A stretch of DNA of 52,718 bases from Rhodobacterales bacterium. Its GTDB lineage: Bacteria > Pseudomonadota > Alphaproteobacteria > Caulobacterales > Hyphomonadaceae. Under the pieces are notes generated by a model, which was not told where the DNA came from, made no database searches, and saw only the letters and a list, made by a program, of their open reading frames with translations. How positions within the stretch are numbered: position 1 is the stretch's first letter; every line of letters begins with the position of its first letter. The translations under genes were made by a program, and so were the position numbers. Positions 1 through 52,718 of this stretch are shown in pieces. The stretch covers positions 1-52,718 of the forward strand of contig JACXUV010000016.1 of the NCBI GenBank assembly GCA_014763715.1. Reading direction: 5' to 3'.

Positions 1-992
1 ATCTGCTGGTGGGTCGTCGTCGCAAGGATCTTGATTGTCGAGGCCGCGTCACCCGGTGAGCCGCCCTGGGCAGCCGCCGAGAGGACGCGGAAAACTGTCA
101 TCTCCAGCCCGTCCACAGCCATCTCGGCTTCGGTGAGGCGCCGGGCAAAGCCGGCATCGTCGATCAGCCGCTCGCCGCAACCGTCCGGCGTGGCGCTGGC
201 CACCTCCCGCACATGGCGCAGCATGGCGCGCTTGCCGCCGATACGGGCATAGGAGGTCCGCTCGAAGCCCAGCAGGTATTGCGAATAGGTCCAGCCTTTT
301 CCGGCTTCGCCGATGCGGTTCTCCTCCGGCACTTTGACATCGTCGAACAGGACTTCGTTGAGGACGTGGTTGCCGTCGATCGTGATGATCGGTTTCACCG
401 TGACGCCCGGCGCATCGAGGGGGCAGCAGATGAAGCTGATGCCCTGTTGTTTCTTCTCTTCCTGCGAGGTGCGGGCGAGGAGGAAGATCCAGTCCGCATG
501 CTGGGCAGCGGAGGTCCAGATCTTGTGGCCGTTCAGCGTGTAGGTGCCATTGTCCAGCTTCGCGCTGAACTGGAGGGAGGCGAGGTCAGAGCCTGCGCCG
601 GGTTCGGAATAACCCTGCGCCCAGCCGACCGAACCGTCGCGGATGCCGGGCAGCCAGCGTTCCTTCTGGGCGTCCGAGCCGAACGTGTAGATCACCGGGC
701 CGACATAGATGACGCCCATGGGCGTGACCGTCGGCACGCCCGCGCGTTCAAGTTCCTCGTCGAAGACATATTGTTCCTCGATCCCCCAGCCGGGGCCGCC
801 ATATTCCTCCGGCCAGGCGGTGGCGAGCCAGCCTTTTTTGCCGAGGGCCATTTCGGAGCGGCGCACCTCCGCCGTCGTCAGCGGCAGGCCGGCCTTGTAC
901 TTGCGGATGATGTCTTCCGGGAATTCGGTTTCGAACCATGTCCGCACCTTGGCGCGGAAGGCTTCGATTTCAGGGCTGAAGGCCAGGTCCAT
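1..992 (-). CDS. acyl-CoA dehydrogenase, partial (C-terminus outside window)
   Basis: FAD-dependent acyl-CoA dehydrogenase, expected to catalyse alpha,beta-dehydrogenation of an acyl-CoA in the cytoplasm, as in beta-oxidation. About 330 N-terminal codons are present and read without a stop to the window edge. The translation starts MDLAFSPEIEAFR and contains the family's N-terminal helices, the mid-domain signature WAQGYSEPGAGSDLASL (flavin and substrate contact), the HKIWTSAAQ beta-strand segment and the start of the C-terminal helical domain (YSQYLLGFERTSYARIGG). The start is the only ATG that fits the family's N-terminus. It lies downstream of phyH on the same strand, but a hairpin at 1027-1057 separates them. 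Substrate chain length cannot be told from the sequence. Confidence 0.9.
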   Translation of the reverse strand, partial: MDLAFSPEIEAFRAKVRTWFETEFPEDIIRKYKAGLPLTTAEVRRSEMALGKKGWLATAWPEEYGGPGWGIEEQYVFDEELERAGVPTVTPMGVIYVGPVIYTFGSDAQKERWLPGIRDGSVGWAQGYSEPGAGSDLASLQFSAKLDNGTYTLNGHKIWTSAAQHADWIFLLARTSQEEKKQQGISFICCPLDAPGVTVKPIITIDGNHVLNEVLFDDVKVPEENRIGEAGKGWTYSQYLLGFERTSYARIGGKRAMLRHVREVASATPDGCGERLIDDAGFARRLTEAEMAVDGLEMTVFRVLSAAAQGGSPGDAASTIKILATTTHQQ

Positions 993-1026
993 CTTTGGCT
1001 CCAAGTCTTTCGTGCCCAAAAGCGTA

Positions 1027-1057
1027 GGGCAGGGCCTGCATGATGCAAGCCCTGCCC
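1027..1057 (-). terminator. hairpin terminator after phyH
   Basis: The 9-bp arms GGGCAGGGC and GCCCTGCCC enclose a second 5-bp pair TGCAT/ATGCA, with a single C-A mismatch between the two helices and a 1-base loop centre. Read on the minus strand the hairpin follows the phyH stop by about 33 bases and is followed by CTTTT, a short U-tract. The sequence supports a fairly strong terminator between phyH and the acyl-CoA dehydrogenase gene; the short U-run makes its efficiency uncertain. Confidence 0.6.
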
Positions 1058-1090
1058 CGACGTCGGTCAGACCCGACTAGTTTGTGGGTA

Positions 1091-1762
1091 TCAGGCCGGG
1101 AGCGCCCATTGGAGCGGAGGGGGCAGCGCCAGCCGATCGACGTAATCGATGCGGATCGCGCGGCGGCGTGAAGCTGCAGCCGAAGAGGCAGAGCGGTGAA
1201 GGGTCAGGGCCTTCACGACCAGCACGTCCCCGGGTGCGGCGATGCAATTCTCAATGGGCAGAGAGTTCGCGAGGCTGGATGCGTCGGAGGAGGAGACGAC
1301 CCCGGAGCGGTGTGAGCCGAGGGCCAGCTGGAGGCAGCCATTGGTCTCGTCGGCGGCATCCAGATGTACGCGAACAAAGACCATGTCCTGCAGAATTTCA
1401 GGTGGCGGCTCTACATGCCAGTAGCCATCTTTCGGCAGCCAGTTGCGGTAACCGGGCATATCGTGCCGCCCGGTCACGGCGATGACCCGGTCCTGGTGCC
1501 AGGGGACGGCCCAGTTGGTCTGAGGCGATTTGTCGAAGACCGCGAGACGCACTGGCGCCGGGGCCAGGCCCAACACTGCGGCGATATCGGAAACGGGGTT
1601 GGGGCCGGCAAAATAATGAGCGGCCTCGGAGTCCGTGGCCGGACGGTCGCCCGCCCGGCCATCAGCTGGGAAACTCTTCGCTAGGCGTTCGAGGTCGGCC
1701 GGGGGAACCGCATTGCGGAACCAGGCCCGGCCGTTTGTTTCGAAGTCCGTGTGTGCGAACAT
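1091..1762 (-). CDS. phytanoyl-CoA dioxygenase (PhyH) family protein
   Basis: Non-heme Fe(II)/2-oxoglutarate-dependent oxygenase of the PhyH family, 223 aa. The facial triad is visible: His89-x-Asp91 in WHQDRV and the distal His189 in LTLHRS, followed by an Arg-rich strand (RRRAIRIDY, about 199-207) that normally binds the 2-oxoglutarate carboxylate. The segment NGCLQLALGSHRSG before the distal His is also typical of the fold. The ATG at 1762 gives the expected N-terminus; longer readings run into the upstream gene. It starts 7 bases after the stop of the DUF885 gene, so the two are probably cotranscribed. The substrate is unknown; bacterial PhyH proteins act on varied small molecules. Confidence 0.82.
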   Translation of the reverse strand: MFAHTDFETNGRAWFRNAVPPADLERLAKSFPADGRAGDRPATDSEAAHYFAGPNPVSDIAAVLGLAPAPVRLAVFDKSPQTNWAVPWHQDRVIAVTGRHDMPGYRNWLPKDGYWHVEPPPEILQDMVFVRVHLDAADETNGCLQLALGSHRSGVVSSSDASSLANSLPIENCIAAPGDVLVVKALTLHRSASSAAASRRRAIRIDYVDRLALPPPLQWALPA

Positions 1763-1769
1763 AGCGGCC

Positions 1770-3647
1770 TTAGGCGGCCTTCTGTTCCTCGATCCACTGG
1801 TCGACGCGGCGCTCCAGCAGGTCGAGCGGCATGGCGCCCCCGCCGAGCACGGTGTCGTGGAAGCCGCGGATGTCGAACTTGTCGCCAAGCTCTTCTTCCG
1901 CATGCTTGCGCAGTTGCTGGATCTTCATCATGCCGACCTTGTAGGCCGTCGCCTGGCCCGGCATCACGATGTAGCGCTGGACTTCCGAACGGGCCTGCGC
2001 CTCGGTGATGGCGGAATTGTCCAGGAAGTACTGGACGGCCTGTTCCTCGGTCCAGCCCTTGGAGTGCAGGCCGGTGTCGAGGACGAGGCGCACGGCGCGC
2101 CAGAGTTCGGAGCCGAGGCGGCCGAAGTCGGAATAGGGGTCCTCATAGGTGCCCGGGAATTCCTTGGCGAGCCATTCGGAATAGAGGCCCCAACCTTCGG
2201 CATAGGCAGTGAAGTTGATCTGGGTCCGGAATTTCGGCACGCCGGTCAGCTCCTGCGCGATCGAGATCTGCATGTGGTGGCCGGGGATGCCCTCATGATA
2301 GGCGATCACTTCCAGCTCGCCCTTCGGCATGGCTTTCATGTCGGAGAGGTGGGCGTAATAGGTGCCGGGGCGCGAGCCGTCCGGCGTGCCCGGGAAGTAG
2401 TGCTGGGCGGCGCCCGGCTGTTCGCGGAAGGCTTCGACGCGCTTCACGACGAGGTCTGCCTTGGGCAGGATGCCAAAGAATTCCGGCAGCTTGGCCTTGA
2501 TGTTCTCGATCTTCGCCGTGGCGTCGTCGATATAGGCCTGGCGTCCCTCATCCGTGTCCGGATAGTAGAAGCGCGGGTCGTCCTTGGAATCGCGCTGGAA
2601 GGTGAAGAATTCCTGCAGCGTGCCCTCGAAGCCGACCTGGTCCTTGATGGCTTCCATTTCCTTGTGCAGGCGCTCCACTTCGGCAAGGCCGATCTCGTGG
2701 ATCTCGTCTGCGGTCATCGACGTGGTCGTGTTGTTGGCGAGGCGCTCATTGTAATAGGCCGCGCCGTCCGGCTGCAGGAAGGCGCCCACGGCCTGCGAGG
2801 AATCCGGCGAGTTCGCCATGTCTTCAGTCGCGAAGGCGATGATGTTCTCGAATGCCGTCTTGAACACGCCCGTCATGGCGTCGGTGGCATCGGCGAGGAT
2901 CGCGTCGGACTCGTCCTGCGTCAGCTTGCCGTCGGCGACGAGGGTTGCCAGTTCGGACTTCACGTCAGCCATCAGGGCGCTGTCTTCGCCATCGGTGAAC
3001 GGCGCGCCGGTGATGACTTTCTTCGACTGGTCGATGACGCCTTCATAAGCGAATTTCGGGGCGTGCGTGCCGTGTTCGGCATTCTCGCGGGCCACATCGG
3101 TTGCCTGGTCGAGGGCGCGGGCGGTTTCGCGGATCCGCGAAACATAGGCGCGCATGTCGTCGGCATTCTCGACATTGTGGAAGCTGATCAGGAATTGCGG
3201 CATGAAGCCCTGCGGGCCGTTCATCTGATCATAGACGAAGCCGTTATAGCGGTACTTCGCAGCTTCGGCGGCCTGGTTGTACTGGTATTCGAAAAGGTCC
3301 CAGGACAGTTTGTCGGCGTCCGACAGGTCGTCATAGTTGAACTTCGCCTTAATGTCCTCGACGGCGGCCTTCTGGCGGGCCAGATTGTCATCGGCGCAGG
3401 CGCGGGAGAAACAGTCGATCTTGTCGTTGAGATCCTTCCGGCCGAGGAAGGTCATCATGATCGGACTTTCCTGCAGCGCCTCCTCGAACTTCACATCGAA
3501 CCAGTCGTTCAGCTCCTTGCTGATCTCGGCTTTCTGGTCGGCGGTCAGCTCGGTCGCGGCGGCGGGCGGGGCAGTCTTTTCGGCCGGCTGTCCGCAGGCG
3601 GCGAGAGCGAAGGCCAGCGCGAGCGCTGACACGGCAGGTTTGATCAT
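1770..3647 (-). CDS. DUF885 family metallopeptidase lipoprotein
   Basis: Exported DUF885 protein of 625 aa. The N-terminus MIKPAVSALALAFALAACGQ is a lipoprotein signal with lipobox LAAC (Cys18), so it should be anchored to the outer or inner membrane facing the periplasm. The HEGIPGHH motif at residues 451-458 matches the zinc-binding HExxxGHH signature of this family, which is related to M32/M3-like gluzincins. The downstream ELWRAVRLVLDTGLHSKGW segment holds the expected third-ligand region. Full length for the family. It is the first gene of a two-gene unit with phyH, transcribed divergently from hemC, and has a good candidate promoter (3689-3717) and a GGAGA ribosome site. The physiological peptide substrate is not known. 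Confidence 0.88.
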   Translation of the reverse strand: MIKPAVSALALAFALAACGQPAEKTAPPAAATELTADQKAEISKELNDWFDVKFEEALQESPIMMTFLGRKDLNDKIDCFSRACADDNLARQKAAVEDIKAKFNYDDLSDADKLSWDLFEYQYNQAAEAAKYRYNGFVYDQMNGPQGFMPQFLISFHNVENADDMRAYVSRIRETARALDQATDVARENAEHGTHAPKFAYEGVIDQSKKVITGAPFTDGEDSALMADVKSELATLVADGKLTQDESDAILADATDAMTGVFKTAFENIIAFATEDMANSPDSSQAVGAFLQPDGAAYYNERLANNTTTSMTADEIHEIGLAEVERLHKEMEAIKDQVGFEGTLQEFFTFQRDSKDDPRFYYPDTDEGRQAYIDDATAKIENIKAKLPEFFGILPKADLVVKRVEAFREQPGAAQHYFPGTPDGSRPGTYYAHLSDMKAMPKGELEVIAYHEGIPGHHMQISIAQELTGVPKFRTQINFTAYAEGWGLYSEWLAKEFPGTYEDPYSDFGRLGSELWRAVRLVLDTGLHSKGWTEEQAVQYFLDNSAITEAQARSEVQRYIVMPGQATAYKVGMMKIQQLRKHAEEELGDKFDIRGFHDTVLGGGAMPLDLLERRVDQWIEEQKAA

Positions 3648-3688
3648 GGAAGTCTCCGAACAGGAATTTCTCGATAAACGATAAGGCG

Positions 3689-3717
3689 TCGTAGCGCTTT
3701 CCGCGGCGCTCTGTCAA
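3689..3717 (-). promoter_or_regulatory. candidate sigma-70-type promoter of the DUF885 gene
   Basis: On the minus strand a perfect TTGACA -35 box (3712-3717) is followed after 17 bases by CTACGA (3689-3694) as -10. The predicted transcript starts about 35 bases before the ATG at 3647. The -10 is imperfect, but the -35 and spacing are ideal. Confidence 0.5.
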
Positions 3718-3752
3718 TTGGCAAGCGGCACGCCCGGCGCTAGGGGAAGGTG

Positions 3753-4709
3753 ATGACTGAAACAAATACCCCCAGAACGCTTCGGATCGGTACGCGTGGT
3801 TCACCACTGGCCCTGATTCAGGCAAATCAGATCGCTGCCGGGATCGAGGCAGCTTCCGGCGGCGCCATGAAGGGCGAGATCGTCACCTTCACCACGTCCG
3901 GCGACCAGCTGACCACCGAGCGGCTGATCAATTCCGGCGGCAAGGGCCTGTTCACCCGAGAACTGGACGCGGCGCTGACGCGTGGCGAAGTGGACCTGAC
4001 GGTTCACAGCCTGAAGGACGTGCCGTCCGTGCTTGAGGCCGGGCAAGTGTTCGCGGCTTTTCCGGAACGTGAGGACCCGCGCGAGGGCTTCCTCTCTCCC
4101 AAGGCAAAAAGCCTGATGGACCTGCCGGAAGCCGCGAAGGTGGGCACGGCCTCCCTGCGCCGCGAAGCGCAGACGCGCGCCCTACGGCCGGACCTTGAGA
4201 TCGTCACCTTCCGCGGCAATGTCGCCACCCGGATGCGCAAGCTGGAAGAGGGGCAGGCGGACGCCACCTATCTGGCCATGGCCGGGCTGACGCGCCTTGG
4301 CCAGCAGGCGGTGGCAAACCCGATCCCGCTGACCGAGATGCTGCCTGCCGCCGCGCAGGGCATTATCGGCGTGGTGATGCGCGAGGATGCGGATGCTGAC
4401 GTGGCTGCCGTGCTGCACAGCCTGAACCATGTGCCGACGGCCGCGGCTGCGATCATCGAACGGGCCTTCCTGCTGGCGCTGGACGGGTCGTGCCGCACGC
4501 CGATCGCCGCGCACACGTTCGACAAGGGCGAAGAATGGCATCTTGTCGGAGAAGTGCTGGCCATGGATGGCAGCGCCCGCTGGCGCGCCGAAGGCACCTG
4601 CCGGAAGGGCGCGAGCGAAGTGCAGCTGGAAGCCCTCGGCAAGACCATCGCCAATGATGTCCGCCAGCTGGCGGGCGGCGAATTGCCTGCCTTCCAGGGG
4701 GATTGGTGA
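3753..4709 (+). CDS. hemC: hydroxymethylbilane synthase (porphobilinogen deaminase)
   Basis: Cytoplasmic enzyme that condenses four porphobilinogen units into hydroxymethylbilane in tetrapyrrole synthesis; 318 aa, normal length. Visible family motifs are [12 protein letters not shown] near the N-terminus, TSGD, the substrate-binding run [18 protein letters not shown] and [11 protein letters not shown], and Cys247 in [12 protein letters not shown], which carries the dipyrromethane cofactor. The ATG at 3753 is preferred over the GTG immediately before it because AGGGGA lies five bases upstream of the ATG. It is the first gene of an overlapping operon with hemD, a Mic60-like gene and hemY. Confidence 0.97.
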
Positions 4710-5410
4710 GCCTTCCGGTCATCGTGACCCGCGCCGAGCCCGGCGCATCCGAAACCATGGCCCGGCTGAAGGCGATGGGCCTTCACGCGATAGCGGCGCC
4801 GATGCTGGCGCTGGCGCCGCTGGACGTGGCCCTGCCGGATCTGTCGGGCGTGCAGCATCTCGTCTTCACCAGCGCCAATGGCGTGCGCTTCCTGGCCGGG
4901 GCGAGCAGCCTGCGCAGCGCGAAGGCCTGGTGTGTCGGCCCCTCCACGGCAGAGGCGGCGCGCGAGGCCGGCTTTGCCGATGTGCATGAAGGCGCGGGCG
5001 ATGCGGTGGATCTGGCGGCAGACCTGCTGGCGGGCCTGCCGGAAGGCACCGGAGGCGTGATGCATGTGGCAAACGAGGCCGCCGCCGGAGACCTTGTGGC
5101 CCGGCTGAAGGCTGGCGGTATTCCGGCGGATTTCCTGGCCCTTTACGAAACCCGCCCCGCCGATGAGCTGCCGCCCGACGTGGAGGCGATGCTGGCCGCA
5201 GGGCCTGCCTGTGTGCTGGTGCATTCGGCCAAGGCGGCCGCGGCCTTCGCCTGGGCGGCCGGGGCGCTGGACCAGGCGATCATCGTGGCGATCTCCGAGG
5301 CGGCAGCCCGCCCGCTGCTGGGCAGGGAGGTGGCCGCGATCCATATTGCCGACGCGCCGAACGAGACGGCACTGCTTGCCACGCTCGCCGCTGTGGCCGG
5401 TGGCCTTTAA
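4706..5410 (+). CDS. hemD: uroporphyrinogen-III synthase
   Basis: Converts hydroxymethylbilane to uroporphyrinogen III by ring D inversion and closure. 234 aa. Sequence conservation is low in this family, as usual, but [18 protein letters not shown] at the N-terminus, [12 protein letters not shown], and the C-terminal [13 protein letters not shown] segment fit the two-domain HemD fold. The start is GTG at 4706, whose GTGA overlaps the hemC stop, with AGGGGG 4-9 bases upstream; a TTG one codon earlier is less likely. Position directly after hemC strongly supports the call. Confidence 0.9.
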
Positions 5411-5458
5411 GCCGTCGGAATCCTGTGCGAGTGTGGGCAGGTTGAAACCGGATTCGAG

Positions 5459-6619
5459 ATGACAGACGATTCTATCCCCGAAAGCTCCGTCGACCCGGCC
5501 CAGCCGATCGACGCGGATTTTGAACCGGCCCCGGAGGAGTCGAAAGCTGCCAGGAAGACTGGCGGTCCCGGCTGGCTGGGCGCTGGTGTGATGAGCCTGA
5601 TGGCGGCCGGTCTCGGCGGCGCGATCGGTATCGGCGCGCACATCGTCATGCCGAGCGGGCTCGGGAATGCGAGCGAGGAAGTCTCCGCCCTGAACGACCG
5701 GGTCGGCAAGCTGGAACAGGCGGGGCCCGATGATCGTGCGGCCCTGAAGGCCGGGATCGACGCGCTGGCCAACCGGATCGACAATCTGCCTGCCACAAGC
5801 GGTAGCGTCCCGGTGGACCTGTCAGGCATTGAAGCACGTCTTGGGGCGCTGGAATCGGTCGATATGGGCGAGATGGTTGCGCCGGAGGAACTGGCCCGCG
5901 CGCTTGCCGCTTTGTCTGACCGGATTGCGGCGCTTGAGGCGCGGCCCCTGCCGGTGGATGTCAGCCCCCGGGTTGAGGCGCTGGAGCGGGATCTCACCAC
6001 TTTGCGGGATTCGACGCTGGAACAGACCAAACAGGGCCGCTCCCTCGCCGACATGCTGGCCCGTGTGCAGACCGAGCAGAGCGATGCGCGGGCGGCTGCG
6101 GCCTCTGCCAGCTCTGTTGCCGAGGCGGCGCTTGCCCTTTCCGCCATCGAGGCGGCCTCGCGCCGGGGGGAGCCGTTTGAGGCTGACTATCGCGCCCTGC
6201 GTTCGGCCCTGCCGGGTGTGGACGATGTGCGTGCCCTCGGGCCGCTGGCACCGACAGGTGCGCCGACCCTGGCGGAGCTGAAGGATGCCTTCGGCGCGTC
6301 GGCAGATGCGGCCCGCCGCACGGTGCCGACGGAAGAGTCCGGGCGTTGGGGCTGGATCAACAAATTCTTCGGCGGCGCGGTGACCGTGCGCAAGGCGGAC
6401 GGCACGGATGCCGACCCGTTCGCGCTGATCTCGCGCGCCGGAGAGGCCCTTGAAAAGGGTGACCTTGAAGACGCCGTGGCGTATACAGCCCGGCTCGATG
6501 GACCACCGGGCACGGCAATGTCCGGATGGACCGAAGATGCGAAACGGCGCATCACTCTGGAAACTTCGCTGGAGGCCGTGCGCCTCGCCCTGGCGGATGG
6601 GGGCGCCAAGACACCATGA
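5459..6619 (+). CDS. Mic60/mitofilin-like membrane protein (COG4223 type) of the heme operon
   Basis: 386-aa single-pass membrane protein. An acidic cytoplasmic tail of about 38 residues is followed by one Gly/Ala-rich transmembrane segment (about 39-64), a long periplasmic region predicted as coiled coil (about 75-235, with heptad-like ALNDRVGKLEQ, LANRIDNL, ALSDRIAALE) and a C-terminal helical domain (AGEALEKGDLEDAVAYTARLDG) resembling the mitofilin signature region. In Alphaproteobacteria this type of protein is encoded between hemD and hemY and is regarded as the bacterial counterpart of the MICOS subunit Mic60, shaping intracytoplasmic or inner membranes. It lies 48 bases after hemD and overlaps hemY by ATGA. 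Assignment rests on context and architecture. Confidence 0.75.
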   Translation: MTDDSIPESSVDPAQPIDADFEPAPEESKAARKTGGPGWLGAGVMSLMAAGLGGAIGIGAHIVMPSGLGNASEEVSALNDRVGKLEQAGPDDRAALKAGIDALANRIDNLPATSGSVPVDLSGIEARLGALESVDMGEMVAPEELARALAALSDRIAALEARPLPVDVSPRVEALERDLTTLRDSTLEQTKQGRSLADMLARVQTEQSDARAAAASASSVAEAALALSAIEAASRRGEPFEADYRALRSALPGVDDVRALGPLAPTGAPTLAELKDAFGASADAARRTVPTEESGRWGWINKFFGGAVTVRKADGTDADPFALISRAGEALEKGDLEDAVAYTARLDGPPGTAMSGWTEDAKRRITLETSLEAVRLALADGGAKTP

Positions 6620-8055
6620 ACCGGATCATCGTGTTTCTCGTGCTTCTGATCGTGCTGATCGCGGCGCTCGCCTTCGGCTGGTGGGCCTATACGCTGCCCG
6701 GCAAGGTGACTGTGCCGATCGGGGCGGAAGAGATTTCCATCAAGTCCGGCGCGGCTGTGGCGCTGGTGCTGGCCCTGTCGGGCCTGATGGCGGCGGCCTG
6801 GTGGATCCTGTCCGGCATCTTCGTGCTGCCGGGGCGGATTGCCCGCTCGCGCCGCCGGTCGAAATCGCGCAAGGCGAATGCCGCGCTGACCGAGGGCCTG
6901 CTGGCGGCTGAGGCGGGGGACGCCGATGCGGCGCTGAAGCTTGCCCGCAAGGCCGCCAAGCATGCCGAGGATGAGCGGTTGAAACTGCTGCTGGAGGCCC
7001 GCGCCGCTGAGGCGAACGATGACTGGGCCGGGGCCGAACGTGCCTGGAGCCAGCTGACACGCCTGCCAGGCGGTCAGCTTGCAGGCCTGCGCGGGTCTGC
7101 CATGGCGGCCTCCGAACGCGGCGACCAGCTGACGGCGGAGACCCGTGCGCGTGAAGCGCTGAGCCTCAAATCCTCCGCCGACTGGCCGTTCAATTCCCTG
7201 TTCGACCTGCAGGTCTCGAAAGGGGAGTGGGAAAAGGCGCTCGACACGCTGGTGACCGGCGAGAAGCGCGGCCTGATCAAGGGCGACAGCCTGCGCCGCC
7301 GCCGTGCCGTGCTGCTGACGGCGTATGCAGTTGGTTTGCCGCATGACCGCAAGACTGACGCGCAGAAGGCGCTTGCCGAAGCGATCCGGTCTGCACCGGG
7401 CTTCCCGCCGGCTGCGTTCCATGGTGCCAAGGCGCTGATGGTGGACGGCAAGGCCAAGGCCGCGCAGGGCGTGCTGGAACTGGGCTGGAAGGCCCGTCCG
7501 CACCCGGCGCTGGCGCAGCTGTCGCGCCGCCTCGTGCCGCAGGACACACAGGCGAATATCGCCGCTCGCCTGCAGGCGCTGATCGCAGCCCATCCGAACC
7601 ACCGTGAAAGCAAGATCCTGATGGCGGAAATCGCCATGGACAAGGCCGACTGGGTGGGCGCAATCCGCTCCCTCGCGCTGCTGGTGGAAGAGAACCCGAC
7701 CGCGCGGCTCTGCCTGCTGATGGAGCGGGCGCTGAGAGGTTATGGCGACCAGTCGGAGGCCACCCGCTGGGGCCGTATGGCAGTCTCCGCCTCGCGGGAA
7801 CCGGACTGGTCGGACATTGATCCGAAGGGCAATGCCTTCGATTTCGACAAGCAGGGCTGGTCTCGTCTCGTCTATGCCTTCGGCGATGTCGGGGACCTGG
7901 TGCACCCGCGTTACGAATCCTATGGGCGGGAGCTGGAAGCGGGCCGTGTGCCGGCGCTGCCGGGCCCGGAAACCGAACAATCCGTGCCCGAGGCCCCGAA
8001 GGCACCGGACCGTCCGCTCAGCCCGCCGCTGGACTACGCTCCCGACGAAGACTGA
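6616..8055 (+). CDS. hemY: HemY-type TPR membrane protein
   Basis: 479-aa inner-membrane protein of the proteobacterial HemY (tetratricopeptide) family, which accompanies heme genes but is not the protoporphyrinogen oxidase of Gram-positives. Two hydrophobic segments (about 4-23 and 42-67) anchor the N-terminus. The rest is made of TPR-like helical repeats rich in Ala, such as DADAALKLARKAAKHAEDERLKLLLEARAAE split over residues about 98-128, and ends in a Pro-rich tail. The ATG at 6616 overlaps the preceding stop (ATGA) and is the only start that keeps the membrane anchor at the N-terminus. Its exact role in heme or membrane homeostasis is not established. Confidence 0.85.
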   Translation: MNRIIVFLVLLIVLIAALAFGWWAYTLPGKVTVPIGAEEISIKSGAAVALVLALSGLMAAAWWILSGIFVLPGRIARSRRRSKSRKANAALTEGLLAAEAGDADAALKLARKAAKHAEDERLKLLLEARAAEANDDWAGAERAWSQLTRLPGGQLAGLRGSAMAASERGDQLTAETRAREALSLKSSADWPFNSLFDLQVSKGEWEKALDTLVTGEKRGLIKGDSLRRRRAVLLTAYAVGLPHDRKTDAQKALAEAIRSAPGFPPAAFHGAKALMVDGKAKAAQGVLELGWKARPHPALAQLSRRLVPQDTQANIAARLQALIAAHPNHRESKILMAEIAMDKADWVGAIRSLALLVEENPTARLCLLMERALRGYGDQSEATRWGRMAVSASREPDWSDIDPKGNAFDFDKQGWSRLVYAFGDVGDLVHPRYESYGRELEAGRVPALPGPETEQSVPEAPKAPDRPLSPPLDYAPDED

Positions 8056-8096
8056 GCGCGCCTGCCGCCCCGCTGAACAGGGGTGGCAAAAGCGTC

Positions 8097-8125
8097 TTGC
8101 CGAACAGGTCATCTGCCGGTATGAG
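8097..8125 (+). promoter_or_regulatory. candidate promoter of tRNA-Thr
   Basis: TTGCCG (8097-8102) and TATGAG (8120-8125) are separated by 17 bases and end 22 bases before the mature tRNA 5' end, the normal geometry for a stand-alone tRNA promoter. Confidence 0.5.
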
Positions 8126-8147
8126 GCGGGCCTTCGGAATGGTCTTG

Positions 8148-8223
8148 GCCGCTATAGCTCAGCTGGTAGAGCATCGCATTCGTAATGCGGGGGTCAGGTG
8201 TTCAAGTCACCTTAGCGGCACCA
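8148..8223 (+). tRNA. tRNA-Thr (anticodon CGT)
   Basis: Full cloverleaf of 76 nt: acceptor GCCGCTA pairs with TAGCGGC, D-arm GCTC/GAGC, anticodon stem TCGCA/TGCGG with loop TTCGTAA giving anticodon CGT (reads ACG), T-arm AGGTG/CACCT with loop TTCAAGT, discriminator A and an encoded CCA. A T-rich stretch (TCTTTTCTCTGGTTTTTT) follows and may end transcription. Confidence 0.96.
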
Positions 8224-8329
8224 TTCTCTTTTCTCTGGTTTTTTCGTCTGATCCGCTTGCCGCCCTGTCCGGGCCGCAGCTAGGTTCCGTCCGGCTCACG
8301 TGATGTTCGGGACAGAGGAAAACCACAAC

Positions 8330-9904
8330 ATGACACGACAGACTGCACACCGGCTTGCCGGCCCTTTCCGTGCAAATTTTCTCCATTCTCTGAGAACCTT
8401 CGGCGCCTGTTCGGCGCTTGCCGCCCTGTCTGCCCTCGGGGCGAGTGCAGAGGAGCCTGCCGGTGTCCCGGCCATTCCGGCAGATGTGACGGACCGGATC
8501 GACGCGCTGTTCCTGGACTATCAGACCGAGAAACATGTGCCGGGCCTGGTCTGGGGCATCGTGAAGGATGGCGAGCTGGCCTATTTCAAGGCATCCGGTA
8601 CGGCAAACCTCGAAACCGAGGCGCCGGTCACGGAAGACTCGCTGTTCTCCATCGCCTCGATGAGCAAGGCCTTCACGGCGCTGGCCATCCTGAAGCTGCG
8701 GGATGAGGGGAAGCTCTACCTGGATGCACCGGCGGAATATTACGTGCCGGAACTGGCGGACTGGACCTATCCGACCACGGATTCCCCCCGTATCCGCGTG
8801 CGTGACCTGCTGGCCCATGTCAGCGGCCTTGTGACGGACAATCCCTGGGGCGACCGCCAGCAGGACATGCCGGAAGAGGTGTTCACCGAAGTCCTGAAAC
8901 AGGGCGTGCCGTTCAGCCGCGCGCCGCAGACGGCCTATGAATATTCGAACTTCGGATACGCCCTGTTGGGGCGGATCGTTACCAATGTCTCCGGCATGCC
9001 TTATGAGGACTATATCCGTACGGAGATCATGCTGCCGCTGGGCATGACGTCTACCGGCTATGACGTCTATGCCGTGGACCAGGACCGCCGCGCACTCGGC
9101 TATCGGTGGGAAGAAGAGGCATATTCCGGCGAGCCTGCACTAGGGCCCGGCGTGTTCGGGGCCATGGGCGGGGTGATGACCAATGCCAGCGACTATGAGA
9201 AATGGGTCGCTTTCCTGCTGGATGCCTGGCCGCCGCGTGACGGGGAAGAAACCGGGCCGGTCAAACGCTCAAGCGTGCGGGAACTTTCCCAGGGGCTCGA
9301 TTTCCCGCGGGTCTACATGCGGGACGACCAGCCGAACGGCGATCCCTGCGCGGTGGCGGTGACCTATGCCATGGGCTTTTCCTTTGTTCAGGAGTGTGAG
9401 CTGGGCTTCACCCTGACGCATTCCGGCGGGTATCCGGGCTACGGCTCCAACGTCCTCCTGATGCCGGATGCCGGTGTCGGCGTGTTCGCCTTTGCCAACC
9501 GGACTTATGCCGCCCCGTCGCGGGCGGTCCGGGATGCGGCCCTGGAGCTGGTGCGCGCAGGCGAGATGCCAAGCCGCGAATGGCCGGTCAGCGCGCCGTT
9601 GGCAGATGCCTATGCCGTGGTTGGAGAGGTCTATGTGCAGGGCAGCCTTACGCCTGCTGAAGACACGCTGGCGATGAACTTCCTTCTGGATGCGTCCATT
9701 CCTGTGCGGGAGCGGGCTCTGGCGGCCCTCAAGGATCAGGCAGGCGCGTGCGAGACCGGCGTGCCGTTCAAGGCGGATGGCCATCTCAGCGGCACGTTCA
9801 CCTGGACGTGCGAGAAGGGGACGATCGAAGGCTGGCTGCTGCTGTCGCCGAATGATCCGCCGCTGATTCAGGAACTGAACCTCAGCTTCGTTGAGCCGTC
9901 CTGA
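8330..9904 (+). CDS. exported serine hydrolase of the beta-lactamase/S12 family
   Basis: 524-aa serine hydrolase of the class C beta-lactamase/D,D-peptidase/esterase superfamily. The N-terminal 45 residues form a signal peptide (basic start, hydrophobic core SALAALSALG, cleavage near ASA-EEP), so it works in the periplasm. The catalytic elements are Ser110-x-x-Lys113 (SMSK), Tyr205-Ser-Asn207 (YSN) and His364-Ser-Gly-Gly (the KTG-equivalent HSGG). The start at 8330 is chosen because GAGGAAAA sits about 8 bases upstream; an upstream GTG/ATG pair at 8300 would bury the signal peptide. An extra C-terminal domain of about 130 residues follows the catalytic part. An esterase or peptidase role is as likely as beta-lactam hydrolysis. 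Confidence 0.87.
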   Translation: MTRQTAHRLAGPFRANFLHSLRTFGACSALAALSALGASAEEPAGVPAIPADVTDRIDALFLDYQTEKHVPGLVWGIVKDGELAYFKASGTANLETEAPVTEDSLFSIASMSKAFTALAILKLRDEGKLYLDAPAEYYVPELADWTYPTTDSPRIRVRDLLAHVSGLVTDNPWGDRQQDMPEEVFTEVLKQGVPFSRAPQTAYEYSNFGYALLGRIVTNVSGMPYEDYIRTEIMLPLGMTSTGYDVYAVDQDRRALGYRWEEEAYSGEPALGPGVFGAMGGVMTNASDYEKWVAFLLDAWPPRDGEETGPVKRSSVRELSQGLDFPRVYMRDDQPNGDPCAVAVTYAMGFSFVQECELGFTLTHSGGYPGYGSNVLLMPDAGVGVFAFANRTYAAPSRAVRDAALELVRAGEMPSREWPVSAPLADAYAVVGEVYVQGSLTPAEDTLAMNFLLDASIPVRERALAALKDQAGACETGVPFKADGHLSGTFTWTCEKGTIEGWLLLSPNDPPLIQELNLSFVEPS

Positions 9905-9916
9905 CGGGGCAGGCTG

Positions 9917-10453
9917 CTATTCCAGCACATAGTCCGCCTCGGCCTCATACCGGCTGGGGCGGCCTTTGGCTGAGTGGCTGGAATAGAGGTGGAAACGGTC
10001 CGCGGTGAAGGCGCCGCTGCTATAGGCGTGGTGCGTCTCGACCCAGCGGCGGGTGTCTTCCAGCGTGGTATTGTGCAGATAGGCCAGCGTCACATGCGGC
10101 GTGAAGGGCCGTTTGTCCGGCTCCAGGCCAAGGCGCCGGGCGGCGCGTTCGCACTGGGCTGACAGGCTGCGGAGTTCGTCGCTTTCCCGCACCCGTGCCC
10201 AGACGGCGGACGGCTCCCGCCGGCCGAACCAGCCGGTGCCTTCCATCGACACCTCGAAAGGGGCGCAGCGGATCGTACCCAGCAGGTCGTCCAGGTCGCG
10301 GGCCTGACTGTGGGTGAGGTCGCCGAAGAAGCGCAGCGTGATGTGGAAATTGTCTTCCGGGCGCCAGCTCGCTCCCGGCAGATCATCCTGCAGGGCGGCA
10401 AGGCCATCCCAGAGGTCTTCCGGCACGGGCAGGGCGGCGAACAGACGATACAT
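9917..10453 (-). CDS. thpR: RNA 2',3'-cyclic phosphodiesterase (LigT/ThpR family)
   Basis: 178-aa member of the 2H phosphoesterase superfamily. The two catalytic HxT motifs are present as HITL (His37, Thr39) and HVTL (His120, Thr122) at the usual spacing, and the N-terminal MYRLFAALPVPEDL is the typical ThpR opening. The enzyme hydrolyses 2',3'-cyclic phosphodiester ends of RNA in vitro; its cellular role is unclear. It is convergent with the serine hydrolase (12-base gap) and lies downstream of a terminator that isolates it from DUF2853. Confidence 0.9.
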   Translation of the reverse strand: MYRLFAALPVPEDLWDGLAALQDDLPGASWRPEDNFHITLRFFGDLTHSQARDLDDLLGTIRCAPFEVSMEGTGWFGRREPSAVWARVRESDELRSLSAQCERAARRLGLEPDKRPFTPHVTLAYLHNTTLEDTRRWVETHHAYSSGAFTADRFHLYSSHSAKGRPSRYEAEADYVLE

Positions 10454-10486
10454 GCTGTGCTATCTGCCCCCGGACGCCGAAAAAGA

Positions 10487-10511
10487 AAACCCGGCCAAAG
10501 AGGCCGGGTTT
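10487..10511 (-). terminator. intrinsic terminator of the DUF2853 gene
   Basis: Perfect 10-bp stem AAACCCGGCC/GGCCGGGTTT with a 5-base loop. On the minus strand it is followed by TCTTTTTC, a good U-tract, and begins 23 bases after the DUF2853 stop. Confidence 0.85.
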
Positions 10512-10533
10512 GTCTGTTTTGAAATGGGCTGGA

Positions 10534-10869
10534 TCAGCTGCCGAGTTCTGCCAGCTTTCCGAAATGTTCGGCCAGCAGGTAGTAGAAGGTGACCCGCGAT
10601 TTCTGGCCGCCTTCGGCGCTCATGCGATCGCAGACCGTCTTGATGGCGGCGTCCAGTTCGCCCTGTTTCTCGGCGAGGCCCAGTTTGCCGCGGCACCACT
10701 TTTCCCGCACCCGGTCCAGTTCTCCGGAATCGCTGCAGGCAACGATGGAGCTGTCCTTGTTGCGGAGGGCGATGCCGAGATGTCCCACGATCTTCTCGGC
10801 GGCCGCCTGATTGTACCCACCATTTGCGTATTTCTTGATATTCTCGGCGTAAGCCGATGCGTCTGCCAT
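10534..10869 (-). CDS. DUF2853 family protein
   Basis: 111-aa soluble, mostly helical protein matching the DUF2853 family (MADASAYAENIKKYA start, AAAEKIVGHLG, ending KSRVTFYYLLAEHFGKL). No signal peptide or membrane segment. Two Cys residues in ACSDSG and KWCRGKLG are of unknown meaning. The family is common in Alphaproteobacteria and Bacteroidetes and has no established function. It is transcribed alone, with its own terminator, next to a 357-bp AT-richer gap. Confidence 0.8.
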   Translation of the reverse strand: MADASAYAENIKKYANGGYNQAAAEKIVGHLGIALRNKDSSIVACSDSGELDRVREKWCRGKLGLAEKQGELDAAIKTVCDRMSAEGGQKSRVTFYYLLAEHFGKLAELGS

Positions 10870-11226
10870 AATTGTATCCCCTAGTGCTTTGGCGCCCCCA
10901 CTGCTGGAACTGCGCCAGATTCATCAGATTAACCTTGCGTATAGGTGAGTCAATCCACTTCTGAAGTCGCCTATGTACTGGCGAAGAGTTGGTGCCAACA
11001 ATCTTCGAATACTGGTAATGCGACGCATTGCTCCAAAGTTTTCTTGTCGGGCGTTCAAGTATTTGTGAACTATACTTGAAGTGTTTTGATCGGCGGCGGA
11101 GCCGGTGAGTCATGAAGACGCTGAAGGAATGTCCGGTTTTTCTTGCGAAGTGGGGCAACCTCTCCCATATTTCGTGCATGTTCCGGGTAAAAATCCCGCC
11201 GGTTCAAATGAAAGGGCTAGAAACCT
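10870..11226. other. 357-bp gene-free, AT-richer intergenic stretch
   Basis: Lies between the divergent DUF2853 and BI-1 genes. Its base composition is clearly lower in GC than the neighbours, and the frames crossing it are broken or out of character. It holds a 9-bp inverted repeat at 11054-11080 and must hold the promoters of both flanking genes. No RNA gene or protein remnant could be recognised. Confidence 0.6.
11054..11080. repeat. perfect 9-bp inverted repeat, candidate operator
   Basis: TTCAAGTAT (11054-11062) and ATACTTGAA (11072-11080) with a 9-base spacer TTGTGAACT. The centre-to-centre distance of 18 bases is suited to a dimeric regulator. It lies 147 bases upstream of the BI-1 gene. 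No T-tract follows, so it is not an intrinsic terminator. Confidence 0.5.
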
Positions 11227-11973
11227 ATGAATGATTTCAATCGTGCTTACACGCCGCGGACAGGCGCAGGCTCGATGGATATGTCGGTCAATGAGGGCCT
11301 GCGGGCCTTCATGCTGGGCGTCTACAACAAGATGGCGCTTGGCCTCCTGCTGACTGCGGGCCTCGCTTATGGCGTCGGTGCGCTGGTGCCGGAGAGTGTG
11401 ACCCTGACCCTGCTGACCGGCCCGCTGGGCATGATCATCATGTTCGCGCCGCTCGCCATTCTGCTCATTTCGAGCTTTGCGATGCGTAATCCGTCGCCGC
11501 TCGGGGCGAACCTCGTCTACTGGTCGGTGGTCTCGCTGATCGGCATCTCGATGGGCGCGATCGTCTACGTCTACGCGCGCCAGCCGGATGGCATGTTCAT
11601 CGTGTCGAAGGCCTTCCTGACGACGGCCATCGCCTTCGGTGCCCTGTCGCTCTATGGCTACACGACCAAGCGTGACCTGTCGGGCTTCGGCACCTTCCTG
11701 ATCATGGGCGTGGTCGGCATCATCGTCGCCTCGCTGCTGAACATGTTCATCTTCAAGTCGAGCATGTTCCATATGGTGATCTCGGTGGTCGGCCTCCTGC
11801 TGTTCGCGGGCCTGACGGCCTGGGACACGCAGCGCCTGAAGAACATGTACTTCCAGATTGAAGGCAATGTGCGGGCAATCTCGGTCGCCACGACCTATGG
11901 GGCCCTCAGCCTCTATCTGGACTTCATCAACATGTTCCAGTTCCTCCTGTCGATCATGTCGCCGCGCAACTAG
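11227..11973 (+). CDS. Bax inhibitor-1 (BI-1/YccA) family membrane protein
   Basis: 248-aa inner-membrane protein with about seven hydrophobic segments, starting with a soluble stretch of about 30 residues (MNDFNRAYTPRTGAGSMD) and then LGVYNKMALGLLLTAGLAYGVG, the usual first helix. The C-terminal TTYGALSLYLDFINMFQFLLSIM matches the conserved BI-1 end, with the acidic residue in LYLDF. YccA in E. coli binds FtsH and modulates proteolysis; other members are pH-sensitive calcium channels. No partner gene here narrows the role. It is followed by a strong terminator. Confidence 0.9.
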   Translation: MNDFNRAYTPRTGAGSMDMSVNEGLRAFMLGVYNKMALGLLLTAGLAYGVGALVPESVTLTLLTGPLGMIIMFAPLAILLISSFAMRNPSPLGANLVYWSVVSLIGISMGAIVYVYARQPDGMFIVSKAFLTTAIAFGALSLYGYTTKRDLSGFGTFLIMGVVGIIVASLLNMFIFKSSMFHMVISVVGLLLFAGLTAWDTQRLKNMYFQIEGNVRAISVATTYGALSLYLDFINMFQFLLSIMSPRN

Positions 11974-11993
11974 GCGGCCTGACGACACAGCAG

Positions 11994-12027
11994 AAAGCCC
12001 CGCCCGGAACGGCGGGGCTTTTTCTTT
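11994..12027 (+). terminator. intrinsic terminator of the BI-1 gene
   Basis: Perfect 11-bp stem AAAGCCCCGCC/GGCGGGGCTTT with a 6-base loop followed by TTCTTTG, 20 bases after the stop codon. Confidence 0.9.
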
Positions 12028-12088
12028 GTGCGGGACCGGGAATCCGGTGACATGCGCCCCAGCTTTCCTTCCTGTCAGGACACGACCC

Positions 12089-12631
12089 ATGCGCCCCATC
12101 GGCCCCACAATCGAGACGGAACGCCTGTTCCTGCGCCCGCCGCAGGCGGAGGATTTCGGCCCCATGTGCGAGATGATGGCGGATGAGGAAACCGCCCGCT
12201 TCATCGGTGGCGTCATGGCGCCCTCGCAGGTGTGGCGGTCGCTTTGCACTCTGGCCGGGGCGTGGACGATCAATGGCCACTCCATGTTCTCGGTGATCGA
12301 GAAATCGACCGGCGCCTGGATCGGGCGCCTCGGGCCGTGGCAGCCGGCGGGCTGGCCGGGAACGGAGATCGCCTATGGGCTGACGCGTGCGGCGCAGGGC
12401 AGGGGCTATGCGCAGGAAGGCGTATCGGCGGCGATCGACTATGCGGTCGATATTCTGGGCTGGGACGAGATCATTCACTGTATCGATCCGCTGAACACGG
12501 CGTCGCTGCGGGTGGCGGGAAAGCTCGGCGCCCGGAAGTTGCGCGAGGCACAGGCCCCGGCGCCCTTTACCGACATCACCTGGGACATTTATGGCCAGAG
12601 CGCCGACGAATGGCGCGCCCGGCGGGGCTGA
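12089..12631 (+). CDS. GNAT family N-acetyltransferase (RimJ/RimL-like)
   Basis: 180-aa acetyl-CoA-dependent N-acetyltransferase. IETERLFLRPPQAEDFGPM is the classic opening of the RimJ/RimL-type (Acetyltransf_3) branch, and AAQGRGYAQEGVSAAIDYA is motif A, with the Q/RxxGxG/A pyrophosphate loop. The C-terminal part, LNTASLRVAGKLGARK, is motif B, typical of the family (normally N.aS.rv.eklGf). It is a monocistronic gene after the BI-1 terminator. Substrate unknown; it could acetylate a protein N-terminus or a small molecule. Confidence 0.87.
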   Translation: MRPIGPTIETERLFLRPPQAEDFGPMCEMMADEETARFIGGVMAPSQVWRSLCTLAGAWTINGHSMFSVIEKSTGAWIGRLGPWQPAGWPGTEIAYGLTRAAQGRGYAQEGVSAAIDYAVDILGWDEIIHCIDPLNTASLRVAGKLGARKLREAQAPAPFTDITWDIYGQSADEWRARRG

Positions 12632-12736
12632 TCCTGCGTCTGGGCAGGCATCACGGCTGCGTGAGTTCACGCGCTCGTGCATCGCGCGTCAGAAGCGGCC
12701 CCGCTAGGGCTGGGGCCAGAAAAAGGAGCCCTGCCC

Positions 12737-13348
12737 ATGATCCGCACTGCCTCTCTCGCCTCTCTTCTCGCTCTCCTGCCTGCTGCCGCCGTGGCGCAGG
12801 AACCCTCTGACGCAGCCATGGCTGCCAAGGCCAGCGAGGCCGAACGCGCCGCCATGGCCGGGGAGATGCGGGTTGGTCCCGTTGTCGGCGAGCCTGCCCC
12901 GGCCGTCACCGTTACCGGGCCGGACGGGGCAGTCAGCTTTACCGATCTTGCGGGAGAGAAAGGCACGGTCGTCGCCTTCTTCCGGTCTGCCGACTGGTGC
13001 CCCTACTGCAAGAAACAGCTGATCGACCTGAAGGAGGCCGCCGCTCCGCTTGCCGGGGAGGGGTGGACACTGATCGGTGTGTCCTATGACAGCCCGGAGA
13101 CGCTGGCGGACTTCAAGGCCGCAAAGGAACTGCCTTACGAGCTCTATTCCGATACCGGGTCTGCCGCGATTGATGCCTATCACCTGCGCAATCCGGATGT
13201 GCCTGCAGGCTCGCGTTATGACGGCATTCCGCATCCGGCCATCATCTTCATCGCCGCTGACGGCACCGTGAAAGCGGTGATGCGGGAAGAGGGCTACAAG
13301 GACCGCCCGCCGGTCGAAGCGATCCTGGAAATGGCTGCGGCGCTCTGA
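12737..13348 (+). CDS. exported peroxiredoxin/thioredoxin-fold protein (AhpC/TSA family)
   Basis: 203-aa protein with a Sec signal peptide of about 21 residues (SLLALLPAAAVAQ), hence periplasmic. The thioredoxin-fold core begins VGEPAPAVTVTGPDG, followed by VVAFFRSADWCPYCKKQL. The CPYC motif is a thioredoxin-like redox pair in the position of the peroxidatic Cys of AhpC/TSA proteins. A cis-Pro loop, GIPHPAIIFIAADG, is present. The start has AAAGGAG 8-10 bases upstream. It probably reduces peroxides or disulfides in the envelope; which, cannot be decided. Confidence 0.83.
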   Translation: MIRTASLASLLALLPAAAVAQEPSDAAMAAKASEAERAAMAGEMRVGPVVGEPAPAVTVTGPDGAVSFTDLAGEKGTVVAFFRSADWCPYCKKQLIDLKEAAAPLAGEGWTLIGVSYDSPETLADFKAAKELPYELYSDTGSAAIDAYHLRNPDVPAGSRYDGIPHPAIIFIAADGTVKAVMREEGYKDRPPVEAILEMAAAL

Positions 13349-13375
13349 TCCGGCGGCGATGGGTTCCAAGCGGTC

Positions 13376-13410
13376 CCGGAATGGCCTAGCGTTCGCGCAA
13401 GCCATTCCGG
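13376..13410. repeat. 10-bp inverted repeat ahead of the M28 peptidase gene
   Basis: CCGGAATGGC (13376-13385) and GCCATTCCGG (13401-13410) are perfect inverted copies with a 15-base spacer. The right arm ends nine bases before the ATG at 13420, so a bound protein or RNA hairpin would cover the ribosome-binding region. No T-tract follows on the plus strand. Confidence 0.5.
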
Positions 13411-13419
13411 AGACAGCTG

Positions 13420-14859
13420 ATGAGACTTGTTGCCCTCGCCGCCCTTGGCGCGCTTGCCGCGTGCCAGATGATCACCGCGACCGCAGAGCCGCCTGCGAGC
13501 CCTGCCGACAAGGAAGCGGCCATCCTGGAAACAGCGAACACGCTGGCCGCTGCGGGCAGCTGGGACAATACCGGCCTGCAATTCGTCGAGGACCTGACCA
13601 CCGAAATCGGCCCGCGCCTTGCCGGATCTCCGGATGAGAAACGGGCGCGTGACTGGGCCGTGGCGAAGCTGACCGAAATGGGCTTTGCCAATGTCCATGT
13701 CGAAGACTTCACCGTGCCTTACTGGAAGCGTACGCATGAGACCGCCCGCGTCGTCGGGGCGAGTGCGCAGCCGCTGATCATCACCGCGCTGGGCGGCAGT
13801 GCGCCGACACCGGCCGGTGGCCTTGAGGCGGACGTGGTGCGCTTCGAATTGATGGCGGACCTGCAGGCCGCCGATGATGCGGCTGTGGCAGGCAAGATCG
13901 TGTTCATCGACGAGTTCATGACCCGCACACAGACCGGCGCAGGCTATGGCCTCGCTGTGGCAAAGCGTGCGGCCTGTCCGAAAGTGGCGGCCGCGAAGGG
14001 GGCTGTGGCCTGCCTGATCCGGTCCGTCGGCACCGACCATTTCCGCCGCCCGCATACGGGCGGGATCGACCGGCGCGGGCCAGATGGCGTGGCGAAACCG
14101 ATGGGCCCGATCCCGGCAGCGGCCCTGTCTGCGCCGGATGCCGACCAGCTGGCCCGCCTGCTGGCGCGGGGGCCTGTCAGCGTCAATCTCGACATCGGCG
14201 TGGAGACGGCTGAGGCCGCCCCGTCCGGCAATGTGATCGCCGAAATCGAGGGCACGACCCGCAAGGACGAAATCGTCCTGCTCGGCTGCCACCTCGATTC
14301 CTGGGACCTTGGCACGGGCGCCATCGATGACGGGGCAGGGTGCGGCATCGTCGTCGGCGCGGCCAAGCTGATCGACGGATTGCCCGAACAGCCGGAGCGG
14401 ACCATCCGTGTGGTGCTATATGGCTCCGAGGAGATCGGCCTGTTCGGCGGTGACGCCTATGCCCGTCAGCATGCGGATGAGCTGGACAAGCATGTTCTGG
14501 CCGCCGAAAGCGATCATGGCGCGAGCTATATCTGGCAGTTCCAGACGAAGTTCGGCGATGGGGCGCTGGACTATGCGAAAAAGATCCAGGGTGTCCTGGC
14601 CCGCTATGGCGTGGCCGCGGGCGACAATCTTTCCGGCGGCGGGCCTGATATCGGCGTGCTGGCCCGGTCCGGCGTGCCGGTGGTGACCCCGGCGCAGGAT
14701 GGCTGGGACTATTTCGACTATCACCACACACCCGACGACACGTTTGACAAGATTGAGCCGGATGCCTTCCGCCAGAATGTCAGCGTCTATGCCGCCTTCG
14801 CCTATATCGCGGCAGAGTCCGGCTGGGACTTCCGCAAGCCGGCCGACCTGGCAGAGTAA
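13420..14859 (+). CDS. M28 family zinc metallopeptidase, lipoprotein
   Basis: 479-aa peptidase of the M28 family, close in layout to carboxypeptidase Q. MRLVALAALGALAAC is a short lipoprotein signal with the modified Cys at 15. A protease-associated (PA) insert precedes the catalytic part. Zinc-binding and catalytic elements are visible: GCHLDSWDLG (His, Asp), IDDGAG (bridging Asp), YGSEEIGLFG (catalytic Glu pair), ESDHG, and YHHTPDDT near the C-terminus (last His). An exported amino- or dipeptidase for nutrient peptides is the best reading. The HEPN-motif gene follows after six bases, so the two are probably cotranscribed. Confidence 0.92.
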   Translation: MRLVALAALGALAACQMITATAEPPASPADKEAAILETANTLAAAGSWDNTGLQFVEDLTTEIGPRLAGSPDEKRARDWAVAKLTEMGFANVHVEDFTVPYWKRTHETARVVGASAQPLIITALGGSAPTPAGGLEADVVRFELMADLQAADDAAVAGKIVFIDEFMTRTQTGAGYGLAVAKRAACPKVAAAKGAVACLIRSVGTDHFRRPHTGGIDRRGPDGVAKPMGPIPAAALSAPDADQLARLLARGPVSVNLDIGVETAEAAPSGNVIAEIEGTTRKDEIVLLGCHLDSWDLGTGAIDDGAGCGIVVGAAKLIDGLPEQPERTIRVVLYGSEEIGLFGGDAYARQHADELDKHVLAAESDHGASYIWQFQTKFGDGALDYAKKIQGVLARYGVAAGDNLSGGGPDIGVLARSGVPVVTPAQDGWDYFDYHHTPDDTFDKIEPDAFRQNVSVYAAFAYIAAESGWDFRKPADLAE

Positions 14860-14865
14860 GTCCCG

Positions 14866-15408
14866 ATGGCGCCGCGCGAGCGGATCGGCCCGGCCCTTGC
14901 CACCGTGCTGGAAGGGCTGAAGCTCGCCCGGCGGGAACTCGCCGGCAGCGAGGCTGACCCGCCCCGGCGGCGCTGGGTGCCGGTGGCGCTCGTCTCGGCG
15001 CTTCAGGCCGGACTGGTTGCGGCGCTGTCCGGTTATGAAAGTGCAGGGGAGGGGGATGTGACAGACCCCTCCCAGCCGGACCGGGTGGCACCGGTCGCGC
15101 TGTTGCTGCGCCGGGCCCGTTCGGCGGAGTATCTGACCCCGCCGGAACGGCTGGAACTGCCGGGCCGGACTGTGCGGGACATCGAGACCGTGGCAGCAGC
15201 CCGCAATGCCGTGCTGCACGGAGTACTGCACGGGCCGGGCATGGCGGAAAACCTGCTGGTGAACGATACGTTCCATTCTGTCCTGCAGGTACTACAGCAG
15301 GTTTGCCTGACACACCCGGCCTTTCCCGTGGAAGGTCACGGCGTGATGCTCGCACTGATCCGCGATGAAATTTCCGCACTTCGGCAGGCGCTCGGCCCGA
15401 CTGGTTAA
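14866..15408 (+). CDS. uncharacterised protein with a HEPN-like RNxxxH motif
   Basis: 180-aa cytoplasmic protein with no recognised named family. It is helix-rich with an Arg/Ala-rich N-terminus. Residues 113-118 read RNAVLH within DIETVAAARNAVLHGVLHG, which fits the R-x4-H consensus of HEPN ribonuclease domains, including the polar residue after Arg. A preceding amphipathic helix (VALLLRRARSAEYL) and a following one (VLQVLQQVCLTHPAF) would complete the expected helical bundle. It sits six bases after the M28 gene and 35 bases before the EnvC-like gene. No MNT partner or toxin-antitoxin layout is seen, so a structural role or coincidence remains possible. Confidence 0.55.
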   Translation: MAPRERIGPALATVLEGLKLARRELAGSEADPPRRRWVPVALVSALQAGLVAALSGYESAGEGDVTDPSQPDRVAPVALLLRRARSAEYLTPPERLELPGRTVRDIETVAAARNAVLHGVLHGPGMAENLLVNDTFHSVLQVLQQVCLTHPAFPVEGHGVMLALIRDEISALRQALGPTG

Positions 15409-15443
15409 TGTGCAGGTCATGATCTTTCGGCAAAACTCGCCGG

Positions 15444-16679
15444 ATGAAGCCTGCTTCGCGCATCTCCTTCTTTCGCCACCGGGTCTTTCGGGCCCTGGCC
15501 CCGGCTGCGTCCCTGCTACTGCTTGCGGCGGCCGCGCCGGACACGTTTTCGCGGGAAGAGCTGGACGCGCTGGAGGCAGAAAAGCGCGTGGCGGAGCAGA
15601 AGCTGGCGGCCCTGCAGGCGAGCGGCGACGATGCGCTGAAAGACATCAACAATGTCGATGCCGACCTGCTGGCCGCGGCCATGGAATCCCGGCGGCGGGA
15701 GGAACAGGCCGCTGAGGCGGAGAAGAGCCTGGCCGATCTTGGCACGCGGCGGGTCGCTGCCCAGATGATTCTTCTGGAAGACCAGCAGGCGCTTGAAGAC
15801 CTGCTGGCTGCGCTGGCCGCATCGAACCGGCGCAAGCCGCCCGCGCTGGTCATCTCTCCGGGAAAGGCGAACACGGCCGTGCGCCGGGCCATCCTGATGA
15901 GTGAGACGACCCCGCGCCTCGCCGCGCGGACGGAAACGGTGCGCGCCGAGATCGACGAGTTGAACACGCTGGAGCGCCGCATCCGGGGCGAAAAGGCCCG
16001 TCTTGAGGCGGCCGAGGCGACGCTGGCCCTGAAACAGGTTGAGATCGAGCGGCTGGCCGCCGCAAAACGGGGCGCGTTCGAGGACCTTTCCGGCGATATT
16101 GCCCGGCTGAAGTCGCGCACGGCGGAGCTTGGCGCGCAGGCCGATACGCTGCGCGGTCTCTTGCGGGCACTGGAATCGGATGCGCCGTCTGCACCGGGTG
16201 TGAAACCTGCGCTGCGGCCGCGTCAGGTCTCGGCCTCGCCGAAATCGCCGGTGCCGAAGCCGGCATCCCCCTCGACCCGGCCGCTGGGCAAGGCGGCGCT
16301 GGGCGGGCTGCAACAGCCTGTGGCGGGCAATGTGCTGCACTCTTTCGGCGACAAGCTGGCCGCGGGCGGCAAGGCGGAATGGATCACGTTTTCAACGCGC
16401 TCCGAGGCCCAGGTCACCGCGCCAGTGGCTGGAACGGTCGAATATGCCCGTCCGTTCCGTTCCTATGGAACAATGTTAATTTTGCGGACGAGCGATGGAT
16501 ACCATGTTATTCTATCTGGAATGAGCCGTATCTATGTCACCGAAGGCCAGAACGTGGCCACGGGCGAGCCTGTAGGCCGCATGCCGGACCGGTCTGACCC
16601 ACCTCCGGAACTCAATATGGAATTGAGACTTGGCGATACGGTCATGAATCCGGCAGACTGGTTACCGCGTCGCGGTTGA
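15444..16679 (+). CDS. EnvC-like murein hydrolase activator with degenerate LytM domain
   Basis: 411-aa periplasmic protein: signal peptide (ALAPAASLLLLAAAAPD), long coiled coil from about 35 to 245 (EELDALEAEKRVAEQKLAAL and similar), a Pro/Ser linker, and a C-terminal LytM/M23 fold (about 280-411). The zinc ligands of active M23 enzymes are absent: the first HxxxD site reads WITFSTRSEAQ, the HxH site reads LNMELR and the intermediate His is replaced in HVILSG. This is the pattern of EnvC, which activates amidases during septal splitting instead of cutting murein. It is followed by ctpA, the usual alphaproteobacterial order. Confidence 0.87.
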   Translation: MKPASRISFFRHRVFRALAPAASLLLLAAAAPDTFSREELDALEAEKRVAEQKLAALQASGDDALKDINNVDADLLAAAMESRRREEQAAEAEKSLADLGTRRVAAQMILLEDQQALEDLLAALAASNRRKPPALVISPGKANTAVRRAILMSETTPRLAARTETVRAEIDELNTLERRIRGEKARLEAAEATLALKQVEIERLAAAKRGAFEDLSGDIARLKSRTAELGAQADTLRGLLRALESDAPSAPGVKPALRPRQVSASPKSPVPKPASPSTRPLGKAALGGLQQPVAGNVLHSFGDKLAAGGKAEWITFSTRSEAQVTAPVAGTVEYARPFRSYGTMLILRTSDGYHVILSGMSRIYVTEGQNVATGEPVGRMPDRSDPPPELNMELRLGDTVMNPADWLPRRG

Positions 16680-16705
16680 GCCCGCCCATGAGAGAGGTTT
16701 GGAAC

Positions 16706-18040
16706 ATGCGTTCATTGCTGATTGGCACCGGAGTTGGTTTGATCCTCGGAGCGACGGCAGTCGGCCTTTCCGCTATCGCGGCGCCGCAGGACCCGCCGCC
16801 TCAGCCGCAGGATCCGCGCACCGTTACCTATCAGCAGCTTGAGCTGTTCGCCGAAATCCTGGCCCGCGCGCGTCAGGACTATGTGACCGAGATCGACGAA
16901 CCGGAAGCCATGGAAGCGGCCATCAATGGCATGCTGACCTCGCTGGACCCGCACTCCAGTTACCTGAACGCCGACGATTTCAAATCCATGCAGGTGCAGA
17001 CGTCCGGCGAATATGGCGGCCTCGGCATCGAGGTGACCATGGAAGACGGCTTCGTGAAGGTGATCTCGCCGATGGACGACACGCCCGCCAGCCGTGCCGG
17101 CATCCAGCCGGGTGACCTGATCACCGCGATCGACGGCAAGCCGATCATCGGCCAGACGCTGAACGATGCAGTCAAGGAAATGCGCGGCGAGAAGGGCACC
17201 CAGATCGACATCACTGTGCTGCGCGAGGGCGTCGATCCGTTCGATGTGACGCTGACACGCGAAGTGATCGAGCAGAAATCCGTCACCTGGCAGCTCGACG
17301 ACAATGATATCGGCTATATCCGTATCTCCACTTTCAACGAGCGCACGACGCCGCTGCTTGAAGAGGCCGTGAACAGCATTTCCGAAAAGACCGGCGGACG
17401 TCCGCGCGGCCTGATCGTGGACTTGCGCAACAATGGCGGCGGCCTGCTGGACCAGGCTGTCTCGGTCAGCGACATGTTCCTGTCGGGCGGTGAAGTCGTC
17501 TCGACGCAGGGCCGCAGGGCTTCCGATGTGGAGCGCTACAACGCCCACAATGGCGAAGTGTTCAAGGGCGTACCGATGATCGTGCTGATCAATGGCGGCT
17601 CTGCCTCGGCCTCCGAGATCGTTGCCGGCGCGCTGCAGGACCGCCACCGGGCAACCATTGTCGGCACGACCAGCTTCGGCAAGGGCTCTGTTCAGACCGT
17701 CATCCCGCTGGGGGCAGACCGCGGCGCCCTGCGCCTGACGACGGCGCGCTACTACACGCCGTCCGGGCATTCGATCCAGGCGCTGGGCATCGAGCCGGAC
17801 GTGTCGATCTCGCAGGCCCGCCTGACTGAGGAAGAACTCGCCAAGATCAAGCGCTTCTCCGAAGCCGACCTGCCGCATGCGCTGGAAAACGAGGAAGGCG
17901 CCGAGCGCCGCGCCCTCTCCATGCCGGACGAGCAGCCGCCTGAAGACTACAAGGGCGAGGACTTCCAGCTGGAACGCGCAAAGCAGATGCTGAAGGATGG
18001 CACCATCACCGCCAGCATGGGCTTGAAACGGGCCGGATAA
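16706..18040 (+). CDS. ctpA: carboxy-terminal processing protease, S41 family
   Basis: 444-aa periplasmic serine protease anchored or secreted by an N-terminal hydrophobic segment (LLIGTGVGLILGATAVGLSAI). A PDZ domain (about 85-165, GGLGIEVTMEDGFVKVISPMD) precedes the S41 catalytic domain with the Ser301/Lys326 dyad in GSASASEIVAG and SFGKGSVQT. It trims C-termini of envelope proteins, often regulators of murein hydrolases, which fits the EnvC-like gene just upstream. ATG 16706 is preferred to 16688 because GAGAGG lies nine bases before it. Confidence 0.93.
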   Translation: MRSLLIGTGVGLILGATAVGLSAIAAPQDPPPQPQDPRTVTYQQLELFAEILARARQDYVTEIDEPEAMEAAINGMLTSLDPHSSYLNADDFKSMQVQTSGEYGGLGIEVTMEDGFVKVISPMDDTPASRAGIQPGDLITAIDGKPIIGQTLNDAVKEMRGEKGTQIDITVLREGVDPFDVTLTREVIEQKSVTWQLDDNDIGYIRISTFNERTTPLLEEAVNSISEKTGGRPRGLIVDLRNNGGGLLDQAVSVSDMFLSGGEVVSTQGRRASDVERYNAHNGEVFKGVPMIVLINGGSASASEIVAGALQDRHRATIVGTTSFGKGSVQTVIPLGADRGALRLTTARYYTPSGHSIQALGIEPDVSISQARLTEEELAKIKRFSEADLPHALENEEGAERRALSMPDEQPPEDYKGEDFQLERAKQMLKDGTITASMGLKRAG

Positions 18041-18086
18041 CAGCAAACGGTTAACCTTCGTTTGCAACCTGTTAACCGGAATGATG

Positions 18087-18118
18087 CAAATCTGGTCGTT
18101 CAGAGTCGACCAGATTTG
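18087..18118. repeat. perfect 12-bp inverted repeat with GANTC in the spacer
   Basis: CAAATCTGGTCG (18087-18098) and CGACCAGATTTG (18107-18118) flank the 8-base spacer TTCAGAGT; GAGTC at 18103-18107 is a CcrM-type methylation site. It ends 16 bases before the divergent polysaccharide deacetylase gene and follows two GTTAACC elements (18049-18077 region). There is no T-run, so an operator or 5' UTR hairpin is likelier than a terminator. Confidence 0.55.
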
Positions 18119-18134
18119 ATAACGAGGTTGCCAC

Positions 18135-19448
18135 ATGGCAAATCGCCGGGATGCTGAGCCGTCACCGCTGCGCACGGGAATAGTGCACACGGGTCTCAGC
18201 CTGTTGGTGTTCGGGGGAATTGCCGGTGCGCTGGGCGCCGGGATCGTCCTCATGGGCGATCCATCCGATGCTGGCCCGAAGCAGACGCTGGCCCTGTTCG
18301 ATACGCATGACACGGCCGCCCCGCCGCTGAAAACGCGCCTGAAAACCGACATCGCAAGCGCAAGCCTGGCCATCGAGACGCCGGACTACAGCGAAGACGC
18401 CGGTTCCGGGGACCTGCCGGACCTGGGCATTGAGGCGCCGGAGGGCGAGACCCTGATGGCGGCTGCCGCCACCGCTGACCTGCCGGTCGGGGAAGGGGAT
18501 GCCGACACCGCCGGTGTGCGTATCAATGGCAAGCTGGTGAAGCCTGGCGAATCCTATGGCGAAGTGACCCGCGTCGTGTCGTTGGGGCAGGCCCCTGCTG
18601 CCGGCATGACCGAGACGCTGAATGGCATGACCCTGCCGCGCATTGCGCCGGATGGCCGTACCCCGGCTGACGTTTATGCCCGTCCGTTCATCAATCCGGG
18701 CAACAAGCCGGTTGTGGCGATTGTTGTCGGCGGGCTCGGCATCAACGCGACGCACACCAAATCCGCCATCGATGAGCTGCCGCCGGAAGTGACCCTGTCC
18801 TTCGCGCCGGATGCAACCAGCCTGCAGACCTGGATCAACCGCGCCCGCGCGGCCGGTCATGAAGTGCTGATCGAAACGCCGATGGAAGCCTATGACTATG
18901 GCCGCATGAAAATGCATCCGCTGACCTTGTTGGCCGATGCAGGCGAGGCGGCAAACCGCTCGCGCCTTGACCGGGTCCTCGGCCGCTCGACCGGCTATTT
19001 CGGCCTGATCAATTACCAGGGCTCCAAGATCGGTGACGACGAAGCCGCGATGCAGCCCGTGCTGCAGGCCATCTCCGACCGGGGCCTCGCCTTTGTCGAC
19101 GATGGCAGCCTGAATGCGGCGAACATGAAAGCGCTGAGCGGGCAGACGCGCCTTCGCTATGTGCGCGCCGATTCCGCCATCGATGCGAAGCTGTCGGCAG
19201 AGGAAATCTCGTCGGAGTTCATGGAACTGGAAAGCCAGGCGCTGGAGCATGGCGCGGCCATGGGCGCGGGCTATGCCTTCCCGATCACAATCGAAATGGT
19301 GAAAACCTGGTCGGCGGGCCTTGAGCAGAAGGGCATCGTTCTGGCGCCTGTCTCGGCCCTGGCGGCCCAGGCTGCGGCAGAAATTCCGGACGATGGCAGC
19401 GTTCGTACTGGCAGCCTTGAGCAGCCTCCTGTAAATCCTCACGGGTGA
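18135..19448 (+). CDS. divergent polysaccharide deacetylase family protein (YibQ-like)
   Basis: 437-aa protein with one N-terminal transmembrane anchor (SLLVFGGIAGALGAGIVLMG, about 22-41), an acidic low-complexity linker to about residue 185, and a divergent polysaccharide deacetylase domain from about 190. The domain carries KPVVAIVVGGLGIN, LPPEVTLSFAPDA, GHEVLIETPMEAYDYG and GYFGLINYQGSK, which are family signatures. The canonical NodB metal motifs are altered, so enzymatic activity is not certain. It fits the cell-wall cluster EnvC-CtpA-YibQ, and its stop overlaps the GTG start of rppH. Confidence 0.88.
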   Translation: MANRRDAEPSPLRTGIVHTGLSLLVFGGIAGALGAGIVLMGDPSDAGPKQTLALFDTHDTAAPPLKTRLKTDIASASLAIETPDYSEDAGSGDLPDLGIEAPEGETLMAAAATADLPVGEGDADTAGVRINGKLVKPGESYGEVTRVVSLGQAPAAGMTETLNGMTLPRIAPDGRTPADVYARPFINPGNKPVVAIVVGGLGINATHTKSAIDELPPEVTLSFAPDATSLQTWINRARAAGHEVLIETPMEAYDYGRMKMHPLTLLADAGEAANRSRLDRVLGRSTGYFGLINYQGSKIGDDEAAMQPVLQAISDRGLAFVDDGSLNAANMKALSGQTRLRYVRADSAIDAKLSAEEISSEFMELESQALEHGAAMGAGYAFPITIEMVKTWSAGLEQKGIVLAPVSALAAQAAAEIPDDGSVRTGSLEQPPVNPHG

Positions 19449-19960
19449 CACAGGTTAAACAAGATCCCGATCGCTACCGCGCGAATGTCGGTCTGGCCCT
19501 CTTTTCGAAGGCCGGGCACGTTTTCATTGGGCGTCGTATCAATGGCCGCGGCGCCTTCCAGTGGCAGATGCCGCAGGGCGGCGTCGACAAGGGCGAAGAC
19601 CCGGCCGTGGCTGCCTTGCGTGAACTGGAAGAAGAAGTCGGCGTGCCCGAAAAGCTGGTCGATACGCTCCAGGAAACCGAGGACTGGCTGTATTACGATT
19701 TCCCGCCGGACCTGAAGAAGCGCCTTCCGGGGCCGTATCTCGGCCAGCGGCAGAAATGGTTCGCCTTCCGCTTCAAGGGCTCCGACAGCGATGTGCGGCT
19801 GGACCGGCACACGCCGGAGTTCGATGCCTGGCGCTGGGCACAGCTGGAAGAGACCCCCTCGCTAGTCGTGCCCTTCAAACGGGCGGTCTATGCTGAAGTG
19901 GCGGTGCGCTTCGAGCGCTGGACGGAGCCGGTCCTTGGCGGCAAGGTGCCCCAGGGCTGA
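19445..19960 (+). CDS. rppH: RNA pyrophosphohydrolase (Nudix)
   Basis: 171-aa Nudix hydrolase that converts 5'-triphosphate RNA ends to monophosphate and so starts mRNA decay. The Nudix box GGVDKGEDPAVAALRELEEE is complete (residues about 39-61), with WQMPQGG before it and QRQKWFAFRFKG after it, as in RppH. The start is GTG at 19445, overlapping the preceding TGA. Length and motif set are those of RppH and not of a general Nudix enzyme. Confidence 0.92.
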   Translation: MTQVKQDPDRYRANVGLALFSKAGHVFIGRRINGRGAFQWQMPQGGVDKGEDPAVAALRELEEEVGVPEKLVDTLQETEDWLYYDFPPDLKKRLPGPYLGQRQKWFAFRFKGSDSDVRLDRHTPEFDAWRWAQLEETPSLVVPFKRAVYAEVAVRFERWTEPVLGGKVPQG

Positions 19961-20001
19961 GGCCGCAAGAAGGGCATGGGAAGACCAGAGGGAAGATGGG
20001 C

Positions 20002-20778
20002 ATGGCAAAGACCTTGCTGATGATTCATGGCGTCGGGTGCGGCGGCGATGTCTGGGACCGGATGATTCCGGTGTTCGAGGCTGATGGCTGGACATGCGAG
20101 GCGCCGACTCTGTTTCCCGGCCGCCGCGTGAAGGAAAACCCACCCCAATCGCTGAGTGAGCTGGGCCTCGACGATTATATCGCGGCCATGTCGGCCAAGG
20201 CGCATGAGATTGAAAAGGCGAGTGGCGAGAAACCTGCCGTGATCGGCCATTCCATGGGCGGCCTGATCGCGCAGGTGCTGGCCGAGAAGGGGGATGTCTC
20301 ACAGGCCGTGTTCCTGACGCCTGCCCAGCCCAAGGGCTGCGCGGTGATCGGGCCGAGCGTGGCGTTCACCTTCCTCAACATCCTGATCCAGCAGAACCGG
20401 AAGAAGTCCTACAAGGTGTGGCGGACCGGTTTCGATTTCGGCGTCACCAATTGTGTGCCCAAGCGCCTGCGCGAAAGCATCTATGCCGACGCGCTTTATG
20501 ATTCCGGGAGGGTCTATGGCGACATGACTGACGGGATCGAGATCGACGAAGCGAAGATCAATATTCCCACCCTGACGATTGCTGCCGGCAAGGACCGGGC
20601 AACGCTGCCTGCGGCGGTGCGCAAGGTGGGCGAGAAATACAGCCGGTCGCCCGTGGCCGGGGACTTTCTTGAGTATCCCCAGAACGGGCACTGGATCGTG
20701 GATGAGCCGGGTACGGACAAGGTGGCTGCCGATATTGCCGGCTGGCTCGCCCGCACATGCACAAAGGAAACCGCATGA
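20002..20778 (+). CDS. alpha/beta hydrolase
   Basis: 258-aa soluble alpha/beta-hydrolase fold protein. HGVGCGGDVWDRM is the oxyanion region, GHSMGGLIAQ the nucleophile elbow (Ser within GHSMG), and the late NGHWIVDEPG provides the catalytic His; the acid probably sits in TIAAGKDRATLP. ATG 20002 is chosen over 19996 because GAGGGAAG is correctly spaced for it. Its stop overlaps the start of the class IV aminotransferase, suggesting translational coupling and a shared pathway, but the substrate is unknown. Confidence 0.85.
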   Translation: MAKTLLMIHGVGCGGDVWDRMIPVFEADGWTCEAPTLFPGRRVKENPPQSLSELGLDDYIAAMSAKAHEIEKASGEKPAVIGHSMGGLIAQVLAEKGDVSQAVFLTPAQPKGCAVIGPSVAFTFLNILIQQNRKKSYKVWRTGFDFGVTNCVPKRLRESIYADALYDSGRVYGDMTDGIEIDEAKINIPTLTIAAGKDRATLPAAVRKVGEKYSRSPVAGDFLEYPQNGHWIVDEPGTDKVAADIAGWLARTCTKETA

Positions 20779-21704
20779 TGGAAGAAGACGCCCACGGCGT
20801 GCATGATTATCTCACCGATCCGCGTAATGCAGATATCCTGATCTCGGTGAACGGAGACCTGAAGAAACGGGACGAGGCCGTCGTTTCCGTTTTCGACAGC
20901 GGCTACATCCTGGGCGATGGTGTGTGGGAAGGGCTGCGCGTCATGGATGGCGGTATCGCTTTCCTGCCGGAACACCTGAAACGCCTGTGGGCAGGCGCCA
21001 AGACCATCGACATGGACATCGGCCTGACAAAGGACGAGCTGATGGCCCGCCTGATGGATTGCCTGAAGGCGAACGGTATGCAGGACGGCGTGCACATCCG
21101 CCTGATGGTGACGCGCGGCATCAAGAAGACGCCGTATCAGGGGCCGCGCTTCACGATCACCAAGCCGACCATCGTGATCATCCCGGAATACAAGAACCCC
21201 GTGCCGGAAATTATCCAGCGCGGCGTGTCTCTGTTCACGGTGCATGTACGCCGCACGGGGCCGGCCGAGCAGGACCAGAAGCTGAACTCGCACTCGAAGC
21301 TCAACTGTATCCTCGCCTGTATCCAGGCCGACAAGGCCGGGGCCGACGAGGCGCTGATGCTGGACCCGCTGGGTTTCGTGGCGACCTGTAATTCGACCCA
21401 CTTCTTCATCGTGCGTGACGGGGAAGTGTGGACCAGCCCGCCGGAATACTGCCTTGGCGGCATCACGCGCGGCAATATCATCAAGGTCTGCCGGGAAGTC
21501 GGCATTCCGGTGTTCGAGAAGCGCTTCTCTCTGTTCGACGTCTACTCCGCAGACGAAGCCTTCATCACCGGCACGTTCGCTGGCGTGACGCCCGTGCGCG
21601 AGGTAGACGGACGGAATATCGAAAACATCGACGGCCCCGTCTCGCAGAAGATCCGCGAAGCCTACAAGGCGCTGCAGGCCCGCAGCCTGACGCCGATTGT
21701 ATGA
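20775..21704 (+). CDS. PLP-dependent aminotransferase, class IV
   Basis: 309-aa fold-type IV aminotransferase related to branched-chain and D-amino acid aminotransferases. The cofactor lysine is Lys175 in SHSKLNCILA, close to the D-amino acid aminotransferase pattern, and the second signature GADEALMLDPLGFVATCNSTHFFIV follows. The phosphate-binding loop lies in FITGTFAGVTPV. The N-terminal ISVNGDLKKRDEAVVSVFDSGYILGDGVWEG is the typical opening. The gene overlaps both neighbours by ATGA, forming a three-gene coupled run with the hydrolase and the sulfotransferase. Amino donor is not predictable; an IlvE role is possible but not assured. Confidence 0.86.
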   Translation: MMEEDAHGVHDYLTDPRNADILISVNGDLKKRDEAVVSVFDSGYILGDGVWEGLRVMDGGIAFLPEHLKRLWAGAKTIDMDIGLTKDELMARLMDCLKANGMQDGVHIRLMVTRGIKKTPYQGPRFTITKPTIVIIPEYKNPVPEIIQRGVSLFTVHVRRTGPAEQDQKLNSHSKLNCILACIQADKAGADEALMLDPLGFVATCNSTHFFIVRDGEVWTSPPEYCLGGITRGNIIKVCREVGIPVFEKRFSLFDVYSADEAFITGTFAGVTPVREVDGRNIENIDGPVSQKIREAYKALQARSLTPIV

Positions 21705-22444
21705 GTGCAACGCCCATGACTGACGTGATCCGCATCGCGATGTGGTCCGGCCCGCGCAATCTGTCGACTACGATGATGCGCAGCTTTGGGGCCCGGCCGG
21801 AGGCGGTCTGCGTGGACGAGCCGTTCTATGCCGCCTGGCTGGTAGCGAGCGGGGAAGTGCATCCGATGCAGGAAGAGATTCTCGCCTCGCAGCCGACTGA
21901 CCCGGCCATCGTGGCGAAGGACATGCTGGCGCCGCTGCCGCCGGGCAAGACACTGCATTACCAGAAACATATGACCCATCACATGCTGGACAGTTTCCCG
22001 CTGGACTGGGTGGGCGGTGTCCGCCACGCCTTCCTCGTGCGCCATCCGGGGCGAGTGATCGCGTCCTACATGAAGAAGATGGACAGCCTCAGCCTGGAGG
22101 CCATCGGCGTGCCTCAGCAGGAACGTCTCTACCGCGAAATCATGCAGCGGACGGGGACGCCGCCGCCGGTTGTGGACTCTGACCGGATCCTCGCCGACCC
22201 GCCGGAGGTTCTGGCGCGGCTCTGCGATGCGCTTGGCATCGACTGGGATCCGGCCATGCTCGGCTGGGCACCGGGGCCAAAACCCGAAGACGGTGCCTGG
22301 GCGCCGCACTGGTATGATGCGGTCTGGAAATCCTCAGGCTTCGGCGCGCCGCCCGGCGAGACGCCGGTGCATACCGGCAGGGCGGCCGAAATAGAAAAAG
22401 AGGCGCTCGCGAGTTACGAGCGCCTCCTTGAAAATCACGTCTAG
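21701..22444 (+). CDS. sulfotransferase family protein
   Basis: 247-aa P-loop sulfotransferase-like protein. MWSGPRNLSTTMMRSFG (about 11-27) matches the 5'-phosphosulfate-binding loop of the family, and VRHAFLVRHPGRVIASYMKK is the 3'-phosphate-binding strand and Ser region. It overlaps the aminotransferase by ATGA. Proteins of this kind are repeatedly annotated next to class IV aminotransferases in Alphaproteobacteria, but the acceptor is not known. Its last 15 codons contain the terminator of the convergent folE gene. Confidence 0.8.
   Translation: MSATPMTDVIRIAMWSGPRNLSTTMMRSFGARPEAVCVDEPFYAAWLVASGEVHPMQEEILASQPTDPAIVAKDMLAPLPPGKTLHYQKHMTHHMLDSFPLDWVGGVRHAFLVRHPGRVIASYMKKMDSLSLEAIGVPQQERLYREIMQRTGTPPPVVDSDRILADPPEVLARLCDALGIDWDPAMLGWAPGPKPEDGAWAPHWYDAVWKSSGFGAPPGETPVHTGRAAEIEKEALASYERLLENHV
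22395..22426 (-). terminator. intrinsic terminator of folE embedded in the sulfotransferase coding sequence
   Basis: Perfect 10-bp stem GAGGCGCTCG (22400-22409) and CGAGCGCCTC (22417-22426) with a 7-base loop. On the minus strand the stem is followed by TTTTTCTATTT, a good U-tract. It starts 48 bases after the folE stop and lies inside the last codons of the plus-strand sulfotransferase gene. On the plus strand only CTTG follows. Confidence 0.8.
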
Positions 22445-22473
22445 TTCTCCGCCAGGGGAGAGGCCCTGACGCC

Positions 22474-23097
22474 TTAGCCGCGGCCAGTCATCCGCAGGAA
22501 GCGGTTACGCAGGTCTGCATCCGATTTGAAGACGCCGGTGAACTGCGTCGTGATCGTGGACACGTCCTTGTGGTGCACGCCGCGCGTCGACATGCACTCA
22601 TGCACCGCATCGATCAGGACGGCCGTGCCCATCGGGGCGAGGCTTTCGGTGATCGCGTCGCAGATCTGGGACGTCATGGTTTCCTGTGTCTGCAGGCGCT
22701 TGGAGAAGATCTCCACCACGCGGGCCAGTTTGGAGATGCCGACAACCGCTTCGGTCGGCATGTAGGCGACATAGGCCTTGCCGAGGAAGGGCGCCATATG
22801 GTGCTCGCAATGGCTTTCCACATCGATGTCGCGCAGCATGACGATGTCGTCATAGCCCTGCACATCCTCGAAGGTGCGCGAGAGGTATTTCACCGGGTCT
22901 TCGGTATAACCGGAGAACCATTCCTTGTAGGCATTGACCACGCGTTTCGGCGTATCGATCAGGCCTTCGCGGGCCGGGTCATCGCCCGCCCATGCGATCA
23001 GCGTGCGAACCGCTTCTTCCGCTTCAGCCTGTGTTGGGCGCTTCACGGGTTCCGCGCGCGCGACTTCGTTCTTCGGTGTGATGGCGTCCATGGCCAT
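22474..23097 (-). CDS. folE: GTP cyclohydrolase I
   Basis: 207-aa enzyme that converts GTP to 7,8-dihydroneopterin triphosphate, first step of folate and other pterins. Zinc and active-site elements are present: VESHCEHHMAPF (Cys and His ligands) and HECMSTRGVHHKD (second Cys), with the QTQETMTSQI motif between. A 30-residue N-terminal extension before the core is normal for the type. ATG 23097 has AAGGA at suitable distance. Convergent with the sulfotransferase gene. Confidence 0.97.
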   Translation of the reverse strand: MAMDAITPKNEVARAEPVKRPTQAEAEEAVRTLIAWAGDDPAREGLIDTPKRVVNAYKEWFSGYTEDPVKYLSRTFEDVQGYDDIVMLRDIDVESHCEHHMAPFLGKAYVAYMPTEAVVGISKLARVVEIFSKRLQTQETMTSQICDAITESLAPMGTAVLIDAVHECMSTRGVHHKDVSTITTQFTGVFKSDADLRNRFLRMTGRG

Positions 23098-23290
23098 AGT
23101 GTAGGAGTCCTTCGACTGAGGGACGGGGGTCGAGCCGGGGCGTCCCTTGAAGGTCTTTCACGCCTTCTGCCCGGACTTAACGCCCGCCCGGAGTTTGTAC
23201 CCTCAGGGCGATAATCTGGAACATAAGGGGGCAAGTGCCCCGTTTCCAGCGGATTCTACGGTGACGGAAGGTCACCGGATCACTGCCGAG
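23098..23290. other. gene-free region upstream of folE and the cysS leader
   Basis: Holds the 5' region of folE (minus) and, nearer cysS, two small hairpins: GGGGC/GCCCC at 23228-23241 with a 4-base loop, and CGGTGAC/GTCACCG at 23259-23277 with a 5-base loop. No convincing folE -35/-10 pair and no RNA gene were seen. Confidence 0.5.
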
Positions 23291-23319
23291 TTGCCTTTCG
23301 TGGCGTCAACTGGTATCGC
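23291..23319 (+). promoter_or_regulatory. candidate promoter of the cysS leader, implying a leaderless transcript
   Basis: TTGCCT (23291-23296) and TATCGC (23314-23319) with a 17-base spacer. A transcript starting 7-8 bases after the -10 would begin at or within a base of the ATG at 23327, so the leader ORF would be translated from the very 5' end. No Shine-Dalgarno precedes that ATG, which agrees with leaderless initiation. Confidence 0.5.
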
Positions 23320-23326
23320 CCGGCCC

Positions 23327-23377
23327 ATGTTCGCGCGCGCACTGACCCTTTCCTGCCGCTGCTGTTGTTGCCGCTGA
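23327..23377 (+). CDS. polycysteine leader peptide upstream of cysS
   Basis: A 16-codon ORF encoding MFARALTLSCRCCCCR, with five Cys among the last seven residues, ending 78 bases before the cysS start. Such a peptide makes sense as a sensor: ribosomes would slow on UGC/UGU codons when charged tRNA-Cys is scarce. The Cys codons and the stop lie in the hairpin described at 23364-23416. Comparable leaderless polycysteine ORFs act as cysteine-responsive attenuators in mycobacteria; finding one before cysteinyl-tRNA synthetase in an alphaproteobacterium is an inference from sequence only. Confidence 0.6.
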   Translation: MFARALTLSCRCCCCR

Positions 23378-23416
23378 GGCCACAACGCGCCATTAGGGCT
23401 GTCAGACGCTGACCCT
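23364..23416 (+). promoter_or_regulatory. two-hairpin region between the Cys codons and cysS
   Basis: Hairpin A: GTTGT-T-GCC (23364-23372), loop GCTGA, GGC-C-ACAAC (23378-23386), one T-C mismatch; it contains the last three Cys codons and the leader stop. Hairpin B: AGGG (23395-23398) and TCAG (23402-23405) pair with CTGA and CCCT (23409-23416), with a 3-base bulge. No T-tract follows B, so control would act on translation of cysS or by Rho rather than by an intrinsic terminator. Confidence 0.4.
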
Positions 23417-23455
23417 GCCGGCATATTCCCGAACAAACCCGATCCAGAGACCCAC

Positions 23456-24841
23456 ATGACCATTCGCCTTTACGACACCGCTGCGCGTGAAAAGCGCGTT
23501 TTCGAGCCGCAGGACCCCAAACGTGTGACGATGTATGTCTGCGGGCCCACGGTCTATAACTATGCCCATATCGGCAATGCCCGCCCGCCGATCGTGTTCG
23601 ATGTGCTGCGCCGCCTGCTGATGCGTGCCTATGGCGCCGACGCAATCGTCTATGCCCGCAACATCACGGACATCGAGGACAAGATCATCAAGGCCTCGCT
23701 GGAAAGCGGCGAGCCGATTGCGGCGATCACGAAGAAATATGCCGATATCTACAATGCTGATATCGCCGCGCTGAACGTGCTGCCGCCCAGTATCGAACCC
23801 TGGGCGACGAACCATGTGGCCGAGATGATCGACATGATCGAAAAGCTCGTCCGCCGGGGCTATGCCTATGTCGGCAAGGAAGGCGTATGGTTCGCGGTCA
23901 AGCAGATGCCCGATTATGGCAAACTGTCGGGCCGCAAGCTGGAAGACAATGAGGCCGGCGCCCGTGTGGAAGTCGACGCCGACAAGCGCGACCCCGCCGA
24001 TTTCGCCCTTTGGAAATTCGCCAAGCCCGGCGAGCCGGAAGATGCGATCTGGGACAGCCCCTGGGGCAGGGGGCGGCCCGGCTGGCATATCGAATGCTCC
24101 GCCATGGCGGCGAAGCACCTCGGCAAGACGATCGACATTCATGGCGGCGGCATCGACCTGCAATTCCCGCATCACGAGAACGAGATCGCCCAGTCCGAAT
24201 GCGCGCACGGGCAGGTGATGGCCAATTACTGGCTGCACAACGGCTTCCTCGACATGAGCGGCGAGAAGATGTCGAAGTCGCTCGGCAATGTCGTGCTGGT
24301 GCATGACCTCCTGAAGGCATGGCCGGGCGAAGTGCTGCGCTTTGCCATGCTGAGCGGGCATTACCGCGCGCCGCTGGACTGGACCGAGGACCTGCTCAAA
24401 CAGGCCAAGACTACGCTCGACCGGATCTATGGCGCCCTGCGCCGGGTGTGGGAGGCCGAAGGTGGCGAGGCCCGCGATATGGGCGTGCTGCGCGCGCTGG
24501 AGGATGACCTCAACACGCCGGAAGCGCTCGCCGAGCTTTCCCGACTTGCGGGCGAAGCGAACACGGCGGCAGACCAGAAGGACGCGGTCGCCATGGCGAA
24601 TGCGAAAGCGAACCTGCTGGCAGCAGGCAAGCTGCTGGGCCTGCTGACGCTGACCCCGAAAGACTGGGAGCAGGGCGGCGATGAGGATGGCAATGCCCGG
24701 ATCGACGCGCTGGTCCAGGCCCGTGTTGATGCCCGCGCCGCCAAGGACTGGGCCGAAGCTGACCGGATCCGCAATGAACTCGCTGCCGAGGGCATCGAGA
24801 TCATGGACGGGGCAGGCGGTTCGACCTGGCGCAGGGTCTAG
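23456..24841 (+). CDS. cysS: cysteinyl-tRNA synthetase
   Basis: Class I aminoacyl-tRNA synthetase charging tRNA-Cys; 461 aa, full length. The ATP-binding HIGN motif is at His38-Asn41, KMSKS at 271-275. The zinc-binding cysteine is in MYVCGPTVYN, with further ligands in WHIECSAM and HHENE. The C-terminal DALVQARVDARAAKDWAEADRIRNEL segment is the conserved end of the family. It is preceded by a candidate Cys-rich leader peptide (23327-23377). CAGAGA about 7-12 bases upstream of ATG is only a weak ribosome site, consistent with controlled initiation. Confidence 0.98.
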   Translation: MTIRLYDTAAREKRVFEPQDPKRVTMYVCGPTVYNYAHIGNARPPIVFDVLRRLLMRAYGADAIVYARNITDIEDKIIKASLESGEPIAAITKKYADIYNADIAALNVLPPSIEPWATNHVAEMIDMIEKLVRRGYAYVGKEGVWFAVKQMPDYGKLSGRKLEDNEAGARVEVDADKRDPADFALWKFAKPGEPEDAIWDSPWGRGRPGWHIECSAMAAKHLGKTIDIHGGGIDLQFPHHENEIAQSECAHGQVMANYWLHNGFLDMSGEKMSKSLGNVVLVHDLLKAWPGEVLRFAMLSGHYRAPLDWTEDLLKQAKTTLDRIYGALRRVWEAEGGEARDMGVLRALEDDLNTPEALAELSRLAGEANTAADQKDAVAMANAKANLLAAGKLLGLLTLTPKDWEQGGDEDGNARIDALVQARVDARAAKDWAEADRIRNELAAEGIEIMDGAGGSTWRRV

Positions 24842-24902
24842 GACGGTCCCATGCCCTTTCGCCGCCTTGCGCTGGCGGAAGGGCCGGGCCATCTTCGGCG
24901 CG

Positions 24903-25361
24903 ATGAGCGAGCTTTACCACAACCGCATTCTCGAACTGGCCGCCGGCATCCCGCATGTCGGGCGGCTGGCCGATGCCGAAGGCTCGGTGACCAAGGTGTC
25001 CCGCGTCTGCGGATCGGTCGTGCATGTCGACCTGAAGCTGGACGAGGCGGGCGAAACTGTAACAGATATTGCGGTGGAGCCGCAGGCCTGTGCCCTCGGG
25101 CAGGCGGCAACGGCGATCCTGGCAGAGCATGCCATCGGGGCGCCCGTCTCCGAGATCATCGCGGCCCGCGATGCCCTGAAAGCCATGCTGAAAGAGGGCG
25201 GCGCCCCGCCCGAAGGCCGCTTCTGGGAACTACGCCACTTGGAGCCCGTGGCCGACTATCCCCCCCGCCACACCTCCACCCTGCTTGCCTTCGAAGCCGC
25301 CGTTGCCGCCATCGAAGAAGCGCTGCAGAAACGCGCCGCAGCCCGTGCCCCAGCAAAGTAG
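24903..25361 (+). CDS. IscU/NifU-like Fe-S cluster scaffold, two-cysteine type
   Basis: 152-aa protein of the IscU/SufU/NifU-N family that assembles Fe-S clusters. The first two cluster Cys are present, Cys36 in VCGSV and Cys63 in QACALGQ, but the third, usually in a xCS segment, is replaced by RHTSTLLAFEA (122-132), and the Asp two after the first Cys is Ser. This variant is widespread in Alphaproteobacteria, so it is probably not decay. It could assist Suf assembly instead of acting as a classical scaffold. YidD overlaps its 3' end. Confidence 0.82.
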   Translation: MSELYHNRILELAAGIPHVGRLADAEGSVTKVSRVCGSVVHVDLKLDEAGETVTDIAVEPQACALGQAATAILAEHAIGAPVSEIIAARDALKAMLKEGGAPPEGRFWELRHLEPVADYPPRHTSTLLAFEAAVAAIEEALQKRAAARAPAK

Positions 25362-25704
25362 CGGGCCGGGTAACAGCCTGCGCCGCCGGGCCGCCTATGC
25401 GCTGCTCTGGATCTACAAACATGGACCCAGCCAGGTGCTTTGGGCCTTTGGGGCGCGGTGCCAGCATACGCCGACCTGTAGTGAATACGGGGCTGAATGC
25501 GTGGCGCGGTTCGGCTGGTGGCCGGGCTTCTGGATGACGCTGGCGCGGTTCCTGCGTTGCCGGCCTGGCGGCACGATGGGGTGCGACCCCCCGCCTGTGA
25601 CAAAGCCCGATGTACCGGTCTGGCAGCCCTGGCGCTATGGCGACTGGTCGGGCAGGGGTATGAAGCATGCGTGCAAGCCAGTTGAAAAACCCCCGGAGGC
25701 ATGA
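25345..25704 (+). CDS. yidD: membrane protein insertion efficiency factor YidD
   Basis: 119-aa YidD protein, a small peripheral or amphipathic membrane factor that helps YidC-dependent insertion. The signature CQHTPTCSEYGAECVARFG is intact, preceded by an amphipathic helix and followed by RFLRCRPGGTMGCDPPP, the conserved end. The GTG at 25345, giving MPQQSSGPG, is chosen; it overlaps the Fe-S scaffold gene by 17 bases. In many bacteria yidD sits beside rnpA-yidC; here it is with a scaffold gene and thrS. Confidence 0.88.
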   Translation: MPQQSSGPGNSLRRRAAYALLWIYKHGPSQVLWAFGARCQHTPTCSEYGAECVARFGWWPGFWMTLARFLRCRPGGTMGCDPPPVTKPDVPVWQPWRYGDWSGRGMKHACKPVEKPPEA

Positions 25705-26066
25705 CATATCGCCGCCATGCATTTTCGTCTGATCACCGCTCTGACCACACGAACCCGCCGGGGTGCCTGACGCGCCTTCGGCCCGCACCCGTGCGCGCCC
25801 GCCTCATGCACCCGCCAAAAACGCCCTGAACCGAGCCCTGAAAGGTGCGGCCCAAACTGGCCCGAACACCATGTACAGGACCATGTAAACACCATTTATG
25901 GACCATGTAGGGCTCTCCCCATTCCCGGAAGCCGCCTGACTGCAGACCGCCAGCTTTGAGGGTGGGAAAAGCGGTAAAGACGCGCTAAGCAAGCCGCCGC
26001 ATAAGGCTTTCCGGATACTTGGAATTTACGCCCCCTGCGGGCGAGCGAAATCGAAGAAGAAGACCG
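25705..26066. other. 362-bp intergenic region upstream of thrS
   Basis: No protein or RNA gene recognised. It carries a cluster of four short direct repeats (25868-25909) and the 5' region of thrS, where GAAGAAGAAGA serves as a weak ribosome site. No Thr-rich leader ORF was found. Confidence 0.5.
25868..25909. repeat. four direct repeats ACCATGTA/ACCATTTA with helical spacing
   Basis: ACCATGTA at 25868-25875, 25880-25887 and 25902-25909, and ACCATTTA at 25891-25898. Start-to-start distances are 12, 11 and 11 bases, about one DNA turn, so all copies face one side of the helix. This looks like a regulator array about 160 bases before thrS, of unknown factor. Confidence 0.55.
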
Positions 26067-28031
26067 ATGATCAAAGTAACGCTGCCCGACGGCTCTGAAC
26101 GAGACTATGCCGACGGCGCCTCGCCCCTCGATGTGGCCGAGAGCATTTCCAAATCCCTGGCCAAGAAGGCCCTCGCCGCCAAGGTGGACGGCGAGATGTG
26201 GGACTTGGTGCGCCCCCTGGAAGGGGATGCCAGTGTCGCCATCATTACCGACCGCGACCCGGAGGGGCTGGAGCTGATCCGCCACGACGCCGCCCACGTG
26301 CTGGCGCAGGCGGTGCAGGATCTTTACCCTGACACGCAGGTCACGATCGGCCCGGTGATCGATGACGGCTTCTATTACGACTTCGCGCGCGCGGAGCCGT
26401 TCTCGTCCGACGATTTCGAGAAGATCGAAAAGAAGATGGCCGAGATCGTCGACGCCGATTACCCGATCGTGCGCGAAGTCTGGGACAAGGACGAAGCCAT
26501 CGCGATGTTCAAGAAGATCGGGGAGGACTACAAGGCCCAGATCATCGACGACATCATCCCGCCGGGCGAGGCGATCACGATCTATCGCCAGGGCGACTGG
26601 TTCGACCTGTGCCGCGGCCCGCACCTGCCATCGACGGGCAAGCTGCCGAAGGCGTTCAAGCTGATGAAGCTGGCCGGCGCCTACTGGCGCGGCGACTCGA
26701 AGAACGAGATGCTGCAGCGCATGTACGGTACGGCCTGGGCGAACGAGAAGGACCTCAAGGCCCACCTCACGCGTCTGGAAGAAGCCGAGAAGCGCGACCA
26801 CCGGAAACTGGGCGCGCAGCTGGACCTGTTCCACCTGCAGCCCGAAGCGCAGGGCTCTGTCTTCTGGCACCCGAAAGGCTTCATGATCTGGCGCCAGCTG
26901 GAAGCCTATATCCGCCGCGCGCAGGACGAGGACGGCTATGTCGAAGTGAAGACGCCGCAGCTGCTGGACTCTGTGTTCTGGGAAAAATCCGGCCACTGGG
27001 ACAAGTTCCGCGAGAACATGTTCGTGGTGCCGGACTTCATTCCGAATACGGATGAGGCCGAGGTGAAGATCCCGGCCGAGACGAGCCTGATGGCGCTGAA
27101 GCCGATGAACTGCCCGGCCCATGTGCAGATCTTCAAGAACGCCCAGCGCTCCTACCGCGACCTGCCGATCCGCATGGCGGAGTTCGGCTGCTGTCACCGC
27201 AACGAGGCCCATGGCGCCCTGCACGGCCTGATGCGTGTGCGCCAGATGACGCAGGACGATGCGCACATTTTCTGCCGTGAAGACCAGATCGGCGACGAGA
27301 CGCTGCGCTTCCTGAAGCTGTTTTCGCGCGTCTATAATGATTTTGGCCTGACGGAAATTTCCTACAAGCTGGCGACGCGTCCGGAAGTCCGCGGTGGCAC
27401 GGACGAGAACTGGGACCGCGCCGAAAAGGCCCTCGCCGACGCCCTGACGGAAGCCGGCCTGCCTTTCGATTATGCCGAAGGGGAAGGCGCCTTCTATGGC
27501 CCGAAACTCGAATTCCACCTGACGGACGCCATCGGGCGGACGTGGCAGTGCGGCACGTTCCAGCTGGACTACGTCCTGCCCGAACGTCTGGATGCAGAAT
27601 ATACGGGATCGGACGGTGCCAAGCATCGCCCGGTCATGCTGCACCGCGCGGTGTTCGGCACGTTCGAACGCTTCATGGGTATCCTGATCGAGAACTATGC
27701 CGGGGCCTTCCCGATGTGGCTCTCGCCGGTTCAGGTCGTCGTGGCCGCCATCACGGACGCTGCGAACGATTATGCCGAGGAAGCCGCCGCTGTGCTGCGC
27801 AAGGCGGGCCTGCGGGTCGAGACGGATCTTCGCAATGAGAAGATCAACTACAAGGTCCGCGAGCATTCGCTGCAGAAGGTTCCCGTCATCGCCGTGGTCG
27901 GTGGCCGGGAGGCAGAGGAGCGGACGCTGGCCCTGCGCCGGCTCGGCTCCAACGCCCAGCAGATGATCTCGCTCGACGAGGCAGCCAGTGCCCTGTCGCT
28001 GGAAGGCCTGGCGCCTGACCTTAAAGCCTGA
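26067..28031 (+). CDS. thrS: threonyl-tRNA synthetase
   Basis: Class II synthetase charging tRNA-Thr; 654 aa, full length. It has the N-terminal TGS domain ([19 protein letters not shown], 1-60), editing domain with [11 protein letters not shown], the class II core with zinc ligand Cys349 in MNCPAH, His in CCHRNEAHG and His526 in MLHRAVFGT, and the C-terminal anticodon-binding domain ending about residue 654. The ATG at 26067 is the family's normal start. Its usual infC-rpmI-rplT partners are not here. Confidence 0.98.
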
Positions 28032-28072
28032 TCTGACTTAGACGGCTGACAAAACGGGCGGGAGGGAAGAGA

Positions 28073-29326
28073 GTGAGACTCATGTCCTATGCGCCCGTGC
28101 TTGCCGCCGTCTTCGTCCTCTGGCCCGTCATGGGGGCGCTAGGCGGCCAGGGCTATGCGCCTCTGCTGGGCCTGGCGGCCCTGCCGGCGCTGGCACTTGC
28201 CCGGCCGAAATGGCCGCCGCCGGTCTATGCCATCCTGGCCTTCCTGTTTGTCGTCTGGGTGGTGATCAGCGAGGCCTGGTCTCCTGTCTCGACGGGGTTC
28301 ATCAGCGGCAACCTGTTCCATGGCGATTTTGCCGTGAAGGCGTCCAGCGTGCGGATCTTCCTGGCGGCGGTGTTCGCCCTGCTGGCTGTGGGCGGCGCCC
28401 TGAGGATTGCCGACGGCAGCGCGCAGGTCTCCACGCGCGTGATGCTGGGGGCCTTTGCGGTGCAGGGGCTGATCCTTGCGCTTTCCGCGATTTTCTCCGA
28501 TCCCATCCTGACGGCTGTTTACGGGACAGACCCCAATAAACAGATCTCCGGTGTGCAGAACATGGGGCGCAACGCGAACGCATTCGCGCTGGTCCTGCCG
28601 GTCCTGATTGCTTACCTGTCGACCCGGCCGCAATTCTTCTGGAAGCCGGTTGTGGCGCTGATGTTCGCGGTCAGCCTTCTGACATTCACGCGCCTCGACA
28701 CACAGAGCGCGATGATCGGCATGGTGTTCATGCTGGCGGCAATGGGGCTGGTCCGGGCTTTGCCCAAGGCAGGGTTCCGTGTCCTGTTCACGGGGCTGGC
28801 CGCCTATATCGCTTCCGCGCCCATGCTGATGGGGACGTTGCTGAAGCTGTTGGACGCCTACAATGTGCACCTGCCTGCCTCCTTCTATTCGCGTTCTGCC
28901 GCCTGGCGGGTCGTGATCGGCAAGATCTCCGAACGCCCGGTGACGGGCTATGGTATTTCCGCCTCGAAAAGCTGGCGCGAGACCTATGCGGACCATCCTG
29001 ACTGGCTGGCCCGCCTGCCGGATTTCTGGAAGGACTATCCTGTCGTGCCGGGGCACCCTCACAATATGGCGCTGCAGATCTGGGCAGAGACCGGTCTGAT
29101 CGGGGCTGTGCTGGTCGGGTTTGCACTGGTCCTGCTGGGCTTCCGCCTGCCGCAGCCTGACCAGATGCGCGAGGATGTCCGCTATGCGATTGCGGGTGTC
29201 ACCGGCGTTGCACTCAGCCTGTTCAGCTTCGCCTACAATATGTGGAACGAGGCATTCTGGTCCACCGTGGTGCTGGCGGCGGTTGCCATCATCCTGCTGG
29301 CGAAACGGCAGAGAGTATCGCTGTGA
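28073..29326 (+). CDS. O-antigen ligase-like (Wzy_C) membrane protein
   Basis: 417-aa polytopic membrane protein with about ten hydrophobic segments and a large loop containing PGHPHNMALQIWAETGLIG, the Wzy_C-type signature of O-antigen ligases and polysaccharide polymerases. It would join or polymerise glycan chains at the periplasmic side of the inner membrane. GTG 28073 is taken as start, after GGAGG at about 28060-28065; ATG 28082 three codons later is an alternative. The next gene, a glycosyltransferase, overlaps by four bases, supporting a glycan role. Confidence 0.8.
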   Translation: MRLMSYAPVLAAVFVLWPVMGALGGQGYAPLLGLAALPALALARPKWPPPVYAILAFLFVVWVVISEAWSPVSTGFISGNLFHGDFAVKASSVRIFLAAVFALLAVGGALRIADGSAQVSTRVMLGAFAVQGLILALSAIFSDPILTAVYGTDPNKQISGVQNMGRNANAFALVLPVLIAYLSTRPQFFWKPVVALMFAVSLLTFTRLDTQSAMIGMVFMLAAMGLVRALPKAGFRVLFTGLAAYIASAPMLMGTLLKLLDAYNVHLPASFYSRSAAWRVVIGKISERPVTGYGISASKSWRETYADHPDWLARLPDFWKDYPVVPGHPHNMALQIWAETGLIGAVLVGFALVLLGFRLPQPDQMREDVRYAIAGVTGVALSLFSFAYNMWNEAFWSTVVLAAVAIILLAKRQRVSL

Positions 29327-30147
29327 GCGCCATCGGCCATTCCGGGCCGGCGATCAGTGCGCTGGTGGTGACCTACAGGACCGGCGCACGCCTGCATGAA
29401 TGCCTCTATGCCCTGAAGGGCGATGAGGCGATTACCGAAATCATCATCGCGGACAATGGCAATCCGCCGGGGGAGCAGGCCTGGATCGACCGCTTTGTAG
29501 CGGCCTGCCCGAAGGCGCGCCTGATCCGGGCAGGGGACAATCCGGGCTTCGGCACAGCGATGAACCGCGCCGCGGCGCTGGCAGGCGGGGAGATGCTGCT
29601 CGCCTGCAATCCGGACTGCGTCATCAAGCGCGGTGCCACGGCCTTCATGCTGGAGGCGCTGGAAGGGGTAGAGCGGCCAGCCATTGTGGGTGGACGGATC
29701 TTTGGCCTGACAGGCCGGGAAGAGCGCGGCGCGCGTCGCAATACGCTGACCCTGTGGAACGCTATCGGTTTTGGCAAGTGGACGCTGGATGGCGAGCCTG
29801 CGCCTGCCGGGCCGGTGCCTGTCGGCGCGGTATCCGGCGCCTTCTTCCTGATGCGGCGGGAAGACTATGCGGCGCTCGGCGGGTTCGACGAAGCCTATTT
29901 CCTGCATGTCGAGGATGTGGACCTTTGCCGCCGGGCGATCGAGGCGGGTGGCTCTGTCATCTATCAGCCAAAGGCGGGTGCGCTGCACTACACGTCCACA
30001 TCGGATGCACCGCGCGGCAAGGTGCAGGCCCACAAGGCGGACAGTCTGAAACGTTATTTCCGGAAGTTCGCGAAGACGCCGGGGGAGAAACTGGCCACGG
30101 CCCTGATGGTGCAGCTGATCGGTCTTGCCATGCGGCTGCGCGGTTAG
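29323..30147 (+). CDS. glycosyltransferase family 2
   Basis: 274-aa GT-A fold inverting glycosyltransferase of GT2. The N-terminal SALVVTYRTG begins the nucleotide-sugar fold; NPGFGTAMNRAAALAGGEMLLACNPDC contains the DxD-position acidic run, and YFLHVEDVDLCRRAIEAG is the acceptor and catalytic segment (ED) typical of rhamnosyltransferase-like members. A TupA-like C-terminal amphipathic helix ends the protein. GTG 29323 overlaps the previous stop. It probably adds a sugar to a surface polysaccharide together with the ligase-like protein. Confidence 0.87.
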   Translation: MSAIGHSGPAISALVVTYRTGARLHECLYALKGDEAITEIIIADNGNPPGEQAWIDRFVAACPKARLIRAGDNPGFGTAMNRAAALAGGEMLLACNPDCVIKRGATAFMLEALEGVERPAIVGGRIFGLTGREERGARRNTLTLWNAIGFGKWTLDGEPAPAGPVPVGAVSGAFFLMRREDYAALGGFDEAYFLHVEDVDLCRRAIEAGGSVIYQPKAGALHYTSTSDAPRGKVQAHKADSLKRYFRKFAKTPGEKLATALMVQLIGLAMRLRG

Positions 30148-30155
30148 GTGCAGGT

Positions 30156-30602
30156 TTAGGGCTTGGGACGCCAGCCTTCCGGGGCAAGCTCGAAGCCGGC
30201 AAAGTCAAAGCCCGGCGCGACAGTACAGGACAGCAGCGTCCATGCGCCGAGCGTCTCGGCCGTCTGCCAGTGATGTGCGGGAACAATGCCCTGCAGAGTG
30301 TGGCCTGCGCGAAGGTCCGGTCCGAGCGTGACGGCGCGTGGGTCTGTGCCCTCCGGCGTGGCTGTCGTCAGCACCAGCGGCCCGCCTGCCTGCCATAGCC
30401 AGATCTCGTCCGCATCCACCCGGTGCCAGGCGGAAACTTCATCGGCCTGCAGCAGGAAATGAATCAGCGTGGAGGCCGGGCGCTGCCCCGCCAAGGTAGG
30501 GGAGCGGAACGTCTCCACATAATGCCCGCCCTCCGGGTGCGGCACCATGTTCAGAAGACGGATAACTTCCCGCGCGCCGAGGTCACCCGCGGCGGCCTGC
30601 AT
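30156..30602 (-). CDS. cupin, DUF985 family
   Basis: 148-aa beta-barrel cupin of the DUF985 (Cupin_5) family: LLNMVPHPEGGHYVETFRS, STLIHFLLQADEVSAWHRVDADEIWLWQAGGP and HHWQTAETLGAWTLLSCTVAPGFDFAGFEL are the family's successive signatures. Enzymatic role unknown; related proteins bind small sugar-like ligands. Its ATG overlaps the gloB stop by one base, so it is translated in the gloB operon. Confidence 0.85.
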   Translation of the reverse strand: MQAAAGDLGAREVIRLLNMVPHPEGGHYVETFRSPTLAGQRPASTLIHFLLQADEVSAWHRVDADEIWLWQAGGPLVLTTATPEGTDPRAVTLGPDLRAGHTLQGIVPAHHWQTAETLGAWTLLSCTVAPGFDFAGFELAPEGWRPKP

Positions 30603-31375
30603 CAGAACCGGTCCTTGCGGCCGCGGATTTCGGCGAAGGTGGCGACAGCGTCTCCCGGGTGGCCCATGGCGGCCTGCAGGTCCTGTACGTCCGCGCGCAG
30701 GAAGGGGTTCGTGGCGAGCTCCCGGCTGAGAACGGTCGGCACCGTCGGGCTGCCCTTCGCGCGCAACTCGTCGATCTGCTTCACATAGGCGGCGAGCGCT
30801 TCATTGCCGGTTTCGATGGTCTCGGCAAAGCGGGCATTCGACTGGGTGTATTCGTGCGCGCAGTAGATCCACGTTTCCGGCGGCAAGGCCTTCAGCTTGG
30901 AGAGGCTTGCCCACATCATGTCCATCGTGCCTTCGAAGACGCGGCCGCAGCCGAGCGCGAAGAGGGCGTCACCGACAAAGGCGGTGTTCTGCTCTGCGAA
31001 GTGATAGGCGATGTGGCCGAGCGTGTGGCCCGGCACGTCCAGCACGCGGGCGGTCGCGCGGCCGAACTCCACCGTGTCGCCTTCCTTCAGCTTCACATCA
31101 ATGCCGGGGATTTTATCCGCCTCGCCGGCCGGGCCGTAGATCGTGCAGCCGGTCGCTTCCTTGATCTTCAGGTTCCCGCCTGCATGGTCGGGGTGCCAGT
31201 GCGTGTTGAAGATGTGGGTGATGTGCCAGCCCATCCGCTTCGCCTCGGAGAGATATTTCCCGGCGTCGGGCGTGTCTATGGCGGCCGTCTCGCCGGAAAA
31301 GTGCTCGTGAACGAGATAGCCGTAATTATCGTTCAGGCAGGGAAATTGATGTATGTCGAGGGTAATCTTGGTCAT
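30602..31375 (-). CDS. gloB: hydroxyacylglutathione hydrolase (glyoxalase II)
   Basis: 257-aa metallo-beta-lactamase-fold enzyme that hydrolyses S-lactoylglutathione to lactate in methylglyoxal detoxification. The two-metal motif THWHPDH occupies residues 58-64 (His59, His61, Asp63, His64); VPGHTLGHIAYH supplies the next His and FVGDALFALGCGRVFEG the bridging Asp; C-terminal CAHEYTQSNARF is the glutathione-binding end. Full-length for GloB. It is divergent from the methyltransferase gene with 38 bases between. Confidence 0.95.
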   Translation of the reverse strand: MTKITLDIHQFPCLNDNYGYLVHEHFSGETAAIDTPDAGKYLSEAKRMGWHITHIFNTHWHPDHAGGNLKIKEATGCTIYGPAGEADKIPGIDVKLKEGDTVEFGRATARVLDVPGHTLGHIAYHFAEQNTAFVGDALFALGCGRVFEGTMDMMWASLSKLKALPPETWIYCAHEYTQSNARFAETIETGNEALAAYVKQIDELRAKGSPTVPTVLSRELATNPFLRADVQDLQAAMGHPGDAVATFAEIRGRKDRF

Positions 31376-31413
31376 CTCTGTCTCCTGCAGACCGGCCTAG
31401 CACAGGGAATCCG

Positions 31414-32157
31414 ATGCGTCAGGATGCTGTTACGCTGGAACGCTTTTACAGCGCCCCGCTGGGGCAGGCAGCCGCGCGCATCCTGTCCGGCAAGCTGACG
31501 GATCTGTGGGGCGAGGCGCGGGGGCTGTCTCTGCTGGGGGTCGGCTTTGCCGTTCCGGTGCTGAACGCGTTCGGCGAGGCGCCATCGCGTATCGTCGCCG
31601 CCGTGCCGCTGGAGCATGGGCCCGTGCAGTGGGATTATTCAGGCCGGGGCAATGCCAGTGTCGGCGTCGGGGACGACCGGCTGCCCTTTCCGGATGGCAT
31701 GTTCGACCGGGTGATCGTGATGCACGGGCTGGAAGAGGCCGGCAATCCGCGCACATATCTCCGCGAAATCTGGCGGGTCACGGCGCCGGAAGGGCGGATC
31801 GTGCTGGCGGCGGCGAACCGGGCGGGGCTGTGGTCGCGGGCCACGCGCACCCCATTCGGGCAGGGGCGCCCCTGGAGCCGCCCGCAGCTGATGAACCTCT
31901 TGTCCTCTGGCCTGTTCCAGGTCACCGCGTCGACCAGCGCGCTCTACATGCCGCCCATGTCGGCGGGGCTGGTGACGTCTGCGGCAGAGGGCTGGGAGGC
32001 CATCGGCAGCCTCATCGCACCAGGGCTTGGCGGTGTCGTTCTGGTGGAAGCAGTGAAGCGTCTCTACGCAAGCCCGGGCGGCGGGGCGCCGGCACCTGTT
32101 ACCGAAAAGGTACGGATTCCTCGCTCCGTACCTTCCCCGAAACGCGAAAGCCATTGA
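31414..32157 (+). CDS. class I SAM-dependent methyltransferase
   Basis: 247-aa methyltransferase-fold protein. LLGVGFAVPVLNAFG takes the place of motif I, and LPFPDGMFDRVIVMHGLEEAGNPRTYLREIWRVTAPEGRIVLAAANRAG covers motifs II-III of the Methyltransf_11 type. The Gly-rich motif I is shorter than the canonical GxGxG, a feature also seen in this alphaproteobacterial group. Placed beside gloB and upstream of the PII gene. Substrate unknown. Confidence 0.78.
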   Translation: MRQDAVTLERFYSAPLGQAAARILSGKLTDLWGEARGLSLLGVGFAVPVLNAFGEAPSRIVAAVPLEHGPVQWDYSGRGNASVGVGDDRLPFPDGMFDRVIVMHGLEEAGNPRTYLREIWRVTAPEGRIVLAAANRAGLWSRATRTPFGQGRPWSRPQLMNLLSSGLFQVTASTSALYMPPMSAGLVTSAAEGWEAIGSLIAPGLGGVVLVEAVKRLYASPGGGAPAPVTEKVRIPRSVPSPKRESH

Positions 32158-32169
32158 CGTACCGGGCCG

Positions 32170-32186
32170 CTGGAAGATACTTCGCA
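32170..32186 (+). promoter_or_regulatory. weak candidate sigma-54 promoter of the PII gene
   Basis: CTGGAAG (from 32170) and TTCGCA, with invariant GG (32172-32173) and GC (32184-32185) exactly ten bases apart, as sigma-54 requires. Only part of the -24/-12 consensus matches. A start about 12 bases on would leave a 17-base leader with TAGGAGAAG as ribosome site before ATG 32214. Confidence 0.3.
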
Positions 32187-32213
32187 CCTGCAGCAACTAT
32201 TAGGAGAAGCGAC

Positions 32214-32558
32214 ATGAAGCTTGTCACAGCGATTTTCAAGCCGAGCCGGCTGGATGCCGTGATCGACGCGCTCTCCGAAGTTGGCGCAACGGGGCTCACC
32301 GTTTCCGAGGTGCGCGGCTATGGCCGCCAGCTCGGCAAGACGGAAGTCTATCGCGGCGCCGAATACGAAGTGCGCCTGCTGCCCAAGGTGAAGGTGGAAG
32401 TCGCCTGCGCCGACGATGCAGCAGAACGGTTTGCCGATGCCATCATCCAGGCGGCAAACACGGGCACAATCGGCGACGGGAAGATCTTCATTCTCGACAT
32501 CGGCTCCGTCATCCGCATCCGCACCGGCGAGCGCGACGAACTGGCCGTATCCGGCTAG
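32214..32558 (+). CDS. glnB: nitrogen regulatory protein P-II
   Basis: 114-aa PII signal protein that senses 2-oxoglutarate and ATP/ADP and is modified by GlnD. Tyr51 in the T-loop (YRGAEYEV) is the uridylylation site. The TGTIGDGKIF loop with Lys90 and the C-terminal RIRTGE (Arg101, Arg103) form the nucleotide pocket. No amtB or glnA gene is adjacent, so GlnB or GlnK cannot be distinguished firmly. TAGGAGAAG lies in front of the ATG; a weak sigma-54 candidate is upstream. Confidence 0.93.
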   Translation: MKLVTAIFKPSRLDAVIDALSEVGATGLTVSEVRGYGRQLGKTEVYRGAEYEVRLLPKVKVEVACADDAAERFADAIIQAANTGTIGDGKIFILDIGSVIRIRTGERDELAVSG

Positions 32559-32611
32559 GCGGCTTGAGTTTCGCAGCCGGGTTCTGGGCAGCGGGCTTCA
32601 GGAGGCCTGCC

Positions 32612-32992
32612 TCAGGACGTTTTGTCTTCGTTGCTGAAGTCGGCTTCCATGGCGCCGTGCTGTAGCTGCAGATTCAGCAGGATGGCCTTGGCGATCGGCA
32701 GCAACGCCAGGATCAGCCCGATCATTACGGCGCACATCACGACAAAAGCCAGGATCTTGAGGCCCAGCGGCATCGAGATCATGGGCAGGATGAAGATGAA
32801 AGGCGCCGTCAGGATCAGCACGCCGAAACCGACAAAGAAGGCCGGGCCGTCGGCCGTATCGTCATTGCTCATCTCGCGTCCGCAGACGGGGCAGGCATCG
32901 TTCAGCTTCAGGTAGCTCTTGAACAGCTTGCCCTTGCCGCAATTTCCGCATTTCAGCTGCAGGCCGGACACGATGGGGGAAGGTTTCGTCAT
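32612..32992 (-). CDS. DUF983 zinc-ribbon membrane protein
   Basis: 126-aa protein with an N-terminal zinc ribbon (Cys15, Cys18, Cys34, Cys37 in KCGNCG and CPVCG) and two transmembrane helices (about 52-75 and 78-100). This is the DUF983 family, found next to heme or cytochrome genes in many Alphaproteobacteria; function unknown, possibly tied to terminal oxidase assembly. ATG 32992 starts the usual MTKPSPIVSG sequence. Convergent with the PII gene. Confidence 0.86.
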   Translation of the reverse strand: MTKPSPIVSGLQLKCGNCGKGKLFKSYLKLNDACPVCGREMSNDDTADGPAFFVGFGVLILTAPFIFILPMISMPLGLKILAFVVMCAVMIGLILALLPIAKAILLNLQLQHGAMEADFSNEDKTS

Positions 32993-33146
32993 GGACGCAC
33001 TCCGGGGGGGGAACTGCAACGACACATCGTGTCCCGCGCCGCACTCTTCAATGCGACACATGGCAGCCCACAGGGCGGAGCCCTTGACGTGCGGGGCTGC
33101 ATTGCCCACCAGAGCGGGCTGTAATTCGCAGGACGGAAGGCTCCCA

Positions 33147-34088
33147 ATGTCTGACCCCATTTTCGAACGCATCGCCATTATCGGTGCTGGCCTGATCGGT
33201 TCTTCCATCGCGCGGGCCGCCAGGGCCTATGACGCGGCGGGGGCCGTCTCGCTGTATGATGTGAGCGATGACGTGCGGGCCCGGGCGGCAAAGCTGGAGC
33301 TGGGCGATGTCGCAGACACGCTGGCTGATGCCGTGAAAGACGCAGACTGCGTGATCCTGTGCGTGCCTGTCGGGGCGCTGGAGCCGGTGGCAAAAGCCGC
33401 CGTGCCGTACATGAAGGCAGGTGCGATCCTGTCAGATGTCGGCTCGGTCAAGAAGCAGGCTGCCGAAGCGCTGGCCGCCGCCGATGACGGGCGCGTGCAT
33501 ATCATTCCGGGTCACCCCGTGGCAGGCACCGAGCAATCCGGCCCCGAGGCCGGCTTCCCGAGCCTGTTCCAGAATGCCTGGTACATTCTTACGCCGCAGA
33601 CCGGCAAGGACGAGGCCTATGAGGCGGCTGCCGCCCAACTGACCGCGTTCTGGGCACGTCTTGGGTCCAAAGTCGAAACAATGGATCCAGCCAGGCACGA
33701 CCGCGTGCTGGCCATTACCTCACACCTTCCGCACCTGATCGCCTTCAACATCGTTTCCACTGCCTTCGACATGGAAACGGTGGAAGAAGGGGAGGTCGTG
33801 AAGTTCTCCGCCGGTGGTTTCCGGGACTTCACGCGTATCGCAGCCTCTGATCCCGTGATGTGGCGCGACGTGTTCCTGAACAACAAGGAAGCCGTGCTGG
33901 AATGCCTTGGCCGTTTCTCCGAAGACCTGGCAGCCCTGCAGCGGGCCATCCGTTGGGGGGATGGCGACTTCCTGATGCAGGAGTTCACCCGTGCGCGCAC
34001 GATCCGCAAGGCCGTGATTGATGCGGGGCAGGATTCCGGTGCCGTGAACTTCGGCCGCAACCAGAATGGTGCTAAAATAAAAACATGA
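33147..34088 (+). CDS. prephenate/arogenate dehydrogenase (TyrA family)
   Basis: 313-aa NAD(P)-dependent dehydrogenase of tyrosine synthesis that oxidatively decarboxylates prephenate or arogenate. The N-terminal Rossmann loop is GAGLIGSS (13-20); the substrate-binding motif is IIPGHPVAGTEQSG, and HDRVLAITSHLPHLIAF holds conserved His residues. Length matches the monofunctional cyclohexadienyl dehydrogenase (TyrC) type. Start chosen at ATG 33147 with GGACGGAAGG upstream. Overlaps the DUF2164 gene by four bases. Preference for prephenate or arogenate cannot be settled. Confidence 0.93.
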   Translation: MSDPIFERIAIIGAGLIGSSIARAARAYDAAGAVSLYDVSDDVRARAAKLELGDVADTLADAVKDADCVILCVPVGALEPVAKAAVPYMKAGAILSDVGSVKKQAAEALAAADDGRVHIIPGHPVAGTEQSGPEAGFPSLFQNAWYILTPQTGKDEAYEAAAAQLTAFWARLGSKVETMDPARHDRVLAITSHLPHLIAFNIVSTAFDMETVEEGEVVKFSAGGFRDFTRIAASDPVMWRDVFLNNKEAVLECLGRFSEDLAALQRAIRWGDGDFLMQEFTRARTIRKAVIDAGQDSGAVNFGRNQNGAKIKT

Positions 34089-34324
34089 AGCCACTGACCC
34101 TTTCGGACGACCGGCGTGAGGCCCTTGCGGGCCATCTGCAGCGCCTGTTCGCGACGGAGTTCGATGTGGATCTGAGCGATTTCCGCGCCGAGGCCATCAT
34201 AGACCTGATGCTGAAACAGCTGGGCCCTGCGGTCTACAACCAGGCCGTGGAGGATGTGCGTGCGCACATGCAGGGCAAGCTGGACGACCTTTCCGGCGAA
34301 GTCTGGGTGGATGGCGGCGTCTGA
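34085..34324 (+). CDS. DUF2164 family protein
   Basis: 79-aa acidic soluble protein whose layout (LSDDRREALAGHLQRLFATEFDVDLSDFRAE and LGPAVYNQAVEDVRAHM) fits DUF2164. Translated by overlap with the tyrosine-pathway gene (ATGA). Function unknown. Confidence 0.78.
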   Translation: MKPLTLSDDRREALAGHLQRLFATEFDVDLSDFRAEAIIDLMLKQLGPAVYNQAVEDVRAHMQGKLDDLSGEVWVDGGV

Positions 34325-34390
34325 GGCCGCTCACGTCCTTTCACGTGAATTTGTGTCGCCTGCGAGGGCTGCTCCGGCTAGGGAAGGGGC

Positions 34391-34927
34391 ATGAAACAGC
34401 CGACGCACATGCTTTCCCGCCGCGGCCTCCTGTTCGCAGGGGCTGCCTCTTTCGTTATTGCGGCCTGTTCTGGCGGCTCACGTACGGCGACGGCCGAAAC
34501 CGGGCAGGGCGCGCCGGATGCAGACCCTTATGCCGACAGTGAATGGCGTACGCTGACAGAGGCGCAGTGGAAGGAACGGCTAAGCCCTGAAGCTTTCGGC
34601 GTGCTGCGCCGCGAGAACACGGAAAGGGCCTTCACGTCCCCGCTGGAGCATGAAAAGCGCAACGGTACCTATCATTGCGCCGGTTGTGACCTGCCGCTGT
34701 TTTCCTCCGATACGAAATTCGATTCCGGTACGGGCTGGCCGAGCTTCTGGCAGCACCTGCCGGGCGCTATGGGGACGAAAGCAGATCACAAGCTGTTCTA
34801 TACGCGCACGGAGTATCACTGTGCCCGCTGCCTCGGGCATCAGGGGCATGTCTTCAATGACGGGCCCGCGCCCACGGGCCAGCGCTGGTGCAACAACGGC
34901 GTGGCGCTGACGTTCCGTCCGGCTTGA
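34391..34927 (+). CDS. msrB: exported peptide-methionine (R)-S-oxide reductase
   Basis: 178-aa MsrB that reduces methionine-R-sulfoxide. Zinc Cys at 96, 99, 144 and 147 (CAGC, CARC) and catalytic Cys167 in RWCNNGV. The first 26 residues carry a twin-arginine-like motif SRRGLLF and a lipobox FVIAAC (Cys26), so the enzyme appears to be a lipoprotein exported folded, reaching the periplasm. It differs from the cytoplasmic form by this leader alone. Isolated gene, with no MsrA next to it. Confidence 0.9.
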   Translation: MKQPTHMLSRRGLLFAGAASFVIAACSGGSRTATAETGQGAPDADPYADSEWRTLTEAQWKERLSPEAFGVLRRENTERAFTSPLEHEKRNGTYHCAGCDLPLFSSDTKFDSGTGWPSFWQHLPGAMGTKADHKLFYTRTEYHCARCLGHQGHVFNDGPAPTGQRWCNNGVALTFRPA

Positions 34928-34930
34928 CGC

Positions 34931-36196
34931 CTATTCGATGATCTCGACGCCTTCCGGGATCACGAAGGCCGGCACGGAGGCGATGGCGACATCGCCGTCA
35001 TCGATCAGCTCGCCGGGGCCATTCTCGCGCCGTTCATAGGCCGCAACGAGCGAACTGTACGGCGGGACATAATCCCAGCCACCATTGCCATTGTTCTGCG
35101 TGATCTCGAAATGCAGGTGCAGCACAGTGGGCGTGCCGCCGAAATCGTTCGAGACATAGCCGATCGTGTCGCCTGCCTTCACCGTGTCGCCGATCTTCAC
35201 CGACAGCTTGGCCATGTTCATGTGCAGGTATTTGTAGATCCGCCCACCAGAGCGGAGGTTCACACTGTAGGAGCCGACATTGGAGATGACGCCGTCTTCC
35301 ACGGCAACCACTTCATGGGCCGTACGGTCGGCCGCGGTGGTGGCGCGTTCGGACTTGCAGCTGTCTGGCGTGCCGACGCGGATGTCCTGGCCCTGGTGGA
35401 TCTTGTTGATTGGGCAATAGGTCGAGTTGCGGTTCGATGTGCGCGTCTCGCAGAAATTGTCCCGCCACGGATATTCGAAGTTCCGTGTGTCGCACTGGTC
35501 GCCGCCAACCATGCCTCCGCCGAAGGTGAACACCATGGACTGGAGATAGGCCGGGGAATCCTTGATCGGGAACACCATGTCGGGCGCGAAGATCATGTCT
35601 TCCGGCGCGCCTTCGCCTGTGCCGGGCAGCAGGGCGCCGGGGGCATAGAAGGAGAAGGCCGGTTCGATCGGGGCAGGCGGCTCATCCGTGTCGGTCGCAT
35701 CGGGCGTATCCACCGGGGGAGTAGTGTCGGTATCGGCCGTGTCCGTGGTGTCATCCGGCGTATCGGTGGACGTATCCGCGGGCGTATCCGTATCTGTTGG
35801 GCTGTCAGTATCTGTGTCACCCGCGTCAGGCGTGCCGGGATCGACCGTGTCGGATGGCGTGGTCGTGCCGTCCGTGTCTGCGTCTGTCGACGTATCTGGG
35901 ATGTCGGGTGTGGTATCCGGCGCGTCCGTATCCGTGACATCAGTGTCCGGGGTGGTGTCCGCATCTGTGTCGGCGCCGGTATCCGTATTGCTATCCGCTG
36001 GCTGGTCGCCCTGTCCGTAAGGGTCCGTCACGGGCGCGGAAGGCGGCGGCGGGCCTGGGGCGCCGGGTGGCACGGCGGGGCCTGTTTCCGGTGTCGAGGG
36101 CGGCGGGCCGCCATCCCCCGGATAGCGGACAAAGTCACAGGCTGCGAGCGTCAGCAGCGCGGTAGCACCAAGAAGGAGGGAGCGCGTACCAGCCAT
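34931..36196 (-). CDS. M23 peptidase lipoprotein with Asp/Thr-rich linker
   Basis: 421-aa lipoprotein: signal with lipobox LAAC (Cys20), Pro-rich stretch (31-57), a 107-residue Asp/Thr-rich linker (about 66-172), and an M23 (LytM) domain from about 180. The active-site ligands are intact: His267-x-x-x-Asp271 (HQGQD) and His360-x-His362 (HLHFEI), unlike the EnvC-like protein. Four Cys (235, 249, 261, 280) may form disulfides. It is the last gene of the S8 operon; its ATG overlaps the preceding stop. It likely cuts cross-links in murein at a distance from the membrane set by the linker. Confidence 0.9.
   Translation of the reverse strand: MAGTRSLLLGATALLTLAACDFVRYPGDGGPPPSTPETGPAVPPGAPGPPPPSAPVTDPYGQGDQPADSNTDTGADTDADTTPDTDVTDTDAPDTTPDIPDTSTDADTDGTTTPSDTVDPGTPDAGDTDTDSPTDTDTPADTSTDTPDDTTDTADTDTTPPVDTPDATDTDEPPAPIEPAFSFYAPGALLPGTGEGAPEDMIFAPDMVFPIKDSPAYLQSMVFTFGGGMVGGDQCDTRNFEYPWRDNFCETRTSNRNSTYCPINKIHQGQDIRVGTPDSCKSERATTAADRTAHEVVAVEDGVISNVGSYSVNLRSGGRIYKYLHMNMAKLSVKIGDTVKAGDTIGYVSNDFGGTPTVLHLHFEITQNNGNGGWDYVPPYSSLVAAYERRENGPGELIDDGDVAIASVPAFVIPEGVEIIE
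35681..36001 (-). repeat. low-complexity repeat encoding Asp/Thr-rich linker
   Basis: Codons 66-172 of the M23 gene, made of imperfect iterations of GAT/GAC and ACG/ACA codons (TDTDADTTPDTD and similar). Nearly all non-Asp/Thr residues are Pro, Ser, Ala or Gly. It would be extended, highly acidic and prone to copy-number change. Confidence 0.9.
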
Positions 36197-36849
36197 CAGC
36201 GCGACCTCACGGCGACAAGCGAGTTGGCGATGGACAGCGCGTCTTCTTCACTGATGCAGTCGGCATGTTCGCCATCGGCATGCGTGCACTCGAACTCAAT
36301 CAGATAGTCGGCGCCATATTTGGTGAAGGCGACCTGTGCCCCGCTCATGGTCGGGATGAACCGCATCGGCGCATCCGTCGTGCCGGGTGCGCGGTCGCCA
36401 ATGATTTCGTTCGTGCCATTGACGACGATGTTATAATCCGTTCCCGGATAGAAAGCGAAATAGCCATCATTCAGCGGCTGGAACTTCACGTCGGACTCGG
36501 CACCCTGCGGAAGCACGATGCCGGTCGGCAGCATAACGGGAACCGGCGGGGCATCGCCCCCTGCCGCGACGGTGAAATTGCCGTCCGCGCTGGAATTCGA
36601 GGCGACATCGGCGCGGGCCGCTGTCCAGTCGATAATGGCCTCTTCGCTCACGGCCTGAGCGTAGACCGGCTTGTCGGCCTCGTCCGCAGGTGCCGTGTCT
36701 GTCCGGGCCTGGTCTTCCAGTGCAACCTCTTCCGGTTCGGAAATTTCCGTGGCGGGATCATCACCCATCCCCCGGATGAACTTGTCACAGCCGGCAAGGC
36801 CCAGCAGGGCACAGGCGGGCACCAGTGCAAGGGCGATCTGCTTCCTCAT
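36196..36849 (-). CDS. lipoprotein of unknown function
   Basis: 217-aa lipoprotein with lipobox LAGC (Cys21 counted from the second ATG), followed by an acidic region and a C-terminal domain with a Cys pair in FECTHADGEHADCISEED. Not recognised as a known family. ATG 36849 is preferred since AAAGGA lies nine bases upstream; ATG 36858 overlaps the preceding stop and would add three residues. Its stop shares one base with the M23 start, so coupling is likely. Position points to an envelope role in the S8-M23 operon. Confidence 0.72.
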   Translation of the reverse strand: MRKQIALALVPACALLGLAGCDKFIRGMGDDPATEISEPEEVALEDQARTDTAPADEADKPVYAQAVSEEAIIDWTAARADVASNSSADGNFTVAAGGDAPPVPVMLPTGIVLPQGAESDVKFQPLNDGYFAFYPGTDYNIVVNGTNEIIGDRAPGTTDAPMRFIPTMSGAQVAFTKYGADYLIEFECTHADGEHADCISEEDALSIANSLVAVRSR

Positions 36850-36854
36850 TGCAA

Positions 36855-37433
36855 TCATTCCTTTCCGGGTTGAGCCACATAGTCCGGATCGGCATAGGCG
36901 ACGCTGTCGACCTGAAGGATCCGGTTTTGAATTTCATTGATGGTTGCGCGGGTTGGCTCCAGGCCGGGCGGCAGGCGGTAGCCGAGCCGGATCTCACCGG
37001 AATAGCTGGCCCCGACCAGACGGAAATCCTTCAGCACGGGATAGCGTGCCTGCAGATTGGCCCAGGCAATGTCTGCCGCGGCGCGGTCGCGTTTGAAATT
37101 GCGGGTGATGACGTCGATCTCAGGTTCGCCCTTGATGCGGACGATATAGACGATTTCCGACCCATCCTGGCTGAGCTGGGCCAGTGTCGTTTCCGCAGGG
37201 CGTTGCGTTTCGGCCGATGCGGGCAGTTCCGCCGGCCGGACGACCGGCAGCGGGTCGCCGGGGTGAAGGTCCGCAGCCGGCCGGGTGGGCGCCGCGATTT
37301 CCGTTTCGGACGCGCCGGGGCTGGCCATGTTCGAGCCAGCCATCACGAAGATGCCCGTCGCCCCTGCCAGCATGGCGAGTCCGGCAAGCCCGAGTGGTCC
37401 GCCAAGATGCAAGGGGGTCTGACCGCCGCTCAT
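36855..37433 (-). CDS. membrane-anchored protein with I9-like C-terminal domain
   Basis: 192-aa protein with one N-terminal transmembrane helix (about 13-33), a Pro/Ala linker and a C-terminal domain from about 92. The domain reads like a subtilisin propeptide (inhibitor I9): opening strand VYIVRIK, helix RDRAAADIAWANL, strand YSGEIRLGYRL, helix INEIQNRILQ and a closing VDSVAYADPDYVAQ, similar to the V-x-Y-A/V-E-P-D-Y-V end that lies in the active site of the protease. It directly follows the S8 protease gene (no gap), so it may inhibit or help fold that enzyme. No database match was tested. Confidence 0.6.
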   Translation of the reverse strand: MSGGQTPLHLGGPLGLAGLAMLAGATGIFVMAGSNMASPGASETEIAAPTRPAADLHPGDPLPVVRPAELPASAETQRPAETTLAQLSQDGSEIVYIVRIKGEPEIDVITRNFKRDRAAADIAWANLQARYPVLKDFRLVGASYSGEIRLGYRLPPGLEPTRATINEIQNRILQVDSVAYADPDYVAQPGKE

Positions 37434-39749
37434 TCAGTCTCCACCGCCGGAGGTGCCACCGCTCACCGGCACATTGGCCAGGTTCAGGATGCGCCCGCCA
37501 CAAGGGCGGCGGCACATGCCGTCAGACCCTTCAATTGGTGTCGTGCCCGGATAGTCGGAGCAGAGGCCGGAGCACTGCATGTCCGCCAACGGATCGGTTG
37601 CGGCAAGCAGTTCCGAGACCAGTTCGTCGGAGGTCGCCTCCGGATCGCGTGCCTTCAGCAGGGCGAGGGCCGCCGAGACGTGCGGTGCGGCCATGGAGGT
37701 GCCTTGCTCATAGGCGTAGTAGCAGTCTTCCACGGCTTCGCCGGTCACCGGGTCATAGCAATCGGTGGACGCTTTCGTGGACAGGATGCCGTCCGGGCGG
37801 GAGTCGTGATTGTCGTCCCGGGCCATTTCTCCGCCGGGGGCGAGAATGTCGACGCCGTCACCGAAGTTCGAATAGGCCGTGATCTCGCCAAGCGCGTTTC
37901 CGGCCGCAACCGAGATGACATTGTCACATCCGCCGGGGGCGTAATAGGCCGTGTCGATCCGGGCATTGCCCGCAGCCGAGACGACGACGGCGCCGCGCTC
38001 GGTCACCGAGTCGATCGCATCCTGAAGGGAGGCCGGGCAGTATTCGAAGAGGCCGATGGACAGGTTGATGATGTCCGCCGGATTGTCGTTCCACACTTCG
38101 CTGCCGTCTTCGCCTTCGGCCGGGATCAGGCCGGCAGCCCAGCGGATGGCATCGTTGATGTCCGACAGGCGGCCGCCGCATTTGCCGAGGGCGCGGACAG
38201 GCACGATCTTCACATTCCAGGCGCCACCTGCGACGCCTGCGCCATTGTTGGACGCGGCCGCGCCGATCGTACCGGCGACATGCGTGCCGTGGAAGGAGTC
38301 TGCCGATCCGGGTACGGCCGGATTGCACAGATCACCGGGATCGTTCGGATCGGAATCCCGTCCGTCACCGTCATTGCCCATGCGCGGATCAGAGACCATG
38401 TCCCAGCCGGGCGCGATATTGGCAGAGGCGGCAATGTCCGGATGGCTCATCTGCAGGCCGGTATCGACCACGGCGACGACGACATCGGAGGAGCCTTCAA
38501 TGCCCTGACGGGTCCAGAAATCCTGGAAGCCTGCCCCGCCGAGCGACTGGCCTTCGCCGGAGCCTCTCGGCTTCATGTCCCATTGCAGGCCCCACAGCGG
38601 GTCATTGGGAGTGACTTCCAGCTTGACTGGCTTGGTGGTCGTGCCGGTGGAGGGGGTGCCGCTATCCGGTGTGACGCCGGAAGAAGTCGAAGGCGAGCCT
38701 GATGGCGGACGGCGCACGAACTGGTTCTCGAAGATGAAGTCCTTCTCGACATATTCGAACTGGCCCGAGGCACGCAGGTCTTCCACGAAACAGTTCGTGG
38801 CCAGCACCGGGTCGGCCCCGATGGCTTCGAGATCGTTCGGATCCGGACAGCCCTTGCCTTCATCGATGGCGAGGAAGTTCAGGGTCGGGTCGCTTGCGTC
38901 TTCCGGCGAGAACAGGGTTGGCTCTGCACCGGCTACCTGGATCACCATCTGGCCTTCGCGCGACAGTGTCACTTCGGCGTTCATCTTGTACTTGGCCAGC
39001 GTGTCCAGCATCACCGCATTGGCGTCGCGCTGGGCCACGATGGCATCCCGGCTGACGACGGAGCGGCGGGAAATCTTGCGCGCGGCCATTTGCTCCTCGA
39101 TGGGTGCTGCCTCGAGCGAGCGCGGCTGCAGCGAACGGGTTTTGGCGACAGGCGCAGGCTGGGCCTCGGCGGTGGTCTGCAGTGCCCTGGTCGCATCCTC
39201 GATCTGCTGCATCGATTGTTCGCGGGCCTTCGGGTCCAGCTTCACGCGCGGGGCGATGCCCATTTCAGGCCTGAACAGTTCCAGGGAGCGGCTGGCGGGC
39301 GCGCGGGCAGCGGATTCGGACCCGGGCGCAGGTGCAGCCGCGACCGGCGCAGAAGGTCCTTCGGCCATGACGTCCGCCAGGACACTTTCGTCTTCGAGAT
39401 AAAGCTCTCCATCCTCGATCTCGGCCATGGCTTCTGCGGGCGGAATGTCCGCGGGTTTGGCGATGACGGACAGGACAGCGAAGGCGGGCCTGTCGGTCGG
39501 CTTGCCGGAAATGTCGCTGATCACCTTGCCGGCAATGGCGCGGGCCTCGACAGGCACGGAGCGCATCGGGTCCGGTTTGGCCGCAGGTTCGACGACCGTT
39601 TCGCCGGTGATCTGCTTCAGCGAAGCGTCAGCGATCTCGCGGGCTCGTTCCAGCCGCTCGCTCTGGCGGTCGCATGCCGAAACAAGCAACAGGCTGGTCA
39701 GCGCAACGCCCAACAGGAGGCGGGCCGATTTGGTGGACTGGTTCGACAT
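37434..39749 (-). CDS. S8 subtilisin-family serine protease lipoprotein
   Basis: 771-aa exported protease. A lipobox LVSAC places the modified Cys at 26; residues 30-380 form a long pro-region with a propeptide-like end (FEYVEKDFIFENQF, about 331-344). The catalytic triad is Asp429 (VVDTG), His487 (FHGTHVAG) and Ser685 (GTSMAAPH), and the oxyanion Asn595 lies in SAAGN. Eight or more Cys in the catalytic part suggest disulfides. ATG 39749 is preferred over 39782 since GGGGAA is seven bases before it and it starts the lipoprotein signal. First gene of the S8-I9-like-lipoprotein-M23 operon. Confidence 0.93.
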   Translation of the reverse strand: MSNQSTKSARLLLGVALTSLLLVSACDRQSERLERAREIADASLKQITGETVVEPAAKPDPMRSVPVEARAIAGKVISDISGKPTDRPAFAVLSVIAKPADIPPAEAMAEIEDGELYLEDESVLADVMAEGPSAPVAAAPAPGSESAARAPASRSLELFRPEMGIAPRVKLDPKAREQSMQQIEDATRALQTTAEAQPAPVAKTRSLQPRSLEAAPIEEQMAARKISRRSVVSRDAIVAQRDANAVMLDTLAKYKMNAEVTLSREGQMVIQVAGAEPTLFSPEDASDPTLNFLAIDEGKGCPDPNDLEAIGADPVLATNCFVEDLRASGQFEYVEKDFIFENQFVRRPPSGSPSTSSGVTPDSGTPSTGTTTKPVKLEVTPNDPLWGLQWDMKPRGSGEGQSLGGAGFQDFWTRQGIEGSSDVVVAVVDTGLQMSHPDIAASANIAPGWDMVSDPRMGNDGDGRDSDPNDPGDLCNPAVPGSADSFHGTHVAGTIGAAASNNGAGVAGGAWNVKIVPVRALGKCGGRLSDINDAIRWAAGLIPAEGEDGSEVWNDNPADIINLSIGLFEYCPASLQDAIDSVTERGAVVVSAAGNARIDTAYYAPGGCDNVISVAAGNALGEITAYSNFGDGVDILAPGGEMARDDNHDSRPDGILSTKASTDCYDPVTGEAVEDCYYAYEQGTSMAAPHVSAALALLKARDPEATSDELVSELLAATDPLADMQCSGLCSDYPGTTPIEGSDGMCRRPCGGRILNLANVPVSGGTSGGGD

Positions 39750-39811
39750 GAGAACGTTCCCCGTGAGTTTCCCAAACAACATCCCAGCCTGCCTAGATTA
39801 ACCCTATGGAA

Positions 39812-39841
39812 AGATTATGACGCCGTTTCCCTCCTGTCCAA
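39812..39841 (-). promoter_or_regulatory. candidate promoter of the S8 operon
   Basis: On the minus strand, TTGGAC (39836-39841) and TAATCT (39812-39817) with an 18-base spacer, leaving a leader of about 55 bases. A TTAACC element (39799-39804 area) lies near the start of transcription and could be a CtrA half-site. Confidence 0.42.
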
Positions 39842-39973
39842 CCCAAAGGCAAATATTGGCAGATCAAACAGGGAAATGGCCATCGGCCGGGCTTCTGCCT
39901 GACGCGACGTGATGAAGGTACCCTTCATTTTTCCTGTCTGGACAAGGATCGGGACGCGGCGGATGAAGGGGGC

Positions 39974-41254
39974 ATGAGCGAGGGGACCAGAGAGCCGCCA
40001 GACCAAACGCGCCCTGATCGCCGGGGCGCGTTTTTCCTGTTGTTTTTCTGCCTGATGGCCATCGGGGCGGGGAACACGATGCTGATTGCGGCCGTGCTGC
40101 CGCCACTGTCCCGCGAACTGGGCCTGCCGGACTGGATGGCCGCGGCGATCTTTGCCCTGTCGGCCTTTTTCTGGTCGGCCACGTCGCCCTTCTGGGGCAA
40201 GCAGTCGAACCGGATGGGCAGGCGGCCAGTCGCGGCGCTGGGCCTTGCCGGCTATTCGGTCTCTATGCTGCTGCTCTACCTGTCGGGCCTTGCCGCCCGG
40301 ACGGGACTGATCACCAATATTTTCCTGATCTTTGCGTGCCTTGCGATCTCGCGGTCTTTCTTTGGCCTGTTCGGATCGGGCACGAACCCGGCCGCGCAGG
40401 CCTATGTAGCCGACCGGACGAGCCAGGCCAAGCGACGGGACGAGATCGCCTTCATCTCCTCCGGTTTCAGCGTCGGCACCGTGGTCGGCCCGGCCTTTGC
40501 TGCCGCGCTCGTGGCGACGGCCGGTCTGCTTAGCCCCTTGTTGCTGACCTCCATCATCGCGGCCGTCATGTCGGCTCTGATCTGGTTCCGTCTGCCGGAA
40601 AAGCGCGATCCGATCACGGATGCGACCCATCTCGACATCGAGACCAGCGCTCGCGGCCTCTGGCATTCGAAGAATGTCATGCCCTTCCTGGTCTTTGCCG
40701 TCTGCCTGTCGCTGGCCACCGGCATTCTCACGCAGGTCTTCGCCTTTGCCGTCATGGACAAGCTGAATGTGAGCGGGCGGGAAGCGGCGCAATATACCGG
40801 CCCGGCCTTCACCGTCGGGGCGATGGCCGTGCTGCTGGCGCAACTGGTACTGATTCCCCGCATGAATTTGCGCAACAAGACGCTGATGTGGGGCGGCTGC
40901 ATTCCGCTGCTGGCGGGGGCCTTGCTGATGGTCGTCGCGCAGGACTTTGCCACGCTGATCATCGTCCAGTTCCTGCTGGGCCTGGGGCAGGGCTTTGCGC
41001 GTCCGGGCTTTTCCAGCGGCGCATCGCTCGCCGTCTCGCCGCAATTGCAGGGCAATGTGGCGGGCCTCGTCATTTCAGCCAATGGCGCAGGCTATGTCAT
41101 CACGCCCTTCTTCGGCCTGTTCCTGTACCAGTATGTCGGCCCGAGCATTCCGTTCCTTATTGCTGCGGGTCTTCTGGTGTTCATGGGGTTCTATGCCCGG
41201 TTCGCCTTGCGCGACGGGATTGGCGAATTCGATCCGGATGAAGAGGCCGCCTAG
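39974..41254 (+). CDS. MFS transporter, TetA/DHA1-like
   Basis: 426-aa inner-membrane carrier with 12 hydrophobic segments. The loop 2-3 motif A is present as WGKQSNRMGRRPVAALG, and TM5 carries GFSVGTVVGPAFAAALV, the antiporter-type motif C. These mark a proton-coupled drug-efflux-like DHA1 member. An alternative is metabolite export. Monocistronic, divergent from the S8 operon, with 224 bases between; convergent with the lytic transglycosylase (3-base gap). Confidence 0.88.
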   Translation: MSEGTREPPDQTRPDRRGAFFLLFFCLMAIGAGNTMLIAAVLPPLSRELGLPDWMAAAIFALSAFFWSATSPFWGKQSNRMGRRPVAALGLAGYSVSMLLLYLSGLAARTGLITNIFLIFACLAISRSFFGLFGSGTNPAAQAYVADRTSQAKRRDEIAFISSGFSVGTVVGPAFAAALVATAGLLSPLLLTSIIAAVMSALIWFRLPEKRDPITDATHLDIETSARGLWHSKNVMPFLVFAVCLSLATGILTQVFAFAVMDKLNVSGREAAQYTGPAFTVGAMAVLLAQLVLIPRMNLRNKTLMWGGCIPLLAGALLMVVAQDFATLIIVQFLLGLGQGFARPGFSSGASLAVSPQLQGNVAGLVISANGAGYVITPFFGLFLYQYVGPSIPFLIAAGLLVFMGFYARFALRDGIGEFDPDEEAA

Positions 41255-41257
41255 ACG

Positions 41258-42604
41258 TCAGTTGGTCGAAGCCGTGCCGGTGCCAGGTCCCGTTACAAGG
41301 GCCAGCATTTCCCTGGTCGGGTAGCCGTCGGCCACCACGCCTTGCGTTTTCTGGAAGCCCTGCAGCGCGGTGCGGGTCTTGCGGCCGGGAATGCCGTCCA
41401 CGACGCCTGCATCGAAGCCACGCGAATTCAGCCCGGCCTGCAGGAGCTTGATCTCGGCCACGGTCAGCGGCTGGATGTCGGTGGGCCAGACGGCGACGGG
41501 CACTTTCTTGCCGGTGAAGGCATCGCCCGACAGGCCGACCGCGAGGGCATAGGAGTCGGCATTGTTGTACTTCTTGAATACCTTGAAATTGTTGAAGATC
41601 AGGTATTTCGGCCCGGTCGCCCCGGCGGGCAACCAGAGTTCGGCGAAGTCCGCCCCGCCGGTTTCGAACTGTCCCCCGCGGATCGGGATCAGGCCGAGGC
41701 CTTTCCAGGTGTCCATCCGGCGCTCATTGCCGTCGGCCATGGAGAAATCAAAGCCCGACGGCACGATCACCTCGATGCCCCAGGGCTGGCCGGGCGACCA
41801 GCCAGAGGCTTTCAGATAGTTCGCGGCGGAGGCGAGGGCGTCGCCTTCATTCTTCCAGATGTCCTTTTCGCCATCGCCGTCAAAGTCCTCGGCATAGGCA
41901 TAATAGGTGGACGGCATGAACTGGGTCTGGCCCATGGCACCGGCCCAGCCTGCGATCAGCTCATCCCGGTGTGCATCGCCGCGCTCGACGATTTTCATCA
42001 GGGTCAGCAATTCGCGTTCGGCAAAGCTGCGGCGGCGGCCTTCCACGGCCATGTTGGCCAGCGTGTTCGGCCCGTCGAAATTGCCGATCACCGCGCCGAA
42101 GGAGGATTCCATGCCCCAGATCGCGGCGACATATTCGGCATCCACGCCATATTTCGCTTCGATCGCGGCAAAGAGGTCTGCCTCGTTCTGCAGGTGGGCG
42201 GCCCCGTTCGAGACGCGGCTGTTGCCCAGCGGCACTTTCAGATAGTCCCAGATCGGCTTGGCGAATTCGGCTTGGTCGTCGATGCCGACAGCAGCGGTCT
42301 GGAAGCTGGAGCCGAGATAAAGGTCCAGCGGCTTGATGCTTTCCAGGAAGGATTGGACCACAGCCCGGTCATGTCCGGCAGCAAGGGCGCGGGCGGAAAA
42401 ATCGTCGCGCCACTCGTCCATGTCCCTGTTTCCGGTGGATTTATAGGAGATGGGCCCGGTATTCGGCGCAGGCTGGCTGGGGGCAGGTGGCGGGGAGGCC
42501 GGTGTGCCGGGTGCCGCCTGCGGGCTGTGGGCGCAGGATACCAGCAGACCGGCCAGAATTGCCGCGCCAGCCATGTGCGAGCGCGCGATCGCGTAGCGTG
42601 CCAC
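41258..42604 (-). CDS. lytic murein transglycosylase (MltB-like) lipoprotein
   Basis: 448-aa lytic transglycosylase that cleaves the glycan strand to 1,6-anhydro-muropeptides. Signal MARYAIARS..LLVSC with lipobox ending at Cys24; the SLT_2-type catalytic domain holds IWGMESSFGAVIGNFD (catalytic Glu in MESS) and GAMGQTQFMPSTYY; a C-terminal peptidoglycan-binding domain (LLQAGLNSRGFDAGVVDGIPG to the end) follows. The GTG at 42604 is chosen because AGGAG sits eight bases upstream; the ATG at 42574 would remove the basic n-region of the signal. Divergent from rpmJ. Confidence 0.92.
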   Translation of the reverse strand: MARYAIARSHMAGAAILAGLLVSCAHSPQAAPGTPASPPPAPSQPAPNTGPISYKSTGNRDMDEWRDDFSARALAAGHDRAVVQSFLESIKPLDLYLGSSFQTAAVGIDDQAEFAKPIWDYLKVPLGNSRVSNGAAHLQNEADLFAAIEAKYGVDAEYVAAIWGMESSFGAVIGNFDGPNTLANMAVEGRRRSFAERELLTLMKIVERGDAHRDELIAGWAGAMGQTQFMPSTYYAYAEDFDGDGEKDIWKNEGDALASAANYLKASGWSPGQPWGIEVIVPSGFDFSMADGNERRMDTWKGLGLIPIRGGQFETGGADFAELWLPAGATGPKYLIFNNFKVFKKYNNADSYALAVGLSGDAFTGKKVPVAVWPTDIQPLTVAEIKLLQAGLNSRGFDAGVVDGIPGRKTRTALQGFQKTQGVVADGYPTREMLALVTGPGTGTASTN

Positions 42605-42647
42605 TTTGTGTGCTCCTGAAAACAGCCGCGCATGACAGCGCGTGTCC

Positions 42648-42676
42648 TTGACTCTGATGACCGGATTCATTACTCG
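42648..42676 (+). promoter_or_regulatory. candidate promoter of rpmJ
   Basis: TTGACT (42648-42653), 17-base spacer, TACTCG (42671-42676). A CcrM-type GACTC site (42650-42654) overlaps the -35, so methylation state could affect it. Confidence 0.45.
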
Positions 42677-42715
42677 CACCGCTTTCCAATTCCTTATGAC
42701 CCACGGGGCCATCCC

Positions 42716-42841
42716 ATGAAAGTCCGTTCGTCTCTCAAATCGCTCAAGTCGCGTCACCGCGATTGCAAGGTCGTGCGCCGCAAGGGCAAGGTCTATGTGA
42801 TCAACAAGACCGATCCCCGCTTCAAAGCAAAGCAAGGCTGA
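42716..42841 (+). CDS. rpmJ: 50S ribosomal protein L36
   Basis: 41-aa L36, beginning [17 protein letters not shown] and ending [11 protein letters not shown]. It keeps only one Cys of the zinc-binding set found in the longer-cysteine form, so it is the Zn-independent (C-minus-like) type common in Alphaproteobacteria. Monocistronic. Confidence 0.96.
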
Positions 42842-42872
42842 GCGGAACGTGAATGGGCAATGAGGCGGGAAA

Positions 42873-43481
42873 ATGACCGCCAGAATTGCCCTTTTCGATC
42901 TTGGACGGGTCGTGCTCGACTGGGAGCCGGCCCGTTTGTATTCTCGCCTCCTGCCTGACGCGGAAGAGCGCGAGCGATTTCTCTCAGAAATCTGCAGCAT
43001 GGCCTGGCACACCCGCCACGATGCGGGCGTGAGCTTTGCCGACAATGCGCCGCCGCTGATTGCGCAATACCCGCAATATGAATCCGAGATCCGGGCCTGG
43101 GGCGGGCGCTGGATGGAGATGTTTGACGGCTATATCGACGGCACGCCTGAGCTGATCGGTCGTCTGGAAGCGCGCAGCGTGCCGCTTTACGCCCTGTCCA
43201 ACATGCCCGCAGAAGTCTGGCCGATGATGCTGGAACACTTCCCGTTGCTGAAACAGTTCAGGCATACAGTCGTCTCTGGCGATATCGGCCTTGTGAAGCC
43301 GGATCCGGCCATCTTTGCCCATACGCTCGACATGCTGGGCCAGCCTGCACCGGGCGAGGTGTTTTTCATCGACGACAGCGAGAAAAATATCGCGGCGGCC
43401 GATGCGCTGGGCTTCCGCACGCATCTTTTCCGGTCGGCAGGCGCGCTGGAGACGGCGCTGGAGGCAGAAGGCCTTCTCTGA
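42873..43481 (+). CDS. HAD-IA family hydrolase (YihX-like)
   Basis: 202-aa haloacid-dehalogenase-superfamily hydrolase. Motif I is FDLGRVVLDW (Asp nucleophile, as in the YihX subgroup where the second Asp of DxD is shifted), motif II Ser/Thr in LYALSNMP, motif III Lys in GLVKPDPAIF, and motif IV FIDDSEKNI. A phosphatase for a sugar phosphate or nucleotide is expected. Confidence 0.88.
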   Translation: MTARIALFDLGRVVLDWEPARLYSRLLPDAEERERFLSEICSMAWHTRHDAGVSFADNAPPLIAQYPQYESEIRAWGGRWMEMFDGYIDGTPELIGRLEARSVPLYALSNMPAEVWPMMLEHFPLLKQFRHTVVSGDIGLVKPDPAIFAHTLDMLGQPAPGEVFFIDDSEKNIAAADALGFRTHLFRSAGALETALEAEGLL

Positions 43482-43537
43482 CAGTCTGACAGAAACAGGA
43501 CATTGCCCGGCCGCATTGGCAGGCTAGTATCGGATCC

Positions 43538-44074
43538 ATGTTGAGAGCCTTCCTCCTTGCCCTTGCCGTCCTGTGTGCTGGCCTGCCAGCGCTGGCCGTG
43601 CCGACGGACGAGATGTTCGAGAAACTGAAAGTGGCGCCCAGCGAGAGCGAGGCCAATGATGTCGCGCAGGACATCTGGGCCTCCTGGATGGAATCGGGCT
43701 CCCCCACCGTGGACATGATCATGGAGCGCGGCGTCGAGGCCCAGATGGTGGGTGACGCCGACACCGCGCGGACCTTCTACGACCGGGCCATCATGATCAA
43801 ACCGGACAATCCGCAGGCCTGGTTCCGCCGGGCGGGCATCTTCCTGGCCGAGGAGAATTTCCCGGAGGCCCTGCGGGACCTCAATGAAACACTGAAACTT
43901 GAGCCACGTCATTTCGGGGCCTGGGCCGGGCTTGGCTCCATGTTCGAGACGATGGGCGCCAATGACCAGGCGCTGGAAGCCTGGCGCGAGGCGCTGGCGA
44001 TCTATCCCTTCATGCGCGACGGGCTGCAGGCGGAGAAACGCCTCGCCAAGGTCGCCGAAGGGCAGGGGCTCTGA
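43538..44074 (+). CDS. exported TPR protein
   Basis: 178-aa protein with a clear signal peptide (FLLALAVLCAGLPALA, cut after about 22) followed by two to three TPRs (AQMVGDADTARTFYDRAIMIKPDN, PQAWFRRAGIFLAEENFPEALRDLNETLKLEP, GAWAGLGSMFETMGANDQALEAWREALAIYP). Periplasmic adaptor or scaffold; partner unknown. Confidence 0.83.
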   Translation: MLRAFLLALAVLCAGLPALAVPTDEMFEKLKVAPSESEANDVAQDIWASWMESGSPTVDMIMERGVEAQMVGDADTARTFYDRAIMIKPDNPQAWFRRAGIFLAEENFPEALRDLNETLKLEPRHFGAWAGLGSMFETMGANDQALEAWREALAIYPFMRDGLQAEKRLAKVAEGQGL

Positions 44075-44078
44075 GACC

Positions 44079-45032
44079 TTGCTGGCGGAAACGGTAATTG
44101 CGCTTGGCGCGCTGGGTGGCGCGGCCGGCCTCGGGGCTGGCCTGTCGTCCGGCGCTTACACATCCCGCACGCAGAAGGCCTACCCGGCCTCCGGGCGGCA
44201 GGTCGATGTGGGCGGCTATGGCGTGCATGTGCTGGAGGCAGGCCGGGCCGGGCCCCCGGTACTGATGATCCATGGCGCCAGTGCCAATGCCCGCGAGTTC
44301 AGCTGGACGCTGGCCCCGCGGCTGGAGCAGGATTTCCGTGTGCTGATGGCAGACCGACCGGGGCATGGTTATTCCGCCCGTCCGCCGCGTGCCGAAACGC
44401 TGGGTGTGCAGGCCGCACAGATGGCAGGTGTGCTGGAGGTGCTGGCCCTTGGCGAGAAATCCATTGTGGTGGGCCATTCCTTTGGCGGCGCTGTTGCTCT
44501 GCGCGTCGCGCTGGACCGTCCGGACCTTGTGAAGGGCCTGGTCCTGCTGGCGCCGGTGACACATGACTGGGGCGGGGATGGCCATGCCTGGTACAACCGC
44601 TTTGCGGCCTCGCGCCTGATTGGCCCCGCCTTCAGCCAGGTCGTGCCACTGGTCGGCCCGGCACAGGTAGAGGCCGGGATCGGCAATGTGTTCGATCCGT
44701 CGCCCGCACCGGAGGGTTATTATGAAAAGTCCGGTATCGGACTTTTGTTCCGCCCGACCGCCTTCCGCGCCAATGCCCGCGATGTGCGCGTGCTGGACCG
44801 GGAACTTGGCGAACAGTCCCGGCGCTATGGCGAGCTGTCCGTGCCGGTGACCGTCTTCTCCGGCAGCAAGGACACGGTGATTACACCGGCCAAACACACG
44901 GCGCGCCTTAAGAAACAGGCTGCAATCGACCTCGTCATCCTGCCGGAAGAGGGCCACATGCCCCATCACCGGCATGGGCAGGAGGTCGCCGATACCATCC
45001 GGCGTCTGGCCCTTTCGCCGGAGACCCGCTAA
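44079..45032 (+). CDS. alpha/beta hydrolase with N-terminal membrane anchor
   Basis: 317-aa alpha/beta hydrolase. Oxyanion region IHGASANAREF, nucleophile elbow GHSFGGAVAL (Ser), acid in FSGSKDTVIT, and His in EEGHMPHHRHG. A hydrophobic N-terminus (IALGALGGAAGLGAGL) may anchor it. The start is uncertain: TTG 44079, four bases after the TPR stop, is the most suitable reading, with a GGGG element 11 bases upstream. Epoxide hydrolase-like or esterase activity is possible. Confidence 0.78.
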   Translation: MLAETVIALGALGGAAGLGAGLSSGAYTSRTQKAYPASGRQVDVGGYGVHVLEAGRAGPPVLMIHGASANAREFSWTLAPRLEQDFRVLMADRPGHGYSARPPRAETLGVQAAQMAGVLEVLALGEKSIVVGHSFGGAVALRVALDRPDLVKGLVLLAPVTHDWGGDGHAWYNRFAASRLIGPAFSQVVPLVGPAQVEAGIGNVFDPSPAPEGYYEKSGIGLLFRPTAFRANARDVRVLDRELGEQSRRYGELSVPVTVFSGSKDTVITPAKHTARLKKQAAIDLVILPEEGHMPHHRHGQEVADTIRRLALSPETR

Positions 45033-45097
45033 GACGCGGCTCCCTTTTCATTCCGACACCGATTCTGCCATTCACTGGACACTTACTGGAGCGACTC

Positions 45098-45358
45098 ATG
45101 GACGATGCCCCGATCGAGAATCTCACCGAAGCAACCCGCGAGAAGCTGCGCCAGACGGTCGCCAAGATAGAGCGCCTGGAAGAAGAGAAGAAAGAAGTCG
45201 CCGAGCAGATCAAGGAGATCTATGCCGAGGCCAAGGCCTTCGGGTTCGACACCAAGGCGCTGCGCCAGGTGATCAAGCTGCGCAAGATCGACAAGGCCGA
45301 CCGCGAGGAAGCCGAGATGATGCTGGAGACCTATCTCATCGCGCTCGGTGAAGCCTGA
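45098..45358 (+). CDS. gapR: GapR-type nucleoid-associated protein (DUF2312)
   Basis: 86-aa protein of DUF2312, the family of Caulobacter GapR, which clamps overtwisted DNA ahead of polymerases and is needed for replication. It is helical with a long coiled-coil start (ATREKLRQTVAKIERLEEEK) and basic helix (IKLRKIDKADREE), consistent with the family layout. 66 bases after the hydrolase; a GATTC CcrM-type site (GANTC) lies in the gap before it. Confidence 0.9.
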   Translation: MDDAPIENLTEATREKLRQTVAKIERLEEEKKEVAEQIKEIYAEAKAFGFDTKALRQVIKLRKIDKADREEAEMMLETYLIALGEA

Positions 45359-45398
45359 GGCTTTGTAGAAAGACCCGGAACAGGCTAGACTTGGGCCC

Positions 45399-45935
45399 AT
45401 GGGCCGGGATGTCGACGAACGGAAAAAGCGTGCCGCTCTGCGCAAGCTGCGCAAGGCGGCGGAGCTTGCCGAGCAGGGCAAGGGTCCGCCCCTGTCCGAT
45501 TGGGAGCGCCAGTTCCTGGAAGAAGTCGAAGAGCGGATCGAGAAATACGGCTCTGCCTTTGCCGACCCGATGAAGGGCGATGACGGCGAGGCGCTCTCCG
45601 CCCTTCAGCAGGTGAAGCTGAAAGAGATCGACAAGAAAGCCCGCGGCAAGGCCCGCAAGGGCTTTTCCCAGAAAGCAGGTGGCGGGAAGAAGCCGCCAAA
45701 GGGCAGCTTTACGAAACGTACCCCGCCACGCGTGCGCCAGCTTGATGATGATCTTGAGGAAGACCTGCGTGAAGCGTCCGCCCCCACGCCGCCCCCTCGG
45801 GCGAAGCCCGTCTTGAAGGCCGTTCCCACGGAAGCAGTGCCTGAAAAGGGGCAGGAAGTGCCACGTGTGCCGCAGCCCGGTAACCGGCCGGCCTTCCGCG
45901 TCATCGAAGGCGGAAAGTCGGAGCCCGGCGCCTGA
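45399..45935 (+). CDS. uncharacterised charged protein downstream of gapR
   Basis: 178-aa highly charged cytoplasmic protein without a recognised domain. The first 75 residues are helix-rich and acidic/basic mixed (LRKLRKAAELAEQG, WERQFLEEVEERIEKYGSAF), followed by a basic stretch (KARGKARKGFSQKAGGGKK) and a Pro-rich disordered tail. Start 40 bases after gapR. It may be nucleic-acid-bound because of the basic patch. Confidence 0.65.
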   Translation: MGRDVDERKKRAALRKLRKAAELAEQGKGPPLSDWERQFLEEVEERIEKYGSAFADPMKGDDGEALSALQQVKLKEIDKKARGKARKGFSQKAGGGKKPPKGSFTKRTPPRVRQLDDDLEEDLREASAPTPPPRAKPVLKAVPTEAVPEKGQEVPRVPQPGNRPAFRVIEGGKSEPGA

Positions 45936-46026
45936 CGAAAAAATCGTGACGCTACTGTCAGGTTTTTCCTTGACGAACCGCACGGAACCCTCGCGCATGA
46001 TGCCGATATAAAACGGAGGAAACATC

Positions 46027-46908
46027 ATGGCGGATCTCAGCGGCAAGGTTGCCGTAATCACAGGCGCGGCGAGCGGTATTGGCCTTGCGGGCGTGGAGAC
46101 CTTTGTGGAAGCAGGCGCGAAAGTCATCGCTGCCGATATCCAGGACGAAAAGGGGCGCGCGCTGGAGACGCGCTTCGGCACCGACACGGTACGCTACATC
46201 CACTGTGACGTGATGGACCTCGCTGAACTGGAGGCCCTGATGGAGGGCGCCGTCAGCCATTTCGGCAAGATCGATGCGGTCTGGAACAATGCCGGCAGCG
46301 GCGGCACCCCGGCCAGTATCGAGGAGCTGGACGAGGAAGGCTATGACAAGACGATGGACCTCTTGCTGAAGCAGGTCTTCTTCGGCACGAAATACGCCGT
46401 GTCCCACATGAAGGAGTCCGGCGGCTCCATCATCAACACGTCTTCCATCAGCGCGCTGGAAGCCGGTTGGGCGCCGATCACCTATTCGGTGGCGAAGATC
46501 GGCGTGGCGCACTTCTCGCGCATCGCAGCGGCGCAGGTGGCGAAGTACAAGATCCGCGTCAATGCAATCCTGCCGGGCTTTATCGCCACCTCGATCTTCG
46601 GGGCTTCGCTGGGCCTGCCGCGTGAAGTGGCTGACCAGATGGCCGAAATGCTGGCCCAGCAGGGCGGGGCCATGCAGCCGATCGGGCGGACGGGCAAGGG
46701 GCGCGACATCGCTGAAATGGCCGCCTTCCTCGCTTCGGATGCGGCCACGTTCATTACGGGCAGCCAGTTCACCGTCGATGGCGGTATCACAATCGGTCCG
46801 CGCCACTCCTGGGACGAGAGCGTCGGCGGACCGTTGCTGGAATCGCTGGGCATCACACCGGAACAGGCCGAGCAGATGGCCGCGGCGATGCAGGCCGAGA
46901 AAGGGTAA
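46027..46908 (+). CDS. short-chain dehydrogenase/reductase
   Basis: 293-aa SDR with the Rossmann motif TGAASGIG, the DVMD segment, NNAGSGG, Ser-Tyr-Lys catalytic set with Tyr153 and Lys157 in YSVAK, and the late ILPGFIATSIFG. Upstream GGAGGA is a strong ribosome site. A C-terminal extension of about 25 residues ends the protein. Substrate unknown. Confidence 0.9.
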   Translation: MADLSGKVAVITGAASGIGLAGVETFVEAGAKVIAADIQDEKGRALETRFGTDTVRYIHCDVMDLAELEALMEGAVSHFGKIDAVWNNAGSGGTPASIEELDEEGYDKTMDLLLKQVFFGTKYAVSHMKESGGSIINTSSISALEAGWAPITYSVAKIGVAHFSRIAAAQVAKYKIRVNAILPGFIATSIFGASLGLPREVADQMAEMLAQQGGAMQPIGRTGKGRDIAEMAAFLASDAATFITGSQFTVDGGITIGPRHSWDESVGGPLLESLGITPEQAEQMAAAMQAEKG

Positions 46909-46912
46909 GCGC

Positions 46913-47200
46913 TCAACTCCGGCGGGGGGCCGTGCCCAGACTGGGCATGGCCTCGACGGCGCTCAGCAATTCCTGCAGGGAGGCGGCCCGGATCACGCGG
47001 CGGCCTTTCTCGTCCGACAGGGCATAGCCCTCATCGGTCTTGACCAGCGGGAAGCGGCGCCAGTGCGCACGGGTGCGGAAGATCCAGACCTGTTCGGGGG
47101 ACTCGCCAGCAGCCGCCCATCCGGTCCACATATGATCCGGTGGCAGGCTGCGCCAGATGGCGTCGATCTCGTCGACCTCGGAGGGCGTAAAGGCAGTCAT
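46913..47200 (-). CDS. small uncharacterised protein
   Basis: 95-aa soluble protein, not recognised. It begins MTAFTPSEVDEIDAIWRSLP and has a central WIFRTRAHWRRFPLVKTDEGYALSDEKGRRV segment that looks like a compact beta-rich fold. Its ATG shares two bases (CATG at 47198-47201) with the ATG of the EamA transporter on the other strand. Convergent with the SDR. Confidence 0.55.
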   Translation of the reverse strand: MTAFTPSEVDEIDAIWRSLPPDHMWTGWAAAGESPEQVWIFRTRAHWRRFPLVKTDEGYALSDEKGRRVIRAASLQELLSAVEAMPSLGTAPRRS

Positions 47201-48131
47201 GGCAATCAGTCCAGATCCATCAGGTGTCTCCAACGTGACCGAGGCCGCTGCGCCCCGCAACCTTGAGGGTGCACTCTGGATGACAGCGTCGGGCGTTGTT
47301 TTCACGGCGTTCCTCACTTTGTCCAAGCTTCAGTCCGCCCATTACGATCCGGGCTTCCTGGCATTCTTCCGGTCCTTCATCGCGCTCATTCTTACCTTGC
47401 CCGTGATCCTCCGGCAGGGATGGGACATCCTCCGGATCCATCAGCCTGGCATGGTGATCCTGCGCAGCCTGTTCGGCACGATGGGATTCATATTCAGTTT
47501 CTATGCCGTCTCGGCGCAGTTCGGCCTGCCCCTGTCGGAGTTCAATGCCATCAGCTTCTCGCGCGCCATGTTCATCACGGTGCTGGCGGCCCTGTTGCTG
47601 AAGGAACAGGTCGGCTGGCATCGCTGGGGCGCGACGCTGGCCGGTTTCGTTGGCGTCCTCATCATGACGCAACCGCAGGCCGGGGTCAGCCTCGGCACGC
47701 TGCTGGCGCTGGCCGCGGCCTTCTGCATGGCCGGGGCGATCACACTGGTGAAGCTGCTGTCGCGCCGGCACAGGCCGGTGACGCTCCTGATCTGGGCGAA
47801 TTTCCTGTCCTCGACCATGCTGTTGCCGCTGGCGATCTGGAAGATGCCGGAGGTGATGCCCTCGCTTCAGGACTGGATGCTGATCACCTTGATGGGGGGC
47901 TGCGGCGTGGCCGGGCAGTATTTCTATATCCGGGGCATGGCGATCGGAGACGCTTCGTTCCTTTCCCCAATCGACTATCTGCGCCTGCCCATGGCGGCTC
48001 TGGTGGACTGGGCCCTGTTCCGCGCGCTGCCTGGGCCGTGGACTTGGCTGGGAACGGCCATCATCATCGGCGCGACGGCCTATATCACCCTGCGCGAACA
48101 ACGCCTGCGCCGTCAGGCAAAGGCTGCCTGA
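47199..48131 (+). CDS. DMT-superfamily transporter (EamA family)
   Basis: 310-aa inner-membrane transporter with ten hydrophobic segments in two EamA repeats. The short opening segment LWMTASGVVFTAFLTLSKL and the later GFVGVLIMTQPQAGVSLG and AIIIGATAYITLREQRL are typical of the EamA/RhaT family, which exports metabolites or drugs. ATG 47199 overlaps the divergent small gene's start. Confidence 0.85.
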   Translation: MAISPDPSGVSNVTEAAAPRNLEGALWMTASGVVFTAFLTLSKLQSAHYDPGFLAFFRSFIALILTLPVILRQGWDILRIHQPGMVILRSLFGTMGFIFSFYAVSAQFGLPLSEFNAISFSRAMFITVLAALLLKEQVGWHRWGATLAGFVGVLIMTQPQAGVSLGTLLALAAAFCMAGAITLVKLLSRRHRPVTLLIWANFLSSTMLLPLAIWKMPEVMPSLQDWMLITLMGGCGVAGQYFYIRGMAIGDASFLSPIDYLRLPMAALVDWALFRALPGPWTWLGTAIIIGATAYITLREQRLRRQAKAA

Positions 48132-48208
48132 GGCACACCTCTTTTTCGCGCCCTCTTGTGAATAATGGCGGAATCGTTCATTAATCACCGCATATCAGGG
48201 AGATTCGC

Positions 48209-49231
48209 ATGGCCAAGGTTCTCGTCACAGGCGCTACGGGATTTATCGCCGGGCATGTCATTCACCAGCTGCTGGAGGCGGGACATGAAGTACGCGGTAC
48301 GGCACGTTCCGTTTCCCGGCGGGCGGCGCTCAACAAGATTCTCAGCGATTATGCCGGCAAGCCGGTGGATATCGAGATCGTTGCGGCGGACCTGACCAGC
48401 GATGCAGGCTGGGACGAGGCCGTTGCGGGCATGGACTATGTCCAGCATGTCGCCTCGCCCTTCCTGGCCGTCATGCCGAAAGACCCTGACGAACTGATCC
48501 GGCCCGCGCGGGACGGGGCATTGCGCGTCCTGAAGGCGTCGAAGGCCGCCGGGGTGAAGCGGGTGGTCATGACCTCGTCCATGGCGGCCATCGCCTATGG
48601 CTGGGGCGATGCCCGGCCGAACCCGCTGACCGAGGAGCACTGGTCCAATCCGGACAATCTGGAAGACAACACGGCCTATACGCGGTCCAAGACGATCGCG
48701 GAGCGGGCCGCCTGGGATTACATGGCCGGGGAAGGGGCTGGCATGGAACTCTCGGTGATCAACCCCTCCGCCGTGCTCGGCCCGGCAATGAGCGCTGACG
48801 TGTCCACCTCGCTCCAGATCATTACCCAGCTGATGACCGGCAAGGCACCGGCCTCGCCGCGGGTCGGCTTCTGCGTCGTGGATGTGCGCGATGTGGCCGA
48901 TGCGCATGTGAAAGCGATGACCGTACCGGAAGCGGCTGGCGAGCGGTTCCTCGCATCCGGGCGGTTCATGTGGATGTCCGAAGTGGCCGATGTGCTGCGC
49001 GACGAGTTCCCGGACTACCGCAAGAAACTGCCGAAGGGCGAACTGCCGGACTGGCTGCTGAAGGCGCTGACGCTGATCAATCCGCCGCTGAAGGCGGTGG
49101 TTCCGGAACTGGGCCGGGAGCGGCATTGTTCGAACGAGAAGGCACGTCGCGTGCTGGGCTGGACGCCGCGCACCGAAGAGGACGCGATCATCGACAGCGC
49201 CTGCAGCCTGATTGATCTGGATGTGATCTAG
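48209..49231 (+). CDS. NAD(P)-dependent aldehyde reductase (dihydroflavonol-4-reductase-like)
   Basis: 340-aa extended SDR. GATGFIAGH is the NAD(P)-binding loop (8-16); YTRSK at Tyr157-Lys161 is the active-site pair; TSSMAAIAYG and INPSAVLGP are typical of the dihydroflavonol reductase/3-beta-HSD branch. The stop overlaps that of the convergent dsbB gene. It likely reduces an aldehyde or ketone. Confidence 0.88.
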   Translation: MAKVLVTGATGFIAGHVIHQLLEAGHEVRGTARSVSRRAALNKILSDYAGKPVDIEIVAADLTSDAGWDEAVAGMDYVQHVASPFLAVMPKDPDELIRPARDGALRVLKASKAAGVKRVVMTSSMAAIAYGWGDARPNPLTEEHWSNPDNLEDNTAYTRSKTIAERAAWDYMAGEGAGMELSVINPSAVLGPAMSADVSTSLQIITQLMTGKAPASPRVGFCVVDVRDVADAHVKAMTVPEAAGERFLASGRFMWMSEVADVLRDEFPDYRKKLPKGELPDWLLKALTLINPPLKAVVPELGRERHCSNEKARRVLGWTPRTEEDAIIDSACSLIDLDVI

Positions 49232-49746
49232 GCCTCGTGGCGGCCGCGATAGGTCGCCGTCGCAGCGATGAAGCTGGCCGTGGCAAGGATGACTGACACG
49301 ACGCCGTTCCAACCGGCCATGGACAGGCCCAGGATATAGAAGGGCGCATCGGTGCAGGACGGCACGGTCATCGGCTGGTCCAGCGCTTCCATGTTCATGA
49401 GGTCAATCTCGCCGCCGCCTGCGCAGCCTTCCGGTGGCGGGAAGATCTTCCACTCGACGCCGGAATGGTAGAAGGCGACGATCACCCCCACCCCGAAGAC
49501 GAGGCCGATGAGCACGTTGAGCGCGACCAGGAACCGCCTTGTGGGGCGGACCTTCCACAGAGCGAGTCCCGTCAGCGTCATTGCGATCAGCGCCCAGTAG
49601 ACCTCACGCTGGCGCAGGCAGAGCGGGCAGGGATAGAGTTTCCCGAACGTTTCGAAGGCATGCGCCGCAGCAAGCATCAGGGCGGACACCACCATTGCGG
49701 CGACCGGCCATTTCCAGTCCTTCAGAAGACTTTTCAGGAAGCTCAT
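49228..49746 (-). CDS. dsbB: disulfide bond formation protein B
   Basis: 172-aa inner-membrane protein with four hydrophobic segments that re-oxidises DsbA and passes electrons to quinone. The first redox pair is Cys40-x-x-Cys43 (CPLC), and the second pair lies in the periplasmic loop (EGCAGGG and PSCTDAPF). ATG 49746 gives the short MSFLKSLLKDWKW start. The convergent reductase gene overlaps by four bases. The many Cys-containing exported proteins of this window would use this system. Confidence 0.92.
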   Translation of the reverse strand: MSFLKSLLKDWKWPVAAMVVSALMLAAAHAFETFGKLYPCPLCLRQREVYWALIAMTLTGLALWKVRPTRRFLVALNVLIGLVFGVGVIVAFYHSGVEWKIFPPPEGCAGGGEIDLMNMEALDQPMTVPSCTDAPFYILGLSMAGWNGVVSVILATASFIAATATYRGRHEA

Positions 49747-49794
49747 CGCCGGCACGCTATCATGCTGTCTGTCCAGCAAAAGTGCGGCGCAGCG

Positions 49795-50436
49795 TCACGA
49801 GCCGAAGAGACCCGTCAGCCAGTCCTTGCCGAAGTGAATGGCGGCCAGCACGGCCGTCGGTCCCAGGATCAGCAGGGAAGACACCCAGACGAAGCCCAGC
49901 ACGCAACCGATGACGACCAGCCAGCCATCGCGGTTGATCAGGCCGAAGGCCGCCAGGGCCACGGCAAAACCGGGCACCGTGTTGGTCATCGGCAGGGGCA
50001 CCAGGATCGAGGCGCAGAACAGGCAAAGGATGATGCCGATCAGGCGCTCGGAACGCGGGCCGGTGATCATGCTGAAGCGGGGGCGGGAAAAAGTCTCGAT
50101 CCAGCCCAGCCATTTGCGGCCGCCCTGCGCCATGGCGACCAGACCCTTGCGGTCGATGCGGCGGTTGCCCAGAGCATCCGGTAGCCAGGGCTGCTCATGT
50201 CCAAGCGCCATCTGAATGGCGAGCGCCATCATCGGCAGTGCGACGACCTGCGGCACGCCATAAAGGAATGGAATGCAGCAGGGCAGCGCCAGCAGGAACA
50301 GGCCCGCGCCGAAGGCGCTTTCGTCCAGCTGGTCGAAGGTTTCGCGCAGCGTGTAGCCTTCTTCCGGGGCGCCTGCGGCCATGGCCTCAACGATCTGGAG
50401 GAGGGTTTTTTCGGTTCCGGCGTCGGTGGCACTCAT
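49795..50436 (-). CDS. exoD: exopolysaccharide biosynthesis protein ExoD
   Basis: 213-aa membrane protein of the ExoD family. The N-terminal soluble segment (GYTLRETFDQLDESAFGAGLFLLALPCCIPFLYGVPQ) and conserved LGHEQPWLP followed by paired hydrophobic helices are typical. ExoD affects exopolysaccharide production and alkali tolerance in rhizobia; exact function unknown. Confidence 0.88.
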   Translation of the reverse strand: MSATDAGTEKTLLQIVEAMAAGAPEEGYTLRETFDQLDESAFGAGLFLLALPCCIPFLYGVPQVVALPMMALAIQMALGHEQPWLPDALGNRRIDRKGLVAMAQGGRKWLGWIETFSRPRFSMITGPRSERLIGIILCLFCASILVPLPMTNTVPGFAVALAAFGLINRDGWLVVIGCVLGFVWVSSLLILGPTAVLAAIHFGKDWLTGLFGS

Positions 50437-50522
50437 GCGCGTTCAATGCGTCCTGTTATTATGCAGCCCGGATGAGATTGACGGAGCGGCCCGGCTCGGG
50501 CAGGAGAGCCTTCCCGATAAGG

Positions 50523-50609
50523 GCCTCTGTGGCGGAATTGGTAGACGCGGCGGATTCAAAATCCGCTTCTGGCAACAGAGTGCCGGTTCGAGTCCGGCCA
50601 GAGGTACCA
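50523..50609 (+). tRNA. tRNA-Leu (anticodon CAA)
   Basis: 87-nt class II tRNA: acceptor GCCTCTG pairs with CAGAGGT (one G-U), anticodon stem GCGGA/TCCGC with loop TTCAAAA giving anticodon CAA (reads UUG), the long variable arm typical of Leu, T-arm GCCGG/CCGGC with loop TTCGAGT, and an encoded CCA. A weak TTGACG -35 lies upstream, but no good -10 follows. Confidence 0.95.
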
Positions 50610-50625
50610 GCCATGCATCCCGTCA

Positions 50626-51327
50626 TTAATACTCGTATTTCTCCACCCGGGTGAGATCGATGATGTAGGCAGCGTCCGCGAGGTCGCTTTCCTGTTTCTC
50701 TGCATGAAGCGTGCCTTCGATCCAGACAGCCTGCGGCAGGTCCTTCAGGAGGATCGGCTTGTCGGTGCGCACGAAAATCGTCTGGTTCGGCGGCGGCGGC
50801 GGGGCGTGGATACATGCGCCGAAATAGGGCACCAGCAGGAACTCGCTGATCTCGGCCTTGGCATCGTATGAAAACGGCACAGTGTAGCCCGGCAGGCGGA
50901 TCTTCTTGCCGTCATAGGTGTCGACCGTGTTGAACGAGCCGATCTGCGTGGCCGTGTCGGCAGCAGAACCTTCCTGGATGGAATAGAGCGTTGCCATCTG
51001 GGCGGCGTACATCTTCTGCAGGCGCTCTTCCTCGCCTTCCGGCATCAGGTCTTCCCAGCCGATCTCGGTCACGCCGCGAGCCTGGATCTCCTGCTCTTCC
51101 TTCAGGGCCTCGGCTGCGGCGGCCGCGACAGAGGAACTCTGGGCCGCCTTTTCCGCATCGCTTTCGCCGATCTTGTCGCCAACCTGCGGACCGGCAGGCG
51201 CCGCTTCGGCTGTCGCGGTGTTTTCGCCAGCCGTGGTCTCGACATCGGCGACGGGGGCTGTTGCCTGGCCGCAAGCGGGCGAGAGGCTGATCAGGATGAG
51301 GGCGGGGAGGAGGAGGGAACGCTTCAT
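50626..51327 (-). CDS. DUF3299 lipoprotein beside an ABC transporter
   Basis: 233-aa lipoprotein with lipobox LSPAC (Cys19), an Ala/Glu-rich linker, and a DUF3299 domain (about 85-233) including FLLVPYFGACIHAPPPPPNQ. DUF3299 proteins sit with ABC permease/ATPase pairs in Proteobacteria, some of them linked to zinc uptake. Here the two ABC genes lie upstream on the same strand, 55 bases away. Function inferred from association only. Confidence 0.85.
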   Translation of the reverse strand: MKRSLLLPALILISLSPACGQATAPVADVETTAGENTATAEAAPAGPQVGDKIGESDAEKAAQSSSVAAAAAEALKEEQEIQARGVTEIGWEDLMPEGEEERLQKMYAAQMATLYSIQEGSAADTATQIGSFNTVDTYDGKKIRLPGYTVPFSYDAKAEISEFLLVPYFGACIHAPPPPPNQTIFVRTDKPILLKDLPQAVWIEGTLHAEKQESDLADAAYIIDLTRVEKYEY

Positions 51328-51382
51328 GAGTGTGTTTCTAGGCTTTCAGGGAGGGATGTTCCAGACGGCTTTGACGTCCTTG

Positions 51383-52651
51383 CTACAACTTCACGGACAG
51401 GCCGTCTGCGAGGGATCTGCGGAAAGCTGCCCAGGCCGGAATGGCCCCGGCCAGCAATGAGGCACCAGTAACGGCCAGCAGGGTCAGCAGGTCGGTCATG
51501 CCGGGGCCTGTGCCGCCAAGGGAAATGCCATAGCGCTGCATCACGATCGGCCCGGCGATCATGATCAGCCCGTGCACGATCACAATTCCGAGAGCAGCCC
51601 CGAAAAAGCCGATCAGGCCCGCTTCCAGCGTCAGCAGGCCGAAGATGTGCCCCGGCCGGGCGCCGACAGCACGCAGGATGGACATCTCCCGCCGGCGCTC
51701 GTTCAGGCTGGTCAGGATGGAGGTGAGGATCGAGACGACGCCGACCGCGATCACGAAGATGGAGACCGCCAGCAGGGCACGTTCCGCCATGGCCGTGACA
51801 CTCCACAGCTCGGCCAGCGCCTCGCCCGGAATGATGGCCATCAGCGGCTCGCCCTTATTGGTATTTATCTCGCGCCGTGTGCGCAGGATCGTGCCTTTCC
51901 GCTTCAGGCCGGCATAGACGGCGGTGATCGTCTTGGGTGTCAGATTGAAGCTGCGGATCATGTCTTCCGTGATCGAGTCGGAGAGCGGGTTCTTCGCCCC
52001 GGTCTCCCAGCCGACATGGATCGCCGTGATGGCTTCCAGCGAGACGATCACGGTACGGTCGACCGGCGTGCCTGTTGGGGCGAGGATGCCGACGACACGG
52101 AAAGGCCGGTTCTCGTGGCCGGAACCGAAATCGGCCTTGCCGAGGCCATGCGACAGGACCAGCGGGGTGCCGATGTCATAGCCAAGTTCACGGGCGACAT
52201 CGGCGCCGATCACGGCGTCGAACAGATCGTCCATCTCCTTGCCCTTGGCAAAGTGCAGGGCCTGGCCGCGGCCATACTGGTAGTGCTCGAAATAGGAATG
52301 GTTCGTCCCCATCACGCGGAAGCCGCGGTGGCTGTCGCCAAGGGAGATAGGAACGGTCCAGGCGATGTCATCGCGCGCCGCGATCTGCTGGTAGGTTGGC
52401 CAGGACACTTCTGCCGTCGCATTGCCCATCCGGAAGACGGAATAGAGCAACAGGTTCACGCTGCCGGTAGGCGCGCCGATGATCAGGTCCGTGCCGGAGA
52501 TCGTGTGGCCGAAGCCTTCGCGTGCGCCGGTGCGGGCCTTGTCCACACCCAGGAACAGGGCGACCGACAGGGCCACGGCCAGCAGCGTCAGCATCACAGA
52601 GGCGCGCCGGTTAAGCAGACTTTTCCAGGCCAGGGCAAAGAGGGCCTTCAT
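51383..52651 (-). CDS. ABC transporter permease (FtsX/MacB type)
   Basis: 422-aa permease. An N-terminal helix (about 12-36, AVALSVALFLGVDK) leads to a large periplasmic domain (to about 270), then three C-terminal transmembrane helices with the conserved MSILRAVGARPGHIFGLLTLEAGLIG segment of FtsX/MacB/LolE permeases. Its start overlaps the ATPase stop (ATGA). Confidence 0.92.
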   Translation of the reverse strand: MKALFALAWKSLLNRRASVMLTLLAVALSVALFLGVDKARTGAREGFGHTISGTDLIIGAPTGSVNLLLYSVFRMGNATAEVSWPTYQQIAARDDIAWTVPISLGDSHRGFRVMGTNHSYFEHYQYGRGQALHFAKGKEMDDLFDAVIGADVARELGYDIGTPLVLSHGLGKADFGSGHENRPFRVVGILAPTGTPVDRTVIVSLEAITAIHVGWETGAKNPLSDSITEDMIRSFNLTPKTITAVYAGLKRKGTILRTRREINTNKGEPLMAIIPGEALAELWSVTAMAERALLAVSIFVIAVGVVSILTSILTSLNERRREMSILRAVGARPGHIFGLLTLEAGLIGFFGAALGIVIVHGLIMIAGPIVMQRYGISLGGTGPGMTDLLTLLAVTGASLLAGAIPAWAAFRRSLADGLSVKL

Positions 52652-52718
52652 GCGCTTACCCCCGCCTTGTTGATTTCGGAGAGGTCCACCGCGCGGTCGA
52701 ACAGGCGGGCGAGGCTGG
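52648..52718 (-). CDS. ABC transporter ATP-binding protein, partial (C-terminal end)
   Basis: Only the last 23 codons are inside the window, reading ASLARLFDRAVDLSEINKAG near the end, as in the C-termini of FtsX-partner ATPases. Overlaps the permease start. Identity rests mainly on position. Confidence 0.65.
   Translation of the reverse strand, partial: SLARLFDRAVDLSEINKAGVSA

Follow-up and report, generated by a model that had tools for sequence, protein, structure and literature searches.

The region in front of cysS in the window (the whole 52,718-nucleotide stretch of DNA analysed here) is likely to be a leader-peptide attenuator for this gene, in which a ribosome stalled on cysteine codons would prevent the formation of a hairpin, stem I. 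At its core lies a 16-codon leader ORF that, as judged by its conservation in Hyphomonas, is real and under selection. When charged tRNA-Cys runs low, this leader would probably raise the synthesis of cysteinyl-tRNA synthetase. As in attenuators, a short ORF rich in Cys codons is followed by a gene that handles the same amino acid, and the attenuator reading is drawn from the in-frame enrichment of Cys codons, the invariance of Cys14 and Cys15, the fixed length of 16 codons and the fixed promoter spacing.

The leader ORF and its predicted promoter

The promoter region is the divergent intergenic region between folE and cysS. The genus of the window is Hyphomonas, and a search of named genomes matched its CysS protein, at 90% identity, to Hyphomonas beringensis. 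The features of the locus are the following:

22474..23097, minus strand: folE, the divergent neighbour (NCBIfam TIGR00063/NF006825)
23291..23296, plus strand: predicted -35 element TTGCCT, whose TTG lies 23 bases before the -10 TA in 35/35 Hyphomonas leaders
23314..23319, plus strand: predicted -10 element TATCGC, preceded by TGG (TG.TA), with TG.TA conserved in 35/35
23327..23377, plus strand: leader ORF MFARALTLSCRCCCCR*, 16 codons, predicted leaderless, read directly
23354..23371, plus strand: Cys codons 10 and 12-15 of the leader, with Cys14 and Cys15 invariant in 33/33 distinct leaders
23456..24841, plus strand: cysS, cysteine--tRNA ligase (NCBIfam TIGR00435, 510 bits against a cut-off of 340)

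Direct reading of the DNA agrees with the base-level description given in the earlier note: TTGCCT is followed by a 17-base spacer, TATCGC, 7 bases and the ATG at 23327, no Shine-Dalgarno sequence precedes the leader ORF of the window, and 78 bases separate the leader stop from the cysS start at 23456. A strict sigma-70 scanner did not find this promoter in the leader region of the window, so the predicted element rests on its conservation. In addition to the constant distance between TTG and TA, the 35 genomes keep 13 bases (29 genomes) or 12 bases (6 genomes) between the TA of the -10 element and the leader ATG, and an SD-like tetramer is suitably placed before this ATG in 4 of the 35 leaders. 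From this constant spacing, transcription is predicted to begin at the leader ATG or 1-2 bases from it, and a leaderless start of the Hyphomonas cysS leader is a well supported prediction.

The conservation of the ORF was followed in 42 Hyphomonas genomes, 40 of which could be judged, since one holds only a fragment of the gene (G066) and in another the contig ends 27 bases upstream (G053). An intact ATG leader ORF of exactly 16 codons was found in 36 of the 40, lying directly before cysS in each of them and ending in CCC, CCCC, CCCR or CCR. The leader ORF is absent from G068, G069 and G073 (3/40), and in G051 (locus L040) it is interrupted by an internal stop at codon 11. The CysS N-termini of these genomes resemble those of the leader-bearing ones, and loss or breakage of the leader beside similar N-termini would suit a dispensable regulator.

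The leaders were analysed jointly in 35 of the 36 intact genomes (G071 was added later), which carry 33 distinct leaders. Codon 14 encodes Cys in 33/33, always as TGT, and codon 15 does so in 33/33 as well, and at codons 8-12 Cys occupies 54 of 165 positions in frame against 8/132 and 9/132 in the other two frames. The remaining residues vary between species, as do the number and spacing of additional Cys. The first ten codons after the ATG show little conservation: over nucleotides 4-33 the mean column entropy is near 1.5 bits for each of the three codon positions. Invariant Cys codons, an in-frame excess of Cys and free N-terminal codons together point to a leader that is read for its codons rather than to a functional peptide. 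The earlier note had proposed to look among relatives for a Cys-rich ORF with coding constraint, and in Hyphomonas the comparison bears this out.

Two further observations concern the neighbouring genes. Just 3' of cysS, at 24906-25358, lies a gene whose product resembles the Fe-S scaffolds SufU and NifU (TIGR01994, 64 bits, under the cut-off of 92.5), which is possibly cotranscribed with cysS and would hence share its control. On the other side, a 15-mer, CGGGCGTTAAGTCCG in the folE sense (window 23172-23186, minus strand), is conserved upstream of the divergent folE. Counting duplicates, 69 of 363 loci have it, including 39 of the first 40, which are Hyphomonas, with 0 expected in the window, and it appears also in loci of other genera and of one other family. 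The folE leader (about 23098-23225, minus strand) gave no credible Rfam match and no clearly better fold than its shuffles (z -0.55), and it contains GCGUUAAGU, which may resemble the THF-II (folE) riboswitch.

Leader RNA structure and the output step

Several elements can be placed in and after the 3' part of the leader ORF:

23364..23386, plus strand: stem I (hairpin A), in which CAAC pairs with the final Cys codons and the stop upstream of it
23389..23399, plus strand: candidate stem II, a small one (GCC-AUUAG-GGC), with 88.9% of the cells and no covarying columns paired among 18 sequences
23391..23396, plus strand: conserved CATTAG, at an offset of exactly 13 bases from the leader stop in 35/35
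23395..23416, plus strand: stem III (hairpin B), weak, with no U-run after it, 5/35 reaching the 5% level

As a whole, the RNA from 23327 to 23500 folds no better than shuffled sequences (z 0.55), and a search of 22900-24000 with E up to 1 against Rfam, which may or may not include uORFC-8-2 (a published cysS leader discussed below), gave no match. Hairpins A and B can both be drawn as the earlier note described them, and they fared differently: hairpin A is supported and hairpin B is weak. In stem I, GUUG of the last Cys codons pairs with CAAC after the stop. When the post-stop arm is shuffled, no more than 5% of the shuffles match the real fold in 21 of 35 species (mean z -1.7). Column tests used 18 sequences of the 36 intact ones, namely those that lie on the plus strand among L001-L030. 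In this set 68.8% of the stem I cells are paired, against 66.4% for shuffles, of which 21 out of 500 come as high; a register slid by 3 reaches 75.0%. Neither stem I nor stem II displays convincing column covariation, for which the earlier note had proposed to test, in the case of stem I partly because the repeated GUUGUUG permits two registers. Stem I is nevertheless supported as a more-than-chance pairing, and comparison of the genomes likewise argues for the ORF, its Cys codons, its frame, its length and the promoter spacing as conserved features.

The motif after the stop is CATAG in 9/35, one base having been lost, and CATTAG in the others. Its 13-base offset from the stop is invariant in all 35 with the loop included, which marks an additional constraint. 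Elsewhere in the genome of the window, the 13-base motif GCCATTAGGGCTG gave two matches with one mismatch, against 5 for the reversed control pattern.

According to the mechanism that we favour, the A of the leader ATG would be the first base of the transcript, and a ribosome would initiate there with no Shine-Dalgarno sequence. When charged tRNA-Cys is scarce, this ribosome would stall on the Cys codons, of which 14 and 15 are invariant and the others lie earlier, and cover the 5' arm of stem I, which would be prevented from forming, and more full-length cysS mRNA would result. With an ample supply of Cys-tRNA, the ribosome would finish and leave, stem I would form and cysS would be turned down. 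The stalling, the direction of the response and the action on transcription are what we infer.

Several ways in which stem I might be coupled to cysS were considered. Regarding intrinsic termination, a U-rich tract (at least 6 T in 9 bases) occurs in 6 of 35 species, and all six make up clade C (G043, G039, G064, G041, G050 and G065). Outside clade C no stretch of 9 bases holds more than 4 T. In the species of the window, which belongs to clade A, fewer than 6 T were found in any 9 bases from 25 past the start of stem III to cysS. A scan for hairpins with a T-rich tail matched 3 of the 6 clade C species (G043, G039 and G064) and a single one outside this clade, G044 of clade B, whose stem II hairpin is followed by the tail CTATATAT.

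A classical switch between pairings 2:3 and 3:4 seemed initially promising. Simulated stalling in 35 species increased 2:3 in 32 and decreased 3:4 in 31, the pairing of GGGCUG moving from its downstream to its upstream partner, but shuffled controls behave much alike. Controls were then resolved by clade on 34 sequences, with G056 (alike to G055) and G051 omitted. In clade C the predicted ribosome-dependent switch beats all 25 control replicates in both measures, whereas in clades A, B, D and E the controls equal or exceed the real value in 25, 25, 21 and 16 of 25 replicates for pairing 2:3, and in 24, 21, 20 and 16 for pairing 3:4. The hairpin switch that the earlier note envisaged is consequently not supported for the clade of the window.

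A different output would be translational attenuation, in which stalling alters the pairing of the RNA and thereby exposes the cysS ribosome-binding site. The absence of a U-run terminator in 29 of 35 species speaks in its favour, as do the mycobacterial leaderless polycysteine ORFs, which are reported to act on downstream translation. However, when the RNA was folded without the part of the leader that a ribosome stationed at Cys14 or on the stop codon would have passed or covered, the predicted access to the cysS start was equal in both states, with means of 0.642 and 0.647 respectively, and higher on stalling in 19/35. Ribosome-free RNA is less open (0.546), leaving room for a weak effect. 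Sequestration of the cysS start is thus not supported, and we regard translational attenuation as unlikely. What stands of the earlier proposal is therefore the polycysteine leader ORF with its Cys codons inside a hairpin, and what finds no support in the clade of the window is the switch together with the changed access to the cysS start.

Rho loading may or may not contribute. A C-rich spacer was considered as its sign and dropped, since the C excess is not confined to genomes with a leader. In the final 48 bases upstream of cysS, C is 0.35 and G 0.21 in the 35 leader-bearing genomes, and C is 0.30 and G 0.22 in 24 family members without a leader. The same measure before 41 long ORFs of the window gives C 0.32 and G 0.32, the G content of the spacer before cysS being lower.

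Part of the conservation might instead reflect a hidden DNA element, namely a second promoter composed of TTGC within the Cys codons, 17 bases and CATTAG, that would explain both the invariant TGT at codon 14 and the CAT(T)AG motif at its fixed 13-base offset in 35/35. This reading appears improbable, as CATTAG fits the TATAAT consensus by eye at 3 of 6 positions and lacks the final T, the motif is shortened by one base in 9/35, and the sigma-70 scan gave no match. Moreover, it leaves the in-frame Cys codons 8-12 unexplained, and pairing with CAAC also accounts for the codon choice. Still weaker is the idea of a small functional Cys-rich peptide, a metal or redox sensor and not a stalling device: Cys does lie near the C terminus in 33/33 distinct leaders, but the residues other than Cys14 and Cys15 vary, further Cys differ in number and spacing, and the ORF stands directly before cysS in all 36 genomes bearing one, so we give it very little credit. 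Finally, a chance ORF, conceivable given that short ORFs are common and that the leader fold is ordinary, is refuted because the genus as a whole keeps the frame and length of the ORF, its Cys codons and the spacing of the promoter.

Cysteine leaders described in other bacteria

Leaderless polycysteine ORFs were reportedly described in mycobacteria by Canestrari et al. in 2020. They are reported to combine a short leaderless ORF, contiguous Cys codons and responsiveness to cysteine, as is predicted for the element of the window, but they belong to another phylum and precede cysteine biosynthetic genes rather than cysS. Control of cysS itself by a cysteine leader has been proposed in print under the name uORFC-8-2, in a paper whose author is said to be Brewer.

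In this paper (PMC8632094, 2021), 145 cases before cysS genes of Rhodobacterales are described, with a pair of tandem Cys codons followed by an intrinsic terminator, and control by charged tRNA-Cys is proposed for them; the earlier note, which knew of no description for this lineage and for cysS, was thus wrong on novelty. uORFC-8-2 and the leader of the window are alike in being AUG uORFs before cysS in Alphaproteobacteria and in their tandem Cys codons, which in uORFC-8-2 are mostly codons 14 and 15. uORFC-8-2 has two prominent stems, the first with the Cys codons; of their putative counterparts in the window, stem I is supported and stem III weak. The two differ in that a 3' U-run follows in all cases of uORFC-8-2 and is missing from the element of the window, and in that uORFC-8-2 is described only from Rhodobacterales (PMC8632094). 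As the species of the window lacks a stretch with at least 6 T in 9 bases, its leader is not counted as a member of uORFC-8-2. In PMC8632094, the word "leaderless" does not appear in the main text, nor "Hyphomon" in the text.

According to PMC1262725, Cys leader peptides precede cys operons in Mycobacterium and a few other Actinobacteria. These leaders too have their Cys codons close to the stop, they lack a conserved terminator hairpin, and termination by Rho is weakly suggested there, but they control other genes in another phylum. A leaderless start is in turn known from trpL of Sinorhizobium meliloti, whose transcript begins with the AUG of the leader ORF (PMC7298713, PMC10117765). As is predicted for the element of the window, this alphaproteobacterial attenuator starts at its leader AUG; it concerns trpL and trpE(G), involves tryptophan instead of cysteine, and has its transcription attenuation described as established (PMC7298713, PMC10117765). 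Among the matches listed from the open-licence literature, no description of a cysteine or cysS leader in Hyphomonas, Caulobacter or rhizobia was found, and passages on Caulobacter and Sinorhizobium in other papers mention none. The gene, the codons and the principle of cysS control by a Cys leader have been published already, for a neighbouring order.

Cysteine leaders beyond Hyphomonas and a possible shared sensor

Within the genome of the window, a Cys-Cys-Cys-x-TRR pattern has 17 matches, one of them the cysS leader, against 10 for the backwards pattern. The other 16 were discarded: 7 end in TGG, an in-frame start is missing from 3, the starts of 1 are all TTG, and the remaining 5 lie inside or over longer ORFs. 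No convincing second poly-Cys leader was found in this genome with a pattern that covers only CCC-x-stop endings.

In another genus of the same family (g3), a Cys ORF lies at most 150 bases from cysS in 8 of 14 genomes read. An SD-like tetramer precedes a candidate start in 8/8, which makes the start there look Shine-Dalgarno led. Six further genera of the family yielded a candidate leader in 1 of 16 genomes (G085), by a looser Cys-uORF rule. In four other families of the order, an ATG uORF with CC or at least 3 Cys was found in 0 of 20 genomes read, and the looser rule gave one weak uORF ending 192 bases before cysS. As a separate observation, two loci of family f14 (L106 and L108) share a 15-codon uORF starting MTCRCCRKNTTES, with its Cys at the start rather than at the end.

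Cys leaders also occur in a large family, that of genome G416, which we take to be Rhodobacteraceae on the basis of its fit to uORFC-8-2 and of a 71% CysS match to Paracoccus homiensis in 1 of 61 members searched. Out of 41 genomes searched, 39 with cysS, 30 loci were examined, and Cys leaders before cysS were found in 20 of the 30, the cysS start being uncertain for some of them. A promoter rule requiring TTG 22-24 bases before TA and TA 10-16 bases before ATG is satisfied by 15 of these 20 leaders, against 15 of 2062 ATGs on the stored strand of the same loci. Two other families were tried as leader-bearing Rhodobacterales and put aside: f17, whose 30 loci hold three isolated Cys-containing uORFs and no recurrent leader, and f33 (12 genomes), after inspection of the upstream DNA of three loci.

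A further type of leader combines Cys and Ile. ORFs of 14-16 codons with both residues precede cysS in 6 of 15 loci listed as Hyphomicrobiales or neighbours, in a class-wide list that carries no chance control. The six are from Rhizobium (two), Ensifer, Mesorhizobium, Bradyrhizobium and Devosia (L176, L180, L195, L209, L214 and L205), with MKTVICIICRKIIR and MKTKCTIIACIITC as examples, and L176 and L195 share the codons TGC ATT ATC TGC with the G416 leader. None of the six passes the promoter rule for TTG 22-24 bases before TA. By eye, the Rhizobium, Ensifer and Mesorhizobium leaders are preceded by CTTGAC and then, at about the usual spacing, by CATAAA, GATAAG or GATAAA some 6-7 bases before the ATG, and these leaders would also be leaderless; the Bradyrhizobium and Devosia leaders give no clear picture. 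In E. coli, excess cysteine causes isoleucine starvation.

Within the searched literature, the apparently new aspects are the Hyphomonas form with no U-run and the putative clade-wise change of its output, the predicted leaderless start, which extends to the 15 of 20 presumed-Rhodobacteraceae Cys leaders, and the candidate Cys/Ile leaders before some rhizobial cysS genes. It is conceivable, though we hold it only tentatively and think it rather doubtful, that a single leaderless cysteine sensor serves cysS in Hyphomonas and in the presumed Rhodobacteraceae alike, and perhaps in Alphaproteobacteria at large. Its sensing end, an ORF with Cys codons and fixed promoter spacing at the very 5' end of the transcript, would have been kept, and its output rebuilt. 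In such a scheme the output would be an intrinsic terminator in Rhodobacterales, a terminator plus antiterminator in one Hyphomonas clade, and a terminator-free device linked to stem I and CAUUAG in the other clades, including that of the window, and a neighbouring genus would have exchanged the leaderless start for a Shine-Dalgarno sequence. If this were true, one amino-acid sensor would have been re-used with different output devices inside a single genus, and leaderless translation initiation would be tied to amino-acid sensing in Alphaproteobacteria. With leaders that are intact, broken or absent, Hyphomonas constitutes a natural comparison set.
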